Origin: Natrarchaeobius chitinivorans
GTDB taxonomy: Archaea > Halobacteriota > Halobacteria > Halobacteriales > Natrialbaceae
NCBI RefSeq assembly: GCF_003841505.1
Contig: NZ_REGA01000010.1
Coordinates: forward strand, 62,001-126,000
Length of the DNA stretch: 64,000 nt
Direction: 5' to 3'
The notes beneath the pieces are model-generated. The model was not told the DNA's origin and did no database searches. It worked only from the letters and a program-made list of their open reading frames with translations. This document shows, piece by piece, positions 1-64,000 of the stretch (the stretch's first letter is position 1; each line of letters opens with the position of its first letter). The position numbers were made by a program, and so were the translations under genes.

Positions 1-1
1 C

Positions 2-244
2 AACTACGAGTTCGAGGAAGCGGATCGGGTATTCGATCTCTGGGAACAGGGGCGTCGTACGACCGATGAAGACGAACGACAGGACATTTATCGAGAGTTG
101 CAAGAACTGATCATCGACGATCCGATACGCCTGGTGCTCTGGCATCGAGACATCGTCAATTCGTACACAACGGATGTCGGTGGCTTCGAGGCCCACCCGT
201 GGGACATGGAGTTCCGTGCGTACGAAGCATACTTTGGAGAGTAA
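2..244 (+). CDS. C-terminal end of a peptide ABC transporter substrate-binding protein (partial)
   Basis: The window opens inside a gene; 80 codons and a TAA stop are visible. The tail contains DERQDIYRELQELIIDDP followed by LVLWHRD, the pattern found near the end of family 5 (DppA/OppA) solute-binding proteins, where the last helix packs on the lobe before an extended tail. It would be a lipid-anchored extracellular protein delivering di- or oligopeptides to the permeases that start 15 bases later. The assignment rests on this short match and on the following dppB-dppC-dppDF order. The start lies outside the window. Confidence 0.75.
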   Translation, partial: NYEFEEADRVFDLWEQGRRTTDEDERQDIYRELQELIIDDPIRLVLWHRDIVNSYTTDVGGFEAHPWDMEFRAYEAYFGE

Positions 245-259
245 TACACGGCTGTTGCT

Positions 260-1207
260 ATGGGATGGATCACCTATTCGGTTCGTCGCCTGTTGATCAG
301 TGTCTTCGTTCTCTTCGTAGCGTCTATACTGATCTTTTCGATCGTCAGATTGATCCCGGGCGACCCGGCCAGGGTCTTTCTCGGCCCCACGGCCGACCAG
401 GAGGCCGTGGACACCCTTCGGGTACAACTCGATTTACACCTCCCCATATACGAACAGTACCTGAACTGGATCGCCGGCGTCCTTACTGGGAACTGGGGGA
501 ACAGCCTTATCAACGACATTCCGGTGTTCGACCTGGTCCTCATTCGGTTTCCCAGATCCATCCAGCTGGCCATCTTCTCACTTATAATTGGAGTGATAAT
601 ATCGTTACCGCTTGGTCTCCTCGCGGCCTTACAGCCGAACAGCGGCCGTGATTACGCCGCGCTGTTTTTCTCCCAGTTCGGAATGTCGGTGCCGAGTTTC
701 TGGTTAGGGATTATCCTTATGCTGGTATTTGGACGCTACCTAGGTGTCTTGCCGGCGTCAGGATACGTCTCCCCAATGGAAGATCCGGTTGCGGCGGTAT
801 CGCACATGATCATGCCGGCGTTCGCACTCGGAACGATCAACGCGGCGGTACTCACCCGATTTCTCAGATCGGAGATTCTCGAACAGCGAGGCAAGGAGTA
901 CGTGCTCACCGCACGCGCGTTCGGCCACTACAAGGGAACCATCCTACGGAAATACGTGCTGAAAAACGCGTTGATCCCCTACATGACGAACCTCGGCATT
1001 CAGTTCGGCTGGGTGCTCGGCGGTGTCGTCATCATCGAAGTGGTCTTTTCGTATCCGGGACTCGGGCGGTTAGTCCTAGACGGGTTGTTGAACCGTGACT
1101 ATCCGGTCATCCAGATGGGACTGCTCGTGTTGATCTCGACGTACGTCCTAGTCAACCTAGTCGTGGACCTGACATACAGCGTTTTGAATCCAAAAATACG
1201 GTACTAA
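260..1207 (+). CDS. Peptide ABC transporter permease, DppB type
   Basis: 315 residues, the normal length for DppB/OppB/NikB. One N-terminal membrane helix (residues about 9-30) is followed by the family signature LIPGDP, an extracellular loop, and a five-helix core from about residue 100. The coupling-helix (EAA-like) segment is at about 210-230 (EYVLTARAFG). It forms the channel with the DppC-like protein encoded two bases downstream. The genes are packed (TAA, two bases, ATG), so this is one transcript with the upstream binding protein. Substrate (dipeptide, oligopeptide or nickel) cannot be told from sequence. Confidence 0.93.
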   Translation: MGWITYSVRRLLISVFVLFVASILIFSIVRLIPGDPARVFLGPTADQEAVDTLRVQLDLHLPIYEQYLNWIAGVLTGNWGNSLINDIPVFDLVLIRFPRSIQLAIFSLIIGVIISLPLGLLAALQPNSGRDYAALFFSQFGMSVPSFWLGIILMLVFGRYLGVLPASGYVSPMEDPVAAVSHMIMPAFALGTINAAVLTRFLRSEILEQRGKEYVLTARAFGHYKGTILRKYVLKNALIPYMTNLGIQFGWVLGGVVIIEVVFSYPGLGRLVLDGLLNRDYPVIQMGLLVLISTYVLVNLVVDLTYSVLNPKIRY

Positions 1208-1209
1208 TT

Positions 1210-2121
1210 ATGGTAGAGCAACACACGACATCACTCAGCGTGCCTCGGCAGGTAGTCAGGATGCTATCTCCAAACTGGACGATGTTAAAAGAGCTTGCCG
1301 CCCATCGTCTTGGACAGATCGGGTTAGCGATCGTCGCGATATACGGAATCCTAGCCGTCTTGGGACCGGTAGTCTTTACCGTGGACCCATCGGCCGTCGC
1401 AGGCGGGGAGCGATATCTCGGTCCGAGTCTCCAGTATCCGTTCGGAACCGACGGCTATGGTAGGGACATCTTCGCACTAACGATACTCGGAGCCCGGGTA
1501 AGCCTTTACGTTGCCGTGGTCGTCGTCGGCATCTCGACGACGCTCGGGATTATTTTCGGGCTCATTTCGGCGTATTTCTCCGATCTGGTCGACGAGGCGA
1601 TTATGCGAGCCGTCGACGTGCTGTTGGCGTTTCCCGGTATCCTGCTGGCGCTCGTCATCATCGCCATACTGGGGCCAGGACTGAATCGGGCTGTGCTCGC
1701 GTTGGCCATCGCCTACACTCCGATAATGACACGTATCGTCCGAGGCAACGCGCTGGCGATTCGCGAGGAGGAGTACGTCCTTGCCGCGAAATCCTACGGG
1801 GAATCCCACTGGCGAATCCTGTTCAGGGAGATGTTACCCAACCTGACCTCGGTCGTGATCGTCCAAATGACGATTACTTTCGCGTTCTCGATACTATCGG
1901 AGGCAAGCCTCTCGTATCTGGGGCTCAGCGCGCAACCGCCGCAGGTGACTTGGGGGGTGTTGATCAGCGAAGGCCAGAGTGTCATCGGCATCGCCCCCTG
2001 GGTAAGCGTCTTTCCGGGGTTGACGATTATGTTCACGGTGCTCGGGCTAACGCTCTTGGGTGTCGCACTCAGAGATGTACTTGACCCGCAGGGCGAAGTA
2101 AACATGACTCAAGACATATGA
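1210..2121 (+). CDS. Peptide ABC transporter permease, DppC type
   Basis: 303 residues. A cytoplasmic N-terminus with a LAAHRLGQIG segment precedes the first membrane helix (about 34-56). The periplasm-facing GTDGYGRDIF motif of DppC/OppC/NikC permeases follows. The EAA-type coupling segment EEEYVLAAKSYG lies at about 177-190. It pairs with the DppB-like permease, and its last codons overlap the start of the ATPase gene by four bases (ATGA), which implies translational coupling. Exact substrate is unknown. Confidence 0.93.
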   Translation: MVEQHTTSLSVPRQVVRMLSPNWTMLKELAAHRLGQIGLAIVAIYGILAVLGPVVFTVDPSAVAGGERYLGPSLQYPFGTDGYGRDIFALTILGARVSLYVAVVVVGISTTLGIIFGLISAYFSDLVDEAIMRAVDVLLAFPGILLALVIIAILGPGLNRAVLALAIAYTPIMTRIVRGNALAIREEEYVLAAKSYGESHWRILFREMLPNLTSVVIVQMTITFAFSILSEASLSYLGLSAQPPQVTWGVLISEGQSVIGIAPWVSVFPGLTIMFTVLGLTLLGVALRDVLDPQGEVNMTQDI

Positions 2122-4265
2122 GCAAGAAATCGATCTTAGAAGTCAGGGACTTACATACGCAGTTCGAGACGGATAGCGGCGTGGTTAAAGCAGTCGATGG
2201 CGTCAGCTTCTCGTTGCAACAGGGTGAGATATACGGTCTCGTTGGCGAGAGCGGAGCCGGCAAGTCGGTGACCGGCCGGTCGATAATGCGTTTGATCGAT
2301 CCGCCGGGGAACATCACCGATGGTACGGTTCGTTTCAACGATGAGAACCTGCTTACACTTCCGATGGCGGAGGTCAGGGACATACGAGGCAACGAGATCG
2401 CGATGATCTTTCAAAATGCGATGGCCGCGCTGAACCCTGGGTACACCATCGGGACGCAGATTTCGGACGTACTGCAGCGACACAAGGACTTCAACGACAA
2501 GCAGGCCAGAGAACGTACGATACAGCTGCTTTCGGATGTAGGGATCCCCGACCCGGAGGCTCGATTCGACTCTTATCCCCACCAGTTGAGCGGCGGGATG
2601 TGCCAGCGGGTAGTCATCGCAATGGCGTTGTCGTGTGATCCGGATATCATCATTGCCGACGAGCCGACGACAGCACTGGACGTGACGATTCAGGCTCAAA
2701 TCCTCGAATTGCTATCCGATCTCAGGGACAACTACGGTATAACCGTGCTGTTGATCACCCACAACATGGGCGTAGTCGCAAGCACGTGCGACCGCGTTGG
2801 GGTCATGTACGCTGGCGAAGTCGTCGAGGAAGGCCCCGTCCAGGATATCGTAGCCAAGCCACGCCATCCGTACACAATGGGTCTGATGCAGGCGGTTCCC
2901 CGACTCAACGACGCTCGCGAACGGCTGGAATCAATTCCGGGCGATATGCCAAACTTGCTCAAGACGCCGAACGGCTGTTCGTTTCACCCTCGCTGTCCGT
3001 ACGACGCTGAGGACTGTCGCAACGTGGACCCGTCACTCGATCCGCTCTCCCCAGATGATCGTTCGACGGAACGGCGTACGGCCTGTCTCCGTACCGACGA
3101 GATCGATTTCGACCGCGAGATGGCCGAAATGGCCACTGAAGCCGACGGGAAGGAGGGTTCACCGAAACCGAAAATACCGAACCGGGGCAGAACGGACTCC
3201 GATCCATTGATCGAGGCGAGCAACCTGCAGAAGTACTTCGACCCCGAATCACAGTCCTGGCTCGATCGACTGATCGGTGAGCGCGAGTACGTCCACGCCG
3301 TTGACGACGTGAGTTTAGACATCTACGAGGGCGAGACACTCGGACTCGTCGGCGAAAGCGGTTGCGGGAAGACGACGCTCGGGCGCGTGCTGTCACACCT
3401 ATACGAACCAGATGCGGGAACGGTGGTGTACGCAGGCACGGATCTAACCGAGCTCGATCGGCGAAAACTCAAGTCGATGCGCGGGAACATCCAGATGATC
3501 TTTCAGGATCCAGTTTCGAGTTTGAATCCGCGCAAATCCGTCTACGAGATCATCAGTCGTCCCCTCGAAATTCACCAGAACATCGCCGACGAAGTCGCCC
3601 GTCGGGAGCGTGTTGAGGAACTGTTAGATTCCGTCGGATTGAAACCCGAACACGCGTCCAGAAAACCACACGCATTTAGCGGGGGCCAGAAACAGCGAAT
3701 CGGCATCGCACGGGCGCTTGCGGTCGAGCCTGATTTCATCGTGGCGGACGAACCCGTCAGCGCGCTGGATGTCTCTATTCAGGCAAAGATTATCAATCTC
3801 TTGATGGACCTGCAAGAGGAGTTCAACCTGACTTACGTATTCATCGCGCACGATCTGAACGTCGTCCAGCACATCGCCGATCGAATCGCAGTTATGTATT
3901 TGGGCGAGATAATCGAGTGTGGCGACGCCGACGATATATTCACGCCACCGCATCACCCATACACGGAGATGTTGCTCTCCTCGATTCCGCCGCTTGATCC
4001 GTCAGCCGAGACCGATCGGATCGTGCCCCGCGGTACGCCACCCAGTCCGATCGATCCTCCCTCTGGCTGTCGGTTCCACACGCGCTGCCCACGGGCTATG
4101 GAAGAGTGCAAATCGGTAGTGCCCGCCGACCACCAGTTCGGCGAGGACCACACGATAACCTGTCACCTGTTCGACGACGACAGGGACCACGCGGAGATCA
4201 ATGCGCTCATCGCCGAACAGGAAGCCTATGGGGTCCCGAAGGATCAACTGGTAGATTCCGATTGA
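2118..4265 (+). CDS. Fused double ATPase of a peptide ABC importer (DppD-DppF fusion)
   Basis: 715 residues carrying two complete ABC nucleotide-binding domains in one chain. The first has Walker A GESGAGKS at about 43, signature LSGGMCQR and Walker B IIADEPTT. The second has Walker A GESGCGKT at about 413, signature FSGGQKQR and Walker B IVADEPVS. Each ends with the Cys-containing oligopeptide-transporter C-terminal extension (SFHPRCP and RFHTRCP). Bacteria usually encode DppD and DppF separately; fused versions are common in haloarchaea. The first signature has Cys where Arg or Gln is usual (LSGGMxQR). It powers import by the two permeases upstream and is the last gene of the operon. Confidence 0.93.
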   Translation: MSKKSILEVRDLHTQFETDSGVVKAVDGVSFSLQQGEIYGLVGESGAGKSVTGRSIMRLIDPPGNITDGTVRFNDENLLTLPMAEVRDIRGNEIAMIFQNAMAALNPGYTIGTQISDVLQRHKDFNDKQARERTIQLLSDVGIPDPEARFDSYPHQLSGGMCQRVVIAMALSCDPDIIIADEPTTALDVTIQAQILELLSDLRDNYGITVLLITHNMGVVASTCDRVGVMYAGEVVEEGPVQDIVAKPRHPYTMGLMQAVPRLNDARERLESIPGDMPNLLKTPNGCSFHPRCPYDAEDCRNVDPSLDPLSPDDRSTERRTACLRTDEIDFDREMAEMATEADGKEGSPKPKIPNRGRTDSDPLIEASNLQKYFDPESQSWLDRLIGEREYVHAVDDVSLDIYEGETLGLVGESGCGKTTLGRVLSHLYEPDAGTVVYAGTDLTELDRRKLKSMRGNIQMIFQDPVSSLNPRKSVYEIISRPLEIHQNIADEVARRERVEELLDSVGLKPEHASRKPHAFSGGQKQRIGIARALAVEPDFIVADEPVSALDVSIQAKIINLLMDLQEEFNLTYVFIAHDLNVVQHIADRIAVMYLGEIIECGDADDIFTPPHHPYTEMLLSSIPPLDPSAETDRIVPRGTPPSPIDPPSGCRFHTRCPRAMEECKSVVPADHQFGEDHTITCHLFDDDRDHAEINALIAEQEAYGVPKDQLVDSD

Positions 4266-4529
4266 AAGCGGAGTGGACCTCCCCTGGCCCGTTTTGCCGT
4301 ACACATATAGTGAGGCGGTCACCCACGTCAATTTCTATCCGTTCCGAGCCACCAATACACCGTATCGGTTTATACTAATCGACGATGGATTTGCCCGCAT
4401 CGGTTTGTGGGTGTCCTCGGAGAAGGACTTCATAAGCTCAACCACCATGGGCCAGCAGTCTATGACGTTCCGTGGATGCACGTCGCAGTCACCGTGAGAA
4501 TTTCACCAGGCCGGTCAAATCGATGGACG

Positions 4530-4539
4530 TTTTTTTTTT
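4530..4539 (+). terminator. T-tract, possible archaeal terminator
   Basis: A run of ten T on the + strand, the longest in the neighbourhood, about 265 bases after the stop of the ATPase gene. Archaeal intrinsic termination uses U-rich tracts without an obligatory hairpin. The distance from the stop codon is large, so termination of the peptide-transporter transcript here is only plausible. Confidence 0.35.
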
Positions 4540-4603
4540 GCGACAGGTGGTTTGTCAGACTCGAAACTGTCCTCTCCATTCTTTAATGGATTCCCTTGTT
4601 GTG

Positions 4604-4689
4604 CTGTCGTAACAATTGCACCGATTGACACATCCATCGCAGATACGTCTGGCGATCACGTGTCCGATGACGTGCAGTGGCTACTACAG
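4604..4689. repeat. 86-bp palindromic element, family 1, copy A (diverged)
   Basis: Begins CTGTCGTAACAATTGCACCG and ends GCAGTGGCTACTACAG. It matches the other four family 1 copies in length and in both arms, and keeps the inner TCTGGCGATC. It is the most diverged of the five. Confidence 0.8.
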
Positions 4690-5002
4690 GTACTTACGCG
4701 CTGGCGGTATTCCCCGTAGTAGTCGTCCGGCGGGAAAGAACGTTCTATCGAGTTCCTGGTCATCAACAGCAACCAACGAAGATCTTGTCACTAAATTACC
4801 ATCTCAGATACAGATTGGACGTCCTGACAGTCGATGTGGCGACGACACAGTCGGTCTACGGGTGCGTTCCGTGGCGACTTCGTGAGCGACCGGACGGCAT
4901 TCGTCTGCACTGGTCAGACCATAGGCCGGTCCTGCCGACCGTCGCTGTGGGTGTCCTCGAGTACACAAGTAAGACTGGTGGTGTTTGGCATCACAATGGC
5001 GT

Positions 5003-5089
5003 CTCATACGGATCGGTGTATCGTTTTACCGGTGATCGCTCGGAGGGGGTCGGCGAACACCGGTAAAGATCTACATCGGTCCGTATCAG
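5003..5089. repeat. 87-bp palindromic element, family 2, copy 1
   Basis: Ends are CTCATACGG and CCGTATCAG. Inner arms TTTACCGGTG and CACCGGTAAA pair across the centre. The stop codon of the oxidoreductase gene (minus strand, GAC TGA TACGG) lies inside the right edge, so the gene's last codons and the repeat overlap. Confidence 0.85.
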
Positions 5090-6747
5090 TCCGCGGCGAC
5101 ATCTGTCACGGTATCCTCGGAGACGGTACCGTCCTCGTTCCAGCCCCTGACCTGGTAGTACTCCTGTACGGCGTCTTCCAAGTTCGGCAGGTCATATGGG
5201 AGGTCGTCGTCGGCCTCGTCGAAACCACGCTGGTTGTTGAAGTGACGTTCGAGGGTAACCGTTTTGCTCCCGATGTCGAGCAGCGTCTCCATGTCGGTGT
5301 CGAATAGAGTTTCGAGGCGGTCATCAGTCAGATAGTCACTGCCGAACGCACAGACGATACCGGTATCACGGAAGGCGTTACGGTTCTCGCGTTCGGCAAC
5401 AATATCGGCCTTGCCGAGTGTTCCTTGGGGATCGATGTCACCGTTGTACTCTAGTTTGAGTACCGTGGCGTACATGTGATCGGCGCCCCGGTTCGCAACT
5501 GCATAGGAGAGTCCTTGACCATGGAGAACCCGGCCATCGTGAGCGGCGAATTCCAGACCCTTGACAGTGTAATCGGTTACACCGAGTTGGTCGTGACAGC
5601 GGTGGACGCCTTCAGCGAGCAGGTCACCGACCTCCTCACGGTGGGCGATCTTCCGCGTAATCTCTTGAGCTAGGTCGGCGTTGCCGAACTCGTCTTCGCT
5701 CGCGAGATAGGCCGCCACGGTAACCCCGGCCGAGATGGTGTCCATTCCGAGGCGATCACACAGTTCGTTCGCCTGCATCACGTCGACGATATCTCCGATT
5801 CCCTGCATCGACCCGAACGAGTAGACCGTCTCGAATTCGGGCCCTTCTGTCTCTAGACCCGTCGCTTCGTCCCGCGTCGGAAGCTTACACGCGTAGGCAC
5901 AGGCCGAACACGCACCCTTTTTGTACTTCTTCTCTTCAACGGCGTCGCCTCCGATATCAGCTGCATGCTCGAACTCGTACTCCTCGAAGTAACGCGTCGG
6001 TAACGAGAAATTTTCGTTTATCGACTCCGTTCCGCCCGTCGTCCCTTGCCGCCGCATCCGATCGTCGGACGTCGCCGCCTCTCGGTGAACATCGCTTTCG
6101 GGTGGGTTCGGAATCTCGATCGACGGCGGCGAGTTCCCCTCGAAGGTGATGCACTTCACATTTTTCGATCCGAGGACGGCACCGAGTCCGCCACGACCGA
6201 ATGCCCGAGAATCAAAGGTCATCACGCTTGCGAACCGGACGAGATTCTCCCCCGCAGGGCCGATCGCGATGCAGTTGTCCGGTCCTAAATCTCGGGTGGT
6301 CGCGATGTAATCGGACACCTCGGGAACTGGCGCACCTTCGAGTTCCGGGACGGTTTCGAATTCGACGCCGTCGTCGGTGACGTGGATCACCAGAAGGTCG
6401 TCGCTCGCACCAGTGACTTCGAGTACGCTAATGCCGGTATCCGTGAAGTTCCGCGAAAGGTAACCGCCAGCGTTCGTCGAGACGAGTCCGTTTGAAAGCG
6501 GCGAGAGACCGGTCATGTTCATCCGACCTGTAAACGACATCGTGGACTGCTGGAGTGGCCCCGTCGAGATATATGCCCGGTTCTCAGGACCGAACGGGTC
6601 CGCACTGAACGGTATGCGGTCGTGTGCTAATGCCGTCGCTACCGCACGGCCGCCCACGAGCGATTCGAGCAGCCCTTCGATCGATGTTTCTGTAGCCGTC
6701 CGGTCGTCGACGTCGATACTGAGCAGTGGGCCCACTGCGTGAAGCAT
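5086..6747 (-). CDS. Aldehyde ferredoxin oxidoreductase family protein
   Basis: 553 residues from the chosen start; family members are about 600. Expected to oxidise aldehydes to acids using tungsten-bispyranopterin and a 4Fe-4S cluster, passing electrons to ferredoxin. The cluster motif CSACAYAC (Cys about 280, 283, 287) and a distal Cys in GIVCAFG (about 466) are present. The N-terminal half has the family's ENRAYISTGPL and the glycine-rich GRGGLGAVLGSK. A TATA-like box at 6770-6777 places the transcript start at the second Met (MLHAVG), so I use 6747 rather than 6768, which gives a leaderless message aligned with family N-termini. The stop lies in a family 2 repeat. Substrate unknown; the neighbouring peptide importer and gamma-glutamyltransferase would fit amino-acid-derived aldehydes, but that is inference. 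Confidence 0.9.
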   Translation of the reverse strand: MLHAVGPLLSIDVDDRTATETSIEGLLESLVGGRAVATALAHDRIPFSADPFGPENRAYISTGPLQQSTMSFTGRMNMTGLSPLSNGLVSTNAGGYLSRNFTDTGISVLEVTGASDDLLVIHVTDDGVEFETVPELEGAPVPEVSDYIATTRDLGPDNCIAIGPAGENLVRFASVMTFDSRAFGRGGLGAVLGSKNVKCITFEGNSPPSIEIPNPPESDVHREAATSDDRMRRQGTTGGTESINENFSLPTRYFEEYEFEHAADIGGDAVEEKKYKKGACSACAYACKLPTRDEATGLETEGPEFETVYSFGSMQGIGDIVDVMQANELCDRLGMDTISAGVTVAAYLASEDEFGNADLAQEITRKIAHREEVGDLLAEGVHRCHDQLGVTDYTVKGLEFAAHDGRVLHGQGLSYAVANRGADHMYATVLKLEYNGDIDPQGTLGKADIVAERENRNAFRDTGIVCAFGSDYLTDDRLETLFDTDMETLLDIGSKTVTLERHFNNQRGFDEADDDLPYDLPNLEDAVQEYYQVRGWNEDGTVSEDTVTDVAAD

Positions 6748-6768
6748 ACTCCTGCTTGGGACTCCCAT

Positions 6769-6778
6769 ACCTTAAACA
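6769..6778 (-). promoter_or_regulatory. TATA-like box of the oxidoreductase gene
   Basis: On the minus strand the sequence reads GTTTAAGG, centred near 6773, which is 26 bases before the ATG at 6747. This spacing is that of a leaderless archaeal promoter and decides the start codon. Confidence 0.6.
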
Positions 6779-7388
6779 TGTGCAGCGTTCACCTCTCTTG
6801 CATCTGTCGCCTTCACCGTCTCACCGCTGCACGTCGCTCAAAACCCAGCTACAGGACTGAGGTACTGCTACAGGTTTCGTCCATAAAAACGCGGCCACAA
6901 CGAGAATGTATTATACGAAACCAGAGGTATTGTGGGCGGATTTCCATCAGGGAACTGTGATCCCGCGGCTGTCGACGGTATTTTCGCCGTCGAATTCGAC
7001 GACTGGAACGAGATCATGCCTGTTCGTTCGCCGAGAGGAGGGTTGTGACATCTCGAACTATAGTAACAACTGAAACGATTTGCACACCGATCACCGATCT
7101 ATCTGGCGATCGAGTGTGCGATGACTTTCAGTGGCTACTATAGGCAGACGCCGAGGAGAAAATTTGACTGGCTCGAAGTCAGACGACATCGAATCGGCCA
7201 TGTCAATTCCCGCTGACACTGCCCATCACTGATTCACGACGAACCGATTGAAGGCGGTCTCAGAATAGACATCCTGATCGAGAGTACGCACTCGATGGTT
7301 GCTCGAAACTGGTCTCAGAAAGCCACCAATATGAGTGGGAAAACTTCGATTGGTCGGTCTTCGACGACAGGTGGTGGGAAAAATGGGG
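6779..7388. other. Intergenic region with a family 1 repeat and possible gene debris
   Basis: About 610 bases upstream of the oxidoreductase gene. It contains family 1 copy B at 7058-7143. Between 7226 and 7330 the minus strand reads RTLDQDVYSETAFNRFVVNQ before a stop, which looks protein-like but has no credible start and matches nothing I can name. No intact gene is supported. Confidence 0.45.
7058..7143. repeat. 86-bp palindromic element, family 1, copy B
   Basis: Starts CTATAGTAACAACTGAAACG and ends CTTTCAGTGGCTACTATAG. The ends are inverted repeats (about 14 of the first 18 positions pair), and an inner pair CACACCGATC / GATCGAGTGTG makes the whole element foldable. It is the best-kept copy. 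Confidence 0.88.
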
Positions 7389-9005
7389 TCAGAACCCGAT
7401 CGTCGTTCCGTCCTTCCGGGGATCGCTTGCGCCCGAGAGGACACCGTCGTTCCAACGAGCGATCTGTGCCCCACCGAACGCCGATAATCGTTCGACGCGG
7501 ACGTCGTGACCTCGGTCTAGGAGGGCGTCGACGAGGGTGTGGTCCATCCGCGATTCGACGGAGAGCGTTCCGTCTTCGCGATACCGCCAGCGGGGGCGAT
7601 CGCAGGCCCGTTGGAGCGAGTCATCGGAATCGAGCAGATGCGAGAGTACCTGCAGGTGCCCCTGTGGTTGCATGAACCCGCCCATAACACCGAACGCGGT
7701 CCAGTCGTCAGTATCTCGACGCACGAGACCGGGGATCAGGGTGTGGAATGGTTGTTTGCCGGGTTCAAATCGGTTTGGATCGGACGGATCGAGGGAAAAC
7801 GACCGCCCACGGTTTTGCAACAGAATACCGGTGTCACCGGCGGCGATACCGCTACCGAACGACGCGAACACCGAGTTTATAAACGAGACGACGTTTCCCG
7901 CCTTATCGGCCACGGTCAGAAGGACGGTATCAGCGTCTTCGGTCTCAGGATTGGGTGTCCCGATCGACGGATTTTCCGTTGCCGAGTCTCCGATGGCGTC
8001 TGCCCGACGTGCCGCATAGGCCTTCGAATCGAGTGGCGGGATCTCCTCGAAATCGGGATCGGTCACGTAGTGGTGGCCGTCTCGGAAAGCCACCTTCATG
8101 GATTCGACGAGGCCGTGAACTCGCTCGGGAGAGTTGGGGGAATGAGCATCCACGTCGAGTTCGTCCGCGACGTTTAGTGCCTCGATGGCGAGCAAGCCCT
8201 GATTGTGCGGCGGTAATTCGTACACCGTGGCGTCTCCGTAGGTCGTGCTGACGGGATCGACGAAGCGGGGTTCGAACTCGGCGAGGTCCTTTGCCGAGAG
8301 GAATCCACCCAGGTCCCTGATCGTCCGAACGATCTCGTCGGCAATCTCGCCTTCGTAGAAAACGTCCGCACCGTCCGTGGCGATCCGTTTCAGACTCTCA
8401 CCCAGTTCGGGAAGCGTGACAAACTCGCCGGCCCTCGGCGGTCGGCCGTCGATCAGGTACGTTTCCCTCGCTCGTTCGTCGAGGGTGTCGGCGTTGGCCG
8501 CCCAGTCCGAAGCGATGATTTCTGAAACCGGGTAGCCGTCAGTGGCGTACTCGATGGCCGGTTCGAGCGCCGGACTAAGCGTCCGCCGTCCGAACCGCTC
8601 GAGGAGCGCGTCCCACCCGCGCACCGTACCTGGGACGGTAACAGCGTGTGGACTCTGACTACCGATTTCGACTGATCCGTCGTCGGATTCGGCCGAGATC
8701 GTCGATCGGAGCTCCTCGAGTGAGACCGACTGTGGGGCGGGACCGCCGCTTTGCATGCCGCCCACGTCGCCGTCTGCGGTCCGGTAGAGCGCGAAGACGT
8801 CCCCTCCGATGCCGGTCATGTGTGGTTCGACGACGGCCAGTGTGGCCGCGGTCGTCACCGCTGCGTCGAAGGCGTTCCCGCCGTCCCGGAGTGCCTGAAT
8901 TCCTGCTTGCGCTGCGAGGGGTTGACTCGTCGATACGACACCCCGCGTCCCGTAAACCGTTGACCGTCGCGATTCGAAGACATCGATAGCCGGTGATCCT
9001 GCCAT
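7389..9005 (-). CDS. ggt: Gamma-glutamyltransferase-like N-terminal-nucleophile hydrolase (YwrD subgroup)
   Basis: 538 residues from the chosen start. Gamma-glutamyltranspeptidases cleave or transfer gamma-glutamyl groups after self-processing at a Thr. The N-terminal GVVSTSQPLAAQAG and GGNAFDAAVTTAATL are classic for the large subunit. The processing Thr is in ADTVLLTV (about residue 360), followed by SFINSVFASFGSGIAAGDTG and LLQNRG, which match the YwrD-like subgroup. Start: Met at 9005 (MAGSPAIDVFES) has AAGGAGTG just upstream and a TATA-like TTATTATG about 28 bases before it; a longer frame to 9092 lacks these. No signal peptide, so it is probably cytoplasmic. Halophiles contain gamma-glutamylcysteine, a possible substrate by inference. 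Confidence 0.88.
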   Translation of the reverse strand: MAGSPAIDVFESRRSTVYGTRGVVSTSQPLAAQAGIQALRDGGNAFDAAVTTAATLAVVEPHMTGIGGDVFALYRTADGDVGGMQSGGPAPQSVSLEELRSTISAESDDGSVEIGSQSPHAVTVPGTVRGWDALLERFGRRTLSPALEPAIEYATDGYPVSEIIASDWAANADTLDERARETYLIDGRPPRAGEFVTLPELGESLKRIATDGADVFYEGEIADEIVRTIRDLGGFLSAKDLAEFEPRFVDPVSTTYGDATVYELPPHNQGLLAIEALNVADELDVDAHSPNSPERVHGLVESMKVAFRDGHHYVTDPDFEEIPPLDSKAYAARRADAIGDSATENPSIGTPNPETEDADTVLLTVADKAGNVVSFINSVFASFGSGIAAGDTGILLQNRGRSFSLDPSDPNRFEPGKQPFHTLIPGLVRRDTDDWTAFGVMGGFMQPQGHLQVLSHLLDSDDSLQRACDRPRWRYREDGTLSVESRMDHTLVDALLDRGHDVRVERLSAFGGAQIARWNDGVLSGASDPRKDGTTIGF

Positions 9006-9923
9006 GTAGACACACACTCCTTGGACCCATAATAAGTGTGGTCCACGGCGATCGGAAAGGTGGTATACTGCACAATCACGACCTATCTTCAAATAGTCCC
9101 CGCCAACTCACAACATTCAGTTCGGCTGGAAGTAATGGCTGAGAGAAGTTAACGGGAGCATGATCTATACGTCGTGATTTGACGAATCGTGGGTGCGTAA
9201 GTGAACACTGCCAACCGTAAGGATGTTCGCCGTCCTTTTCACGAAATCTGGTGTCCGCTTCGAGGGATACAAGTATTTCTCCGCTCGTTTCACGTATAAT
9301 GTACTCACCAAGCATCTTTCCGTGGATACTTCGGCTGGCTGACTGCGTTCCAGGCCATTCGATGAATTCACCATATAGAATCGATATTGGCGATATATTA
9401 CATTTATAACGACAAATAGAATTGCAAGTATTATACAATATTATGTGGTTCGTGGGGTATTCTTGATGCTGCAGTCTTCGAAGACGGGGGTCTGATCAAG
9501 TTGCCACATTCGTCCCAGACTGACCGGGAATTGCTATCTTTCCGGGGCTATGTTTTTCGTCAATGGCTACGGTCATCTAACTACACTATCTCGATTCGAG
9601 TCGATCAATCAACTCAACTACGTCTACCAATGTCTAATCGAATAGTAATTTCCCCTCTCAAGACACGTGTCGAGTGTTCCCATAAGTTGTGAAGTGGGAA
9701 GTCGGGTCAGTATCCAAAGAAGAGTTGTTTAACCCATACACTACTATGGCCTCCAATTAACAAACCAATATACCAATTGACATATGTCTGCGAAGATGCT
9801 GAAATGATCGGTCCCGCCTAGACAAGGTCAACTAAAAGTAGCCGTGACAAATTGACTATACTTGCCGAGCGGTCGTGTGAACCGTTTCAATTTCCATTAA
9901 AACATGTCCTTCAGAACAACACG
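9006..9923. other. AT-rich intergenic region without a supported gene
   Basis: About 900 bases, clearly richer in A and T than the surroundings. Minus-strand text between about 9170 and 9380 reads like a protein fragment (MLGEYIIRETSGEILVSLEA) but lacks a promoter-start pair and ends in random-looking sequence. It may be decayed coding DNA. Nothing else is supported. Confidence 0.4.
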
Positions 9924-10121
9924 TTAGGCCGTCGAGTCGGGGCCGTGGTCGGCTTCGCCGATCGGCGACAACGCGATGGCGAGCGCGAGAAAGATCAGGA
10001 CGACGTTCAGGGCCGCGACGAACCCGCTGAGCCCTGGGTGGACGACGCCGTAGACGATCGTCGGCACGAGTGCGAGCAGTCCGACCGCGGCCGCATACCG
10101 GGGTGTGAGCGACTCGAGCAT
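9924..10121 (-). CDS. Small two-helix membrane protein, last gene of the ba3 oxidase operon
   Basis: 65 residues with two hydrophobic segments (about 11-29 and 32-52) joined by HPGLSGF, then a short acidic tail. It follows the CbaC-like gene by 41 bases on the same strand. Similar small membrane proteins end ba3 oxidase operons in haloarchaea, so it is probably an accessory or structural subunit. I recognise no motif that fixes a function. Confidence 0.65.
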   Translation of the reverse strand: MLESLTPRYAAAVGLLALVPTIVYGVVHPGLSGFVAALNVVLIFLALAIALSPIGEADHGPDSTA

Positions 10122-10162
10122 AGGTGGATTACGTCTCGCAGGGACTTAACGGGATGACGTCG

Positions 10163-10357
10163 TCACTCCTCGGTCGGTTCCTCGTCGACCGGTCGGGTCC
10201 CCCAGTAGACCAACACGGCGATGACGGCGACCGCGGCGATTGCGGATTCGAGAGGTGAGACGGCAACGCCGAAGAACGCGAGGACGGTCCGGGCCTCGAG
10301 GAAGACGACGAGGACGAACGCGACGATGAGCAAGAGTCGGGGCGGGGAGATGCGCAT
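10163..10357 (-). CDS. cbaC: CbaC-like small membrane subunit of the ba3 oxidase operon
   Basis: 64 residues with two membrane helices (about 7-29 and 37-53) and an acidic C-terminus (RPVDEEPTEE). The start ATG shares one base with the stop of subunit I (TGATG), so the genes are translationally coupled. A longer frame reaching 10969 is just the shadow of subunit I. Assignment to CbaC follows gene order in the Natronomonas cba operon and the size; there is no catalytic motif. Confidence 0.7.
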   Translation of the reverse strand: MRISPPRLLLIVAFVLVVFLEARTVLAFFGVAVSPLESAIAAVAVIAVLVYWGTRPVDEEPTEE

Positions 10358-12111
10358 CAGGCGATCAACGCCCCGAGAGAGTAAAAGACGGTCGGGATCG
10401 CGTCGGTAATCTGGACGAAGACGGGAAACGGCCCGATGTCCGGACCGAAGAGACCGCCCCGATCGACGATGCTCGCAAGCGGTATGATGTAAGCGATCAC
10501 GACGAGCACGAGCGCGATGGCGATCCACAGCCGAAGGTTGTCGAGGACGGGTGGCGAGTCCTCCGGTCCCGACAGCGCTGGTGGGATCGTTCCGTCGACC
10601 AGCGGTTCGGTATCGTCGTTGAACGCGGTCAACAGCATAATTCCCAGAAAGAGCATCGCCGAGACGAACAACAGCGTTCCACCCAGTGCGAGCTGGACGT
10701 TGAGTTCCGCCATCGAGCCGACGCCGATGTCGTACTCGAAGCTGTACTCTGGCTCTGCGGTTCGACGCGGGACACCGAACAGTCCGGCGCGATACATCGA
10801 GTTCGTCATGAACACGATGCCGAGAAACCAGAGGACGACCTGGACGAGGCCCGCCTGTCGGTTGACGAGACGATTTCCGGTCAACTGCGGCACGAGCCAG
10901 TAGGAGCCGGCCATGAGGGTCAGCGCGACGGCGGTTCCGACCTGGGTGTGGATGTGGCCGGGGATCCACACCGAGTTGTGCACGAGGTAGTTGATGTTCA
11001 TCCCGGCATTGACGATCCCGGTGAAGCCGCCAAAAGCGAAGACGATCCCGGCGAGTGCCATCCCCGTAAACGCCGGATCACGCCACGGCAGCGCACGGAG
11101 CCAGTTGAACGTGCCCTCGCCACCCCGCTGGCGGGCCCCGTGTTCCATGCTGGCGACGACGGTAAACGCCGTCAGCAGGCTCGGCAGCAACAGGAACATG
11201 GTGTTGGTCATCGCGATGAACTTGAACCCCTCCGAAATCCCCGGATCGAGGTACTGGTGGTGGATCCCGACCGGCGTCGAGAGCAAGACGAAGAGGATGA
11301 ACACCACCCGAGCGAGCGGGTCGCTGAACAGCCGGCCGCCCGAGAGCTTCGGTAACACGATGTACCAGAGGAGATAGGCGGGAAGCAGCCAGAAGTAGAC
11401 GAACGCGTGGCCGAAGTACCAGAACAGCGTCCGCGTCAACGTCGGATTGAGGCTCTCGGTGAGGGCGAGCGACCACGGCAGGATAAACGCAAGAATCGCG
11501 ATCGCCACGCCGATCGAGGAGATATACCACATGATCATCGTCGTCAACACCATGAACGTGGGCAACGGGATGCGCTCGTCCGGGTTGTCACGCGACCAGG
11601 CGAGCCAGGTCCGGAACCAGTCCGCCCCCGCGAGCCACGTTCCGACGACGAAGACGACGAGTCCGACGTAAAACAGCGGATTCGCCTGCAACGGGGCGTA
11701 GAACGTAAAGAGCACGTCGGCACTCAGTTCCGACCCGAGGACCTCCGGCGGATCGCCGAGAAAGCCGGCGAGAATGGTGACGGCCGTGATGATCGTCCCG
11801 GCCGACATGAGACCGTACCACGTCCAGGTGACGCGCGGATCGACGGGACCCCGGTCTAAGCTGTCGGTGACCGCCCACTGGTAGAGCCCGACGAGAAAGA
11901 ATATCGTGAACGTGACGACCAGGAAGACGCCGTGTCCGGTCAACAGCGTGTAGTACGTCGGCGATTCGACGATCCGGAGTATATCGGTCCGGTGGAGGGC
12001 CTGGAGGAGTCCGAAGACCGCGCCGACGCCGAGTGCGATAAACGACGCGGTAAACGCGAGACGTATCAGCCGCGCCTGCTCGGGATACTTCTCGACGAAC
12101 AGCTCACTCAC
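10357..12111 (-). CDS. cbaA: Terminal oxidase subunit I, ba3 type (haem-copper oxidase B family)
   Basis: 584 residues with 13 or so membrane helices. It carries the oxygen-reducing haem-copper centre. Visible ligands are the low-spin haem His in TGHGVFLVVTF (about 60), the CuB His in FGHAFVYFWLLPAY with the Tyr expected to be cross-linked, the CuB pair HHQY (about 285) and the high-spin haem His in HIHTQVG (about 386). The GHxxVYxxLLP form is that of ba3 oxidases, not A-type enzymes. The start is GTG at 12111, overlapping the stop of subunit II (GTGA). Expected to receive electrons from a blue copper protein or cytochrome, although no halocyanin gene is in this operon. Confidence 0.94.
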   Translation of the reverse strand: MSELFVEKYPEQARLIRLAFTASFIALGVGAVFGLLQALHRTDILRIVESPTYYTLLTGHGVFLVVTFTIFFLVGLYQWAVTDSLDRGPVDPRVTWTWYGLMSAGTIITAVTILAGFLGDPPEVLGSELSADVLFTFYAPLQANPLFYVGLVVFVVGTWLAGADWFRTWLAWSRDNPDERIPLPTFMVLTTMIMWYISSIGVAIAILAFILPWSLALTESLNPTLTRTLFWYFGHAFVYFWLLPAYLLWYIVLPKLSGGRLFSDPLARVVFILFVLLSTPVGIHHQYLDPGISEGFKFIAMTNTMFLLLPSLLTAFTVVASMEHGARQRGGEGTFNWLRALPWRDPAFTGMALAGIVFAFGGFTGIVNAGMNINYLVHNSVWIPGHIHTQVGTAVALTLMAGSYWLVPQLTGNRLVNRQAGLVQVVLWFLGIVFMTNSMYRAGLFGVPRRTAEPEYSFEYDIGVGSMAELNVQLALGGTLLFVSAMLFLGIMLLTAFNDDTEPLVDGTIPPALSGPEDSPPVLDNLRLWIAIALVLVVIAYIIPLASIVDRGGLFGPDIGPFPVFVQITDAIPTVFYSLGALIA

Positions 12112-12893
12112 GACTCGTCACCTCCGTCGTCGGTCCCGACGGTGACCGTCCCGCCGTCGGACTCGTCGTCGACCTCGACGGTCCAGTCGTGATCGCCCTC
12201 GCCGAGGTCGTCTGCGTCGACGCTCGTCGTGATCTCCTCGCTCGTTCCGCCCTCGACGACGACCTCCTCTTCGATCGTTTCCTCGCCGATTTCGACGGTG
12301 AGCGTCGTCTCGACCTCCTCGAGCAGGCCGTTTTCGACCGTCGCGGTCAGTTCGACCTCCTCGCCCGGTTCGACCTCGTCGGGCGCGTCGACGGCGAGAT
12401 CCGTCAGGTCGAACTCCTCGGCCTCGACGACGGTCAGTTCGCCTTCCATGTCGTGGTGGCCGGCCCCGCAGTACTCGTTGCAGATGACGCCGTACTCGCC
12501 GGGTTCGTCGAACTCGACGGTCATCGTCGCCACCTCGCCGGGGATGACCATCGTGTTCGTGTTCGTTCCCACGACGGTGAAGCTGTGAATGACGTCGCGA
12601 CTCGTGACGTAAAACGTCACCTCGCTGTCCGCCGGAATCTCGATCGGATCGGGCTGGAACACGAACGTCTGGGCGACGACGTAGGCCGCGTACTCGTCTT
12701 CGCCGACCTGTTCGACGCGGGGATCGGCGAACCGTTCGTCCTCGCCGATCTCGTCGGGAGCGAGCGTCTCCTCTTCGTCGTCAATCATCGTGATCCCGAG
12801 ACCGACGGATCCGTACGTGATCGTCGCAATGAAGCCGACGATCAACACCATCGCGCCGACGATCCACAGTCGTTCGTACGTGTGTATGTTCAT
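12108..12893 (-). CDS. cbaB: Terminal oxidase subunit II with CuA site and an extra C-terminal beta-sandwich domain
   Basis: 261 residues from the ATG at 12893, which overlaps the upstream stop (ATGA). One membrane anchor (about 8-30) is followed by a cupredoxin domain. CuA ligands are the His in DVIHSFTV (about 103) and the cluster CNEYCGAGHHDM (about 133-145), so the site looks complete. After about residue 160 there is an acidic segment (DLAVDAPDEVEPGEEVELT onward) of CARDB/Ig-like composition lasting about 95 residues and ending TVGTDDGGDES. Thermus-type subunit II ends at the cupredoxin fold, so this addition is unusual. It probably faces the cell exterior. Confidence 0.92.
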   Translation of the reverse strand: MNIHTYERLWIVGAMVLIVGFIATITYGSVGLGITMIDDEEETLAPDEIGEDERFADPRVEQVGEDEYAAYVVAQTFVFQPDPIEIPADSEVTFYVTSRDVIHSFTVVGTNTNTMVIPGEVATMTVEFDEPGEYGVICNEYCGAGHHDMEGELTVVEAEEFDLTDLAVDAPDEVEPGEEVELTATVENGLLEEVETTLTVEIGEETIEEEVVVEGGTSEEITTSVDADDLGEGDHDWTVEVDDESDGGTVTVGTDDGGDES

Positions 12894-13054
12894 AGGACGA
12901 TCATCGGCGTCGGCTCGTTTCCGACGAACTCGACGAAGTACGTGAACAGCCACATCAACACGAGGACGAGGAAGTACAGCGCGATCAGCGCGAGCGTTCC
13001 CCACGGATCGAACTCGTCGTGGCCGATCTCTCGAGTAGCGCTTGCATCGCTCAT
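12890..13054 (-). CDS. cbaD: CbaD-like one-helix subunit, first gene of the ba3 oxidase operon
   Basis: 54 residues: a hydrophilic N-terminus, one strong membrane helix (about 19-43) and a short tail ending TPMIVL. The start at 13054 lies 30 bases after a TATA-like TTTTATTA, which fits a leaderless message; the in-frame extension to 13156 would cross that promoter. Its stop overlaps the start of subunit II. Size, position and helix match the small CbaD subunit in Natronomonas and, functionally, subunit IIa of Thermus ba3 oxidase. Confidence 0.8.
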   Translation of the reverse strand: MSDASATREIGHDEFDPWGTLALIALYFLVLVLMWLFTYFVEFVGNEPTPMIVL

Positions 13055-13078
13055 ACCGATCTCACCACCACGAACGCC

Positions 13079-13088
13079 GTAATAAAAC
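13079..13088 (-). promoter_or_regulatory. TATA-like box of the ba3 oxidase operon
   Basis: Minus strand reads GAGTTTTATTACGG, centred about 30 bases before the ATG at 13054. It serves the five-gene oxidase operon and supports the short start of the first gene. Confidence 0.6.
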
Positions 13089-13166
13089 TCACAGGGGGCG
13101 TCCTCGAGGACGAGGGCGTATGTGTACGTGATTTTGCACTCGGTGGAACGGATCACATCGGACTCA

Positions 13167-13253
13167 TTGATACGGTCTGTCGGTACGACTTACCGGTGGG
13201 ACCCCAGGACGGTCGCGATTGCACCGCTACCGCCCGGCAACAATCCGTATGAG
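13167..13253. repeat. 87-bp palindromic element, family 2, copy 2
   Basis: Starts TTGATACGG and ends CAATCCGTATGAG, with a central GGGACC...GGTCGC region as in the other copies. It lies between the oxidase promoter and the end of the giant surface-protein gene. Confidence 0.75.
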
Positions 13254-13276
13254 TAGAGACGAGAACCGGCGGGACC

Positions 13277-16200
13277 CTACCGATCGGTGCGACTGTACCA
13301 GAGCAGACTGGTCGCAAGTAACAGCGCCAGCAAGCCGGAGACGCCTGTGAATCCTGGTACCGTGTCATCCTCGCCGCTGTCGTCTGTGCCGGTAGCCGAA
13401 GCGTCGGGGTCGCTGTCGTCTGTGCCGGTCTCAGAGCCGTCAGTGTCTCCGTCGGCTGGGTCGCTATCGGAGTCACTGTCGCCCGTGTCACTATCGGAGT
13501 CGTCAGCGTCAGCATCAGAGTCGTCGCCGTCAGCATCAGGGTCGTCGTCAGCATCAGAGCCGTCGTCAGAATCCGGGTCGTCGTCGGAATCAGTATCGCC
13601 GGGGCTGGTATCGGTATCGGAGCCGCCAGTACCGCCGTCCTCCGTATCGCCATCGTCGTCGCCGTTCTCGTCTGGCACGCCGGAACCGCTATCATCACCG
13701 GTGGACCCATCGTCGACAGCGAACGTGAGGTCGTACGTTTCCACGTTTCCGGCTTCGTCCGCCAGAGTCACGGCTGCGGTGTAACTCTCTCCGTCCACGA
13801 CGTCCATCTCGTGTGACGCGCTGGTCGACGTAATTGCCGTCGCCGGGTCGTCGGAGACGTCCGAACCGTCGACGACCAGTTCGACCGCACCGACGTCGAC
13901 TCCCGACCCGTCGTCGTCGTACTCGAACTCGAGAGTTACGTCGTCGGAGCCGTGCTCGAGCGTCTCGCCGTCATCGGGCGTCGTGGCGAGCAGCTCCGGC
14001 GGTTCATCGTCGGTCGCGATCGCGCCGTAGGTCGAGAACTCTTCGACTTCGGCGACCCAGTACTCGCCGTTGACGCCGATCGTATCATCCGCAATCGTCT
14101 CGACGGTCGTTTCGACTGTCTCCCATTCGTCGGTCGATCCGTTGTAGTGTGTGATGTCGACCGCTTCGGGGTCGTCGACACCATCGACGTCCGAGACGTC
14201 GGCGGGGACGTGGATCGTCGCGCTCGTGAGGTTCGCCTCGAGGTCGTCGCCGAGCATCGCAGTGAGGAACCCGGCACCGAGCAGGTCGTCCTCGAGTTTC
14301 TCGTAGGCGTCCTCGTTCTCGGAGACGGCGGCGAACCCGTCCTGCAGGTCGGATTCCGTCTCGAACTCGATGAACGTTCCCGTCTCCTCGTTGTGGAGTA
14401 CGCCCGTTCGATTGTCGGTCGCGAACTCGGTGTCCGCGGTCACTGCCGTGGTTGCAGTCCCGTCGTTGCCCGCCAGATCCGTTCCCTCGATCGTCACGTC
14501 GTACTCGCCGGCAGAATCGAGATCGATCGTGGCGTTCCAGTGGTCGCCATCGGACTGGACCGTCGGCTCCGTAGTCGATCCGTCGGGACCGGTGACGGAG
14601 GCGGTCGGCGCGCCCTCGAGGTCGGTATCGCTACGAATCTCGATGGTGGCCGCCTCGCCGTCGACGTCCTCGATCGCGCCGGTCAGCGACGGCGACTCGC
14701 GGTCGATCACGAGCGTCTCGTCGACCTCGGTCTCGTTATCGAGACCGGCCTCGTCGGTCGCCCGGGCGGAGAGCTCGTACGGCGCGTCGTCCGGGACGTC
14801 CTCGAGATCGATCGTGGCTGTCCACGTCTCGCCGCCGTCGTGGCTCGCCGCGACGTCGTGACTCCACGTGGTCGCGAGCGAGTGGATCTCGAGGTCGACG
14901 GTGTCGACGTCGCGGCCGTCGTCAGCGCTGGCCTCGATCGTGACCGTGACGTCCTCGCTGGCGTACATCGTTCCCTCGTCTGCGGTGTGGGAGTCGACCG
15001 CCGTGATCGATACATCGGGTTTTTCACCGAGCACTTCGACCTCCTCGAGATCCTTGTCGATGTTGATCGAGTACGTCGCGTCGAACTCGTTCTCGAGGTC
15101 CATCCAGAGGTCGTACGTGTCGCCGCTCGGGAGGTCGTCGACGTCGACCGTTGCGTTCCATTTGGTCCCACTGAGGTGGGTTGCGGACTCCTCGAGGTTC
15201 TGCCAGGCGTTGTCCCCGTGGACGATCACGGTCAGATCGCTGATCTCCTCGGTCGCCGGAACGCCCGGTTCGGCGTCGCCTGGTTCCTCGACGAACAGGC
15301 CGATCGTTCCGAACTCGGTGAGGTCGGTTGTCACGACCTCGTTGTCGGTGTCGACCGACGAGTCTTCCAACTCCTCCCACGTTTCATCGGCGTGGTCGTA
15401 GCGCCACAGCGAGAGGTCGGTCGGATCGGCCCCGTCGAGGTGGGCCTCATCGTAGTGCACGGAGAGGTTCAGGTACGAGGGAGTGCCGGACTCCTCTTGC
15501 ACGTCGATGTACGTACCGAGCGAGTGGGCGTTGGGGTTCTCGGCTGGAGCGTGGGTCGCCTCCAGATCCACGTTCTGTGCCCCGAAGGAGACGATGAACT
15601 CCGATGCTGGAGTCGCGGTGAACTCGAACTCGACCTCGTCGCTGGCGTAGACGACCCCGTCATCGACGGAGTCGCCAGTAACGTCGTTGACGGTCACTTC
15701 CGAGGGTGCGCTTACCGTGTAGTTCTCGACGACAGTGGGGCCACTGTCCGACGCGTAGAAGTCCGGGAGATCCCACGGTGCCTGCACGTCGCCACGGTTG
15801 TAGCGAGCATCGATGTCGGCGACTTCGACGCCGGAGACGCCAGTGAGGAGCAACCCGTAGTTGTTCGCGACGATGACGTTGTCCTCGACGACAGCGTCGT
15901 CGCTGCCCGACGCTAGATGAAGACCGTAGTACGCCCCCGTCATCTCGTTGTCCGTAATCACGTTCCCGGGCGAGTCGTAGAGGTACGCGCCGTACCAATT
16001 GTTCCCACTTAGGTCGTTCCCGTGGATCGTGGAGTTCGTGAGGTCGTTGGCCCAGATGCCGTAGTAGCCGTCGATGCTCGTGGAGTTCGTGATCTCGCTG
16101 TCGGTGACGTTCTGCACGCGAATCCCGGCGTTGTCGACTTGGAACGAGGACCAGCTTTCGAGGTGGACGTCGTTGATCACGACGTTCGTCAACTGGCCGT

Positions 16201-19200
16201 CGGTCCCGTCGACGTGGATGCCGTGCGCACCGTCGTCCATCCCGCCGCCTCCAGCGAGATAGATTCCCTGCCCGTCGAGTTCGACGTAGCTCGAGGTGAT
16301 CGTGATGCAGGTCGACGAACTGGTCTGTCCACTAACGATCGTGTAGACGCCCGGTGTGTCGATGTCGGTACAGCCGTCGAGTGCGACTTCTTGCTGGATC
16401 GCGATCTCTTTTTCGTCCGCGTTGTCCTCGGTCCGTACGGTGATGTCACCGTAGTCTGCGTCGTCCTCGGCGGTCGGGTTCGTGAGTGTGACCGTCTCGG
16501 TCTCGTGGCGTTCGAGCGTGAGTTCGACCGTGTCTTCGACGGATCCGTCGAGGCCGACCAGTTCGACCTCCTGGGTCCCTTCGCCACCCACGTTGTGTAC
16601 CGTCACCTCGACCTCCAGGGTCTCGCCCTCAAGAACTGGTGCATTCGAGTCGGTGACCTCGACGAGGAACTGGGGATAAAGCGCCTCGTTGTGTCCGAAC
16701 GTCGCCAGCCGGATCCGCGAGTCGGAACTCGAACCGCCGACACCCGCGTCGATCGCGTGGAGTGTCCCGTCGAAGTCGGGTTCGTTTCCGGCGACGTAGA
16801 CCACACCGTCGGCGGCCGTCGGCGATGAATCTGCTCGATCCCCGGCATCGTATACCCAGTGGACGGCGCTCGAGGCGTCCCCGATTGCGTAGACAGTTCC
16901 GTCGCCGGTGCCGACGAAGACGAGCGCGTCGTCCGCGTGGACCTTGTCGACGTCGTCGGGTGCGTGGACGACGGTGGGCGACGATCGAATCATGCTGGAC
17001 GAGTCGAACCGCCACGCCTCACTGCCGTCATCGGCGTCGATCGCGAACAGCTCGCTGTCGCCACCGGGGACGTATATCGTGCCGTCGTGAACGGTCGGTG
17101 CGGCGGTGATTCCGGCACCCTCGTAGTCGTCGCCGAAGGGCTCGTCCCATATCTCCGCGCCGGTCTCGGCGTCGAGGGCGTGGACCTCGGTGGTCCAGCG
17201 CGTCACGTCCCCGCCGAACTCGGGGACGACGTTGTCAACGGGGACGTACACCGTCCCGTCGTCAACCGTCGGAGAGGTCGGGATGTTCGTGCCGGAGTCG
17301 GACTGGAACGTCCACTTTTCGGTGCCGTCGGCGGCTCCGAGTGCGTACACCGTCCCGACTCTGTCACCGATGAAGACCGTCCCGTCGGCGACGGTCGGCG
17401 CACCTCGCGTCTGGCCCGTGGTCTCGTACTCCCACAGTGCTTCGCCGTCCGTGGCGTCGAACGCGAGGACGTAGCCGTTATTGTGATCGAAGTCGGGCCC
17501 GGTCGACACGTAGACGGTGTCCCCGACGACCGTCGATCCTCGGGGCGGTCGCGTCATCGTCTCGTTCCAGCGCTCGTCGCCGGTTTCGGCGTCGATCGCG
17601 TAGAGGGTCCCCGAATCACCGATCAGTGAAGTCCCGCCCGCGACGTAGACGACGCCGTCGACGACGGTCGGCGCTTCGTCGGTGCCGTCGTAGTCCCGTT
17701 CGAACTCCCACTCGACGTCGCCGGTGTCGACGTCGATCGCGTACACCGTCCCCTGGAAGTCGGAGATGTACGCCATCCCGTCGACGACCGTCGGCGCGTT
17801 GTCGTCGAAGCGCTCGTCGACCGTTTCGGTCCAGATCGCCTCGCCCTCTACGGCGACGTGGATCGTCGCAGTCGTCGCGTTCGTCTCGCCGCTTTCGGTC
17901 TCGATTTCGAGTTCCACCGCGTAGCTGCCGTCCTCGGTGTACTGGTGAGTGATCTCGGGGCTCGACGTCGTCTCGGTCGTTCCGTCCCCGAAGTCCCAGT
18001 GGTAGGTGTCGACGTCGCCGGTGGGTGCCGTCGAGTTCTCGGCGTCGAAGGTCACGTCCTCGCTCGGTTCCGGAGCGGGTGGCTCCCACTCGAAGATCGC
18101 CTCGAGTGGATCGAGCCCGTACACCTCGACAGTCTCGTTCGTCGTCGCGGTCACCCCGTTCTCGTCTTCGACCGTCAGTTCGACCTCGTACGTGCCGGGC
18201 GTGTCGAAGACGTGTGCCGTCTCCGGATCTGCGGTGGTTTCGTTGATCTCGCCGTCGCCGTTGAAGTCCCAGTGGTAGGCCGTAACGTCGCCGTCGGGTG
18301 CTGTCGACCCGCTGGCGTCGAAGGTGATTTCCTCGCCCTCGTCGGGGTCGGCGGGATCGACGGTGAACGACGCGGACGGGCCGTCGATCGGGTCCTCGTT
18401 GAGCCACGGATCGAAACAGACGTTGTTGTCTCCGTCGTCGTCGATTGCGTCGCCAGCGCCGTCGGCCACCGTGCCGGTACAGGCGTCCGTGACGCCCCCG
18501 CTGGCCCCACTCTCCGCACCCCACCAGTTGTCCGTGACGGTCATCTCGTCGGCCGTCAGGTAGTAGTCATTGACGAAGGCGAAGTCGTTGCCCTCGAAGC
18601 TGTTCTGGGCGATCGTCACGTCCTCGGTCTCATCCTGAAGAACGAGCCCCTCGACGTTGTCCTGGAACGCGTTTCCGGTGACGACGATGCCGTCGAGGTC
18701 ACCCCAGGCGTTCAGATCGACACCAACGCCGTTCCGGGCGATGGTGTTGTCAGTTATCGTCGCGTTCTGCACCCCGTCGCGCAGGTCGACGGCCAGGCCG
18801 TAGTCGTCGTTATCGACGAGGACCGAGTTCGTGACTTCGATCGACTCGAGCTCGTCAGTAGCAACCCCTGTGTCTCCCCCCTCGACCGTGACCGAATCGA
18901 GCGTTACATTCACGGATTCCGCGAGGTACAGGCCATCGGTCGTCGGGGCGGTGATCGTACTGTCCGCGATGGTTACGTTCTCGCTGTAGATGACCTGAAT
19001 TGTCGGAGCACTATCATCGAGAGTGAGGTCCTCGGCGGTCACATTCGACGAGTTGGCGATGATGACCTGGCCGGCGTCCGTCGGTACGTTCGGATCGTCG
19101 ACATCGTGGAAGTACACGAGCGGATCGCCGGCGACCAGGTTGTCCTCGAACGCGTGGTCGGTGAATTCGACGCCGTCACGGAACACATCCAAGAAGACGC

Positions 19201-21628
19201 CAGTCTCGAACTCGTTGCCGACGACGGTCGCATTCGCCGATTCATCGAGCCTGAGATCGATGTCGTGTCCGGACACCGAGTTGTTTACAACCTGGTCGTC
19301 CTCGAACCCGTCGATGTAAATTCCTTCGAGTCCGCTGTCGGTGACGGTGTTGTTCATCAGGTCGCCTCCCCACGCGTAGATGCCGTGTTCTCCGCTGTTG
19401 AGGATGGTGTTATCGTCGACCGTGGCGCCAGATCGTGCTTCGATACCGTTGTCTTCAACGTCGGTGACGGTGTTGTTCGTGATCAACCCAGTCCGAGCCT
19501 CGATGCCGTTGCCCTCGCTCTCGGAAATTACGTTGTCCCGGATCGTCACGTCCTCGTCGGCGTTCCCGGAGCCGATGCCCTGGCCGTTTCGGGCCACCTC
19601 GTTCGACTCGATGACGAGCCGTTCGTTGGTGTCCGTGCTATGTCGTGGCCCGATGCCAACCCAGTGGTGGTCGGTCACGACGTTGTTCGAAATCGTCACG
19701 TCACCGGCCTCGTAGATTGCGATCCCCCGGGCGTTGTTCGAAACCTCGTTCCCCGTGATCGTCGCGTCGCCGTCTTCGACCTGAATCCCGGACATCTCTT
19801 CGTTGCCCGTGACGACGTTGTCCGCAATCGTGGTGTCGTCGGCATCCTCTCCGATGTTGATTCCGTCGGTCTCAACTCCGTTCGTGACGTCGTTGTTCGT
19901 GATCTCGACGTCGACGGTTCCCTCGGCGAAGAGACCGTAGCGCGTCGGCGCGTCGATCTCGTTGCCGTCGATCACAGCCTCCTCCGTGCCGTACAGGACG
20001 AGGCCCATCCACTCGCTGTCCTGCATGGTGTTCTCGGTGACCGTCACATCAGTTCCATCCCAGAAGTTGATCTGACCGCGGTCGGTCAGAAAGTCGTCGT
20101 GCCCCCCTCTAGTGAGGTCGTTGTCGTGGACGGTTACCTGATCGCTGTAGGCGATCTGGATCCCTGCGGCGACGTCAGTGAACTCGTGGCCGCTCACGTC
20201 CACGTTCGTCGAGTTCACGACGATGATCTGGCCGATGTCGTCGGGAATCGCTGGGTCATCCTCCCCGTTCGCGAAGAAGAGCGGTTCCCCGTCGACAGTG
20301 TTGTCCTCGACAGGGTGATCGAAGTGTGCCAACTGGTCGCCGTCCAGTACCAGTCCCGACTCAAGATCGTTTCCAGTGATCGTCGCGTTGGCCGAAAACG
20401 ACACATCAACCGCGGCGTCGTGTCCGGACACGTTGTTGTCTTCGACAATCACGTCTGCGTTCGGGCCGCTGGTGGATCCCCAGATCGAGCGCCCGTTCAC
20501 GTAGATTCCACGATAGCCGTTGTCGTGGATCTCGTTTCCGACGATCGTCGTCCCTTCGCTTGCCCTAACCTGAATCCCATTGTCGAGGGAGCCGACGCCC
20601 GGAACGTTACCCTCCACGACGTTGTCCATGATGGTCACCGCGTTCGAAGCCTCGACGAGGATTCCTTCCTCGTCGTTCTCCGAGAGGTCGTTCCCGTCGA
20701 CGATCGCGCCGTGTGAGTTATCCCGGATCAGCACACCGTACTCGGCGTAGTCGCTCGTCACTTCGTTTTCGGTCACGACGGCGTCCGGCGACTGGTAGAT
20801 GTCGAATCCTTCGTCGCGGGAGTCGGTCGCCGTGTTGTTCCGGACCTCGAGGTCGGCGGCCTGGTAGGCGTAGACGGCGTTGCCGTAGTTGTCGTAGAAG
20901 GTGCTGTTCTCGACGACGGCGCCGTCGGCGCCCGGTCGGACGCGGATCGCGTCACCGTTCGTCTCGAACGTGCTCTCCGTGACGACCACGTTCTCTGCGC
21001 TGATCTCGACGCCGTCCGAGTTCTCGAGGGCAGTCACGTTCTCGAGCAGCGTGCCGTCGGACGTCTCAACGAGGACGCCGTAGTTGTGTTCGTCGACGAC
21101 GGTGTCCTCGACGACGGCGTCCGGCGAGTTCACCAGGTGGATTCCGTCACCGCTGTTCCCCCAGCCACCGATCACGTCCATGTCGGAGAGCGTCACGCCA
21201 GCGGAATCCTGGACGACGATTGCAGTGTCTTCCAGGTAGTTGCTCACGTTGAACCCTTCGATCGTCACTCCGTTGGCATCCTCGATGGAGATTGCCGTCT
21301 CCAACCCATCGTCCCCACCACCGTCGAGTACGGGTGACGCCCCGTCCGCGGCGACAATTGAGATATCTTCGACGTCGATAATCACCTCTTCCTCGTAGTT
21401 TCCGTCCTCAACAACAATCGTATCCCCCGGTTCTGCCTCGTCGACGGCGTCCTGGATCGACTCGCCGTCGGAGACGGTGATCTCACTGGCCGTTGCGGCT
21501 ACCGGAGTGGCGACGACGAACGCTGCCATCGAGACGGCGACTAGCACCGCTATTATGACTGCAGACCGACGTTTCAGCCCGTTACCCAGCGCTGGTGCGT
21601 CCGCACTTTTTCCGAGCGTTTCCGTCAT
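13277..21628 (-). CDS. Giant cell-surface protein: beta-helix, PKD, PQQ-like propeller, Ig-like and PGF-CTERM domains
   Basis: About 2,780 residues. Order (residues approximate): signal peptide 1-45; right-handed parallel beta-helix with NosD-like repeats 50-1085, closing with NWWGAESGAS; two PKD domains (YHWDFNGDG and YHWDFGDGT) 1085-1260; a PQQ-type beta-propeller with repeated TVVDGxVY / LYAIDAETGD blades 1265-1640; a CARDB-like domain 1650-1755; a second, shorter beta-helix 1755-1975; Ig-like and PGF-pre-type domains 1975-2620; an Asp/Ser-rich linker 2640-2755; and PGFTG plus a membrane helix and basic tail, the PGF-CTERM signal cut by archaeosortase A. It is therefore secreted and lipid-anchored in the S-layer. 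I start at the Met of MTETLGKS (21628), which has GGGGGAG upstream; 21643 is the alternative. The beta-helix contains an internal duplication. Function is probably binding of polysaccharide or another surface partner, unproven. Confidence 0.92.
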   Translation of the reverse strand: MTETLGKSADAPALGNGLKRRSAVIIAVLVAVSMAAFVVATPVAATASEITVSDGESIQDAVDEAEPGDTIVVEDGNYEEEVIIDVEDISIVAADGASPVLDGGGDDGLETAISIEDANGVTIEGFNVSNYLEDTAIVVQDSAGVTLSDMDVIGGWGNSGDGIHLVNSPDAVVEDTVVDEHNYGVLVETSDGTLLENVTALENSDGVEISAENVVVTESTFETNGDAIRVRPGADGAVVENSTFYDNYGNAVYAYQAADLEVRNNTATDSRDEGFDIYQSPDAVVTENEVTSDYAEYGVLIRDNSHGAIVDGNDLSENDEEGILVEASNAVTIMDNVVEGNVPGVGSLDNGIQVRASEGTTIVGNEIHDNGYRGIYVNGRSIWGSTSGPNADVIVEDNNVSGHDAAVDVSFSANATITGNDLESGLVLDGDQLAHFDHPVEDNTVDGEPLFFANGEDDPAIPDDIGQIIVVNSTNVDVSGHEFTDVAAGIQIAYSDQVTVHDNDLTRGGHDDFLTDRGQINFWDGTDVTVTENTMQDSEWMGLVLYGTEEAVIDGNEIDAPTRYGLFAEGTVDVEITNNDVTNGVETDGINIGEDADDTTIADNVVTGNEEMSGIQVEDGDATITGNEVSNNARGIAIYEAGDVTISNNVVTDHHWVGIGPRHSTDTNERLVIESNEVARNGQGIGSGNADEDVTIRDNVISESEGNGIEARTGLITNNTVTDVEDNGIEARSGATVDDNTILNSGEHGIYAWGGDLMNNTVTDSGLEGIYIDGFEDDQVVNNSVSGHDIDLRLDESANATVVGNEFETGVFLDVFRDGVEFTDHAFEDNLVAGDPLVYFHDVDDPNVPTDAGQVIIANSSNVTAEDLTLDDSAPTIQVIYSENVTIADSTITAPTTDGLYLAESVNVTLDSVTVEGGDTGVATDELESIEVTNSVLVDNDDYGLAVDLRDGVQNATITDNTIARNGVGVDLNAWGDLDGIVVTGNAFQDNVEGLVLQDETEDVTIAQNSFEGNDFAFVNDYYLTADEMTVTDNWWGAESGASGGVTDACTGTVADGAGDAIDDDGDNNVCFDPWLNEDPIDGPSASFTVDPADPDEGEEITFDASGSTAPDGDVTAYHWDFNGDGEINETTADPETAHVFDTPGTYEVELTVEDENGVTATTNETVEVYGLDPLEAIFEWEPPAPEPSEDVTFDAENSTAPTGDVDTYHWDFGDGTTETTSSPEITHQYTEDGSYAVELEIETESGETNATTATIHVAVEGEAIWTETVDERFDDNAPTVVDGMAYISDFQGTVYAIDVDTGDVEWEFERDYDGTDEAPTVVDGVVYVAGGTSLIGDSGTLYAIDAETGDERWNETMTRPPRGSTVVGDTVYVSTGPDFDHNNGYVLAFDATDGEALWEYETTGQTRGAPTVADGTVFIGDRVGTVYALGAADGTEKWTFQSDSGTNIPTSPTVDDGTVYVPVDNVVPEFGGDVTRWTTEVHALDAETGAEIWDEPFGDDYEGAGITAAPTVHDGTIYVPGGDSELFAIDADDGSEAWRFDSSSMIRSSPTVVHAPDDVDKVHADDALVFVGTGDGTVYAIGDASSAVHWVYDAGDRADSSPTAADGVVYVAGNEPDFDGTLHAIDAGVGGSSSDSRIRLATFGHNEALYPQFLVEVTDSNAPVLEGETLEVEVTVHNVGGEGTQEVELVGLDGSVEDTVELTLERHETETVTLTNPTAEDDADYGDITVRTEDNADEKEIAIQQEVALDGCTDIDTPGVYTIVSGQTSSSTCITITSSYVELDGQGIYLAGGGGMDDGAHGIHVDGTDGQLTNVVINDVHLESWSSFQVDNAGIRVQNVTDSEITNSTSIDGYYGIWANDLTNSTIHGNDLSGNNWYGAYLYDSPGNVITDNEMTGAYYGLHLASGSDDAVVEDNVIVANNYGLLLTGVSGVEVADIDARYNRGDVQAPWDLPDFYASDSGPTVVENYTVSAPSEVTVNDVTGDSVDDGVVYASDEVEFEFTATPASEFIVSFGAQNVDLEATHAPAENPNAHSLGTYIDVQEESGTPSYLNLSVHYDEAHLDGADPTDLSLWRYDHADETWEELEDSSVDTDNEVVTTDLTEFGTIGLFVEEPGDAEPGVPATEEISDLTVIVHGDNAWQNLEESATHLSGTKWNATVDVDDLPSGDTYDLWMDLENEFDATYSINIDKDLEEVEVLGEKPDVSITAVDSHTADEGTMYASEDVTVTIEASADDGRDVDTVDLEIHSLATTWSHDVAASHDGGETWTATIDLEDVPDDAPYELSARATDEAGLDNETEVDETLVIDRESPSLTGAIEDVDGEAATIEIRSDTDLEGAPTASVTGPDGSTTEPTVQSDGDHWNATIDLDSAGEYDVTIEGTDLAGNDGTATTAVTADTEFATDNRTGVLHNEETGTFIEFETESDLQDGFAAVSENEDAYEKLEDDLLGAGFLTAMLGDDLEANLTSATIHVPADVSDVDGVDDPEAVDITHYNGSTDEWETVETTVETIADDTIGVNGEYWVAEVEEFSTYGAIATDDEPPELLATTPDDGETLEHGSDDVTLEFEYDDDGSGVDVGAVELVVDGSDVSDDPATAITSTSASHEMDVVDGESYTAAVTLADEAGNVETYDLTFAVDDGSTGDDSGSGVPDENGDDDGDTEDGGTGGSDTDTSPGDTDSDDDPDSDDGSDADDDPDADGDDSDADADDSDSDTGDSDSDSDPADGDTDGSETGTDDSDPDASATGTDDSGEDDTVPGFTGVSGLLALLLATSLLWYSRTDR
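13366..13740 (-). repeat. Asp/Ser-rich low-complexity linker in the giant surface protein
   Basis: About 125 codons made almost only of Asp, Ser, Gly, Thr and Pro, just before the PGF-CTERM anchor. Such linkers span the S-layer and often carry O-glycans in haloarchaea. At DNA level it is an imperfect array of TCGTCGTCAG-like units, prone to length change. Confidence 0.75.
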
Positions 21629-21643
21629 CTTACACTCCCCCAT

Positions 21644-22445
21644 CGGTCACCCTACCCAGTGTCGTACCGTTCACATTTTCTAGTTACAAAATTGAACTGT
21701 ACCAAATTCATTAACATGCTTATAACCGATATATCATGTGTCAATAAGTGTAAGGCAACCTTCAAGTAAGTTAGAAGGTTACCTCAAGGTAATCTCAGAA
21801 TCGTCGGACGGTGTCTTGCCGAACCGGGCTAAGGTGCGGGAAAGTCGTATATCTCGATGGTCCAACTAATCACAGACCTGCTCAGCGAGTTTGACGCGGC
21901 GGAACATCGATGCGTTATAGGAGTGTGGACAGAGTCCTCCTTAGTTGAAATCCTCGAGACCAGGGTGTACGGCTTTGCGCGACTTGACGAAGTCACCGAT
22001 GTTCTGGTATTCGTCGTTGGTACTGGTCTCTACCGGCTGGAAAGTGGCTGCGATCAACTTACTGTCACGGCAGTTCCCGAACTCGTGTGGAAACCGGTTT
22101 TACTCGTCGTGGTCCCGATGTGGATGAGTTCGACTGCCCGATCGGTGATCGTGGTCATGGGCTCTGGCCTTTCCCGACGATATGACACTGATCCGCGCCG
22201 CATCGCCACTGACCCGGCGAACCATCGCATATCTGAGCGGGGTCGCCTCAAACGAACTGTAATTCGTCACCGTGTGAGTACCGCCGTCCCGCGGTGCGTC
22301 CCTCTGGACGCAGTCGAGACGGACCCGTTCAGGAACGCTAACACCGAGGGAAACGCCAGAACGAGGGTGCCTGATCCCAGTCACAAACATGGACTTTTAT
22401 TATGAACTGGTAGAATGCTTCCCAGACCGTTCCAGATCACTCACA
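21644..22445. other. Divergent intergenic region between the surface protein and the histidine kinase
   Basis: About 800 bases. The first 150 bases are AT-rich and hold promoter-like sequence (GGTTATAAGC on the minus strand near 21720) and two inverted repeats (21757-21792). From about 21860 to 22160 the minus strand shows protein-like text broken by stops (MTTITDRAVELIHIG), possibly gene debris. No intact gene is supported. A TTTTATTATG box near 22393 could serve the kinase. Confidence 0.45.
21757..21792. promoter_or_regulatory. Two overlapping inverted repeats upstream of the surface-protein gene
   Basis: AACCTTC (21757-21763) pairs with GAAGGTT (21774-21780). TTACC (21779-21783) pairs with GGTAA (21788-21792). 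They sit about 130-160 bases before the start of the surface protein, near its AT-rich promoter. They look like binding sites for a regulator, but which one is unknown. Confidence 0.4.
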
Positions 22446-24191
22446 ATGACGTGGCAACACACGATCTACGCCTACCCGACGCTCATCGCGACCGCGGTGT
22501 CGCTCGTTCTTGCAGTCTACACTGTTCTCCATATTCGCCGTCACGAGCCGTCTCCGACGACGCTCTCGTTCGTCGCGATGAACGTCGCGATCGTGATCTG
22601 GACCCTGTTTTCGGCGATCAAACTTCTGAGCACCGATCCGCTGATCAAGTTTCAGGCGTATCGGCTTCTGTATCTCGGTGGCGGCTCGATCGGCCCGTTT
22701 TTGCTCTTGTTCACGCTCGCCTACACCGATCGGACGCGGTGGCTCCGCCGCCGCTTCGTCGTCGGCCTGTTCGTCGTCCCGATCGTATTCTGGACGCTGT
22801 TGTTCACCAATCCGTACGATCTGGTAACCGTCGAAACGTACCTCGTGGACGTCGACGGGTTGGTTGTTCTGCGGACGACCACCGGCCCAGCATACGCCGT
22901 ATTCAGCTTTACGTACGCGCTGGTGATGGCGCTGCTCACGCTGGCAGTTCTGCTATCCGAAACCATCAAACAGGGCCGATCGTACCTGCCACAGTCGGTA
23001 CTGATGGTGATCGCCGTCGTGACGCCGGTGCTCGTGAGCTTTCTCACGTCGGCGAACGTCCCCCCGTTTACCCTCGAGTCTGTGAACTTCGTCCCGGCCT
23101 CTGCAGTCATCTCCTCGATCGCGTTGGGGGTCGCGACGTTCCGATACCGAATGCTCGACCTCCGGCCGATCGCACGCCGAACGGTCATCGAGCACTCGCC
23201 CGACGGCGTCCTCGTCCTCGATCGGGCAAAACGAGTCGTTCACGCGAACGACACCGCCGCTACGGTACTCGGCCCAGCCTCGCCTGCCGTCGGCAACTCC
23301 CTCGAGGAGGTGTTTCCGGGGTTCGACCTCGAGACGGCGTCGACGGTGACGCTCGATCGCTCTTCGAGCACCGGGGCGGCCGACTTTCTCGAGATCCGGT
23401 CACAGCCACTGCGCCGTCAGGGCGACCACGTCGGCTGGGTACTCGTGCTCAGAGACGTTACCACACGCATCCGGCGGGAACGCGACCTCGAGAACTTTAC
23501 GAGCGTGGTGTCACACGACATCCGGGAGCCGTTGCGCACCATCGAGAACTACCTCGACCTGCTCGAAGACAACGCGGCGCTCGAGGAGGGAGACCGAGAG
23601 TTACTGACCACGGCAAAAGAAAACAGCCGCCAGCTCCAGGGGATGGTCACCGACCTGCTGCAGTATTCTCAACTCGACGCCGGTGAGGAGTCGTTCGACC
23701 GGGTCGATTGTGACCGAGTGGTAGCCGACGTCCTCGAGACACTCCAGTTCGAAATCGAGGACAGGGATGCCACGGTCGTCGTCGACGACTTGCCGACCGT
23801 CGTGGGAAACGACCACCAACTCCGGCGACTGTTCCGGAACCTCCTCACGAACGCGCTCAAGTACACCGACGACTCGCCGGAGATTCAGGTTACCGTCGAC
23901 GAACTCGAGACCGAGTGGGCGTTTACGGTCGCGGACGACGGAATCGGTATCGAATCGTCCGATCTCGAGCGCATTTTCGACCTCTTTACGCGGGCTGATC
24001 GAACAGACTCGGCGTCCGGGTCGGGGGTAGGACTCGCCGTCTGCAAGAAAATCGTCGAACAACACGGCGGACAGATTTCCATCGAGTCGACCCCTGGAGA
24101 CGGAACCGAAGTCACGTTTACGATTCCACAGCCACGGTTGAAATCCGATCGACCGGTATCGCCTCGTCCTAGCCCGTCTCACAGCGGCTGA
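22446..24191 (+). CDS. Membrane histidine kinase with 7TM N-terminal sensor and PAS domain
   Basis: 581 residues from MTWQHTIY. Seven hydrophobic segments (about 5-235) form the archaeal/bacterial 7TM kinase sensor, followed by a PAS domain (about 245-340). The kinase core has the H-box SVVSHDIREPLR (phospho-accepting His about 357), N-box LLTNALKY, G1 VADDGIGIE and G2 GSGVGLAVCKK. All key residues are present, so it should autophosphorylate. No response regulator is encoded nearby, so it is an orphan kinase. The ATG at 22446 is preferred over 22389 because helix 1 begins right after it. Its 3' end overlaps the converging SafE-like gene by 13 bases. The signal it senses is unknown; respiratory or copper status would fit the neighbours. 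Confidence 0.88.
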   Translation: MTWQHTIYAYPTLIATAVSLVLAVYTVLHIRRHEPSPTTLSFVAMNVAIVIWTLFSAIKLLSTDPLIKFQAYRLLYLGGGSIGPFLLLFTLAYTDRTRWLRRRFVVGLFVVPIVFWTLLFTNPYDLVTVETYLVDVDGLVVLRTTTGPAYAVFSFTYALVMALLTLAVLLSETIKQGRSYLPQSVLMVIAVVTPVLVSFLTSANVPPFTLESVNFVPASAVISSIALGVATFRYRMLDLRPIARRTVIEHSPDGVLVLDRAKRVVHANDTAATVLGPASPAVGNSLEEVFPGFDLETASTVTLDRSSSTGAADFLEIRSQPLRRQGDHVGWVLVLRDVTTRIRRERDLENFTSVVSHDIREPLRTIENYLDLLEDNAALEEGDRELLTTAKENSRQLQGMVTDLLQYSQLDAGEESFDRVDCDRVVADVLETLQFEIEDRDATVVVDDLPTVVGNDHQLRRLFRNLLTNALKYTDDSPEIQVTVDELETEWAFTVADDGIGIESSDLERIFDLFTRADRTDSASGSGVGLAVCKKIVEQHGGQISIESTPGDGTEVTFTIPQPRLKSDRPVSPRPSPSHSG

Positions 24192-25135
24192 TAGTGAGGG
24201 AGCGGGACCGACGGCAAGGGAACGCCGAGCGTCGCGAGTCCATGTTGAAGCGGAACGTACCCGAGGACGACGAACGCGACGCCGAGAACGCGGTGGAGTT
24301 TCGCCCGCGTCGCGGGGCTGAGCGACTGAAAGAGGGTCCCATAGAGGAACATCGACGGAATCGTTCCGAGCCCGAGGACGCCGAGGGCGACGACGCCCTC
24401 GAGTGGCGAACCGCGGACGAACGCGTAGAGAAACGCCGGATAGAGCAGCGGACACGGCAACAGGCCGTGGACGGCTCCCAGTCCGACGATCCGGTAGTTA
24501 CCGACCCAGGCGTCGACGTTGCCGAGCAGCCACCGGTGGACGCGACCGAACAGGGGGCCGATCAGCGGAAGACTGATCGAGCCGCCGAGCAGTCCACGGC
24601 CGACGAGATAGTGAACGCCCATCGCGACGATGATCGTTCCGACGAGAATACCGGCTATCGAGTGGACGTCGGTTGCGACCGCCGTAACCGCCCGCGGTGT
24701 CACGAACATCACTGCGCCCGCAGCCCCGAAAACGCCTCCCAGGATCGCGTAACTGGTCGCTCGGCCGAGGTTGAAAAGCGCGTGCTGTCGGACCATACCC
24801 ACGGTCAACTCGGCCCGTCTGCTCCCCCCGTCGCGTCGTGCCCGGAGCCGATCCGAGTACGTGCTCACGAGCGGGCCACACATCCCCAGACAGTGGGCCC
24901 CACCCAGCAACCCGATCAGCCCGAAGACGACGACGCTCACCGGTTCGATCGCGGTCGGATCGAGCGCCGGATCGTAACACGTAGAGAGTATCGTAGGAGT
25001 CCATAGTTTTCCCGGGAAGAACCAGGACACAGCGTCAAAGGACGGGCCTCGAAACCCTCGATTGGCTACGATACTCCCTAACTGCCGTTCGAGGACGATC
25101 CCCGCGGGGATGGTGGCGGCCGGTTCGACGCTCAT
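24179..25135 (-). CDS. SafE/UreH2-type membrane protein linked to copper oxidase assembly
   Basis: 318 residues with about six membrane helices. The motif GGAHCLGMCGPL (about 82-94) is the His-Cys-x3-Cys signature of the TauE/SafE-like (DsbD_2/UreH_2) proteins that accompany cytochrome oxidase assembly genes, where it is thought to handle copper or reductant. A second polar motif LLPCPLLYP lies in the middle. The ATG overlaps the stop of SCO1 by four bases (ATGA), so the two are co-translated. The label sulfite exporter often given to this family is probably wrong here. Role in copper delivery is inferred from context. Confidence 0.8.
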   Translation of the reverse strand: MSVEPAATIPAGIVLERQLGSIVANRGFRGPSFDAVSWFFPGKLWTPTILSTCYDPALDPTAIEPVSVVVFGLIGLLGGAHCLGMCGPLVSTYSDRLRARRDGGSRRAELTVGMVRQHALFNLGRATSYAILGGVFGAAGAVMFVTPRAVTAVATDVHSIAGILVGTIIVAMGVHYLVGRGLLGGSISLPLIGPLFGRVHRWLLGNVDAWVGNYRIVGLGAVHGLLPCPLLYPAFLYAFVRGSPLEGVVALGVLGLGTIPSMFLYGTLFQSLSPATRAKLHRVLGVAFVVLGYVPLQHGLATLGVPLPSVPLPHYQPL

Positions 25136-25806
25136 GCCCAGCGCTCGAGGACGGTCTCGAGGTCGTCCGCAATCCGCTGCGTATCCGGGTTTTCGCCCCG
25201 GTAGCTCCGTTCGACGTAGCCGCCGGGATTGACGAGAAACGTGACGGTGACGTGTATGAAGTCGTACTCGCCGCCGCCGAGGTCCTCCCGCTCGAACGGG
25301 ATCCCGAGCCGGTCGTCGACGACGGCTTTCGCGTCGTTCGCATCGTCCGGCCGCAGATAGTGCCAGTTTCCCGCCTCGAGATCGACGCCCATCATCTCGG
25401 CGTGCTCGCGCAGTTCGTCGGCCGTATCCCGTTCGGGATCGAACGTGATCGCGAGAAACAGCGTGTCGCTCCCGAACCCGCCCTCGAGGCTGTTCGTCTG
25501 GACCGTCGACATGGCGTTCATAAGCGGGATGCACTCCGCCGGGCAGGTCGCGAAAAACGCCGTACAGACGAGACAGTCGTCCACGTCGCCGACGTCGACG
25601 ACTCTCCCGGCGAGCGGATCGGCGAGTTCGAACGTCGGAAACGGGTCGCCGTAAGTCGGGTACGACGGATCTCCTTGCGTCTCGTCTCCGGCTGGCTCGA
25701 GAACGACGTCGTCGGCGCTTTCGCCCCCGAGCGCGTCGGTGAGACAGCCAGCGATGGTGGTCAGGACGGCCGTTGCCCCTGTGCCGAGAACACGGCGTCG
25801 GTTCAT
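25132..25806 (-). CDS. SCO1/SenC-type copper chaperone lipoprotein
   Basis: 224 residues. A twin-arginine-like start (NRRRVLG) and lipobox TIAGC give a lipid-anchored thioredoxin-fold protein outside the cell. The copper site is complete: CPAEC (about 88-92, the CxxxC motif) and a distal His in DFIHVTVTF (about 185). SCO proteins deliver copper to, or reduce, the CuA site of oxidase subunit II. The obvious client is the CuA-bearing subunit encoded 12 kb away at 12108-12893. Forms an operon with the SafE-like gene. Confidence 0.88.
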   Translation of the reverse strand: MNRRRVLGTGATAVLTTIAGCLTDALGGESADDVVLEPAGDETQGDPSYPTYGDPFPTFELADPLAGRVVDVGDVDDCLVCTAFFATCPAECIPLMNAMSTVQTNSLEGGFGSDTLFLAITFDPERDTADELREHAEMMGVDLEAGNWHYLRPDDANDAKAVVDDRLGIPFEREDLGGGEYDFIHVTVTFLVNPGGYVERSYRGENPDTQRIADDLETVLERWA

Positions 25807-25944
25807 CGATCGAAGGTAAGGAGGCCCGCTCCAAGTACAGTCTGGTCGAACCGTCGAAATCGAACCGAAGACGGGCTCTCGAGGCGAGACCGTTTCGGCG
25901 ATCGTACCACATCTGACTTACTAGTGCGGTCCGTCTGTTCGAGT

Positions 25945-26529
25945 ATGACGTCGAAAACGTATCTCGGGGATGGACCCACGCGCCGGTCGGTGCTCGCTGG
26001 GACGGCAGCCGTCGCGCTGGGTGCGATTGCGGGGTGTCTGGGCGAAGACGACGCGCCGGAACCGATATCGATCGCGGGCGATCAGGACTGTGACAACTGC
26101 ACGATGGGAATCGGTCACCATCCCGGACCCGTCGGTCAGGCTCACTACGAGAATCCGGACGAGGTCGTCGGCGACGACCGGCCGGCGCAGTTCTGTAGCT
26201 CGCTTTGTACGTACGCCTTCACGTTCGAACAGGCGGACCGCGGAATCGACCCCCAGGTCACGTACGTCACGGACTACTCGACGGTCGACTACTCGATCAC
26301 GACGTCCGACGGCGACCTCGAGATCAGCAATCACCTGGACGCCGAGACGTTCGCGACGCCGGCGGATCTCGCGTTGATCGCCGACAGCGAGGTGCTGGGT
26401 GCGATGGGTCGGTCGATAATCGGGTTCTCCGACGGGGACGATGCCGACGAGTTCCGAGCGGAGTACGGCGGCGAGGAGTACGCACACGAGGACGTGACGA
26501 TGGAACTCGTGATGTCGCTGATGTCCTGA
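25945..26529 (+). CDS. nosL: NosL-type copper-binding lipoprotein
   Basis: 194 residues. TRRSVLAG and lipobox AIAGC mark an exported lipoprotein. The NosL metal motif CDNCTM (about 49-54) binds Cu(I); a second Cys pair FCSSLC (about 86-91) follows. The C-terminal half has the NosL fold segment ending YAHEDVTMELV. NosL passes copper to the NosDFY machinery for the nitrous oxide reductase CuZ site. No nosZ is in the window. It is divergent from SCO1 across about 140 bases, so both probably share a control region. Confidence 0.85.
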   Translation: MTSKTYLGDGPTRRSVLAGTAAVALGAIAGCLGEDDAPEPISIAGDQDCDNCTMGIGHHPGPVGQAHYENPDEVVGDDRPAQFCSSLCTYAFTFEQADRGIDPQVTYVTDYSTVDYSITTSDGDLEISNHLDAETFATPADLALIADSEVLGAMGRSIIGFSDGDDADEFRAEYGGEEYAHEDVTMELVMSLMS

Positions 26530-26668
26530 CGGACGAGAGCGCCGGATCGACTCGGACGGGCGGTCGGACGTCGTTGCCGGCCGGACCGTGGTCCGTTTGC
26601 GTTCCCACCGATAAATCGTCACGAGTCCGATCGAAAGAAAATTTCCAATGGGATAACGTATCGACGGT

Positions 26669-26959
26669 ATGGCCATCGCCACGGTTGCCCGCTACACTGG
26701 AAGTACGATCGAACTGACACTGGCGGTCGGACTTCTCGGGATCGCCACAGTCCATACCATCGCTGGCGTTCCGACCGCGCTTCTCCCCGCTATTGGTGCT
26801 TTTGGCTTGATTGGTGGCGCGGTCGCCCTCGCTCCCGTAACACGTCGTCGTATTCGACAGAATGCGACCGGACGAGAGGATATACTGGTGTTTCTCGGAT
26901 CACTCATCGTCGCGACCGCCACTCTGGGATCGTTCGTCGTACTCGGCCAGTTTTTCTGA
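26669..26959 (+). CDS. Small membrane protein of unknown function
   Basis: 96 residues with three hydrophobic stretches (about 14-31, 34-54, 72-94) and a basic loop RRRIRQNATGRED between the second and third. It lies between the nosL-like gene and the converging ABC permease gene. A TATA-like AAAATTTCC lies near 26637-26645, about 28 bases before the ATG. No family was recognised. Position suggests a link to the copper or respiration group, but that is only context. Confidence 0.6.
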   Translation: MAIATVARYTGSTIELTLAVGLLGIATVHTIAGVPTALLPAIGAFGLIGGAVALAPVTRRRIRQNATGREDILVFLGSLIVATATLGSFVVLGQFF

Positions 26960-27009
26960 CCGCCATCCTATAACCTGCCGGGTCAGGCGGATCGCGGTCA
27001 CCAACCGTG

Positions 27010-27870
27010 TTATCGCCCGACGGCCCAGACCGCGACCGCAAGCGAGCCGACGGTCCAGAGGGCCAGACCGATCAGACTCGAGACCGGCGAGGCGACGGTG
27101 GGGCCGGTTCCGGACGCGACCATCACCGTCGTCTCGAGCACCAGTCCGCGGTATGCGCTGAGCGGACTTGCCGCCAGCGCGTACAGTAGATCCGAGTCGC
27201 CGACGATCCCCTCGGCCAGCCCGTAGACGATCGCGAGATCGAACCCGACGAGCAACGCGACGAGCGCGAGGACCGAGAGGCCGAGCGCGCTCCTGGTCGC
27301 GCTGACGAGCGACGAAATCGCGATTGCCACTGCGAGCACGGCGAGCCCGAAGAGGACGGTCAACACGAGAAACCGGGCGAACAGGATGGGCGAGTCCGCC
27401 CCCGAATGGCTGGCGTAGACGCTGACGGGATCGTCGCCGCCGACGGCGATCGCGACGGCTGCGATCGCGAGCGGAACCGCGATCGTCACGGCCAGTCCGA
27501 CCGCTCGTCCCGCGTACACGCCGACCACCAGCTCCCGTGCCGAGACGGGGTACGTCTCGAGGACGTCGAGTTCGCCCCGTTGCTCGTCGCCGAGGATCGC
27601 CCGGTAGCCGAACGCGATCGCGACGACCGGGACGAGCAACTCGAGGGGCGTGAGGAGGTCGACGATCGACGGGAGGTAGCCGGCCGTGAACCCGTCGCCG
27701 ATCCAGGTGACGCCGACGACGACCGCCGTCAGCGCTGCCGCGAGCAGGAGCAACGACCGGGAACGGGCGACGGTCCGTATCTCCCGGACCGCGATCGCCT
27801 CGAGCAGCCGTCGGCGCGCCGGCGGGGTGCGAGCACGACCGTCGGCAGGAGAGGATTCCGGCGGACTCAC
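27010..27870 (-). CDS. nosY: NosY-type ABC transporter permease
   Basis: 286 residues with six membrane helices after a basic cytoplasmic start (RRRLLEAIAVREIRT). The loop RAILGDEQRGELDVLETYP is typical of NosY and other ABC-2 permeases. It is the last gene of a nosD-nosF-nosY operon and overlaps nosF by four bases. NosFY with NosD form an ATP-driven complex that moves copper or sulfur and remodels NosL in nitrous oxide reductase assembly. With no nosZ nearby the client is open. Confidence 0.85.
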   Translation of the reverse strand: MSPPESSPADGRARTPPARRRLLEAIAVREIRTVARSRSLLLLAAALTAVVVGVTWIGDGFTAGYLPSIVDLLTPLELLVPVVAIAFGYRAILGDEQRGELDVLETYPVSARELVVGVYAGRAVGLAVTIAVPLAIAAVAIAVGGDDPVSVYASHSGADSPILFARFLVLTVLFGLAVLAVAIAISSLVSATRSALGLSVLALVALLVGFDLAIVYGLAEGIVGDSDLLYALAASPLSAYRGLVLETTVMVASGTGPTVASPVSSLIGLALWTVGSLAVAVWAVGR

Positions 27871-28622
27871 GTCGTCACCCCCTGGACGCGAACGGTTCGG
27901 GTGTCGCCGGTGATCGACTCCTCGTAGGCGTCCCGCAGGGAATCGACGCCGACGCGATCGCAGACGTCCCCGGGGTCGCCGCGATCGACGATCGCGCCGT
28001 CGTCGAGTATCGCGACCTCGTGGGCGTTTCGCTCGACGAGCTCGAGGTCGTGGGAGCTGAGGACGATCGCGGTGCCCGCCGCCGCGAGTTCCGTCGCGAC
28101 CTCGAAGACGTGCGTGCTCATACCGGGATCGAGACCGCTCGCGGGTTCGTCGAGGACGACGACGGGTGGATCGCCGATCGTCGCCTGGGCGATGCCGACC
28201 AGCCGCGTCATGCCGCCCGAAAGGGCATCGACCGGTCGGTCTGCGGCGTCCGCGAGGCCAACGCGCTCGAGACGCTCGAGTGTGGCCCCGTCGCCCTCGC
28301 CGACGAGGGATCCGTAAAACTGGAGCGTCTCACGGACGGTAAATCCGGGGCGAAACGCCGGCTGCTGGGGGAGGTAGCCGATTCGGCGCGCCGCGTCTGG
28401 GCCGCGGTCGGTGACGGTGCCGCCGGTCGGCTCGAGGAGGCCCGAAAGCACCCGGAGAAGCGTCGTCTTTCCGGAGCCGTTCGGGCCGATCAGCGCCGTC
28501 ACCGCGTCGGCGCGGATCGGGAGCGTGACTCCCTCGAGGACGGAGACCGATCCGTACTCGTGGTCGACGTCCTGTGCGTGCAGTACCGGTTCGGTCGACG
28601 GTGGTGTATGCCGTTCGCTCAT
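27867..28622 (-). CDS. nosF: NosF-type ABC transporter ATPase
   Basis: 251 residues from MSERHTPP; the ATG overlaps the nosD stop (ATGA), which decides this start over the longer frame to 28673. Walker A GPNGSGKTT (about 44-52), signature LSGGMTRL (about 138), Walker B VVVLDEPAS and switch SSHDLEL are all intact. It energises the NosY-type permease encoded directly downstream with a four-base overlap. Confidence 0.9.
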   Translation of the reverse strand: MSERHTPPSTEPVLHAQDVDHEYGSVSVLEGVTLPIRADAVTALIGPNGSGKTTLLRVLSGLLEPTGGTVTDRGPDAARRIGYLPQQPAFRPGFTVRETLQFYGSLVGEGDGATLERLERVGLADAADRPVDALSGGMTRLVGIAQATIGDPPVVVLDEPASGLDPGMSTHVFEVATELAAAGTAIVLSSHDLELVERNAHEVAILDDGAIVDRGDPGDVCDRVGVDSLRDAYEESITGDTRTVRVQGVTT

Positions 28623-30559
28623 GGTGATGGTCCCTGCTCGATTCGTTCGCACGACCAGGCCCGATCGGCCCACGGCGTCTCCGCGAGCAGGTCCTGGTTG
28701 TTCGGCTCACACGTCGGCGCGAGGTCGACGACGCTGCCGGTTCGCATCCCCGGAACGGTCCCCTGGAGCCCGGAGATCGCCTCGAGCGCCGGGGAGCGAG
28801 CGAGCGTCTCTGCGCCGTCGGTTCGGTGGAGTTGCCGGTCGACCGGTGCCGTTGGCGAGTACGACCCGTCGACCGTTCGGTCGCCGGTGAGACTACTCGC
28901 CCCCTGCCAGTAGTTGCCCGTCCCGTCGTGGGTCCAGACGCGAAGCGGTCCGGTGCCGGCGTCGGCGTGGACGTCGTTCTCGACGAAGTCGTTCTCGAGG
29001 ACCTGGTTCGTCGGCAACATCGCGCGAACCTGAGCTCCGATCTCGTTGCCGGCGACGACGTTGCCCTCGTAGCGCGATCCCGTTGCGTCGATCCGGAGCC
29101 CGACGCGGTTGTCGACGAGGAGGTTGTCGGCGACGTACGAGTCGCTGCCGTCCGGGTAGAGCCCGTACTCCGCCCCGCGAATCTCGTTGTTCACGATGGC
29201 GTTTCGCTCCGGTCCGGTCATAACGTAGATCCCGGTGTTCGACTGGTTCGCGACCCGGTTGTCCGCGAGCAACGCCTCGGAGGTGTGCATCAGGTGGATG
29301 CCGAGTCGGTTTCCCTCGAGCGTGGAGTCCCGGACGACCAGTCCGGTCGATCGATGCGAGTAGATTCCGTCTCTGCCGTCGGAGACGGTCACGCGTTCGA
29401 CGACGCTCGGCGAGTGAAACGCGAGGATGCCGGCGTGACCGTCCTCCCAGCGGTCGGGGCTGTCGACGGTGACGTCGCGGACGACGGATCCGGCGCTTCG
29501 CCGGAGGACGATGCCGGTGATCTCCGAGTCGACGGACACGTCCTCGATCAGCGATTCGTTCGCCGTGTGCATCCCGATCCCGGCGTCGCCGCCTGCGTAG
29601 TTCGCCTCGAAGGTTTCGTCCCACGCGCCGTCGGGTTCGTCGTCCCCGGGAAGTTCGCCGCTTCCCTGTCGTTGTGATCCCGAGCCGGCGACGGCGAGGC
29701 CGACGACGGCGGTACGGTCCGCCGTCGCGGTGATCACCGTCCCGTTTCCGTCGCCCCGGATCGTCACGTCGCCCTCGCCGCGAAGCGTGATCGACCGATC
29801 GATCTCGAGGGTCTCGTCGTAGGTTCCGTCGGGAACGAGTACGGTCGTGTTCTCGGGTGCGGCGTCGATCGCCTCCTGTACCGTGTCGGCGTCCTCGCCG
29901 ACGACGGTGGAGACGGGCCGGTCGCGTAGCGTGGAGACGTCCTCGACGCGTTCGTCTGCCTCTCGGTGCTGGTCGTCGACCCGGTCGCGGACGACCGTCG
30001 CGTCGTCCGTCTCGACGTCCCGATCCAGCAGTTGCTCCCACGTGACGATCGAACCGCCGTGGGAATCGGCGAACGCCGTCGCGTCGTCGCGATCCGCGAA
30101 GGGAACGATCGTCTCCCCGCTCGGCGTCTCGGCGTCGCTCCCGACCACGAACCACGCGGATTCGGCGTCGGTCCACGCCGGCTCCCGGTCGGCCGTCGGA
30201 TAGCCCGCAGCCGACAGTTCGGCGTCGACGCTGGAGTAATCGCTCACGTAGACGGTCCGCGGGTGCCCGAACCGGTCCGTGTGGCCGTCCTCTCGAAACG
30301 AGGCGACGAACGTCTCGACGCCGTAGTAGCCCACGACGTACTCGTACTGGGAGTAAAACACCTGCGCCCTCGGCAACCGAACGTCGTCCTCGAGTCCGTA
30401 CTCGTCCTCGAGGGCGAGCCCCATCGACACCGTATCGTCGAAGTGGACCGGGTCGGGATCGCTCGTCTCGCCGTCGACGACGAAGACGCCGACCGCGACG
30501 ACGGCGATCACGAGGCCGACCGCGACGACGAGCAGACGGATTCGCTGGCGCTCGATCAC
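28619..30559 (-). CDS. nosD: NosD-type beta-helix protein with an N-terminal Cys-free NosL-like domain
   Basis: 646 residues. An uncleaved or signal helix (8-28) is followed by a domain (about 40-215) whose pattern (TVYVSDYSS, AWFVVGSD, VPFADRDDATAFADSHGG) is that of the NosL fold, but it contains no Cys and so lacks the NosL copper motif. From about 225 (DTVQEAIDAAPENTT) a right-handed beta-helix with PbH1 repeats makes up the NosD part. Three Cys-containing or polar tails follow near the C-terminus (APTCEPNN, WSCERIE). It starts the nosDFY operon. NosD binds the client protein outside the membrane and partners with NosF and NosY. Confidence 0.88.
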   Translation of the reverse strand: MIERQRIRLLVVAVGLVIAVVAVGVFVVDGETSDPDPVHFDDTVSMGLALEDEYGLEDDVRLPRAQVFYSQYEYVVGYYGVETFVASFREDGHTDRFGHPRTVYVSDYSSVDAELSAAGYPTADREPAWTDAESAWFVVGSDAETPSGETIVPFADRDDATAFADSHGGSIVTWEQLLDRDVETDDATVVRDRVDDQHREADERVEDVSTLRDRPVSTVVGEDADTVQEAIDAAPENTTVLVPDGTYDETLEIDRSITLRGEGDVTIRGDGNGTVITATADRTAVVGLAVAGSGSQRQGSGELPGDDEPDGAWDETFEANYAGGDAGIGMHTANESLIEDVSVDSEITGIVLRRSAGSVVRDVTVDSPDRWEDGHAGILAFHSPSVVERVTVSDGRDGIYSHRSTGLVVRDSTLEGNRLGIHLMHTSEALLADNRVANQSNTGIYVMTGPERNAIVNNEIRGAEYGLYPDGSDSYVADNLLVDNRVGLRIDATGSRYEGNVVAGNEIGAQVRAMLPTNQVLENDFVENDVHADAGTGPLRVWTHDGTGNYWQGASSLTGDRTVDGSYSPTAPVDRQLHRTDGAETLARSPALEAISGLQGTVPGMRTGSVVDLAPTCEPNNQDLLAETPWADRAWSCERIEQGPSP

Positions 30560-30652
30560 GGTCGACTTTGGAACTGACGCTATCTATACCGTCTGGTCCG
30601 ACGCTCGAAAGTCGGCCGTAAGGACTTGGTTCGTCCCCGCCGATCGGCAACT

Positions 30653-31096
30653 ATGTACGATACGATCCTCGTGCCGACGGACGGCTCGGAGAAGTCCACC
30701 GTCGCGCTCGAGCACGCCATCGATCTCGCGTCGACCTACGACGCGACGTTACACGCCCAGTACGTCGTCGAGTCCTCGCCCGCGTTCTCGGCTGAACTGG
30801 ACGAAACGACCGAAGAGGAGATCTACGGCTCGCTGTTCGACGCCGGCCGCCGGGCGGTCGACGAGGTCGCCGCTCGAGCCGACGACGACGGCGTTCCGGA
30901 GGTCGAAACTGTCGTCGATCGCGGTCGGCCCCACGAGGAGATTCTCGGGTACGCCGACGACGCCGACGTCGACCTCGTCGTCATGGCGACTGCCGGCCGA
31001 ACGGGGGAATCCCGCGAACTGATCGGCAGCGTCGCGGAACGGGTCGTTCGCTCGTCGCCGGTCCCGGTTCTCACCGTCGCCGCGGACGACGAGTAA
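30653..31096 (+). CDS. Universal stress protein, UspA family
   Basis: 147 residues from MYDTILVPTDGSE. The fold is the Rossmann-like UspA fold; the ATP-binding loop is ATAGRTGESRELIGSVAERV near the C-terminus, matching the G-2x-G-9x-G(S/T) motif of ATP-binding members. The in-frame extension to 30626 is outside the family alignment. Haloarchaea hold dozens of these genes and individual roles are mostly unknown. It is divergent from nosD. Downstream lie a family 2 repeat and a family 1 repeat. Confidence 0.9.
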   Translation: MYDTILVPTDGSEKSTVALEHAIDLASTYDATLHAQYVVESSPAFSAELDETTEEEIYGSLFDAGRRAVDEVAARADDDGVPEVETVVDRGRPHEEILGYADDADVDLVVMATAGRTGESRELIGSVAERVVRSSPVPVLTVAADDE

Positions 31097-31124
31097 CGCC
31101 ACGACCGAAAAGATTCCTGTCGTT

Positions 31125-31211
31125 TCATACGGTTTACTGCAAGGTAGTACCGGATCGACCGCGGGACGGAACCCGGTCGCTCCGGTACACAGTTGCAGCA
31201 ATCCGTATCAG
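31125..31211. repeat. 87-bp palindromic element, family 2, copy 3
   Basis: Starts TCATACGGTTTACTGCAA and ends TTGCAGCAATCCGTATCAG, a near-perfect 18-base terminal inverted repeat. Inner arms GTACCGG and CCGGTAC also pair. It is the cleanest copy. It lies 18 bases before a family 1 element. Confidence 0.9.
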
Positions 31212-31228
31212 TCCGGCAGGAACGCCCT

Positions 31229-31314
31229 CTATAGTAACAACTGGAACTATTTACACACTGATCGCACGACAGCTGTGCGATCAGGTGTGCAGTGACTTCC
31301 AGTGGCTACTATAC
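31229..31314. repeat. 86-bp palindromic element, family 1, copy C
   Basis: Starts CTATAGTAACAACTGGAAC and ends CTTCCAGTGGCTACTATAC. The changes in one arm (TGGAA) are matched in the other (TTCCA), a compensatory pair that suggests the fold or symmetry is maintained or was recently copied. It ends 35 bases before the next stress-protein gene. Confidence 0.88.
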
Positions 31315-31348
31315 TACTATCAGCCTCGAGCGAGTAGTCGAGCGTGAG

Positions 31349-31801
31349 ATGTACGAACGGGTACTCTTGCCGACGGACATGAGTCCCGGCGTCGACGACG
31401 CCATCGATCACGCGATCGACGCCGCGAAGCGATACGACGCGACGTTACACGTCCTGTACGTCGTCGACGCGGAGGCGTACAGCTCCTACCCCGGCGACGA
31501 GTACGTCCACGAGTTCGAAGGGTTAGAGAGTGCCCTCGAGCAGGCCGGTCGCGACGCCGTCGAGGAGATCTCCCGGCGGGCCGACGAGGCCGGCGTCGAG
31601 ACGGAGACGATCGTCAGACACGGCGTCCCCCACGAGGAGATCCTCGTCTACATGGACGAGTCGGACGTCGACCTGACGGTCGTCGGATCGAAAAACCGCA
31701 CTGGCGAGTACCGGCGCCTGCTCGGGAGCGTCGCCGAGCGCGTCGCGAACATGGCGGAACGGCCGGTGACCATCGTGAAAACGCCGGTCGACGAGGAGTA
31801 A
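31349..31801 (+). CDS. Universal stress protein, UspA family
   Basis: 150 residues from MYERVLLPTDMSPG. ATP-binding loop GSKNRTGEYRRLLGSVAERV is present, with Lys-Asn in place of the more usual His-Gly. The in-frame extension to 31292 starts inside the family 1 repeat, so the Met at 31349 is the real start. It probably uses promoter sequence at the repeat edge (ACTATACTACTATC). Same strand as the previous stress gene; the two were probably produced by duplication. Confidence 0.9.
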   Translation: MYERVLLPTDMSPGVDDAIDHAIDAAKRYDATLHVLYVVDAEAYSSYPGDEYVHEFEGLESALEQAGRDAVEEISRRADEAGVETETIVRHGVPHEEILVYMDESDVDLTVVGSKNRTGEYRRLLGSVAERVANMAERPVTIVKTPVDEE

Positions 31802-31856
31802 TTCGACGCGGAAAACGGTCGGTACAGTTTTCCTTTCTTCGTCCCAATTCGAGGGT

Positions 31857-32285
31857 ATGTCACGACTCCTGTTCGGTGTGCTGGGCGTGCTCATCGCACT
31901 CGTTCCGCGGGCCGTAATCGAGACCTACGAGCAAATCGTCTTCGAGAATCCGGAGGAGTGTACGGCCAAGCCGTGGCTCGAGCCGGCGGTACGAGCGGAA
32001 GGTGTCGTTTACGCGCTGGCCGGTCTCGTCGGCGGTCGGAGCTACGGCTGGGTGATGAACGTCGCGGGAGTCGCCGGCCTCCTCGCAGCGCTCGCACCCG
32101 AGCGGTACCTCGAGGCCGGCGTCTCGATCGCGTACGACCACTCCGACGACGTGGCCTGGAACGATGGTGTCGTCCCCGCGGTCCGGGTCATCGGCGTCGT
32201 CGCCGTGGTCCTCACACTCCGAGCCATCGGCCAACGCCGTCGGGACGCGTCGGCTCAGCTCGAGGACGGCTCGACCACCGACTGA
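31857..32285 (+). CDS. Small membrane protein of unknown function
   Basis: 142 residues with hydrophobic segments at about 3-20, 48-63, 66-82 and 110-128, separated by charged loops (EECTAKPWLEP). It starts 55 bases after the stress-protein gene and is probably co-transcribed. The family is common in haloarchaea, but I cannot assign a function. Its stop codon (GAC TGA TACGG) is embedded in the edge of a family 2 repeat. Confidence 0.7.
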   Translation: MSRLLFGVLGVLIALVPRAVIETYEQIVFENPEECTAKPWLEPAVRAEGVVYALAGLVGGRSYGWVMNVAGVAGLLAALAPERYLEAGVSIAYDHSDDVAWNDGVVPAVRVIGVVAVVLTLRAIGQRRRDASAQLEDGSTTD

Positions 32286-32368
32286 TACGGTTTGCTGTAA
32301 CGAACTGCGGCTGGGACCGCAGGACGGTCGTGGTTCCACTGGTGACGACTGTCAGCAGCCCGTACGAA
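32282..32368. repeat. 87-bp palindromic element, family 2, copy 4
   Basis: Starts CTGATACGGTTTGCTGTAAC and ends GTCAGCAGCCCGTACGAA. It exactly fills the gap between two converging genes: the left edge includes the TGA of the membrane-protein gene, and the DoxX-like gene ends at 32376. This position would suit a bidirectional terminator. Confidence 0.85.
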
Positions 32369-32375
32369 CGCTGGC

Positions 32376-32963
32376 CTATCCCAGCAGGTACCGTAGCCAC
32401 GGGTTCGATCGAACGATCGACGTCTCCTCGAGGGTTCCGTCCACGCCAGCGAGTCTCCCGGCACCCCAGGCTGCGAGTCCGAACAGCAACAGCATGTAGA
32501 CGAACGAGCTGTCGATGAAGTACCCGTTTTCCATCGGGAATCCGGCGGCCAGTCCGCCCTGCCAGGCGGCGGTCCAGAAAAACAGCATCTGGATCGCGCC
32601 CATCAACGCGGCGAACCGGAAGAACGCGCCGAACAGAAGCGCCAGTCCGATGAGAACCTGTCCGAAGATGACCATCGGATCGACGATGGCGGCGTACTCG
32701 CCAAAGCTCACGAACAGCCCGTGAAGCGGGTTCGCTTCGGGGACGGCGTGGTTCAGAAACCCGGCCGAGGACCAGGCGAGCGGATCGCCCCACCCGCCTT
32801 CCGCTAACTTCGCGAGTCCGGCCTGCAGGAAGACCCAGGCCATGACGAGCCGAAGCCCGAATATCGAGTATGCGAGCCAGGTATCTGAGTAGTTGAACGA
32901 GACGGTGCGGCCGAGCAGCGTCGATTCGAGCGTTCGTTCCGTCGGTTGACGTTTCGTTGCCAT
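32376..32963 (-). CDS. DoxX/TQO-small-subunit-type membrane protein
   Basis: 195 residues from MATKRQPTER. Four membrane helices (about 30-50, 85-105, 110-135, 145-165) with RLVMAWVFLQAGLAKL, the Arg/Lys pattern of DoxX and DoxD proteins. Relatives include the small subunit of archaeal thiosulfate:quinone oxidoreductase and membrane redox partners. Upstream sequence to 33209 in the same frame has no family similarity. A TATA-like box (AATATTAC on the minus strand) lies near 32992-32999. Function here is unknown; quinone-linked redox is a guess. Confidence 0.8.
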   Translation of the reverse strand: MATKRQPTERTLESTLLGRTVSFNYSDTWLAYSIFGLRLVMAWVFLQAGLAKLAEGGWGDPLAWSSAGFLNHAVPEANPLHGLFVSFGEYAAIVDPMVIFGQVLIGLALLFGAFFRFAALMGAIQMLFFWTAAWQGGLAAGFPMENGYFIDSSFVYMLLLFGLAAWGAGRLAGVDGTLEETSIVRSNPWLRYLLG

Positions 32964-33190
32964 CTGTAATATCGACGATGTGGTTCTACACAGGTAATAT
33001 TCGGTGCAATTCCTGGCTACTGATAATTCTCGAAAGCTACCCGTGACGACATAGACCGGATCGTCGGTCGAGGTCTGCCGCCCTGGTGTCGCGCCAACGG
33101 TGTCGCCTCTGGTCCGTTTCGACGGTAGGTGACGACCTCGACCCAGCACCGAGGACAGCACGATACCGCATCGAAACCCGCGAGGTACAC

Positions 33191-33197
33191 CTTTTTG
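33191..33197 (+). promoter_or_regulatory. TATA-like box of a universal stress gene
   Basis: CCTTTTTG centred 27 bases before the ATG at 33221, with no leader left for a ribosome site. It fits a leaderless haloarchaeal transcript. Confidence 0.45.
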
Positions 33198-33220
33198 TCG
33201 GCTGATCACAAATTACACGT

Positions 33221-33637
33221 ATGAACGTCCTCGTTCCGATAGACGATTCCGATCCGGCGACCAACGCCGTCGAGCACGCCGCAGAGACGTTCTCCGGTGA
33301 GGATTTAACGTTCGTTCACGTGATCTCTCCGAATACGGGGATGTACGGTGAAGGGGCGATATACGCGTACGACGAAGTCCTCGATGCACGCCGGGAGGCG
33401 GCGGAGGACCTGTTCGCGGCGGCTACCGAAATCGCGTCCGAACACGGCTGTCGCGTCGAAACCGAGACGATCATCGGCCTTCCGGCTCGAGAGATCGTCG
33501 AGTTCGCGGAGGAATCAGACGTCGATCACATCGTGATCGGCAGTCACGGCCGGTCGGGAGCGTCGCGCGTCCTCCTCGGGAGCGTCGCCGAAAAGATCGT
33601 CCGCCGGGCACCGGTGCCGGTGACCGTCGTTCGGTAG
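33221..33637 (+). CDS. Universal stress protein, UspA family
   Basis: 138 residues, a compact single UspA domain. It starts MNVLVPIDDSD and has the complete ATP-binding loop IGSHGRSGASRVLLGSVAEKI followed by RRAPVPVTVV. It is monocistronic: a TATA box lies just upstream and repeat-bearing intergenic DNA follows. Divergent from the DoxX-like gene. Confidence 0.92.
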   Translation: MNVLVPIDDSDPATNAVEHAAETFSGEDLTFVHVISPNTGMYGEGAIYAYDEVLDARREAAEDLFAAATEIASEHGCRVETETIIGLPAREIVEFAEESDVDHIVIGSHGRSGASRVLLGSVAEKIVRRAPVPVTVVR

Positions 33638-33977
33638 AGTACCAGCTGATACGGGCTATGGAATAGTAATAACTGAAACGGTTTACACACCGATCGCCGA
33701 TCCGTCTGGCGATCGGGTGTGCAATAACTTTCGGTGGCTACTATAGTCACTAGCGGCGCGTGGCAACGGATAATTGATTTTATAGCGGAAAGAGTCACAT
33801 CAGTCACTATCAGTACAGCTCAGATACTCTTCTATGGGTGAAAATTAACAAATCTTATATACTGTATCCTACAGCTAGTGAGTATCAAATGCTAGCTTGT
33901 GACACTACAGTGGGACGCTATCACGCCTCTCTCACCTGTTGGTCGGAACGCACCTACGCCCAGATGAGTGATCACGG
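33638..33977. other. Intergenic region with a family 1 repeat and AT-rich promoter sequence
   Basis: About 340 bases. A fragment CTGATACGG just after the stress-gene stop resembles the edge of a family 2 repeat, followed directly by family 1 copy D. From 33760 to 33890 the sequence is AT-rich with candidate TATA boxes (AATCTTATATACTG) for the next gene. No gene is supported. Confidence 0.5.
33661..33746. repeat. 86-bp palindromic element, family 1, copy D
   Basis: Starts GAATAGTAATAACTGAAACG and ends CTTTCGGTGGCTACTATAG. The inner arms CACACCGATCGCC and GGCGATCGGGTGTG pair perfectly except for the final base, giving the longest central hairpin of the family. Confidence 0.88.
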
Positions 33978-34823
33978 ATGAGCAAGTGGGCCGTGTTGGT
34001 CGTCACCGCCCTGGAGGAGATTCAACAAAGCATGCACGAGGGACCGTTCGACGAGCCGATTGGCTGGGTGATGCTGGCACTGTTCGGCGTTACGGTCGTC
34101 GCTGGCCCCCTACTCATGGTCGTCGGTGGCAAAAAGTTACAGCAGGCTTTCAGTGTGTTCACGAACGAACCAGTCGGGGCCGGTGAGGTCCACCTCGAAG
34201 ACGGCATCGTCGAGGTGGAGGGAACTGCCCAGCGCTTCGAGAAAACACTCACCGGCAAGTACAGCAACGAAACGGCACTCGCCCAGTCCTGGAAGCGCGA
34301 GCGAAAACAGGAGCGAGAGCAAGACGACGGGAGTACGAACACGACCTGGACGACAGTCAACAGGGGAAGCAACGCCGTTCCGTTTCTGGTTGAAGACGAT
34401 ACAGGAGCCGTCGTCGTCGATGCCCGCAGTGCGGATCTTTCGATTTCGACGTCCCGTATTCGAAGACGCCGACGGCTATTGCCCTGGCGCAAGAGCCGCA
34501 AAAACCGGCGGTACCGGGAGTACGAAGGCCGGATCGAACCCGGTGACGGTGTCCACGTCTACGGACAGGTTACCAGTACGGCACAGGAAACCCCGCCTTT
34601 GACGGACGATCCCGCCTACATCGGTGACGGCGACGACGTCTCTAACTTCCTCGTCTCGAAGGGATCGGAGCTACGGACCGTGCTTCGACTCTCACTGTTC
34701 GGCCTGCTCGTGTTCGTGGTGGGTGCCGTATTCGTTCCGATCGGCATTGTCATGTTTCTGCTCGCGCTCGAAGCGGTGGTCGGTATCGGTGCCGGCTCAT
34801 GGCTGATCGACCTGCTTTCGTGA
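33978..34823 (+). CDS. GIDE-like membrane protein (E3-ligase-related fold without a RING)
   Basis: 281 residues. Membrane helix at about 29-50, a soluble domain of about 165 residues, then two C-terminal helices (about 235-278). The middle has the GIDE pattern: VEVEGTAQ, GKYSNETALAQSW, VPFLVEDDTGAVVVDARSADL and EGRIEPGDGVHVYGQV. In eukaryotic MUL1/GIDE this domain is followed by a RING finger; none is present here. Archaeal and bacterial relatives are of unknown function. A highly basic patch (RIRRRRRLLPWRKSRKNRR) sits inside the domain, unusual in an acidic proteome. Assignment rests on pattern and should be treated as fold-level only. Confidence 0.65.
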   Translation: MSKWAVLVVTALEEIQQSMHEGPFDEPIGWVMLALFGVTVVAGPLLMVVGGKKLQQAFSVFTNEPVGAGEVHLEDGIVEVEGTAQRFEKTLTGKYSNETALAQSWKRERKQEREQDDGSTNTTWTTVNRGSNAVPFLVEDDTGAVVVDARSADLSISTSRIRRRRRLLPWRKSRKNRRYREYEGRIEPGDGVHVYGQVTSTAQETPPLTDDPAYIGDGDDVSNFLVSKGSELRTVLRLSLFGLLVFVVGAVFVPIGIVMFLLALEAVVGIGAGSWLIDLLS

Positions 34824-35283
34824 GCAGGTCACCTCTTGTAGCTCTGCCAGAGAGACACGAGGCCGACCGGCGGACTGACACCTCTTGCGCTGTAGGTCTA
34901 GTTAGACATCAAGAAATGGCAGTGAGTGCCGAAATCGCCCACAGTCGAGGGACATTTCGGCCATTCGTACTCGTTATCGCCCATTCGCACTCGTTATACT
35001 ATCGAACAGAGTGGACTGCAAACCTGAAACTCCCACCGCTCGGGATTTCGCCACGTGAACGCCGAGGAGGATGGTAACAGGAGACGTATCGCTTCTACTC
35101 TTCGTAGCCGATCGATATCGAGGCGAGTCCCCCCTTTCGGGAACTTTCGACGTCGAGCGAACCCAGACGGGATTCCGGGCTGCCAGGAATCACCCTCCGG
35201 CTATTTGAACTCGAGAACCGAATTATCACCCGTCGACCGACGCCGATCGCATCGCCGACACACCACTGACACAACCCACAATA
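34824..35283. other. Intergenic region without a supported gene
   Basis: About 460 bases. Contains a tandem 20-base duplication at 34961-34998 (CCATTCGTACTCGTTAT and CCATTCGCACTCGTTAT). The last 70 bases probably hold the promoter of the CBS-domain gene (ATTTGAACTC and CCGAATTATCACC). No RNA gene or reading frame is convincing. Confidence 0.45.
34961..34998. repeat. Tandem 20-base direct repeat
   Basis: Two copies of CCATTCGYACTCGTTAT with a period of exactly 20 bases. One substitution separates them over 17 positions. It is a small local duplication with no known role. Confidence 0.7.
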
Positions 35284-36501
35284 ATGAATATCGCCGACAT
35301 CATCTCGACGGAGTACGTCGAATTTCCACCGGATGCGACCGTCTCGAAGCTCGTCGGAACGTTTGCCGATTCCGACGTCGACGGCGTCGTGGTGCGAGGG
35401 ACGGAGTTCGAGGGAGTCGTTACCCGCCGACAACTCGCCACGTCACACCGCCAGCCTAACGAAAAACTCGGCTCGCTGGTCTGGCACGTGCCTCGGTTGG
35501 CTCCCGACGAGGACGTTCGCAAGGTCGCACAGCTCATGATCGACAGCAGCTCCCGGCTGCTCCCGGTCTTCGAAGACGGCGAACTCGCGGGCGTCGTCAC
35601 GGTCGACGATATCCTCGAGGCGGTCATCCCGTATCTCGACGCGGCGACCGTGCGCGAAGCCCACTCGCCGGACCTTCTCACGCTCGAGCCGACGTCGTCG
35701 GTCGGGGAGGCGCTGCACGTCTTTCGTGAGAACCGGATCACCCACCTACCAGTCGTCGAGAACGACACCGCTGTCGGCGTCCTCAGTCTGTACGACGTGA
35801 CCGACCTGACGGTCCGTGCCGAAGTTCGGAGCCAGGGTGGGGACGCGGGTGGCGTCGATCCGTTCGGGGGTGAAATTTCGTCTTCCACCGCCCGCGCACG
35901 ACGTGGCGGGTTCGGTGCTCGCGAGGGTGAACTCGCGCGTATGCTCGATCTCCCGATCCGCGACGTTATGACCACGCCTGTTCGCACCGTGGCCCCCTCC
36001 GAGACGCTCGACGTGGCCGTCGAAACGATGTTCGAGGCGGACGCGTCGTCGCTCGTCGTCACGGAAAACGGCTCGCCACACGGGATCGTGACCAAAACCG
36101 ACGTCCTCGAGTCGCTCACCTGGGAGGCAGGTGGCAATCGCGGCGTCCAGATCTACGGCACCGACCTGATCGAGGACGTAAGCTACGACGAAATCGTCTC
36201 GATGGTCGAAGGGTTCGACGACAAGGACCACGGCATGAGCGTGCTGGACGCGAAAGTCCACCTCCACGAGCACGACGAGAAACGGCGGGGGACGCCGCTT
36301 TTGCTCGTCCGGATCAGACTCTACACGGATCGGGGGCTGTACATCGCCTCGGGAGAGGGATTCGGTGCACGACAGGCACTCTCCGAGGCCCGAGACGTGC
36401 TGGAACGCCAGATTCGCGACCGCAAAACGTACGGGCGGAGCAAGAAGCCGCCGAGCGAGGAGTTCTGGGAGAAACGGTTCGGGTGGCTCCTCGAGGAGTA
36501 A
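35284..36501 (+). CDS. Four-CBS-domain protein with a C-terminal HPF/S30AE-like domain
   Basis: 405 residues, cytoplasmic. CBS repeats at about 1-60, 65-122, 126-180 and 225-285 (each with the pattern G-V-V-T-x-x-D or GVLSLYDV); these bind adenine nucleotides. A Gly/Arg-rich linker at about 185-220 splits the pairs. From about 315 to 385 the sequence (KVHLHEHDEK, LLLVRIRLYTDRG, ARQALSEARDVLERQIRDRK) has the beta-alpha pattern of ribosome-hibernation factors of the HPF/RaiA (S30AE) family. A nucleotide-sensing ribosome-silencing role is therefore plausible. The domain boundaries are approximate; the HPF match is by eye. Confidence 0.82.
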   Translation: MNIADIISTEYVEFPPDATVSKLVGTFADSDVDGVVVRGTEFEGVVTRRQLATSHRQPNEKLGSLVWHVPRLAPDEDVRKVAQLMIDSSSRLLPVFEDGELAGVVTVDDILEAVIPYLDAATVREAHSPDLLTLEPTSSVGEALHVFRENRITHLPVVENDTAVGVLSLYDVTDLTVRAEVRSQGGDAGGVDPFGGEISSSTARARRGGFGAREGELARMLDLPIRDVMTTPVRTVAPSETLDVAVETMFEADASSLVVTENGSPHGIVTKTDVLESLTWEAGGNRGVQIYGTDLIEDVSYDEIVSMVEGFDDKDHGMSVLDAKVHLHEHDEKRRGTPLLLVRIRLYTDRGLYIASGEGFGARQALSEARDVLERQIRDRKTYGRSKKPPSEEFWEKRFGWLLEE

Positions 36502-36680
36502 TACTGTCGGACAGGACGGTGTGCCGATCGGTCGCTCTCCTGTGGCCGTCTCCGGTGGCGACGGCCGCGAATTCGCGACCGACGTCTCATTGACTTCTCG
36601 TCGGCAGTATAAGCGCCGCTTACGAGTTTTTCGTCGGTTCTCATCGCCGAGACGTCGTCCCGGAGTGCTGGATTTACCCT

Positions 36681-36690
36681 GAATTATTTA
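36681..36690 (+). promoter_or_regulatory. TATA-like box of a universal stress gene
   Basis: GAATTATTTA, centred 29 bases before the ATG at 36715. A leaderless transcript is expected. Confidence 0.55.
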
Positions 36691-36714
36691 TCTGCGTTAG
36701 CACAACCCATAGCT

Positions 36715-37116
36715 ATGGCCGACATCCTGCTGGCTGTCGATACAGACGAAACGCGCGCCACCCGCCAGGTCGAGACGATACTGGATCTCTCGTTCGACTC
36801 CCCAGCGGTTACGATCTTACACACCTTCACGGAAAACCCGTCCGGGGCATCGGTAAACCAGGTCAAATCCGCGCGCCTGGTCGAAAGCCGACTCGAGGAA
36901 GCTGGAATCGACGTCACCCTCGCCGAGCAAAGTGGTGATCCGGCCGAGCAGATCATCGCGTTCGCCAGGGAAAACGAGATGGACGCGATCTGTCTGGCCG
37001 GCCGGAAACGATCTCCGGCGGGGAAAGCGTTGTTCGGGAGCGTTACACAGGAGGTCATTTTGAACACCGATCTCCCCGTGTTGATCGCTGGGAAAAATCA
37101 GTCCGAGCAGCTGTAG
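36715..37116 (+). CDS. Universal stress protein, UspA family
   Basis: 133 residues. Starts MADILLAVDTDETRA. The ATP loop is degenerate: LAGRKRSPAGKALFGSVTQEV replaces the consensus G-x-x-G run, so nucleotide binding may differ. A clear TATA box lies 29 bases upstream. It precedes the EamA-like gene by 137 bases on the same strand. Confidence 0.88.
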   Translation: MADILLAVDTDETRATRQVETILDLSFDSPAVTILHTFTENPSGASVNQVKSARLVESRLEEAGIDVTLAEQSGDPAEQIIAFARENEMDAICLAGRKRSPAGKALFGSVTQEVILNTDLPVLIAGKNQSEQL

Positions 37117-37253
37117 GTCGTGCTCTCGCTTCCACCCCTGGGAGAGGATTGGTCTGGCTCATGGACTCTCGAGTGCGAGCGGGGAGAACCGCTTCAACGA
37201 GTACTGTCCCGGTAGCAGAAACACTTTGGGATGGGGCCGAATATTCGCCACGA

Positions 37254-37679
37254 ATGGATGGCATCGAACTCGATTCGGCCGTTCTCTTCGGACTGATCAC
37301 GATGGTGTCGTGGGGACTCTGGGTCGTCGTTGGTAATGCGGCGTCGGAGTCTATCGACCCGCGAACTGCCGCTGCCATCTCGTATCTCGTCGCTGCACCT
37401 CTCGCTGTCGTATACGTCGTCGTCTCCGACGCATCCCTTGCCGTAACTGCGAGAGGGGGTATGCTCGCCGCCCTGGCCGGCCTGTTCACTGCCGTCGGCT
37501 TCATCGCAACGTACGCAGGCCTCTCCGTGGGGTCGACGACAACCGTTTCGACGATCGGTGCGATGTACTTCGTCGTTGCAGCGGTCACTGGGGCGATCAT
37601 CTTCGGAGACGACTTGACAGCGATAGACGTCGCCGGGATCGCGTTTGCGGCCATCGGCGTTGCCCTGATCGCCCGGTGA
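37254..37679 (+). CDS. EamA/DMT-type half-transporter membrane protein
   Basis: 141 residues from MDGIELDSAV with five hydrophobic segments. The pattern (ESIDPRTAAAISYLVAAPL, then GLSVGSTTTVSTIGAMYFVVAAVTGAIIFGDDL and a last helix GIAFAAIGVALIAR) is one EamA repeat of the drug/metabolite transporter superfamily. Full members have two repeats, so this single-repeat protein should work as a dimer, like small multidrug-resistance-type proteins. The in-frame extension to 37149 is hydrophilic and has no family similarity. Substrate unknown. Confidence 0.82.
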   Translation: MDGIELDSAVLFGLITMVSWGLWVVVGNAASESIDPRTAAAISYLVAAPLAVVYVVVSDASLAVTARGGMLAALAGLFTAVGFIATYAGLSVGSTTTVSTIGAMYFVVAAVTGAIIFGDDLTAIDVAGIAFAAIGVALIAR

Positions 37680-37720
37680 CTTCCGCGTTCGCGTCCGATC
37701 CGAACGAACTCGACACATCG

Positions 37721-38596
37721 TTATCGTGAGGCGTTAACGGTGAGAACCGGTCGCTCTGCAGCCCGGAGGACCCTGACCGTCGTGCTCCCGAGGAGCCGGT
37801 CGTCCGTCTCGCCGTGACCCCGGGTTCCCATCGCGAGCAAGTCCGCGTCGACGCGGTCGGCGTACGCGAGCAACTCGTCCGTCGGCGTCCCCCGCCGGAT
37901 TCCCGTGCGGACAGTGATCCCGAGGTCGTTCGCTTCGGCTTCGATCGCCTGGACGGCCGCGTTTCCCCCCTCCTCGAGTAATCCGATGATGCTTCGTGGC
38001 GCGTCCTCGAGGTCGGATATCGTTCGATCGACCACGTAGACGACGTCGACGGAGGCGTCGACGAACGCGGCGAACTCGAGGGCGACCGCGGCTGCCCGTT
38101 CGGCCGCGTCGCTACCGTCGGTGGGGATCACGATGCGGTCGATCGAAACGTCGTCGACGTCGGTCACTGCGTCGCTCGTTCGGACCGTCACGACGGGGAC
38201 GGGGGCGTACGCGAGGGTTCGCTCCGCCGTCGATCCGAGCCGGGACCTGGCAGTCTGGCCCCGAGTCCCCATGACGATCAGATCGACGTCACTCTCGTCA
38301 GCGTATCCGACGATTTCTCGGTAGACGACTCCTTCGCGGAGGGTTTCGACGACGTCGACGTCGGCGTCGTCAGCGACGTCTGTGACCGTCCCGATCGCTT
38401 GCCGGCCGAGCTGTTCGGTGTACCGATGAACCGCGTCACGTTGCTGTTCGTCGACGTTCACCAGGTCGTCTTCCGGGTGAATAACTGATAGGGCGTGGAT
38501 AGTTCCGTCCGCGATGCGGGCCAACGCAACTGCGTGGGCGATTGCGCCCTCACCTTCGGGGCTTCCATCCACCGGTGTGAGAATCGTCTCGAACAT
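37721..38596 (-). CDS. Tandem universal stress protein (two UspA domains)
   Basis: 291 residues from MFETILTPVDGS. Domain 1 covers about 1-140 with the loop GTRGQTARSRLGSTAERT. Domain 2 covers about 147-291 with GTRGHGETDDRLLGSTTVRV. Both keep the ATP-binding loop, so the protein resembles a covalent Usp dimer. It converges on the EamA-like gene with 41 bases between stops. Confidence 0.92.
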   Translation of the reverse strand: MFETILTPVDGSPEGEGAIAHAVALARIADGTIHALSVIHPEDDLVNVDEQQRDAVHRYTEQLGRQAIGTVTDVADDADVDVVETLREGVVYREIVGYADESDVDLIVMGTRGQTARSRLGSTAERTLAYAPVPVVTVRTSDAVTDVDDVSIDRIVIPTDGSDAAERAAAVALEFAAFVDASVDVVYVVDRTISDLEDAPRSIIGLLEEGGNAAVQAIEAEANDLGITVRTGIRRGTPTDELLAYADRVDADLLAMGTRGHGETDDRLLGSTTVRVLRAAERPVLTVNASR

Positions 38597-38688
38597 CGTG
38601 GTCGGGTACCACGTCAACAGTCAAGTAACTGCCACCCGTTCGAGATCGTTTTCGATCGACTTCCCTGGTGGTTCTGTCCGGCGAACGG

Positions 38689-39144
38689 TTACTCCGTTTC
38701 GACTCGCGTGTCGCGGATCCGATCCGGAACTTCGTCGATGTGCTCGAGGACGACCTTCAGGAGGGCGTCGTGAACTTCTCTCGTCTCCTCGTCTCGTATC
38801 CCCATCCGCCGAAGCTCCGGTGTCACCGTGATGCCGAGTTGGTCCTCGAGTTCGTCCCACGTCTCCCCACGTGCGTAGAGCGGTTTCTGGCGAACCTCGC
38901 TGTACTCGAACGCCGGTCCCGCGTCCGCGGGGGACGCGGTTTCGTCCGGCTGGGTCTGTTCCCCATTCGACGGCTCCGCCGAGTTGGTCGACGGTGTGGA
39001 GTGATCTGTCGGTTCGTTCGCGGCGGGTTCCGGCGCACTCGAGTCGGCCGTCGTCCCGGACGTGGCTGTTTCCGATACGCCCGAGTCGGTCGTCGTCTCT
39101 CCAGCGCCGCCGCTTTCGAGATCGTCGAACGGGTTGTCGCTCAT
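38689..39144 (-). CDS. Disordered partner protein of the ParA ATPase
   Basis: 151 residues. Residues 1-78 are Ser/Thr/Glu/Pro-rich and surely disordered. Residues 79-151 look folded (FEYSEVRQKPLYARGETWDELEDQLG and a helical C-terminus, HDALLKVVLEHIDEV). The start overlaps the ParA stop by four bases (ATGA), so the two are made together. There is no ParB nuclease/HTH signature. By position it is the ParB-equivalent adaptor of a partition-like module, with the disordered part possibly stimulating ParA. I do not recognise a named family. Confidence 0.78.
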   Translation of the reverse strand: MSDNPFDDLESGGAGETTTDSGVSETATSGTTADSSAPEPAANEPTDHSTPSTNSAEPSNGEQTQPDETASPADAGPAFEYSEVRQKPLYARGETWDELEDQLGITVTPELRRMGIRDEETREVHDALLKVVLEHIDEVPDRIRDTRVETE

Positions 39145-40028
39145 GAAGTCGTCCCCCCGTTGGCGACGATATCCGCCAGTTCCTGGTAACAGGCGATCTG
39201 GTCGTTCTCCGGATCGTAATCCTGCAGTGGCTGATTGTGCTGGAGCGACCGCGAGAGTGCAGACCGGTGACGGATTCCCGGTTTCGGTGGCGTCATCTCG
39301 CCCGCGTCGATTCGATCGAACTCCGTCGCCGAAATCCGGGCGAACTCGGGTACTACCTCCTGGAGTGGCTGGCCGTCGTTTACCTCGTACGTCGCCGTGT
39401 TCAGGTTCTCGAGCAGTTCTCGATCCTCGGTCCGATGGTCGATCCGGTCCGAGAGTTTGTTCGGTATGACGGCGAGCACGTCGACGTCGATGTACTCCCG
39501 TGCCGGCTCGATCAGCCGTTCCATCGTCCGTTTGTAGCCGCCGATTGCACTCGAGCCCGGTTCGAGTGGGATCATCACGTTACCGGTCGCGACGAGTGCG
39601 TTGTTGTTGAGCATTCCCGGATATGCCGGGCAATCGAAGACGACGTACTCGTAGGTCTCTCCGAGCAACGGATCGACGATGTTCGATTTGACCCGCGCCG
39701 ATCCTTGCATCGCGCCCGCGAGGTCCTTCTCGACGTCCTCGAGGGTGTTCGAGGACGGAAGCAGGTCGAACCCGTGGTCGGTTTTCCGGATCAGATCACT
39801 CGGGGTCGCATCCCCGTCGAGGAGAACGTCCCGGAGGTTCAACTCGTCCTGGTACGCGTCCTGGAATCCGAGTCCGTTCGTCGCGTGCCCGTTCGGATCG
39901 AGGTCGGCGAACAGCGTGTCACCGCGCTCGGCGAGTTGGCGCGCGAGGTTCATCGAAGTCGTTGACTTCCCGACACCGCCTTTCAAAATTACCACGCTTA
40001 CGGCCCGTGGTGCGTTCGTCGTTGCCAT
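39141..40028 (-). CDS. parA: ParA/Soj-type partition ATPase
   Basis: 295 residues. The deviant Walker A KGGVGKSTT (about 15-23) has the signature Lys of the ParA/MinD group. LFADLDPNGHATNGL is the Walker A' segment, and YVVFDCPAYPGMLNNNALVA the Walker B. Such ATPases bind DNA as ATP dimers and move or position plasmids, chromosomes or protein cargo. It starts an operon with the disordered partner. Its promoter region carries an array of TAGGTR boxes (40048-40246), an arrangement typical of self-regulated partition operons. Confidence 0.9.
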   Translation of the reverse strand: MATTNAPRAVSVVILKGGVGKSTTSMNLARQLAERGDTLFADLDPNGHATNGLGFQDAYQDELNLRDVLLDGDATPSDLIRKTDHGFDLLPSSNTLEDVEKDLAGAMQGSARVKSNIVDPLLGETYEYVVFDCPAYPGMLNNNALVATGNVMIPLEPGSSAIGGYKRTMERLIEPAREYIDVDVLAVIPNKLSDRIDHRTEDRELLENLNTATYEVNDGQPLQEVVPEFARISATEFDRIDAGEMTPPKPGIRHRSALSRSLQHNQPLQDYDPENDQIACYQELADIVANGGTTS

Positions 40029-40047
40029 TGTGTGGATCCGCCCGCTA

Positions 40048-40303
40048 TACCTAAGGTACCTATTGTCGACGGAGTGTCTCTCGTAGCGGACACTCCGTAC
40101 ATCTGGAGTGTTCTACTTAACTTTACCGTAGGTAGATACAATAGGTAGTTTAGGGGGCTTAGGTAGCTTAGGTGAAATAGCTATTTTCACTACCTAAGGT
40201 TAGATAGGTGGTTCAGGCAGAATAGCTTGTTAAGGTAAGGCACCTATTGCAGGTGTTTGCGGCAGCTCAGATGGTTGAGGCACTAAAAATGGCTCAGGTG
40301 AGC
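40048..40303. repeat. TAGGTR box array upstream of parA (possible centromere and operator)
   Basis: Nine TAGGTA/TAGGTG hexamers: forward at 40129, 40142, 40160, 40169 and 40205; inverted at 40048, 40057, 40191 and 40241. Adjacent palindromes are AGGTACCT (40054-40061), AAATAGCTATTT (40175-40186), GGAGTGTC/GACACTCC (40071-40078 and 40089-40096, with a third half-site at 40105) and GCTCAGGTGAGC (40292-40303). Base composition is far more AT-rich than flanking DNA. About 0.2 hexamers would be expected by chance over 200 bases on both strands in random DNA. Arrays like this are parS/operator sites in plasmid partition systems. Confidence 0.7.
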
Positions 40304-40345
40304 TTCACACCGGTGGTGGCGTCGCTCACATAACTATCGTAGCTG

Positions 40346-40431
40346 CAATAGTAACAACTGAAGCGATTTAGACACCGATCGCCGATCAGCCTGGCGATCG
40401 GGTATGCAGCGACGTTGAGTGGGTACTATAG
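40346..40431. repeat. 86-bp palindromic element, family 1, copy E
   Basis: Starts CAATAGTAACAACTGAAGCG and ends GTTGAGTGGGTACTATAG. The inner hairpin arms ACACCGATCGCC and GGCGATCGGGT are intact. It directly abuts the TAGGTR array of the parA promoter region. Confidence 0.87.
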
Positions 40432-40725
40432 ACGTCGAGCACACCCGATGGAATCGGAGGAGCACGGTTCGGAGCGTACGCGGTTCGGAGCGAGTGAAAC
40501 GAGCGAGAACCGCGGACCGGAAAACGGTGTGAACAGCGACAGTTGTACGCTCCGAGGGGTCTTGCCGTCGGTTGTCCGTTCCCAGCCGCTTCCGGATGAG
40601 GCTGTACGGTCGCCCTCACTCGAGCGGTCTGTTTCGAAACGTGAAGTCGAGTTCGAACCCAACGGACCCCGTCTCGCGAGCGGGACTCGTCTGGGTCCGG
40701 TACGACAGCCCGTATCACCGACTCC
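40432..40725. other. Intergenic region without a supported gene
   Basis: Between family 1 copy E and family 2 copy 5. It has a direct repeat CGGTTCGGAGCG (40465 and 40481, period 16) and inverted arms GCGGTTC (40480-40486) and GAACCGC (40507-40513) around GAGCGAGTGAAACGAGCGA. Reading frames on both strands are long only because of GC bias. No gene is supported. Confidence 0.45.
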
Positions 40726-40814
40726 CGCATCCGGTCTGCTAGCAGTAATTTTCGAAGCGACCGCGGGAACGACACCCGGTCGCTCGGAAAAACAGCGACG
40801 GCGATCCGTATCAG
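40726..40814. repeat. 87-bp palindromic element, family 2, copy 5
   Basis: Right edge GCGATCCGTATCAG is well kept; the left edge (CATCCGGTCTGCTAGCAG) has drifted. The central GCGACCGCGGG / CCCGGTCGC arms pair. The stop codon of the DUF6159-like gene on the minus strand (GAC TGA TACGG) is inside the right edge. Confidence 0.8.
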
Positions 40815-41725
40815 TCGCCCATCCGGGGTGCCGATTTACTGCTCGTTCCCGGTGTGCCAGACTGTTCGGTCCGGCCGCCGAGCGTCTCGAAGTCGAAGTT
40901 GTCGAACTCGTCGGGTGCGTTGCCCTCGACTGCGTAGACGTAGAGGGCGGTCTTTGCGATTCCCCAGATCGTCTGGCTGAGGAGGTACGTGAACACGAAC
41001 GCGCCACCGACGAGGAGGACGGCTAGCAGAATTCCGGGTCCGGGGAACACCGTCGCAATCGGGATCGAAACCACCAGCGCGATTGCGACGAGGCCGATCC
41101 CGATGGCCGTGACGATCAGAGTGATGCCGAATCCAGCTCCGAGCGTCTCACCCCAGGTGTCTTTGAACGTCGCTCCGCTTCGTTTGAACATCGACGTAAC
41201 CGATACGTCCTCGAAGACGATCACCGGCACGATAAAGAACGTCATGATCGACCAGCCGATCGCAAACAGCGTGCCGAGAATCGAAGCGATCGGATTGTCC
41301 GACTCTTCGAGACTTTTGAGAACGACGCTGACGGTGGCTGCGATGATCGACCAGACGAAGATCGGGCCGATCCGGTCGCTTACGGCTTCTAAACACTCGA
41401 GAACGCCCGGTTCGCGACCGTGAAATGCCTCGTTGGCACCGTAGACGAGTGCGGCCGAAAAGTACGTGCTGACAAACGTCGTGATGAAGTAGAGAACGAA
41501 GAGGACAGCGTACTCGAGGCCGGTACCGAGCAGGTTCGCGATTAGCAGCGGGAAGAAAAAGAAGACGAAAAAGCCGATGCTCGCAATCCCTGCGAGCAGC
41601 GGGAAGAGCATGAGCCATGGGTGATGTCTGATGACACTGATGCTGTCTTTCGTCAACGTCCATCCGGTCTTGAGGCGGTCGAAGAAGCCGATTCGCCCGC
41701 GGCCGGTGTTTGAGCCGAGTGACAT
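40811..41725 (-). CDS. DUF6159-like multi-helix membrane protein
   Basis: 304 residues. Cytoplasmic N-terminus with FDRLKTGWTLTKDSISVIRHHP, then six membrane helices (about 36-60, 66-92, 118-135, 145-170, 195-225, 230-258) and a short polar tail. The N-terminal motif and helix layout are those of the DUF6159 family, whose function is unknown. A strong AT-rich promoter lies directly upstream. The last codon and stop (GAC TGA) are within a family 2 repeat. Confidence 0.75.
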   Translation of the reverse strand: MSLGSNTGRGRIGFFDRLKTGWTLTKDSISVIRHHPWLMLFPLLAGIASIGFFVFFFFPLLIANLLGTGLEYAVLFVLYFITTFVSTYFSAALVYGANEAFHGREPGVLECLEAVSDRIGPIFVWSIIAATVSVVLKSLEESDNPIASILGTLFAIGWSIMTFFIVPVIVFEDVSVTSMFKRSGATFKDTWGETLGAGFGITLIVTAIGIGLVAIALVVSIPIATVFPGPGILLAVLLVGGAFVFTYLLSQTIWGIAKTALYVYAVEGNAPDEFDNFDFETLGGRTEQSGTPGTSSKSAPRMGD

Positions 41726-41740
41726 ATACCGCTACCAGGA

Positions 41741-41756
41741 TATAATATTTTTTAAC
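41741..41756 (-). promoter_or_regulatory. AT-rich TATA region of the DUF6159-like gene
   Basis: Minus strand reads GGTTAAAAAATATTATATCC, centred about 23-25 bases before the ATG at 41725. It is the only strong AT block near this gene. Confidence 0.5.
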
Positions 41757-42549
41757 CTTTTCTCTTTGCTTGTACCTCTTTCGACAGCTGTATTCGCCTC
41801 TGCTTAGCCGAATCACCAGTTGTTGTATCCACAATTGTCACTTCTAAATATGGTATATTAATTTGCCAGAAATGGCGAGTGGTACGAACAGTGTCCGATC
41901 GGGGCGGGAAACACTGCCTGCTGTAGGCCGTCGGTCAGATCCCGTAGGGATTGTGAGAACGAACTGGGAGTACGACTGCAGCCGGTTACGGTTCTGTCGG
42001 TACCGTGTATCGAGCGTCTCTACAGAGGTACAGCGAGAGTTCCTCGGGGTCGTTCGGAAGATCTTCGATCTTCCATGATGACGAGACGCCTGCGGCGTCT
42101 CGAACCACTTGACCCCGAGGTACTTCACACGGCTTGTCCTCGACGAACGCTCCGATACGTCTATCCGTCACAATCGACTGAAAGTCGACGAAAAACGGGG
42201 GTAAGTGGCGAAAAGCGACGAGTGAGCGACGGAATCTGTCGATATCACGCGACGATGGGAACCGACGGTACCTGCTGGATCGCTTCTCTGAAGTCCCCGG
42301 ATGAACTACCCCTACCCTACTCGCTCCCTTCGCTTGCCCCTTGAGGAAGGGACGTAGCGCCTGGCCCCAGCAAAAGACACCGTCTGATTGCTGGGATCGG
42401 TACGAGTCGACGGCCAGTATCTGTTTAATTCATCAAAAATACGAGCGCTTTGATTCCCTCTCTGTGGTTCGATAGTACTGAAGAGGAAGAGTCCGTCGTC
42501 CGATCGATCGTCGTTTCATCTCCACCGACGCAGACGGGGAGTCGCGACC
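41757..42549. other. Intergenic region with a nested stem structure, possible mobile-element remnant
   Basis: About 790 bases. It holds the three-stem structure at 42042-42120. Plus-strand text before it (SGTNSVRSGRETLPAVGRRS, 41878-41937) faintly recalls the low-complexity ends of haloarchaeal TnpB proteins, but there is no usable gene. A GC-rich palindromic-looking block follows at about 42300-42360 (CTCGCTCCCTTCGCTTGCCC). No intact gene is supported. Confidence 0.4.
42042..42120. other. Nested three-stem (cloverleaf-like) inverted-repeat structure
   Basis: An outer stem of 10 perfect pairs (CCTCGGGGTC 42042-42051 with GACCCCGAGG 42111-42120) encloses two perfect hairpins: GGAAGATC/GATCTTCC (42056-42063 and 42067-42074, loop TTC) and CGAGACGCC/GGCGTCTCG (42082-42090 and 42094-42102, loop TGC). 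TACTTCAC follows directly. All 27 stem pairs are Watson-Crick. It could be an orphan IS200/IS605-type right end or a structured RNA; strand is not determined. Confidence 0.6.
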
Positions 42550-43584
42550 TCAGATCGGTCGGATGCAGGTCGGTTTCGGAACCGCCAATCGGTCGACTGC
42601 GTCGCTGGTCGTTCCGGTCGCCGGGTCGAGTTCGAACCCAACGATATCGCTCGAGCGAGCGTTTGCGACGAAAAGCGCCTCACCGGAGGACGCGACGAGA
42701 AAGTTCCGGGGCCAGTTTCCGGTCGTTTCGACGATCTCGAGACGCTCGAGTCCGGTCGCCGTTCGCTCGAAGACGGCGATGCTGTCGTGGCCGCGGTTCG
42801 AACCGTAGACGAACGATCCCGACGGGTGGACGTGGATGTCGGCCGTGATGTTGTCGCCGTCGTAATCGGCCGGCAGCGTCGACACCGTGTCGATTTCGCT
42901 CAACTCCCCGGACTCGTCGTCCCAGTCGAACACCGTTACGGTCGAGTCGAGTTCGTTGATCAGATACGCCTCCGAACCGGTAGGACCGAACTCGAGGTGG
43001 CGGGGACCTGCCCCGTCTCGAGCCGAAACCGACGTCCGGCGGTCTAACTGTCCGTCGGCAGGGTCTAGATCATACACGACGACCTCGTCGGTGCCGAGAT
43101 CCGGAACGTAGACGAACTCGTTGTTCGGCGCGGGAACGATCGAGTGGGGATGTGGTGCGGTCTGGCGGTTGGGATGGACGCTCGAGCCGCTGTGATGGGT
43201 TACGGTCGGTTCGCCGACGCGCCCGTCGTCTGTGATCGGCAACACCGAGACGGCTCCGCCGGTGTAGTGTGCGACGAACAGGAAGCTTCCGGTAGCGTCG
43301 ACGCTACAGTGACACGGATCTGCCGGGCCGATTACCTGCTGATTTAGTCGCTCGAGCGAGCCGTCGGCGGCGATCCGGTAGGCGGTAACTGCGCCGTCCT
43401 CGAGTTCGTTGACGGCGTACAGATACTGTCGATCGGGGTCGACGGCGAGAAACGACGGCTCGTCGGTTTCGGCGACGAGTCCGCCGCCGTCGACTTCGCC
43501 GGTGGATTCGTCGATCTGACAGCGGTAGATTCCTTCGCTTTCGGTGTCGGTGTACGTTCCGACGTATGCGACGGTCGTTTCCAT
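42550..43584 (-). CDS. Lactonase-family beta-propeller protein (6-phosphogluconolactonase-like)
   Basis: 344 residues, the size of YbhE-type seven-bladed propeller lactonases. Starts VAYVGTYTDTESEGIYRC; blades show the usual FLAVDPDRQYLYAVNE and HVHPSGSFVYGSNRGHDSI repeats. Conserved His/Arg motifs (PHPHSI, GPRHLEF, NWPRNF) are present. It would hydrolyse a sugar-acid lactone to the open acid, a sensible first or second step beside the sugar-acid genes that follow. No signal peptide. A TATA-like GTAATATC lies about 27 bases upstream. Confidence 0.88.
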   Translation of the reverse strand: METTVAYVGTYTDTESEGIYRCQIDESTGEVDGGGLVAETDEPSFLAVDPDRQYLYAVNELEDGAVTAYRIAADGSLERLNQQVIGPADPCHCSVDATGSFLFVAHYTGGAVSVLPITDDGRVGEPTVTHHSGSSVHPNRQTAPHPHSIVPAPNNEFVYVPDLGTDEVVVYDLDPADGQLDRRTSVSARDGAGPRHLEFGPTGSEAYLINELDSTVTVFDWDDESGELSEIDTVSTLPADYDGDNITADIHVHPSGSFVYGSNRGHDSIAVFERTATGLERLEIVETTGNWPRNFLVASSGEALFVANARSSDIVGFELDPATGTTSDAVDRLAVPKPTCIRPI

Positions 43585-43733
43585 ACCCGATCGTACCCGG
43601 CGGGCATAGATATTACTATCGGTTGACGACTTTCGTGGGAGAAACCGTGTCGAACGTGACGCGTCGGCACTCGTCGACGGGAGTCAAACACGACGCAGAC
43701 GAATGGAGCGAAAACGTGATCGATGGAGACAGA

Positions 43734-44675
43734 TCAGACGCCCGTGTTGGCGAACCCTTCCGCGAACTGCCTCGTAAAGAGGATGTAGACGATGAGCGTC
43801 GGCAACGCGGTGATGAATCCGGCGGCCATGATCACGTTGAACTCCCGGACCATTCCGCCGGCCAGTCCGGCGAACGCGACGGTGACCGGTTCCGCCTGCG
43901 GGCTCGTGACGATGACGAGCGCGAACAGCAGGTCGTTCCAGATCGTCGTAAACGCGAGGATCATGACGACGACGAAAAGCGGCTTCGACAGCGGAAGCAC
44001 GATACGGAGGTAGATAGTCCGCATGCTCGCCCCGTCTAACCTCGCGGCCTCTAACATCTCGTCCGAGAGGTCTTTGTAGTGCGAGCGGAATAGCAGAGTC
44101 GACAGCGGAATCCCGAACGCGATGTGGGTGATCGCGAGTTCGATGAACTGCGCGTGGTGTTCCTGTGCGAGCGGGAGATCCCAGACGTTTACCGGTCCGA
44201 GAGTTGCCAGTTGCGTCTGAACGTCGACGATGCTCCAGGTCAGCGAGAGGGGGACGAGGACTGCCTGCAGCGGGATGAATATCCCGACGATGAACAGGAC
44301 GTAGATCCCGATCTGGCCGCGCCAGTCGGTGATGGTCAGTCCGAACGCTGCGAGGCTCCCGAGGACGGGTATCAACAGCGTCGCCGGAATGACGAACATC
44401 GCGCTGTTGAGCATCGTCGCTCGGAGCGTCGTCCACGCGTTCATCCAGCCCTCGAGGGTTGCCTGGCCTGGTGGCGGCGGCGCGATCGGGACGGTCTGTG
44501 CAAAGCCACTGACGGTTTTAAACGACGTCATGACGGCCGACTCGAGTGGCAACAGGAAGAGGCCGCCGACGAAAAAGAGAACGACGTACAGCATCGCTCT
44601 CCGTGGCGAGACGTTCCGTATTCGGGCCAGTAAACCGGGCTCCGATGGGGTCTGGGAGTGGGTTTTCGTGGTCAT
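43734..44675 (-). CDS. Carbohydrate ABC transporter permease, MalG type
   Basis: 313 residues with six membrane helices. The coupling loop EAARLDGASMRTIYLRIVLPL (about 200-220) is the MalG/LacG EAA motif. The N-terminal ARIRNVSPRRAMLY precedes helix 1. It follows the MalF-type gene with two bases between them. Together they form the sugar channel of a CUT1-type importer. Confidence 0.92.
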   Translation of the reverse strand: MTTKTHSQTPSEPGLLARIRNVSPRRAMLYVVLFFVGGLFLLPLESAVMTSFKTVSGFAQTVPIAPPPPGQATLEGWMNAWTTLRATMLNSAMFVIPATLLIPVLGSLAAFGLTITDWRGQIGIYVLFIVGIFIPLQAVLVPLSLTWSIVDVQTQLATLGPVNVWDLPLAQEHHAQFIELAITHIAFGIPLSTLLFRSHYKDLSDEMLEAARLDGASMRTIYLRIVLPLSKPLFVVVMILAFTTIWNDLLFALVIVTSPQAEPVTVAFAGLAGGMVREFNVIMAAGFITALPTLIVYILFTRQFAEGFANTGV

Positions 44676-44677
44676 TG

Positions 44678-45622
44678 TTAGAGGAGGTTTCGGTTGTGCT
44701 GGTAGTAGAGGTACGGCGCGATGCAGATCAGGGCACCGACCAGCAACACGACTGCGACAGCCGATCCGTACGCCCAGTTGTTCGCGCTGAACGCTTCACG
44801 ATACATCATTACCGGGAGGATGTCGGCTCCTGGTCCGGGGCTCGTTCCGAACAGAACGAAGACGAAGTCGAAGGCCTTGAGCGAGAACATCAGGAGGATT
44901 ACGATCGCCGAGAACGTCGACGTCTTCAACTGCGGGATAACGACCTTGAGGTACATGATGATATCGGACGCGCCGTCCATCTTCGCCGCCTCGTACTGAT
45001 CTCTCGGTATCTTCCTGAGACCGGCGAGATAGATGATCATCGCGAGGCCCGTAAACTGCCAGACCAGTGCAATCGTGATCGCGATCAGCTGCGTACTGGG
45101 GTTGCCGATCCAGTCGAGCGCGAGGAACTCGAGTCCGATTCCCCTGAGGAACGTGTTGATCACGCCCGTCGACGGGTTGAACATCCATCCCCAGAAGATC
45201 GCCGTCACGACGAACGAGATACTCATCGGGAGCAGGTAGATGGTTCGGAGCGCCCCCTCGAATTTGATGTCCCGATCGACGAGGATTGCCAGGGATAGGC
45301 CCAACACGAGACAGAGGAGGGTAAACGCGACGGTGAGTGCCACCGTGTTCCGGGCCGCTGCAAGGAACGTCCCGTCGGTCAGCATTCGCGTATACATCCC
45401 GAGGTCGAGTGAGGTGTAGTCCGGATCGCCGAACCCGCGGAAATCGGTCAGCGAAAGGACGAAGTTCCAGATGATCGACCCGTAAACGAACACCGCGACG
45501 AGCAGTCCCGGAACGGCCAGAAACGGGATCGACTTGACGAACTCGTTCTTTCGTAACGAACTGAGGGTTTCCGAAACCCCTCCGTCCTCAGTCGTCGGAA
45601 GATACGATTGGCTGCCTCCCAT
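44678..45622 (-). CDS. Carbohydrate ABC transporter permease, MalF type
   Basis: 314 residues with six membrane helices (first at about 38-58). EAA loop YEAAKMDGASDIIMYLKVV (about 210-230) is intact. Sits 31 bases after the binding-protein gene and two before the MalG-type gene. Partner of a CUT1 importer for oligosaccharides or sugar acids. Confidence 0.92.
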   Translation of the reverse strand: MGGSQSYLPTTEDGGVSETLSSLRKNEFVKSIPFLAVPGLLVAVFVYGSIIWNFVLSLTDFRGFGDPDYTSLDLGMYTRMLTDGTFLAAARNTVALTVAFTLLCLVLGLSLAILVDRDIKFEGALRTIYLLPMSISFVVTAIFWGWMFNPSTGVINTFLRGIGLEFLALDWIGNPSTQLIAITIALVWQFTGLAMIIYLAGLRKIPRDQYEAAKMDGASDIIMYLKVVIPQLKTSTFSAIVILLMFSLKAFDFVFVLFGTSPGPGADILPVMMYREAFSANNWAYGSAVAVVLLVGALICIAPYLYYQHNRNLL

Positions 45623-45653
45623 GAATAATGTGTGATATTGAGCGCAGCCTTAT

Positions 45654-46985
45654 CTATATGTCGAAGGCGTCGACGAGGCCTTCGTAGGTGTCGTCGACGT
45701 CCCACGTTCCCGAGAACGCGGAGAAGACGTCGTAGACGTTGGTCGAGATCTGCGGTAGCGTGACGTTGTTGTGCGAGATCGTTCCGGTGAGGTTGTCGGC
45801 CTCGAGGAAGTCGTCGTACATCACTTGCTGGTGTTCGCTGAACTCCCACTCGTCGTCGTCGATGGGTGCGTCGTCACGACACGGGATGCCGCCTTTGGCC
45901 GAGTTGAATCGGATCTGTGCGTCGTTCGTCCCCGTGTAGCGAAGCCAGTTGATCGCCGCTTCGGGTGCCGGGTTGTCGGCTGGGTACATGAACGCCGAAC
46001 ACTGTCCCATGAACACGTCCTCGGATCCGGGATAGGCGACCGCGTGCCAGTCCTCGTCGTACTCGTAGTCGTCGGCACGCGTGAAGTTGCCGACCGCCCA
46101 CTGACCGTCGTGGAGGAACGCAGCTTCCTCCCCGATGAACTGACTGGTCGCTTCGGTGAAATCGACCGAACCGGCGTCCGGATTGTTGTAGTCGGTGTAG
46201 TCGACGACGATCTCGAGGGTGTCTCTGACCTCGTCTTCGATCGACTCGATTTCGCCGTCGATGTACGACGTGTACGTCTCGAAGTCGTACTCGCCCAAAA
46301 GAACCGTCTCCCACAGCTGCAACACGGTCCAGGGCTCCTGGGTGGACTGGGCTATCCCGACGGCATCGGTTTCACTCTCGACTTGCGCCATAGCGTCGGT
46401 CAGGTCACTCGGCGTTTCGATCGCTTCGGGATCGACGCCCGCCTCTTCGACGATCTCGACGTTGTAAAAGAGGTTGTTCAGGCGATTGAACTCGATCGGG
46501 ACCGCGACGTATCCGATCTCGTCGAAGTAACAGAGGTCGCTCAGATACTCCGGGATCGGCTCTTCAAGGCCTTCCTCTTCCCAGACCTCTTCGGAGACGT
46601 CACCGAGGAGTCCGCCCTCGGCGTAGTCGGTGAGGTCAGGTCCCGGGAAGAATCCCCACGTCCCCGGCGGATCGTTGTCGAACATCCGCGTGTCCAGTGC
46701 TGTCTGGAGTCCGGTCCCCGCACCACCTGGATTGTCGTTGACTACGGTTTCGACGTCGGGATACTCCTCCTGGAATCCTTCGTGGAGGTTCTCGAATCCC
46801 TGACCGCCGTCCTCACCGGTCCACGCGATCATGATCTCGAGGTCTTCGCCGGAGGCGTCGCCGTTTCCGGTGTCTGCGTCGGTATCTCCGTTTCCGTTTC
46901 CATTGCCACCGTCGTCCGAGCAACCCGCGATGGCGACCGCTGTGATAGCACCCACTCCTGAAACGTATTCACGCCTGGTTGGCAT
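45654..46985 (-). CDS. Sugar ABC transporter substrate-binding lipoprotein, MalE type
   Basis: 443 residues. Signal MPTRREYVSGVGAITAV and lipobox AIAGC (lipidated Cys about 22) show a Tat-exported lipoprotein, followed by a Gly/Asn/Asp linker. The body has the family 1 solute-binding pattern (GLQTALDTRMFDNDPPGTW, AVPIEFNRLNNLFYN, SAFMYPADNPAPEAAINWL). It is the first gene of the importer operon, with a TATA box 29 bases upstream. Ligand likely an oligosaccharide or uronic-acid sugar given the hydrolase and dehydratases nearby. Confidence 0.9.
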   Translation of the reverse strand: MPTRREYVSGVGAITAVAIAGCSDDGGNGNGNGDTDADTGNGDASGEDLEIMIAWTGEDGGQGFENLHEGFQEEYPDVETVVNDNPGGAGTGLQTALDTRMFDNDPPGTWGFFPGPDLTDYAEGGLLGDVSEEVWEEEGLEEPIPEYLSDLCYFDEIGYVAVPIEFNRLNNLFYNVEIVEEAGVDPEAIETPSDLTDAMAQVESETDAVGIAQSTQEPWTVLQLWETVLLGEYDFETYTSYIDGEIESIEDEVRDTLEIVVDYTDYNNPDAGSVDFTEATSQFIGEEAAFLHDGQWAVGNFTRADDYEYDEDWHAVAYPGSEDVFMGQCSAFMYPADNPAPEAAINWLRYTGTNDAQIRFNSAKGGIPCRDDAPIDDDEWEFSEHQQVMYDDFLEADNLTGTISHNNVTLPQISTNVYDVFSAFSGTWDVDDTYEGLVDAFDI

Positions 46986-47008
46986 ACTCTATTCTCCCGA
47001 GCGAAACA

Positions 47009-47019
47009 ACTTATACTTA
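47009..47019 (-). promoter_or_regulatory. TATA-like box of the sugar importer operon
   Basis: Minus strand AAGTATAAGTT is centred about 29 bases before the ATG at 46985 of the binding-protein gene. Confidence 0.6.
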
Positions 47020-47209
47020 TCGGCCACTATCGTAGTGGTCGACCGCCAATGCACTCTCGTTTCGCACTCGTGCGGCCACCACTGAGGGCGCTTGCCGCCG
47101 GTTCTCGATCGATGAGTAAATCGTTGCAGTTCGTACGATAGCTCGAGTACCGACGGCAGACGTCGAACGTGTCGGCCCGCCCCCTGATCGGTCTCGTTGG
47201 CGACTCTCG

Positions 47210-48373
47210 TTACAGAATGCGGTGGTCCTCGACGGTGTCCATATCGACGGAGATTCCCAGGCCGGGTTCGGACGGCACCGTCAGTTTGCCGTCGTCGATC
47301 GTGAACGGCTCTTCGATGACGTCCGTTTCCCACCCGTAGTAGGCCGTATCGCTCGCGAGGTTGATCCCCGGCAGTCCGTAGACCGTCTGAAGGATCGCGG
47401 CCGTTCGGATTCCGAGATCGAACGCACAGTGATGAGAGAGCGATATTCCGCCGTCTTCTGCGATATTCGCGAGCTGGCGAACGCCGGAGATACCGCCGGC
47501 AGGGGTGATGTCGACTACTCCCACATCGATCGCGTCCTCGGCGATCATCTTCTGGAGGTTGTGCGGAATGTACGTGTCCTCGTTCGCCGCGATCGGCTGT
47601 CTCGTCCGGGTTCGAAGCTGTCGCAACGATCCGTGTGCGTCGACCCGAATCGGCTGTTCCATGTACTGGAGGTAGATCCCGCTGTCCTCGAGTTTCGCTC
47701 CGACGCGAACCGCGTCCTCGACGGTCCACCCCTGGTTGGGATCGAGTCGGAACTCGAGTTCGCCGTCGACGGCCTCGTGCATGGCCCGGATCCGTTCGAC
47801 GTCTTCCTGCCAATCTCGACCCGCTTTGGTCTTCAACACGTTGTACCCCTCTTCGAGGGCGTACTTGGCGTACTCGCGGGACTCTTCGGGCGAAAAGATA
47901 CCGAGACAGTACGCGAACTCGACTTCGCGGGAGTGTCGATCGCCTTTCGACTGCTCGCGGTCTTGCATGTTCGTCTGGTGGGTGACCGTCCACCCGCCCA
48001 GCAGTTCCGAGACCGGGCGCTCGAGTTCCTTCCCGACGATGTCCCAGCAGGCCGTCTCGACGGGCGCGAAGAACATGTTGGCGTTGGTGTACTCGATGAA
48101 AACCTGTCGCCGAAGCTTCTCGATTTCGAAGGGGGACTGGCCGACGACGAGCGGACCGACTCCGTCCTCGATGACCGAGACGGTCGCTTCCGGCGAGAGG
48201 AAGACGCGCACCTCTCCCCACCCCTCGATTCCGGCGTCGGTTTCGACACGGACGAGCACCCTGTCCATGTCGTAGAGTTCGCCGTGGTTCGTTCGGTAGG
48301 GAGCAATTCCGCCGTCTTCGATGGGTTTGAGCGGTATGTTTACGGGGAACGCGCTCACATCTGTTATCCGCAT
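47210..48373 (-). CDS. Enolase-superfamily sugar-acid dehydratase (mandelate racemase/muconate lactonizing group)
   Basis: 387 residues from MRITDVSAFPVN. Catalytic residues of the mandelate racemase-type barrel are visible: K181-x-K183 (VLKTKAG), metal ligands D211 with N213 (LDPNQGW), E239 (YMEQP) and E265/D266 (ANEDTY), and His 314/315 (SLSHHCAF) as the second base. These enzymes dehydrate aldonic or aldaric acids to 2-keto-3-deoxy acids. The start is set by a TATA box 30 bases upstream; the frame to 48487 would cross it. Placed between importer and ATPase genes, it probably acts on the imported sugar acid. Confidence 0.88.
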   Translation of the reverse strand: MRITDVSAFPVNIPLKPIEDGGIAPYRTNHGELYDMDRVLVRVETDAGIEGWGEVRVFLSPEATVSVIEDGVGPLVVGQSPFEIEKLRRQVFIEYTNANMFFAPVETACWDIVGKELERPVSELLGGWTVTHQTNMQDREQSKGDRHSREVEFAYCLGIFSPEESREYAKYALEEGYNVLKTKAGRDWQEDVERIRAMHEAVDGELEFRLDPNQGWTVEDAVRVGAKLEDSGIYLQYMEQPIRVDAHGSLRQLRTRTRQPIAANEDTYIPHNLQKMIAEDAIDVGVVDITPAGGISGVRQLANIAEDGGISLSHHCAFDLGIRTAAILQTVYGLPGINLASDTAYYGWETDVIEEPFTIDDGKLTVPSEPGLGISVDMDTVEDHRIL

Positions 48374-48397
48374 ACGACCCGTTCTTTCCATCGCAGG

Positions 48398-48409
48398 TAT
48401 AAAAATATA
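48398..48409 (-). promoter_or_regulatory. TATA-like box of the enolase-superfamily dehydratase
   Basis: Minus strand TATATTTTTATA, centred 30 bases before the ATG at 48373. It settles the start and shows that the dehydratase has its own promoter. Confidence 0.6.
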
Positions 48410-48603
48410 CATACACCGGTCAGCGCGTTTCACAGAAGTGTCCCGAATCGGGACGAGCGGGAAAACAGACGCGGAGCGTGCGATCACGCGGTGAAACCGC
48501 GTGCAGGAAATCGCGTCGGCGAACCCCCTCGTCTCACCTCCTGGGGCCGAGATGAAACCGAGCCGGCGAGCCGATCGGAGGAGATCTCGACGACCGATCG
48601 CCG

Positions 48604-49737
48604 TTACAGATCGAGTGAGGCGCGTTCGGTCACTTCGCTCGCGTTTCGAAGTACCTTGCCGGTGTGGCTATCGAAGACGTGCATCGCCTCTGGCGGAACG
48701 TGGACCGACACCGAATCGTCGACGGACAGCGACGGACGCCCGTCGACGATGACCGTCAACTCGACGTCGATCCCGTCGAGTTCGATGTGGATGTTGCTCT
48801 CCCTGCCAAGGTGTTCGACGACCGCCACCGTCCCGGTAAACGCAGTGTCCGACTCCGAGTTCCCCGTCGAAACGGTCAACGCCTCGGGCCGGATGCCGAC
48901 GACCGCGCTGTCGGCGTCGACTGCGTCGGCGAGCCGTCCATCGAGCTGGTACTCGAACGTGCCCGCACTCATCGTCCCGTTTTGCACGTCCATTTCGACC
49001 AGGTTGATCGAGGGTTCGCCCAGGAACTGGGCGACGAACGTGTTCTCCGGTTCGTGGTAACACTCGGCCGGCGTTCCGTACTGCTGGAGTTCGCCGTCGT
49101 TCAGAATCGCGATCTTGTCTCCCATCGTCATCGCCTCCGTCTGATCGTGGGTCACGTAGACGGTCGTTACGTCGATGTCCTCCTGTAACTGCTGGAGGTA
49201 GGTCCGCATCTCCGCACGGAGCTTCGCGTCGAGATTGCTGAGCGGCTCGTCCATCAGGAACACCTTCGGATCGCGGACGATCGCCCGCCCGAGTGCGACC
49301 CGCTGTTGTTGGCCACCGGAGAGGTCGGCCGGAACCCGATCGAGTAACTCCTCGATCCCCATCATCTCGGCCGTTTCCTGAATCTTCCGTTCGATATCGT
49401 CCCCGGTAAGATCGGTGGAGTGCTCTAATCCGAAGCTCATGTTCTCCCTGACGGTCATGTGGGGATAGAGCGCGTAGGACTGAAACACCATCGCGATGTC
49501 GCGGTCTTCGGGTGGCTCGTCGTTGACGACGTCGTCTGCGATCTGGATCGTGCCCATCGTCGGATCCTCGAGTCCAGCGACACACCGAAGTGTCGTCGTC
49601 TTCCCACAGCCACTCGGTCCGACGAACACGACGAACTCGCCGTCTTCGACGTCCAAATTCAGGTCCTCTACCGCGACGACAGTCTCGTCGCCGTCCTGAA
49701 AATGTTTTGAGAGCCCCTCGATCTGGATTCTCGCCAT
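48604..49737 (-). CDS. Sugar ABC transporter ATPase, MalK/UgpC type
   Basis: 377 residues, standard MalK length. Walker A GPSGCGKTTT (about 41-50), signature LSGGQQQR (about 137), Walker B KVFLMDEPLSNLDAKLR, then a C-terminal TOBE/OB regulatory domain (about 240-370). It serves the MalEFG importer encoded at 43734-46985, although separated from it by the dehydratase gene. A TATATA box lies 26 bases before its ATG. Divergent from the mannonate dehydratase gene with 138 bases between them. Confidence 0.93.
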   Translation of the reverse strand: MARIQIEGLSKHFQDGDETVVAVEDLNLDVEDGEFVVFVGPSGCGKTTTLRCVAGLEDPTMGTIQIADDVVNDEPPEDRDIAMVFQSYALYPHMTVRENMSFGLEHSTDLTGDDIERKIQETAEMMGIEELLDRVPADLSGGQQQRVALGRAIVRDPKVFLMDEPLSNLDAKLRAEMRTYLQQLQEDIDVTTVYVTHDQTEAMTMGDKIAILNDGELQQYGTPAECYHEPENTFVAQFLGEPSINLVEMDVQNGTMSAGTFEYQLDGRLADAVDADSAVVGIRPEALTVSTGNSESDTAFTGTVAVVEHLGRESNIHIELDGIDVELTVIVDGRPSLSVDDSVSVHVPPEAMHVFDSHTGKVLRNASEVTERASLDL

Positions 49738-49758
49738 ACAGCCCCTTTCGAGTGGAAG

Positions 49759-49768
49759 AATATATAAC
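49759..49768 (-). promoter_or_regulatory. TATA-like box of the MalK-type gene
   Basis: Minus strand GTTATATATT, 26 bases before the ATG at 49737, in the divergent control region shared with the mannonate dehydratase gene. Confidence 0.6.
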
Positions 49769-49875
49769 TGGCTCTTGGCTCGTCACCCGGTGTGCCCGCT
49801 GGGCGTTCGAGCGTCGGCCGACAGCGCGTTGATGGGTCCCACAAACGCTTTGTAGCAGTACGGGAAGTAGCGAGT

Positions 49876-51009
49876 ATGAGCCAGACGAGCAGCGACACCG
49901 ACTCGAGCAGCGTCGACTTCGACGAGCTACCGATGCGTGCCGGCCTCGGGACGTTCATGGACCCCCATCCGGATCGCCTCAAATTCATCAAACAGATCGG
50001 CGTCGACGACGTCCTGTTAAACCTCTGGGGAGCACCCGAAGCCGGCTATCCGAACCTGCCGCTTTCCGGCGAACACGAGTGGTCGTTCGAGAACCTCGTC
50101 GTTCTCAGAAACCAGATCGAAGACGCGGGGCTCAGACTCAACGCGATCGAGAACTTCCCGTACTCGTTTTACGACGACGTCATGCTGGGCGGTCCGCGCC
50201 AGGACGAACAACTCGAGCACCTCAAGACGACGGTGCGCAACGTCGGTCGCGCCGGCATTCCGTACATGGGGTACAACTGGATGCCAAACGGCGTCTGGCG
50301 GAGTTCGACGACCCACAGGCTCCGCGGCGGTGCGGAGACGAGCGCCACCGACCTCGACCAGCTCGAGGACGCACCGTTCACTCACGATCGAGAGTACACG
50401 GAGGAGGAACTCTGGGCGAACTACGAGCGGTTTCTCGAGGAGCTGTTGCCCGTCGCGGAGGAAGCCGGCGTCACGCTCGCGTTACACCCGGCCGATCCGC
50501 CGGTCGAGTCGATCGGCGGCATCCCGCGTCTGTTCTACAACTTCGAGAACTTCAAGCGCGCGATGGACCTCGTCCCGAGCGACAACCACGCGCTGCAGTT
50601 CTGTCTGGGCAACTGGTCGGCGATGGGTGCCGATCTTCCGGAGGTAATCGAGTACTTCGGCGAGCGCGATAAGCTGGCGTACGTCCACTTCCAGACGATT
50701 TCGGAACCGCTCCCGCGGTTCAACGAGGTCTTCATCGATCAGGACGGCTACTACGACCCCTACGAGATCATCGCGAAACTCGACGAAGTCGGGTTTTCGG
50801 GCATGATCATTCCCGGCCACGTCCCCAAGCTGGAGGGCGACGGCCAGTATCTCGAGCACGACGATCGGTCGGACCTCGACGTCGACGGTCACGGCGGCTG
50901 GAAAGAACGCGGGCGCGCGTTCACGATCGGCTATCTCCGCGGACTCCTCGAGACCTACGGTCGCGAAACCGGGCGGGAGTCCGCGGTGTACCGGCCGTCC
51001 GAGGAGTGA
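49876..51009 (+). CDS. uxuA: Mannonate dehydratase family protein (UxuA type)
   Basis: 377 residues from MSQTSSDTDS. Xylose-isomerase-like TIM barrel. UxuA-type metal and active-site segments are visible: ALHPADPPV (His), LQFCLGNWSAMGAD (Cys), LAYVHFQTI (His) and FNEVFIDQDGYYDP. It should convert D-mannonate to 2-keto-3-deoxygluconate. The start at 49876 avoids a hydrophilic extension unlike the family. It begins a likely + strand group with the SDR and the GH88-like gene. Confidence 0.85.
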   Translation: MSQTSSDTDSSSVDFDELPMRAGLGTFMDPHPDRLKFIKQIGVDDVLLNLWGAPEAGYPNLPLSGEHEWSFENLVVLRNQIEDAGLRLNAIENFPYSFYDDVMLGGPRQDEQLEHLKTTVRNVGRAGIPYMGYNWMPNGVWRSSTTHRLRGGAETSATDLDQLEDAPFTHDREYTEEELWANYERFLEELLPVAEEAGVTLALHPADPPVESIGGIPRLFYNFENFKRAMDLVPSDNHALQFCLGNWSAMGADLPEVIEYFGERDKLAYVHFQTISEPLPRFNEVFIDQDGYYDPYEIIAKLDEVGFSGMIIPGHVPKLEGDGQYLEHDDRSDLDVDGHGGWKERGRAFTIGYLRGLLETYGRETGRESAVYRPSEE

Positions 51010-51194
51010 TCCGATCGCGCTGGGAGTGATTCGGATCGCTGCAACGATGTATCGGCGGGGCCGTTTCACGTTCACGATGGCACGGCGATACCGGCAGCAG
51101 ACCGTCTGACGACGTCCCGCCGCTTCGAGTCGACCACGGCCTGGGATCGGAGGTACATTTATACTGCTCTCGCGAGTTGGTGGTGGTGACACCG

Positions 51195-51980
51195 ATGAGT
51201 TCCGACAGATACGAGGGGAAAACGGTGATCGTAACCGGTGCCTCGAGCGGGATCGGCCGACGGATCGCACAGCGATTCGGCAGGGAGGGAGCGAACGTCG
51301 TCTGTGCGTCACGAAGCAACGAACCCCACGAGGGGGTCCACCACGATACCGACGTCTCGGTTCCGACCGAGGAGTGGATCCGGACCGAAACGGCCGGCGA
51401 CGCGACGTTCGTCTCGACGGACGTCTCCGACCCGGACGCCGTCGAGTCGATGGTCGAGGAAACGGTCGACACCTACGGCGGGATCGACGTTCTCGTCAAT
51501 AACGCGGGGATCTACATCGAGGGAGACTCACAATCGACGTCGGTCGAGGACTGGCGGACGCTGCTCGGGGTGGACCTCGACGGGACGTTTTTCTGCTGTA
51601 AGTTCGCGATTCCTCACCTCAAGGCGTCCGAGGGGGCGATCGTCAACGTCGCGTCGGTCAACGCGACGGAAGGGGGCAGTGGTCCCGCGTACTCGGCCGC
51701 CTGCGCCGGTCGGGTCAACCTCACGCGAGATCTCGCGGTCGAACTCGGCCACCACGGCGTCACCGTCAACGCGGTTTCGCCGGGGTACATCAAGACCCCG
51801 ATGCAGGACTATCAGGACGAAGCGAGCATCGAACGCAGCCGCGAACAGACGCTGCTCCCGCATCTCGGCGAGCCGAAGGAGGTCGCCGACGTCGTCGCCT
51901 TCCTCGCGAGCGACGAAGCGAGCTACGTCCACGGTGCGAACGTCCCGGTCGACGGCGGCTGGAGCGCACACCGTGTGTGA
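51195..51980 (+). CDS. Short-chain dehydrogenase-like protein lacking the catalytic Lys
   Basis: 261 residues from MSSDRYEGK. NAD(P) loop TGASSGIG (15-22), NNAG (112-115 region), Ser154 and Tyr166 of the SDR active site are present, but the YxxxK Lys is replaced by Cys170 (AYSAACAG). An acidic/polar insertion (about 48-70) follows beta-strand 2. The C-terminus VPVDGGWSAHRV is normal. It is a close paralogue of the SDR at 56472-57251, which keeps YASSK and has the same insertion. Without the Lys, dehydrogenase activity is doubtful; it may be a variant enzyme or non-catalytic partner. TATA-like CATTTATACT lies about 34 bases upstream. Confidence 0.85.
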   Translation: MSSDRYEGKTVIVTGASSGIGRRIAQRFGREGANVVCASRSNEPHEGVHHDTDVSVPTEEWIRTETAGDATFVSTDVSDPDAVESMVEETVDTYGGIDVLVNNAGIYIEGDSQSTSVEDWRTLLGVDLDGTFFCCKFAIPHLKASEGAIVNVASVNATEGGSGPAYSAACAGRVNLTRDLAVELGHHGVTVNAVSPGYIKTPMQDYQDEASIERSREQTLLPHLGEPKEVADVVAFLASDEASYVHGANVPVDGGWSAHRV

Positions 51981-52015
51981 CTGCGCTCGTCGCAACTGAA
52001 CCGGCCGTTTGCCAA

Positions 52016-52024
52016 GAGTTATTT
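52016..52024 (+). promoter_or_regulatory. TATA-like box of the GH88-like hydrolase gene
   Basis: GAGTTATTT, centred 28 bases before the ATG at 52048. It selects MSARSKAD as the start over an in-frame Met at 52009, which would lie within the promoter. Confidence 0.55.
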
Positions 52025-52047
52025 CGACACCGCACGAATCCCGCGGT

Positions 52048-53208
52048 ATGTCTGCCAGATCGAAAGCCGACGCTCTCTCGCTGTTGGTAGATCGAACCCG
52101 ATCGACACTCGAGGCCCTCGAGGACGACGAGTTTCCGTACGTCGCCGACCCGGAGACGGGCGAGTGGATCACGACGGCCGACGGGAACTGGTGTGGCGGC
52201 CACTGGATCGGGATGTGCTGGATCGCGGCCGACGTGACCGGCGAATCCCGATTCGAGGAGGCGGCGCAGCGAGCAACCCGCACGGTTCGCGAGGAGATGG
52301 CGAGGGACAACATGTTCTTCGGAATGAACAGCCAGTACGCGGGGTTCCGAGCGTTCGACGTCACCGGCGACCCCACCCACCGACAGATCGGCCTCGAGGG
52401 GGCCGACGCGATGGTCGAGTACTTCCACGAGGGAGCGCGCCAGATTCCGCTGGGGACGCTCGCAATCGAGGCTCCCGCGTCGAACTTCCGTGGACCGGGG
52501 TCCGACGACGGCCCCTCGGGAGACCGCCTCGGTGCGGTCGACGCCGTCTACACCGCGCTCCCGGTTCTGTGGCGCGCGTACGAGGAGACCGGCGATCCGA
52601 CCTACCGTGACGTCGCCGTCTTCCACGCGGATCGCCACCTCGACTGGTACGTCCGGCCGGACGGCCGAACGTGGCACCACGCCGAGTTCGATCCAGAGAC
52701 CGGGTCCCTGCGCCGGCAGTATAACGAACTCGCCGTGAGCGACGACACCTGCTGGGCGCGAGGACAGGGATGGTGCATCGCCGGACTGGCGCGAGCGTAC
52801 CGGGAGACGGGAGCCGGCCGCTACCGCGACGCGCTCCGCCGGACCGTCGACTACTACGTCGACAACAGCCCGGACGACCTGGTACCCCACTGGGACTTCG
52901 AACACCCCGACAGGCCCGCCGTCGAGCGCGATACGAGTGCTGCGGCTCTGGCCGCGTACGGTCTGACGGGGCTCTCCGAAGATGGCCCTCTCGGTGATCT
53001 CGCTGACGTTGGCGAGCGAATTCTCGAGTCGCTGATCCAGGGGTATCTCACGCCCCGCGATGACGGTCCCGCCGACCGCCCGGACGGCATGGTCCTCGAG
53101 AGCTGTTACAACGGTCCCGCCGGCTACGCGACGGCGCACGAACACGTCTGGACCGATTATTACCTGATGTACGCGCTCTCCCGCCAGACAACCGCCGACG
53201 GGTTGTGA
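52048..53208 (+). CDS. Glycoside hydrolase family 88-like unsaturated glucuronyl hydrolase
   Basis: 386 residues, alpha/alpha-barrel. GH88 enzymes hydrate the 4,5-unsaturated uronic acid left by polysaccharide lyases and free the sugar. Matching motifs: WCGGHWIGMCWIAA near the N-terminus, WYVRPDGRTWHHAEFDPETG, SDDTCWARGQGWCIAGLA and VPHWDFEHPD. The second catalytic Asp region is present (GAVDAVYTALPVLW). At the first catalytic Asp region, where relatives have H-D-x-G-F, this protein reads MFFGMNSQYAGF, so that Asp seems absent. No signal peptide, so the substrate must be imported first. Follows the SDR by 67 bases. Confidence 0.82.
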   Translation: MSARSKADALSLLVDRTRSTLEALEDDEFPYVADPETGEWITTADGNWCGGHWIGMCWIAADVTGESRFEEAAQRATRTVREEMARDNMFFGMNSQYAGFRAFDVTGDPTHRQIGLEGADAMVEYFHEGARQIPLGTLAIEAPASNFRGPGSDDGPSGDRLGAVDAVYTALPVLWRAYEETGDPTYRDVAVFHADRHLDWYVRPDGRTWHHAEFDPETGSLRRQYNELAVSDDTCWARGQGWCIAGLARAYRETGAGRYRDALRRTVDYYVDNSPDDLVPHWDFEHPDRPAVERDTSAAALAAYGLTGLSEDGPLGDLADVGERILESLIQGYLTPRDDGPADRPDGMVLESCYNGPAGYATAHEHVWTDYYLMYALSRQTTADGL

Positions 53209-53238
53209 AGGTGGCCGTCGACTTCCGTCGACGTGTCG

Positions 53239-54042
53239 TCAGCGGTTCTGTTCGTGTACGTCTTCGAGCAACTCCTCGAGTTCCTCGCCGAGGAGGTCGT
53301 AGATCCGCTCGCCCTTCTCGGCCGTGGCGAGTTCCGGTTCGCCGATCGCGCCGGTGTGTGAGTACTCCTCGAATCCGCGGTAGACGGCGAGTGGTCCCAC
53401 CTCGAGGAGGTCTTTCGTTCCGTGGTCGTAGGGCTCCTCGAGCGGTGGCGCGTCGATGGCGTCCTCGTCGACGAGGTCGGGCCGGAGGGCCATCATGAGC
53501 GACGTTTCGAACTCGCCGCCGTGGGACATGCCGCCGACGTCGCTGTCTCTGATATCGTCGATGAATTCCGCCGCCAGTTCGAAGTACGTCAAGCCGAGCA
53601 CCTCCACGTCGGGGTGGTCCTGGCCGATAGTGCTGACTGCACCGGAGATCAGCGGCCCGTTGCCGCCGTGACCGTTTATCAGGACGAGCGCGTCGAACCC
53701 GTTGTCGAGCGCGCTCTCCGCGACGTTCTCGAGGACGTCCATCATCACGTCGAACTCGAGGGTTACGGTGCCGCCGAAGGCCATGTGGTGTGGGGAGAAC
53801 CCGGACCACACCGGCGGAGTCCGAAGGATGGGGACGTCGTCGTCGAGGCGGTCGACGCCGAGATCGGCGACGGCGTCGACGAGGATCGTGTCCGTGGCCA
53901 CCGGGAGGTGATGACCGTGCTGTTCGACGCTGCCAACCGGGACGACGAGGATCGATCCGTCACGTTCGCCGACGTCGGCGATTTCGCTGTAGGTCTTTCC
54001 GGCCCACTCGGCTGTACCCGAGCCGAGAGATTCGTGTACCAT
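53239..54042 (-). CDS. Creatininase-family amidohydrolase
   Basis: 267 residues. Family metal and active-site motifs are complete: SVEQHGHHLPVATDT (Glu, His, Asp), LINGHGGNG and SHGGEFETS. Members open cyclic amides (creatinine), hydrolyse formamides in riboflavin/F420 synthesis, or trim peptides. In this sugar-acid context the natural substrate may be an amide or lactam-like sugar derivative, which is inference. Transcribed convergent to GH88 and divergent to the TIM-barrel gene; the TATA box lies 27 bases upstream of its ATG. Confidence 0.87.
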   Translation of the reverse strand: MVHESLGSGTAEWAGKTYSEIADVGERDGSILVVPVGSVEQHGHHLPVATDTILVDAVADLGVDRLDDDVPILRTPPVWSGFSPHHMAFGGTVTLEFDVMMDVLENVAESALDNGFDALVLINGHGGNGPLISGAVSTIGQDHPDVEVLGLTYFELAAEFIDDIRDSDVGGMSHGGEFETSLMMALRPDLVDEDAIDAPPLEEPYDHGTKDLLEVGPLAVYRGFEEYSHTGAIGEPELATAEKGERIYDLLGEELEELLEDVHEQNR

Positions 54043-54064
54043 GGGGGCGCTTACAACCGGGATG

Positions 54065-54072
54065 ACTTATAC
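54065..54072 (-). promoter_or_regulatory. TATA-like box of the creatininase-family gene
   Basis: Minus strand GAGTATAAGTC, centred 27 bases before the ATG at 54042. Leaderless start expected. Confidence 0.58.
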
Positions 54073-54135
54073 TCTACTGGTCGTCCCCGGATACGAACTA
54101 CCAAAGGTTATGTTCCCACGGATTGTCACTCGCGT

Positions 54136-55290
54136 ATGAACGCCGCAATCTGGGCCTATCCGTGGGATATTCGCGACCGGGGCGTCGAGTCGGTGACACA
54201 GGAGCTCGCCGAAATCGGTATCGACGAGGTGAATCTCGCGGCGAACTATCACACCGTCCACTCGTTTTCCCCCGACAACCCGGGCCAGCGATCGTACTTC
54301 GCCCGAGCGAGTTCGTACTTCCAGCCGTCCGATTCGTACGGAACGCTCGAGCCGGTTCCGGCCGAGGCGATGGGCGACGCCGACTGGGTCCGCGAGATCG
54401 CGGCGGGGTTCGACGGGACCGGTATCTCCCTCAACGCGTGGACCGTCGGCGTCCACAACTCGCGGCTGGGGCTCGATCGTCCCGACCTGACGCTTACCTC
54501 CCCGTACGGCGATTCGTTGCCGTTTGCCCTCTGTCCCTCACAGCCGGCCGTCCGGACGTACCTCACGACGCTCGTTCGCGACCTCGACGCGGACGACGCG
54601 TTCGACGCGATCGAACTCGAGGCGTTCGACTTCTTTCACGGAAGCGGCTTCGGCTGGCACCACGACAAAGTGTTCGCGGAACTCGGCGACCTCGGCGAGT
54701 TCCTCCTCGGACTCTGTTTCTGTGACGCCTGTCGGGAACGGGCCGCGGACGCCGGTGTCGACGTCGAGACGGCCCGGAAGACGTGCGTCGAAACGCTCGA
54801 TGCAATCGCGAGTCGCCAGCTCCCGCCGTCAACCGCCCCGCTCGAGTGGCTCCGTGCTCACCCTGCGGTAGAAGCGTACGTCGCGTATCGAGAGGAGACG
54901 GTAGCCGACCTGTTCGCCGACCTCCGAGAGACGGCCGACTGCGACCTCGGCTACTACGTCGGGTTACTCGACGTCGGCGACGAGTGGATGTTCGGTGCCG
55001 ATCTCGAGGCACTGGGTGAACACGTCGATTACTACACCGCGATCGCCTACGAGTCGACCCCCCGTGGCGCGGCGGAACGCATCCAGACCGCGACCGAACT
55101 GGCGGGTTCGACGCCGGTTCACGCGGGAATCCAGCCCGGACCACCGCTCGTCGACGACGGGGAAACGGTCCGAGCGATCGTCGACGCCGTCGTCGATGCC
55201 GGTGCGGACCGCGTCTCGTTTTACAACTACGGCCCCTTGCCACAGCGGAGCCTCGAGTGGATCGGCGACGCGATCGACTCTCATCGATAA
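54136..55290 (+). CDS. Predicted TIM-barrel glycosidase-like protein, unassigned family
   Basis: 384 residues from MNAAIWAYPWDIRDRG. The strand-end motifs EVNLAANYHTVHSF, GISLNAWTVGVHNS, AFDAIELEAFDFFHG and DYYTAIAYEST suggest a (beta/alpha)8 glycoside-hydrolase-like barrel; IELEAFDF has the shape of an acid/base strand. A CFCDACRERAADAG pair (CxxC) lies at about 195-200 and is seen in some DUF-type family members that act with ABC sugar transporters. The frame upstream to 53422 is antisense to the creatininase gene and is not part of it. No signal peptide. Function not identified. Confidence 0.75.
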   Translation: MNAAIWAYPWDIRDRGVESVTQELAEIGIDEVNLAANYHTVHSFSPDNPGQRSYFARASSYFQPSDSYGTLEPVPAEAMGDADWVREIAAGFDGTGISLNAWTVGVHNSRLGLDRPDLTLTSPYGDSLPFALCPSQPAVRTYLTTLVRDLDADDAFDAIELEAFDFFHGSGFGWHHDKVFAELGDLGEFLLGLCFCDACRERAADAGVDVETARKTCVETLDAIASRQLPPSTAPLEWLRAHPAVEAYVAYREETVADLFADLRETADCDLGYYVGLLDVGDEWMFGADLEALGEHVDYYTAIAYESTPRGAAERIQTATELAGSTPVHAGIQPGPPLVDDGETVRAIVDAVVDAGADRVSFYNYGPLPQRSLEWIGDAIDSHR

Positions 55291-55694
55291 GTGGTTGGCA
55301 GTTAACTCACATTAGTGTATACGCTTCCAACTCACTCGGCCCTATTCACCAGCTTTCCAACGATGGTGGAACATTCTGGCGTTCTCCATCGTACTCTCGA
55401 ACTGAAACGTAGTCGTGGTATTGGATACCAACCAACTGGTTCGTACGAACGGGCGCTTACAGAAGACGTAGCGAGCGATAGCTCACGGTCGACTCGCCAC
55501 CGGCGTCGATGATTCCGATTCACGTGTGAGTTGCCACGACGTGATGGTCGGTAGGGCTGTCACTCGACGTCCACCACTATGGGAAATATGGAAATAGTTC
55601 CAACCCATATGGAACTTATAACACCCGTTTCACCTCTGGGGAAATATTCGGAGAAAAGGACAACGATTATGTTATCACCCGAGTACGTACGGGT
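55291..55694. other. Intergenic region with the IclR operator and promoter
   Basis: About 400 bases. No gene is supported. The last 115 bases hold the TGGAA/TTCCA half-sites at 55589-55614, a further GGGGAAATATTC at 55637-55648 and a weak TATA-like ATTATGTTAT near 55668. Confidence 0.5.
55589..55614. promoter_or_regulatory. IclR-type operator upstream of the iclR gene
   Basis: TGGAAATAGTTCCA (55589-55602) is a palindrome with five-base arms, close to the TGGAAATNATTTCCA operator of Escherichia coli IclR. The TTCCA arm also pairs with TGGAA at 55610-55614, giving three half-sites about two helical turns apart. It lies 80-105 bases before the regulator's ATG, so autoregulation is likely. Confidence 0.65.
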
Positions 55695-56459
55695 ATGGAA
55701 CAGCAGTCCGATTCGGGGGGGTCGATCAAAGCGGTACAGCGGACGTTCGAAATCATCGAAACGCTTCGAATTCACGGCTCGCTTACCCTCACCGAGTTGG
55801 CGGACGCCCTCTCGATTCCAACCTCGACCGCACACGTCTACCTCCAGACGCTCGAGCAGGAGGGGATCATCGTTCGAGACGACCGGCGGTACCGAAACGG
55901 CCTCAAGTTCCTCGAGTACGGAGGAGAGGCCCGCCAGCAACTCGATCTGTACGGTTCGTCTCGCCAGGTGCTTTCGGAACTCGCAACACAGACCGGAGAG
56001 CGCGCGTCGGTCGGCGTCGAAGAGAACGGGAAACGGGTGCTCCTCGCGTTGTCCGATGGGCCAAACGCCGTCAGCGACAACATTCCGGTAGGCGAGTTCA
56101 CCGAGATGCACTGGACGAGTCTCGGCAAGTGCATCCTCGCGTATCTCCCGTCGGACCGTCGAGAGGAGATACTCGCGGAAAACCCACTGCCGAGGGCGAC
56201 GGACGAGACGATTACGGACGAGGGGGCGCTTCGCCAGGAGTGTGAACGGATTCGATCGCAGGGGTACGCCATCGAAAACGAGGAACGCCGGGAAGGGATC
56301 CGAAGCGTTTCCGTCCCGATTCTGACGCCGGAAGAGGAAATCCTCGGTGCGATCGGCGTTACCGGCCCCACGAACCGCTTCGAGGTGGAGACGATGTCCC
56401 GGTACGTTTCGCTCCTAGAGGAGAAAGCGAACATCGTCAAACTGCAGACGGTTTACTGA
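55695..56459 (+). CDS. IclR-family transcriptional regulator
   Basis: 254 residues. N-terminal winged helix-turn-helix (about 10-72: AVQRTFEIIETL, LTLTELADAL, STAHVYLQTLEQEGI) and C-terminal GAF-like effector domain (about 85-250: MHWTSLGKCILAYLP, RSVSVPILTPEEEILGAIGV). IclR proteins bind small acids such as keto-deoxy-gluconate (KdgR) and usually repress. A matching operator sits upstream. As the only regulator gene in the island it probably controls the importer and dehydratase genes, which is inferred from position. Confidence 0.93.
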   Translation: MEQQSDSGGSIKAVQRTFEIIETLRIHGSLTLTELADALSIPTSTAHVYLQTLEQEGIIVRDDRRYRNGLKFLEYGGEARQQLDLYGSSRQVLSELATQTGERASVGVEENGKRVLLALSDGPNAVSDNIPVGEFTEMHWTSLGKCILAYLPSDRREEILAENPLPRATDETITDEGALRQECERIRSQGYAIENEERREGIRSVSVPILTPEEEILGAIGVTGPTNRFEVETMSRYVSLLEEKANIVKLQTVY

Positions 56460-56471
56460 CCGCCGTCGCGG

Positions 56472-57251
56472 TTACACGCCCCGATGGGCGGTCCATCCGC
56501 CGTCGACGAACAGCGTCTCCCCGGTAATCCACGAGGCGTCCGGCGACGCGAGAAACGTTACCGCACGCGCGACGTCGTCCGGTTCGCCGAGTCGGGGGAG
56601 TACCGTTTGCTCGCGCGACCGGTCGACCTCGTCGTCGGTGAGGTAATCCTGCCGAGGTGTCTTGATGAATCCCGGACAGACGGCGTTGACGGTGACGTCG
56701 TGGGGGCCGAGTTCGGTCGCCAGATCCCGCGTCAGGTTCACCATCCCCGCCTTCGAGGAGGCGTAGGCGGGTCCCGAACCGCCTTCGATCGCGTGAACCG
56801 ACGCGATGTTGACAATGCTCCCGCTGTGTGTTTTGAGGTGGGGAGTGGCGAACTTCGAACAGTGAAACGTTCCGGTGAGGTTGACGTCGATAACGTCCTG
56901 CCACTGCTCGGAATCGAGAGACTCGATCCCCCCTTCGATGTGAATCCCCGCGTTGTTGACGAGGATGTCGAGCCGGTCGAACGTCTCGAGGGTGTGATCG
57001 ATCAGGGCGTTACACTGCTCGGGTTCTCCGATGTCCGTCCCAACGAACGACGCGTTCCCTCCGCGCGCTTCGATTTCACGATGGGTCGGCCGGTCGCTCT
57101 CGTGGCCGTATCGTTCCCCCCCAGCTGGCTCCTCCTGGATGTCGCCGATCACGACGTCTGCACCCTCGTCGGCGAGTGCGAGTGCGATGGATCGGCCGAT
57201 CCCGGTACTCCCAGCCGTGACGACTGCCACCTGATTTTCGAATCTCGTCAT
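56472..57251 (-). CDS. Short-chain dehydrogenase/reductase
   Basis: 259 residues. NAD(P) loop TAGSTGIG (12-19), NNAG at 99-102, catalytic Ser151, Tyr163 and Lys167 (YASSK) are all in place, so it should be an active oxidoreductase. The polar insertion after strand 2 (about 45-68) and the ends LPRLGEPDDVARAV and VDGGWTAHRG match the paralogue at 51195-51980. Probably oxidises or reduces a sugar acid, for example in a KduD/UxuB-like step. Convergent with iclR, 12 bases apart. A TATA-like AGAATTATGC lies about 29 bases upstream. Confidence 0.9.
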   Translation of the reverse strand: MTRFENQVAVVTAGSTGIGRSIALALADEGADVVIGDIQEEPAGGERYGHESDRPTHREIEARGGNASFVGTDIGEPEQCNALIDHTLETFDRLDILVNNAGIHIEGGIESLDSEQWQDVIDVNLTGTFHCSKFATPHLKTHSGSIVNIASVHAIEGGSGPAYASSKAGMVNLTRDLATELGPHDVTVNAVCPGFIKTPRQDYLTDDEVDRSREQTVLPRLGEPDDVARAVTFLASPDASWITGETLFVDGGWTAHRGV

Positions 57252-57535
57252 GGTCGGCGTTTAGCGAGCAGACGCATAATTCTTGCTACCGATATCGCTC
57301 GATCCGAATCGGGGGACACACTCGGGAATGCCGTTTCCGACGGTGGCGGCCGACTTGGACGGATCGGAGATATCGCCGACCGATCTCGCAGACAACAGGG
57401 GTCGAATCGGGACGCACCCGGTTCCGATCGCATTCCGTGGATCGGACCGAAAGAGGACGTACACGGCGAATTCCACTCATAGTGGATGTCCTCGAGGCAC
57501 CGTCTCCGGATCCGGTACTCGATGGCAACCGACAA

Positions 57536-57555
57536 TTACACTTGTACAAATGTAA
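57536..57555. promoter_or_regulatory. 20-base palindrome, possible regulator site
   Basis: TTACACTTGTACAAATGTAA is symmetric except for one pair (C at position 6 against A at 15). It is about 285 bases before the SDR start on one side and 530 before the PLP enzyme on the other, too far for a simple repressor site, so activation, looping or an unannotated transcript is possible. Confidence 0.4.
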
Positions 57556-58048
57556 TGTACTGCCGCGGGTAGCTCTCCAGATCGACCGTGCTTTCCGATG
57601 CTGGCGAGACGAGTTTCGATGGTACCGTGAGTCGTCCGATTCCCCAGTTGACTCCACTCGGAACCGATCGGATACCGACTGAACGGATCGATTGTCGGGA
57701 ACAATTATGGGGGTTCTACCGATTCGTTTCTCACACCGAAAAATTCCAGCGAATACGTTACTATAGAATCGGTTGCTGTGAATACAGACGCGAAATTTTA
57801 CACACGTACTTCCGTAATAGGACGGGGAAAAATACGGTTGTTTCCCAGGCGGAAACGATAAGGGCCACCGATCGCGTCGATTTCATCCGGTCGGGTACCC
57901 CTCAGTTCGCGAACAATCGAATCGATATACTCCAAAGAGTGGTATCAGATCATGTAACGGTTGACTTCCGCGGAAAATTTTCATCACCGACCGAGACCGG
58001 CCCGCCGTTTCTTTCAGGGAAACACGTTCCGTCGCTGCCCCAACCGAA

Positions 58049-58060
58049 CATATATATACT
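58049..58060 (+). promoter_or_regulatory. TATA box of the SelA-fold enzyme gene
   Basis: CATATATATACT, centred about 32 bases before the ATG at 58086, the strongest TATA match in this part. Confidence 0.62.
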
Positions 58061-58085
58061 GGCCTGAATTTGTCTTTCATCAGGA

Positions 58086-59300
58086 ATGGGAGACCGAACT
58101 GTGTACGACGAGTTGGGAATTCCCCGGGTCGTAAACGCTACCGGAACGAAGACTCGGATCGGCGGGAGCCGGATCCGTCCGGAAGCGCTCGACGCAATGA
58201 AACGCGCCGCGAATCACTTCGTCAAGCTTTCCGATCTACAGGCGAAAGCGAGCGAGGTGATCGCCGACGCAACCGGTGCCCAGGCGGGATACGTGACCTC
58301 GGGAGCGGATGCTGGTATGCTTCTCTCTGCTGCTGCAGCGATCGCTGGCAACGACATCGCTGTCATGGACAAACTCCCGCAAACGGACGGGATTGCCGAC
58401 GAGATCATCATGCCCCGGACTCACCGGACGGGATACGACCACGCCTTTCGGGCGGCTGGCGCCACGATCGTCGACGTCGGGACGAACGATCGCGTCCTCG
58501 GAACAGGGTCGACGGCCGTCGAACCCTGGGAGATCGAAAACGCGATTTCGGAGCGGACTGCGGCGATCGGCTACGTCCAGAAACCCTACACCGAACCGCC
58601 GCTTTCCGAGGTAACGGATCTCGCGGCCGAACACGACGTCCCCGTGATCGTCGACGCCGCGGCCGAACTTCCGCCGAAACGAAACCTCAGAACGTTCACC
58701 GAAGCCGGCGCAGATCTGGTCGTCTTCAGCGGCGGCAAAGCGATTCGTGGCCCGCAGACGACGGGTATCGTCGCCGGCCGACGCGATCTGATCCAATCGA
58801 TTGCACTCCAGAACCTCGATATGCACGCCGCAAACCAGGTCTGGGAACCGCCATCACAGCTGATCGACGTCGAAGCGATCGACGGCGTCCCACGCCAGGG
58901 AATCGGCCGATCGCTAAAAGTCGGTAAAGAAGAACTCGCCGGGCTCATCGTCGCCCTCGAGTCCTTCCTCGAGAGCGATCCGGACGCCATGCGGGACCAC
59001 TGGCACCGTGAAGCACAACTCATCGCGGACGCGATCGACTCCGCGACGGGCGTCGAAACCACCCTGAACTCCGGTGGCGAGATCTCGGTCGCATCGGAGG
59101 TCGTCGTTCGAATCGACCCCGAAACGGCCGCGTGCACGGCGACGGAACTGGTCGGCGACCTTCGATCCGAGACCCCGCGCGTGTTCGTCGGGGCAGACAG
59201 GCTCGACGAAAACGTCGTCACGATCAATCCGATGTGTCTCGATGAGCCGGAACGGGAGTACGTCGTCGAGCGCCTTCGGACACACCTCGAGCTGGCGTAG
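58086..59300 (+). CDS. SelA-fold PLP-dependent enzyme (D-glucosaminate-6-phosphate ammonia-lyase-like)
   Basis: 404 residues. N-terminal VYDELGIPRVVNATGTKTRIGG is the start of the SelA/DgaE group of fold-type I PLP enzymes. The PLP Lys is in VVFSGGKAIRGPQTTG (about 218), preceded by PVIVDAAAELPP with the PLP-ring Asp. True selenocysteine synthases act with tRNA-Sec, which haloarchaea lack; metabolic paralogues eliminate ammonia from amino-sugar acids to give keto-deoxy acids. That suits this island. Substrate is not determined. Monocistronic, with its own TATA box. Confidence 0.82.
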   Translation: MGDRTVYDELGIPRVVNATGTKTRIGGSRIRPEALDAMKRAANHFVKLSDLQAKASEVIADATGAQAGYVTSGADAGMLLSAAAAIAGNDIAVMDKLPQTDGIADEIIMPRTHRTGYDHAFRAAGATIVDVGTNDRVLGTGSTAVEPWEIENAISERTAAIGYVQKPYTEPPLSEVTDLAAEHDVPVIVDAAAELPPKRNLRTFTEAGADLVVFSGGKAIRGPQTTGIVAGRRDLIQSIALQNLDMHAANQVWEPPSQLIDVEAIDGVPRQGIGRSLKVGKEELAGLIVALESFLESDPDAMRDHWHREAQLIADAIDSATGVETTLNSGGEISVASEVVVRIDPETAACTATELVGDLRSETPRVFVGADRLDENVVTINPMCLDEPEREYVVERLRTHLELA

Positions 59301-59459
59301 TAGATCCATCCCGCCAACTTCGATTCGCCTTCTCTACGCTCGCGAGCGCAGCTTCGAAAGGAAATCGGTCGCCGATTCGTCGTTATCGGCGGTGGCGATG
59401 GTGACGGACGTACGCCCGGCCGCCACCGAGTTCCGGTCGAATACCGGTGGAAAACGTTT

Positions 59460-61964
59460 CTACTGACCGAACTCGAAGGCAGCGTCGGGGTCGTCGGGGT
59501 TCGGACCGTCGGACGTCTTCGCAGCGTCCGATTCGTTCGGAGACGCCTCGTCGTCTCCCGTGGGAGACTCTGGGTCGTCGACCGCGGTGTCCTCGTCCTC
59601 GTCGGACGGGCCCGACTCGCTATCGGTGTCGCTCTCCGGTTGTGAATCCGAATCGGTTTCTGCCTCGTTCGCTTTCGATTCCGGATCGGCGTCCGCTTCG
59701 TCCGCATCCGCTCGGTCACTCGAGAAGGCGACGGTGGCTGCTTGCTCGGTCGTCGTGTCGGTTTCGAACCGATCGAGAGCTTCCGAGAGCTGGGTCGCCT
59801 GACTCGAGAGATCGGAGACGGATTCCGACACCTCGCTCATCGCCGACGTCTGTTCTTCGGCGGCGGCAGCGACGGTTTCGGCTTCCGACGTCGTTTCGTC
59901 GCTGATCGTCGCTGCTTCGTCGACGATCGAGACGACTTCCTGGGTGGTCGCGGCCTGCTGTTCGGTCGCGGCGGAGATCTCCTGGACACCCCTGTTCGTC
60001 TCGCGAGCGTACTCTGCGATCGCCTCGAGGGCGTCGACGGCTTCTTCGACCTGCGCCCCGGCGTCGTCAACGGCGGCGCTCGTTTCTTTGACCTCGCTCG
60101 CGGAGCGTTCGGTCTGTTCGCGAATCGCTTCGAGGCGGGCTTCGACCTGCTGGGCGGCGAGTTTAGCGTCCTCCGAGAGTTCTTTGAACTCCCCGGCGAC
60201 GGCACCGAACCCGCCGTCGTCCTCGTTCCCGGCGGAACGCGAAGCCTCGATGTTGGCGTTCAACGCCAGCATGTTCGTCTGTTTGGCGATCTCTTTGATC
60301 TGATCGATGAGTTCGTCGATCTGTTCGACTTCGTCCTCGAGTTGACGGATTTCCGTGACGGTGTCCTCGACGTCGACCTCGATCTCTTCCATTCCGGCGA
60401 TCGCGTTCGTCGCTGCCGTCTGTCCCCGTTTACCGGTATCGGCTGTCCGTTCTGCGACGTCTGCGACCTCGTTCGAGGAGGCGGCGATCTGCTGGGTCGT
60501 CGTCGAGAGCTGCTCGATTTCCCGGTTTGCGGTCTGGAGGGATTCGTGTTGTTGCTCCGCGCCGGTCGAAATCTCTTGAGTGGCCTCGGCAACCTGTTCG
60601 GAAGCCGATTGGACTTCCTCGCTCGAGGCGGTGACCTGTGCGGACGCGGTCGCGACTTCGGTCGCGAACGTGCTGAGCCGATCGATGGTCGATTCGATCT
60701 CCGAAATCATCTCGTTGAACTCCGACTCGATCGCGACCATCGCTTCGTTGTCGGTCGACGACTCCATCCGGACGGTGAGGTCACCGTCGGCTGCCGACTG
60801 CATCACCGTACTGTACTCGTTTGCCGTCTCCTGTAGTTCTGTGTTCAATTGCGCGACGCGTTCGCGTTCGCGCTCGGCGTCGGCGTATGCCGTCTCCGTC
60901 TCTTCGATCTGTTCGCGTAACGAGAGACGCATGTCGTCGAACGCCGTGTAGAACTGGCCGATTTCGTCGGTGCGGGACGTCGTCAGATCGACACTCAGAT
61001 CTCCGTCGCCCATCTGCGTGGCTTTCGTCTGGAGGCGTTTTAGCGGGACGACGGTCTGTCTCCCGAGGACGACACCCGCGAAAACCAGCGCCACGAGCGC
61101 AGAGCCGACGATCAACAGGACGTTCATCCCGACCGTTTGCTGGACCGCAAACGCCTCCGCTTCGGGGATGCTCGTCACGGCGACCCAGTCGGTTCGATCC
61201 ACCGGTTGGTACGCTCGAACCGGATCACCCCGTACGAACTGCCCGTCTCCGGTTTCTGCAGCCCCAGCAATCGCGTCTCGATCGAAGTCGTCCGGTCTGT
61301 CCTCGTCCGCCAGCAAGACGGGTTCGCCGTCGGCGGTGACGAACGACGTCCACTGGACTCCTTCGTCGATCCGCTGACTTCGAAGGTCGAGCGATCCGTC
61401 GAGCACGACGACCCGATTCGTCCCCGAGACGTCAGCCGCGAAGCCGACCACGTGGGTCTGCCCGCCACCGGGATCCTGGTACGAACTGTCCGAGACCCAC
61501 ACGTCGCTCCGGCCAGCGAACGCCTCGTCGAAATCCGTTTCGGTCCACGGATAGGCGAATTCGTCGAACGAGGCCCCGTTCTCGAGGGTCGTACTCGCGA
61601 CGACGACCTCCTCTTCGACGTCGATCACGTGGATCCCGCTGCGGTCGAGAGATGCCCGTCGTGGCTCGATCGCTGCTTCGACGGTCCCCGGATCCTCGGC
61701 CGTCACCCCATCGTACTCGCTTACCATTCGAGCTTCGTACTCACGGACCTGCACCCACTCGTTCATCGCATCCGACTGCTGTGCTGCAGCGGACTCGAGT
61801 GTTTCCTGTGTGTCTTGCTCGAGCGTTTCGTCGACCTGCGCGTACCCCATCATCCCGGCAGCCCCGATCGCGAGGAGGACGATCAGGATCGAGACGGCGA
61901 ATTTCGCACCGAGACGTCTCCTGATTGCGGACGGGACGAAGCGGGACAGAACGTTCCCTATCAT
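59460..61964 (-). CDS. Halobacterial transducer (methyl-accepting chemotaxis protein) with dCache sensor
   Basis: 834 residues. TM1 about 22-45, extracellular double Cache-type sensor about 46-285, TM2 about 286-308, HAMP about 309-362 plus a second HAMP-like stretch about 395-440, then the coiled-coil signalling domain to about 745 with the conserved tip EIAKQTNMLALNANIEASR. From about 755 an Asp/Ser/Glu-rich tail of 80 residues ends DAAFEFGQ. It signals to CheA/CheW, genes not in this window. dCache domains bind small organic ligands such as amino acids or carboxylates. Proximity to the sugar-acid island suggests a matching attractant, untested. TATA-like sequence lies at 61985-62024. Confidence 0.93.
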   Translation of the reverse strand: MIGNVLSRFVPSAIRRRLGAKFAVSILIVLLAIGAAGMMGYAQVDETLEQDTQETLESAAAQQSDAMNEWVQVREYEARMVSEYDGVTAEDPGTVEAAIEPRRASLDRSGIHVIDVEEEVVVASTTLENGASFDEFAYPWTETDFDEAFAGRSDVWVSDSSYQDPGGGQTHVVGFAADVSGTNRVVVLDGSLDLRSQRIDEGVQWTSFVTADGEPVLLADEDRPDDFDRDAIAGAAETGDGQFVRGDPVRAYQPVDRTDWVAVTSIPEAEAFAVQQTVGMNVLLIVGSALVALVFAGVVLGRQTVVPLKRLQTKATQMGDGDLSVDLTTSRTDEIGQFYTAFDDMRLSLREQIEETETAYADAERERERVAQLNTELQETANEYSTVMQSAADGDLTVRMESSTDNEAMVAIESEFNEMISEIESTIDRLSTFATEVATASAQVTASSEEVQSASEQVAEATQEISTGAEQQHESLQTANREIEQLSTTTQQIAASSNEVADVAERTADTGKRGQTAATNAIAGMEEIEVDVEDTVTEIRQLEDEVEQIDELIDQIKEIAKQTNMLALNANIEASRSAGNEDDGGFGAVAGEFKELSEDAKLAAQQVEARLEAIREQTERSASEVKETSAAVDDAGAQVEEAVDALEAIAEYARETNRGVQEISAATEQQAATTQEVVSIVDEAATISDETTSEAETVAAAAEEQTSAMSEVSESVSDLSSQATQLSEALDRFETDTTTEQAATVAFSSDRADADEADADPESKANEAETDSDSQPESDTDSESGPSDEDEDTAVDDPESPTGDDEASPNESDAAKTSDGPNPDDPDAAFEFGQ

Positions 61965-62160
61965 GTATTATGTTTGGTATGCAACCTATAGACCGTACAT
62001 GGTAAGTAACCCTATATATTTGTACCGGCCCATCAGTTCCCTTTCACGCACTACACCTACGAACATTGACCATTCGTTCACCTGATCTCGAATCGATTTC
62101 CGCAATCTGTCGCGATCGCCGGACCGACACACACCCACGATTGTACGTGGATCGGGCGAC

Positions 62161-62247
62161 CAGAAGTGCCTCACACTGCAAGTCATTACCGAAGACTGCG
62201 GGAAGCGCCCGGTCACTCCGGTGAACGGGTACAGCAATCCGCATCGG
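62161..62247. repeat. 87-bp palindromic element, family 2, decayed copy 6
   Basis: The right end ACAGCAATCCGCATCGG keeps the family pattern with one or two changes. The left end keeps only ACTGCAAG. Spacing between the edges is the family's 87 bases. Confidence 0.6.
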
Positions 62248-62255
62248 AGAGCCAA

Positions 62256-62339
62256 CTCGCACGGGTTGGATGACCGATTGCCGGTCATCGCCCACCGGTG
62301 TTCGATCGGCTGGGACAGACTCATACCAGACCGTATCAG
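62256..62339. repeat. 87-bp palindromic element, family 2, decayed copy 7
   Basis: Left CTCGCACGGGTTGGATGAC and right CAGACCGTATCAG resemble the family ends; the interior is drifted (84 bases). It follows copy 6 after eight bases. Confidence 0.5.
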
Positions 62340-62438
62340 GGGCTCGCTGACGATGAATACGTACATTTATCCTCTCAAGGGGAGACGATCACGTATGAAT
62401 CGATCACAGATCGCTGCTGGGAGCCGTCGACGGGACCG

Positions 62439-62666
62439 ATGAGTTTCCGGAGCCAGTTCTGGGGGGTGGTCAACACGTACCGATCGATACTCGTGATGTT
62501 TTTCGGTATCGTTCTGGTGTTGTTCGTGTTGAATACGTTCGCGTTCGTCCACCTCGATCCATCGGCGGACACCTTCGCGATTTCCCTGCTCAACTTCGGG
62601 ATTCTCGGTGGCCTGCTCGCGGCGACTGCGTTCACGCTATGGCGATGTCGACGCCACCGAATGTGA
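62439..62666 (+). CDS. Small two-helix membrane protein of unknown function
   Basis: 75 residues from MSFRSQFWGVVNTYR. Two hydrophobic segments (about 15-36 and 47-65) and a basic end (WRCRRHRM). The longer frame from 62298 begins in repeat sequence and is not protein-like, so the Met at 62439 is the likely start. No family recognised. Nothing in the neighbourhood indicates a role. Confidence 0.5.
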   Translation: MSFRSQFWGVVNTYRSILVMFFGIVLVLFVLNTFAFVHLDPSADTFAISLLNFGILGGLLAATAFTLWRCRRHRM

Positions 62667-63042
62667 CGACGGAACTGATGGGGCACCGTTGTACCGACCG
62701 CAGACGGGTACACACAGACGACAATGTCGTACGGCGGCCCGTATCGGGCGGCCAGCACGCCCGGTGTGACGGCCAGTTCGCGAGCCAAACCGTATCGGTT
62801 TCCAACGGCGATATCGGCTGCGATCGGGAGTGTGTGGCCGAAAGCGATGGTGATAACTCTACCGGCCGGCCGTTGTGATGACGCTATCGGCCGTGTGCCG
62901 TGATGATACTATCGGCCCCCTCCGCTGGCGGTCCCGGGCGAATCAGCCCCGCTCTGTAGCCGGGACGGCCAGCAACGTCGGATCGGTCCCTTACGATCCG
63001 ATGGCAAACAAACTTAAGGGGTTTCCAACGAGGTGAATATCA
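62667..63042. other. Intergenic region with short tandem repeats
   Basis: About 375 bases. A decayed family 2 copy may lie at about 62726-62798 (GTCGTACGG to CCGTATCGG). Three 25-base units follow at 62850-62917. The last 35 bases contain AACTTAAGG, a TATA-like box 30 bases before the next gene, and GAGGTGA, a ribosome site. Confidence 0.5.
62850..62917. repeat. Three tandem 25-base units
   Basis: GTGATAACTCTACCGGCC, GTGATGACGCTATCGGCC and GTGATGATACTATCGGCC start at 62850, 62875 and 62900, exactly 25 bases apart. The core GTGATRAYNCTAYCGGCC is common to all three. Role unknown. Confidence 0.65.
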
Positions 63043-63957
63043 ATGAGCGATCTCAGGAAACGCGCGAACGAGTTCCTCGAGCAGGCTGGAACGAAACCGG
63101 GGAACGTCGACGTCACAGCGGTCGAACCGTTGCTCGACGCTGACGACGGCTACGTTCGTCACACGGCGTTGCGAACGCTGGCACTCGTTGCCAGCGAGAA
63201 TCCGGATCAGGTGCTCCCCGTCGTCGAAACCGTCCGATCCCGCGTCGATGATTCTTATGCCGTCGCGTCGAGTACGGCCATGGTGATTCTCTCGTTCGTC
63301 GGAGAAACGAATCCTGCCGAAGTCAGGCCCGTCGTGCCGGAAATCGTCGACCGACTCGACAACCCCTCTCCGGGGTATCGGTTTCGAGCAGCGTCCGCGC
63401 TCGTCCCGCTTGCGGACCCGTCTCCCGAGGTGGTCGTCGACTACGCCGACGACCTCGCCGATCTTCTCGTCGACACCCCGGTCGTCAGTTCCATTCGGAA
63501 CGACGCACTCGAGGAGGAGAACCTCAATCCGGGTCGGATAAAGACGATGGAGAAGGCCCGTAGTCGGGACCGGGGACGGTCGATTGCCTACCGCGAAATC
63601 CTCGCACACCTCCTCGTCTGCGTTGCAGATGCCGACCCGGCAGCGATAGTCGACAGGCTCGACGACGTCGCCGAGGAACTTCCGGAGAGCAAACAGCCGG
63701 TTCGACAGGCGCTCGTCGAGGTGTTTAGACACGTCGCCGAGTCCAACGACGTCGACGTATCGGTTCCGATCGATCCCCTCCAGGACCTCCTCGAGGACGA
63801 CGATCCGACCGTTCAGGCCCGGGCAGTTCGGACGCTGGGATTCGCCGAAGCGACCGAAACCATTCCTGCACTTCGGGCGCTGGCCGAGCGAGACGGGAAC
63901 GAAACCGTCAGCGAACTCGCGAGGGAAACGGCTGACTGGCTCGCACAGCGCACGTAG
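63043..63957 (+). CDS. HEAT-repeat protein
   Basis: 304 residues of paired helices with the HEAT pattern (VRHTALRTLALVASENPDQV, YAVASSTAMVILSFVGE, YRFRAASALVPLADPSPEVV and VQARAVRTLGFAEATETIPA). Such alpha-solenoids bind proteins or nucleic acids and have no catalytic site. A basic loop between repeats (IKTMEKARSRDRGRSIAYRE, about 166-185) interrupts the solenoid and could be a binding site. Start has GAGGTGA seven bases upstream and a TATA-like box. Partner unknown. Confidence 0.85.
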   Translation: MSDLRKRANEFLEQAGTKPGNVDVTAVEPLLDADDGYVRHTALRTLALVASENPDQVLPVVETVRSRVDDSYAVASSTAMVILSFVGETNPAEVRPVVPEIVDRLDNPSPGYRFRAASALVPLADPSPEVVVDYADDLADLLVDTPVVSSIRNDALEEENLNPGRIKTMEKARSRDRGRSIAYREILAHLLVCVADADPAAIVDRLDDVAEELPESKQPVRQALVEVFRHVAESNDVDVSVPIDPLQDLLEDDDPTVQARAVRTLGFAEATETIPALRALAERDGNETVSELARETADWLAQRT

Positions 63958-64000
63958 CGGTCTTCTCGCCTAGACTTTCGGTCCGTAGGGGTCCGGTCGA

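Follow-up and report, generated by a model that had tools for sequence, protein, structure and literature searches.

Among the partition systems described, delta-omega of pSM19035 belongs to type Ib and combines a small ribbon-helix-helix (RHH) adaptor, omega, with a parS of 7-10 contiguous 7-bp heptads that overlap promoters (PMC4498918), and ParF-ParG-parH of TP228, also of type Ib, uses degenerate boxes with AT-rich spacers (PMC7308502). In archaea, the SegB sites of the SegAB system of Sulfolobus are 13-bp palindromes of the form TCTAGA-S-TCTAGA that occur dispersed around the chromosome (PMC12284271, PMC5120986), and SegB-DNA structures have been deposited (Yen et al. 2021, cited in PMC7617429). 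A 2016 review counted among the open questions the joint segregation of chromosome and megaplasmids in halophilic archaea and the form of archaeal centromeres (PMC5120986). Passages of a 2024 review give SegAB of Sulfolobus and mention ParA/ParB homologues in Asgard archaea, and these same passages contain nothing on a haloarchaeal segregation system (PMC7617429).

We analysed a 64-kb stretch of DNA from Natrarchaeobius chitinivorans (the window), in which a parA gene, an overlapping small gene (the partner) and an upstream array of short boxes stand together. We consider it likely that they form an active haloarchaeal DNA-partition module of the ParABS-like kind, in which the partner would coat the array as a centromere and repress parA. 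On the best reading, the architecture resembles that of the bacterial omega/ParG type, and the module shares several features with type Ib: a ParA without an N-terminal HTH domain, an overlapping small downstream gene and an upstream short-iteron array. Its parts are the following:

38689..39144, minus strand: partner gene, 151 aa, proposed adaptor, 4-bp overlap with parA
39141..40028, minus strand: parA, 295 aa, motor; deviant Walker-A ATPase with KGGVGKST, DLDPN and VFDCP
40048-40065, minus strand: proximal pair of boxes as candidate operator; the sense strand of parA reads CAATAGGTACCTTAGGTA here; distance upstream of the parA start 20-37 bp
40129-40299, no strand assigned: distal array as candidate parS-like centromere; a 9-bp lattice of about 18 units, CAATAGGTR in either orientation
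40048, 40057, 40129, 40142, 40160, 40169, 40191, 40205 and 40241, both strands: TAGGTR hexamers from the motif search

The first-pass annotation had described nine TAGGTR hexamers on both strands, several palindromes and a sharp fall in GC content directly before parA, and all three descriptions proved accurate. The window contains 21 TAGGTR matches, nine of which cluster in 40048-40246 on both strands, and 40029-40328 holds nine compared with a mean of 0.95 and a maximum of 5 in 2000 dinucleotide shuffles of the same stretch. GC content is 0.435-0.49 at 40000-40299, against 0.59-0.68 inside parA and 0.56-0.64 on the far side, and the inverted repeats found in the box region are mostly box pairs. 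The nine hexamers are real but understate the array, which comprises a lattice of about 18 units at 9-bp spacing and a separate proximal element; the hexamers are the best-preserved units of this larger arrangement. When 40138-40299 is written in nine-base rows, an NAG core is recognisable in 14 of the 18, which run TAGGT, TAGGG, TAGGT, TAGGT, TAGCT, ..., AAGGT, TAGGT, CAGGC, TAGCT, AAGGT and then ..., CAGGT, ..., CAGAT, GAGGC, ..., CAGGT. In the window array, 87 matches fall at multiples of 9 bp, against 11.7 +/- 4.4 (maximum 32) in 2000 shuffles. Ratios and shuffles were used because 9-bp lag counts are inflated in repetitive coding DNA. Two other stretches, 13376-13675 and 12126-12425, have raw 9-bp lag counts even above those of the array, with many matches at other lags too, and are probably repetitive coding sequence. 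Between the proximal boxes and the array, at 40069-40098, lies a perfect 10-bp inverted repeat (ACGGAGTGTC/GACACTCCGT, 10-bp loop), which is no general feature among the relatives compared.

The ParA of the window matches AAA_31 (E=2.2e-28) and CbiA (1.6e-12) in Pfam, among solved structures it comes closest to ParA and Soj proteins (8ray, 7.5e-18; 6iub, 3.5e-16), and its identity to five relatives is 73-88%. The P-loop starts at residue 16 and AAA_31 spans 9-171, leaving no N-terminal HTH domain. A sub-group of ParA proteins in the family carries an altered P-loop, KGGFAKTT instead of KGGVGKST (L051, L053, L057, L058, L063, L066, L068, L070, L072, L075, L077, L078, L079 and L082); L051, L053, L057, L063, L066 and L072 lie on contigs of 1.1-3.0 Mb and the others on 50-490 kb.

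The partner profile was found in 199 of 391 sampled haloarchaeal genomes (about half), in 55 of 86 genera, and 95 partner loci were gathered from haloarchaeal genomes. In 94 of these, the partner comes immediately after a ParA-like gene or overlaps it; 60 loci overlap by 4 bp, 21 by 1 bp and 6 by 8 bp, and recurrence of the same gene pair in other haloarchaea is nearly invariant. The 94 include one locus (L056) with a degenerate parA, of rearranged frame and with a duplicated stretch, ahead of an intact-looking partner gene. Haloferax mediterranei pHME132 (L143:3001-3306) carries a stretch resembling the partner that is not annotated as a gene and adjoins no annotated parA, perhaps a remnant. 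Three partner queries retrieved no relatives from viral contigs or from a phage collection.

The array recurs together with the gene pair, lying upstream of parA in almost all loci. TAGGT boxes were counted in 450-bp segments of 48 non-redundant close loci: 343 stand ahead of parA, against 65 in shuffles (maximum 88), 23 downstream of the partner and 1 in the opening segment of parA. The repeat unit in these loci is CAATAGGTR; among the 302 same-strand TAGGT spacings of up to 100 bp, 226 are divisible by nine, and boxes on opposite strands keep a fixed offset. For 40 distant loci (ParA profile score <=350) we used a lag test that assumes no motif, in which 9 bp was the best period in 37. The pooled 9-bp ratio was 4.5 in the distant and 7.3 in the close loci. 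Downstream controls gave 1.7, with periods 6 and 12 scoring at about that level as well. The repeated words themselves differ among distant loci, with CGTACGAATC in L084, AGTAGA in L093 and L096, ATAGAA in L085 and L086, CACCTG in L090, GCCACC/AGGTGG in L102 and TTGTARA in Haloferax lucentense pSVX82-2. The first-pass annotation had staked its proposal of a partition-type module on such recurrence before homologous parA genes; the array was found there in close and distant relatives alike, and the proposal gains support from the joint recurrence of array and gene pair.

Several copies resident in the same genome carry different boxes: in four co-resident pairs (L047/L065, L023/L084, L063/L093 and L058/L096) box similarity is 0.00-0.10, against a mean of 0.42 between close orthologues, which is what replicon compatibility would require. 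Box divergence correlates with that of ParA (r 0.55) and with that of the C-terminal domain of the partner (r 0.43). The partial correlation of partner and boxes given ParA is 0.04 (permutation P 0.19), no significant addition, and because ParA tracks the boxes at least as well, this covariation does not single out the partner as the box reader. Segment by segment, the correlation within the partner peaks at EVRQKP (r 0.47, partial 0.17) and EETREV (r 0.44, partial 0.08), which sit where the strand and the start of helix B of an RHH protein would lie. We did not retain them as box-reading segments, the effect being too weak and the raw k-mer version having no such peak.

The partner of the window consists of an N-terminal NPFDDL motif, an acidic low-complexity tail (about residues 10-75; tail peptide MSDNPFDDLESGG) and a conserved C-terminal domain (76-151). 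Family tails average 70 aa and are 31% acidic, with an NPFDDL/GFDDL-like start in 89 of 94, and the C-terminal core of about 65 aa aligns almost without gaps (PAFEY...Q..LYAR.ETWDEFED...REIHDA.LRLA). The partner had been described at the outset as lacking a ParB or RHH signature. The window protein has no Pfam or NCBIfam match, and 41 diverse family members matched no relevant family in these collections; neither an RHH model was hit nor a ParB-family model, the adaptor type (ParB/Srx CTPase and HTH domains) that a type Ia or chromosomal ParABS would have. A profile of the 41 members found no relevant PDB chain. PDB matches to TFIIE-alpha mainly cover the acidic low-complexity part and were set aside. 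In public records, the relatives are labelled 'hypothetical protein'. AlphaFold predictions of the full-length partner and of its C-terminal domain, from six-sequence alignments, reached a pLDDT of 55-57, the tail being of low confidence. The predicted order of elements in the C-terminal domain, an extended LYAR segment, a helix, a loop and a helix, would suit an RHH fold with a long loop; comparison with a haloarchaeal RHH_1 profile by hhalign gave 0.1%, no support for homology. At this model confidence it is quite possible that the partner is a strongly diverged RHH protein. The suggestion of a new adaptor class is supported in part, namely by the absence of a sequence match to any known family. 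We regard as tentative, and on balance doubtful, a wider proposal: that the partner binds the centromere by means of a fold unlike RHH, HTH and ParB and assembles on the 9-bp lattice. It would then represent a new class of partition adaptors, and the module would be the main segregation system of megaplasmids, and of some chromosomes, in haloarchaea.

Compared with delta-omega, the module likewise joins a ParA to a small adaptor, has contiguous short iterons upstream of the operon, places candidate operator and centromere in the same region and puts a flexible N-terminus ahead of a small domain. It differs in its 9-bp instead of 7-bp lattice, in a partner without detectable sequence relation to omega, in being archaeal, in having parA first in the operon and in the long acidic tail of the partner with its FDDL-like start. 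With ParF-ParG-parH it shares degenerate boxes in AT-rich DNA, a ParA-type gene followed by the adaptor gene, and an adaptor made of an unstructured N-terminal tail and a C-terminal domain. In contrast, the parH boxes are tetramers with spacers, no sequence similarity was detected, and the ParG tail has arginine-finger motifs, whereas the partner tail of the window contains neither arginine nor lysine, and 11 of 94 family tails likewise lack both; a ParG-type arginine finger therefore cannot come from the tail of that copy. SegAB is also archaeal, the 3' end of its ParA-type gene overlaps the 5' end of the adaptor gene, and sites lie just before segA. The module, however, has a dense 9-bp lattice beside the operon, unlike the chromosome-wide scatter of SegB sites. 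TCTAGA-S-TCTAGA with up to 3 mismatches occurs 9 times against 10.1 expected, with none in 40029-40340, and a PDB search with the profile of 41 partner members, extended to E=10, did not bring up a SegB chain. The haloviruses phiH1, phiCh1 and ChaoS9 also have a ParA-like gene overlapped by the gene of a small protein with a low-complexity tail, and the genomes of phiH1 and phiCh1 are maintained as plasmids. Their downstream proteins are no matches to the C-terminal profile of the partner (E 0.02-4), and the DNA ahead of these genes has no 9-bp lattice; we therefore rejected them as family members, their build being analogous without a significant match in the C-terminal domain. In these viruses (ChaoS9, L107; phiCh1, L108; phiH1, L109) the C-terminus of the small protein starts in an RHH-like manner (NMYLPEDLVEEL in phiCh1), and the next gene downstream in phiH1 encodes a similar stretch joined to an HNH nuclease.

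The module is mostly found on plasmids and also on chromosomes. A single-sequence tblastn placed a partner relative on at least 93 plasmid records (for scale, an Orc1 of the pNMAG02 kind is on 406), and plasmids carrying the module range from 39 kb to 1 Mb, including a 916-kb plasmid of Halomontanus rarus and a 55-kb plasmid of Natronorubrum daqingense; other copies are on contigs of 2.5-4.2 Mb, presumably chromosomes. Orc1 is present on pNMAG02 and next door to the module on pHTUR02 of Haloterrigena turkmenica, and ParA, partner and Orc1 are side by side on Haloferax lucentense pSVX82-2, the replicon with the TTGTARA lattice. The length was known for 16 secondary replicons; on these, nine copies are no more than 15 kb from an Orc1/Cdc6 gene among the matches listed, compared with 1.4 expected, and none of 20000 random placements among these Orc1 matches reached nine. 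Short-repeat arrays ahead of partition genes can act in both replication and partition, and this double use, together with a distance from orc1/cdc6 that is often below 15 kb, favours reading the array as origin iterons for Orc1/Cdc6 or another initiator, with parA and partner merely adjacent. We nevertheless find this unlikely. The array stays with parA and partner where Orc1 is not near, as on the contig of the window's copy, which has no Orc1/Cdc6 match, and in four genomes (G045, G175, G278 and G290) in which the module lies more than 100 kb from Orc1 among the matches listed; it also abuts parA. Moreover, the box sequence shifts between module types while the 9-bp lattice is constant, which fits co-divergence with the module.

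The position of the proximal boxes could also indicate that the array is only an autoregulatory operator of the parA-partner operon, with segregation proceeding without a cis site: 43 of 48 close loci have a TAGGT/ACCTA box at -70 to -20 relative to the parA start, a place suited to repression. This seems improbable to us, given that the 18-unit lattice of about 160 bp, beginning 100 bp upstream, far exceeds what a repressor needs, and the roles of operator and centromere are not exclusive, since in omega-type systems the operator is the parS site. Cargo-positioning systems, for their part, include small adaptors with disordered ends, and the ParA profile also matches McdA (6non, 2.7e-10), so that the module might position a protein cargo in the manner of McdAB instead of DNA; the conserved DNA array, the location on plasmids of 39 kb to 1 Mb, the adjoining Orc1 and the absence of a co-conserved cargo gene in the neighbourhoods inspected make this very improbable.

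We thus return to DNA partition, where the anatomy of the locus, read alongside omega (PMC4498918) and ParG (PMC7308502), leads us to infer DNA binding by the partner, stimulation of the ATPase, autoregulation and segregation. Dimers of the partner would bind side by side along the 9-bp lattice through the C-terminal domain, forming a centromere complex, and the disordered tail with its NPFDDL motif may engage nucleoid-bound ParA-ATP and trigger ATP hydrolysis, by which the replicon bearing the array would be pulled or ratcheted away from its sister. At the same time, partner bound to the proximal box pair would repress the parA-partner operon. Several observations speak against this reading: the contig of the window's copy has no Orc1/Cdc6 match, some other copies lie far from Orc1 among the matches listed, box divergence follows ParA at least as well as the partner, and the tail of the window's copy, unlike that of ParG, offers no arginine or lysine.

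We found no published description of the module in the literature searched, which covered part of the subscription papers and no bioRxiv preprints. With the module, about half of the haloarchaeal genomes sampled have candidates for the motor, the adaptor and the centromere of a segregation system, and plasmids of Haloferax and Haloterrigena are among the carriers. It offers a lead on how dividing haloarchaea distribute their numerous DNA molecules. The use of different boxes on the same lattice would explain how several replicons are compatible in one cell.
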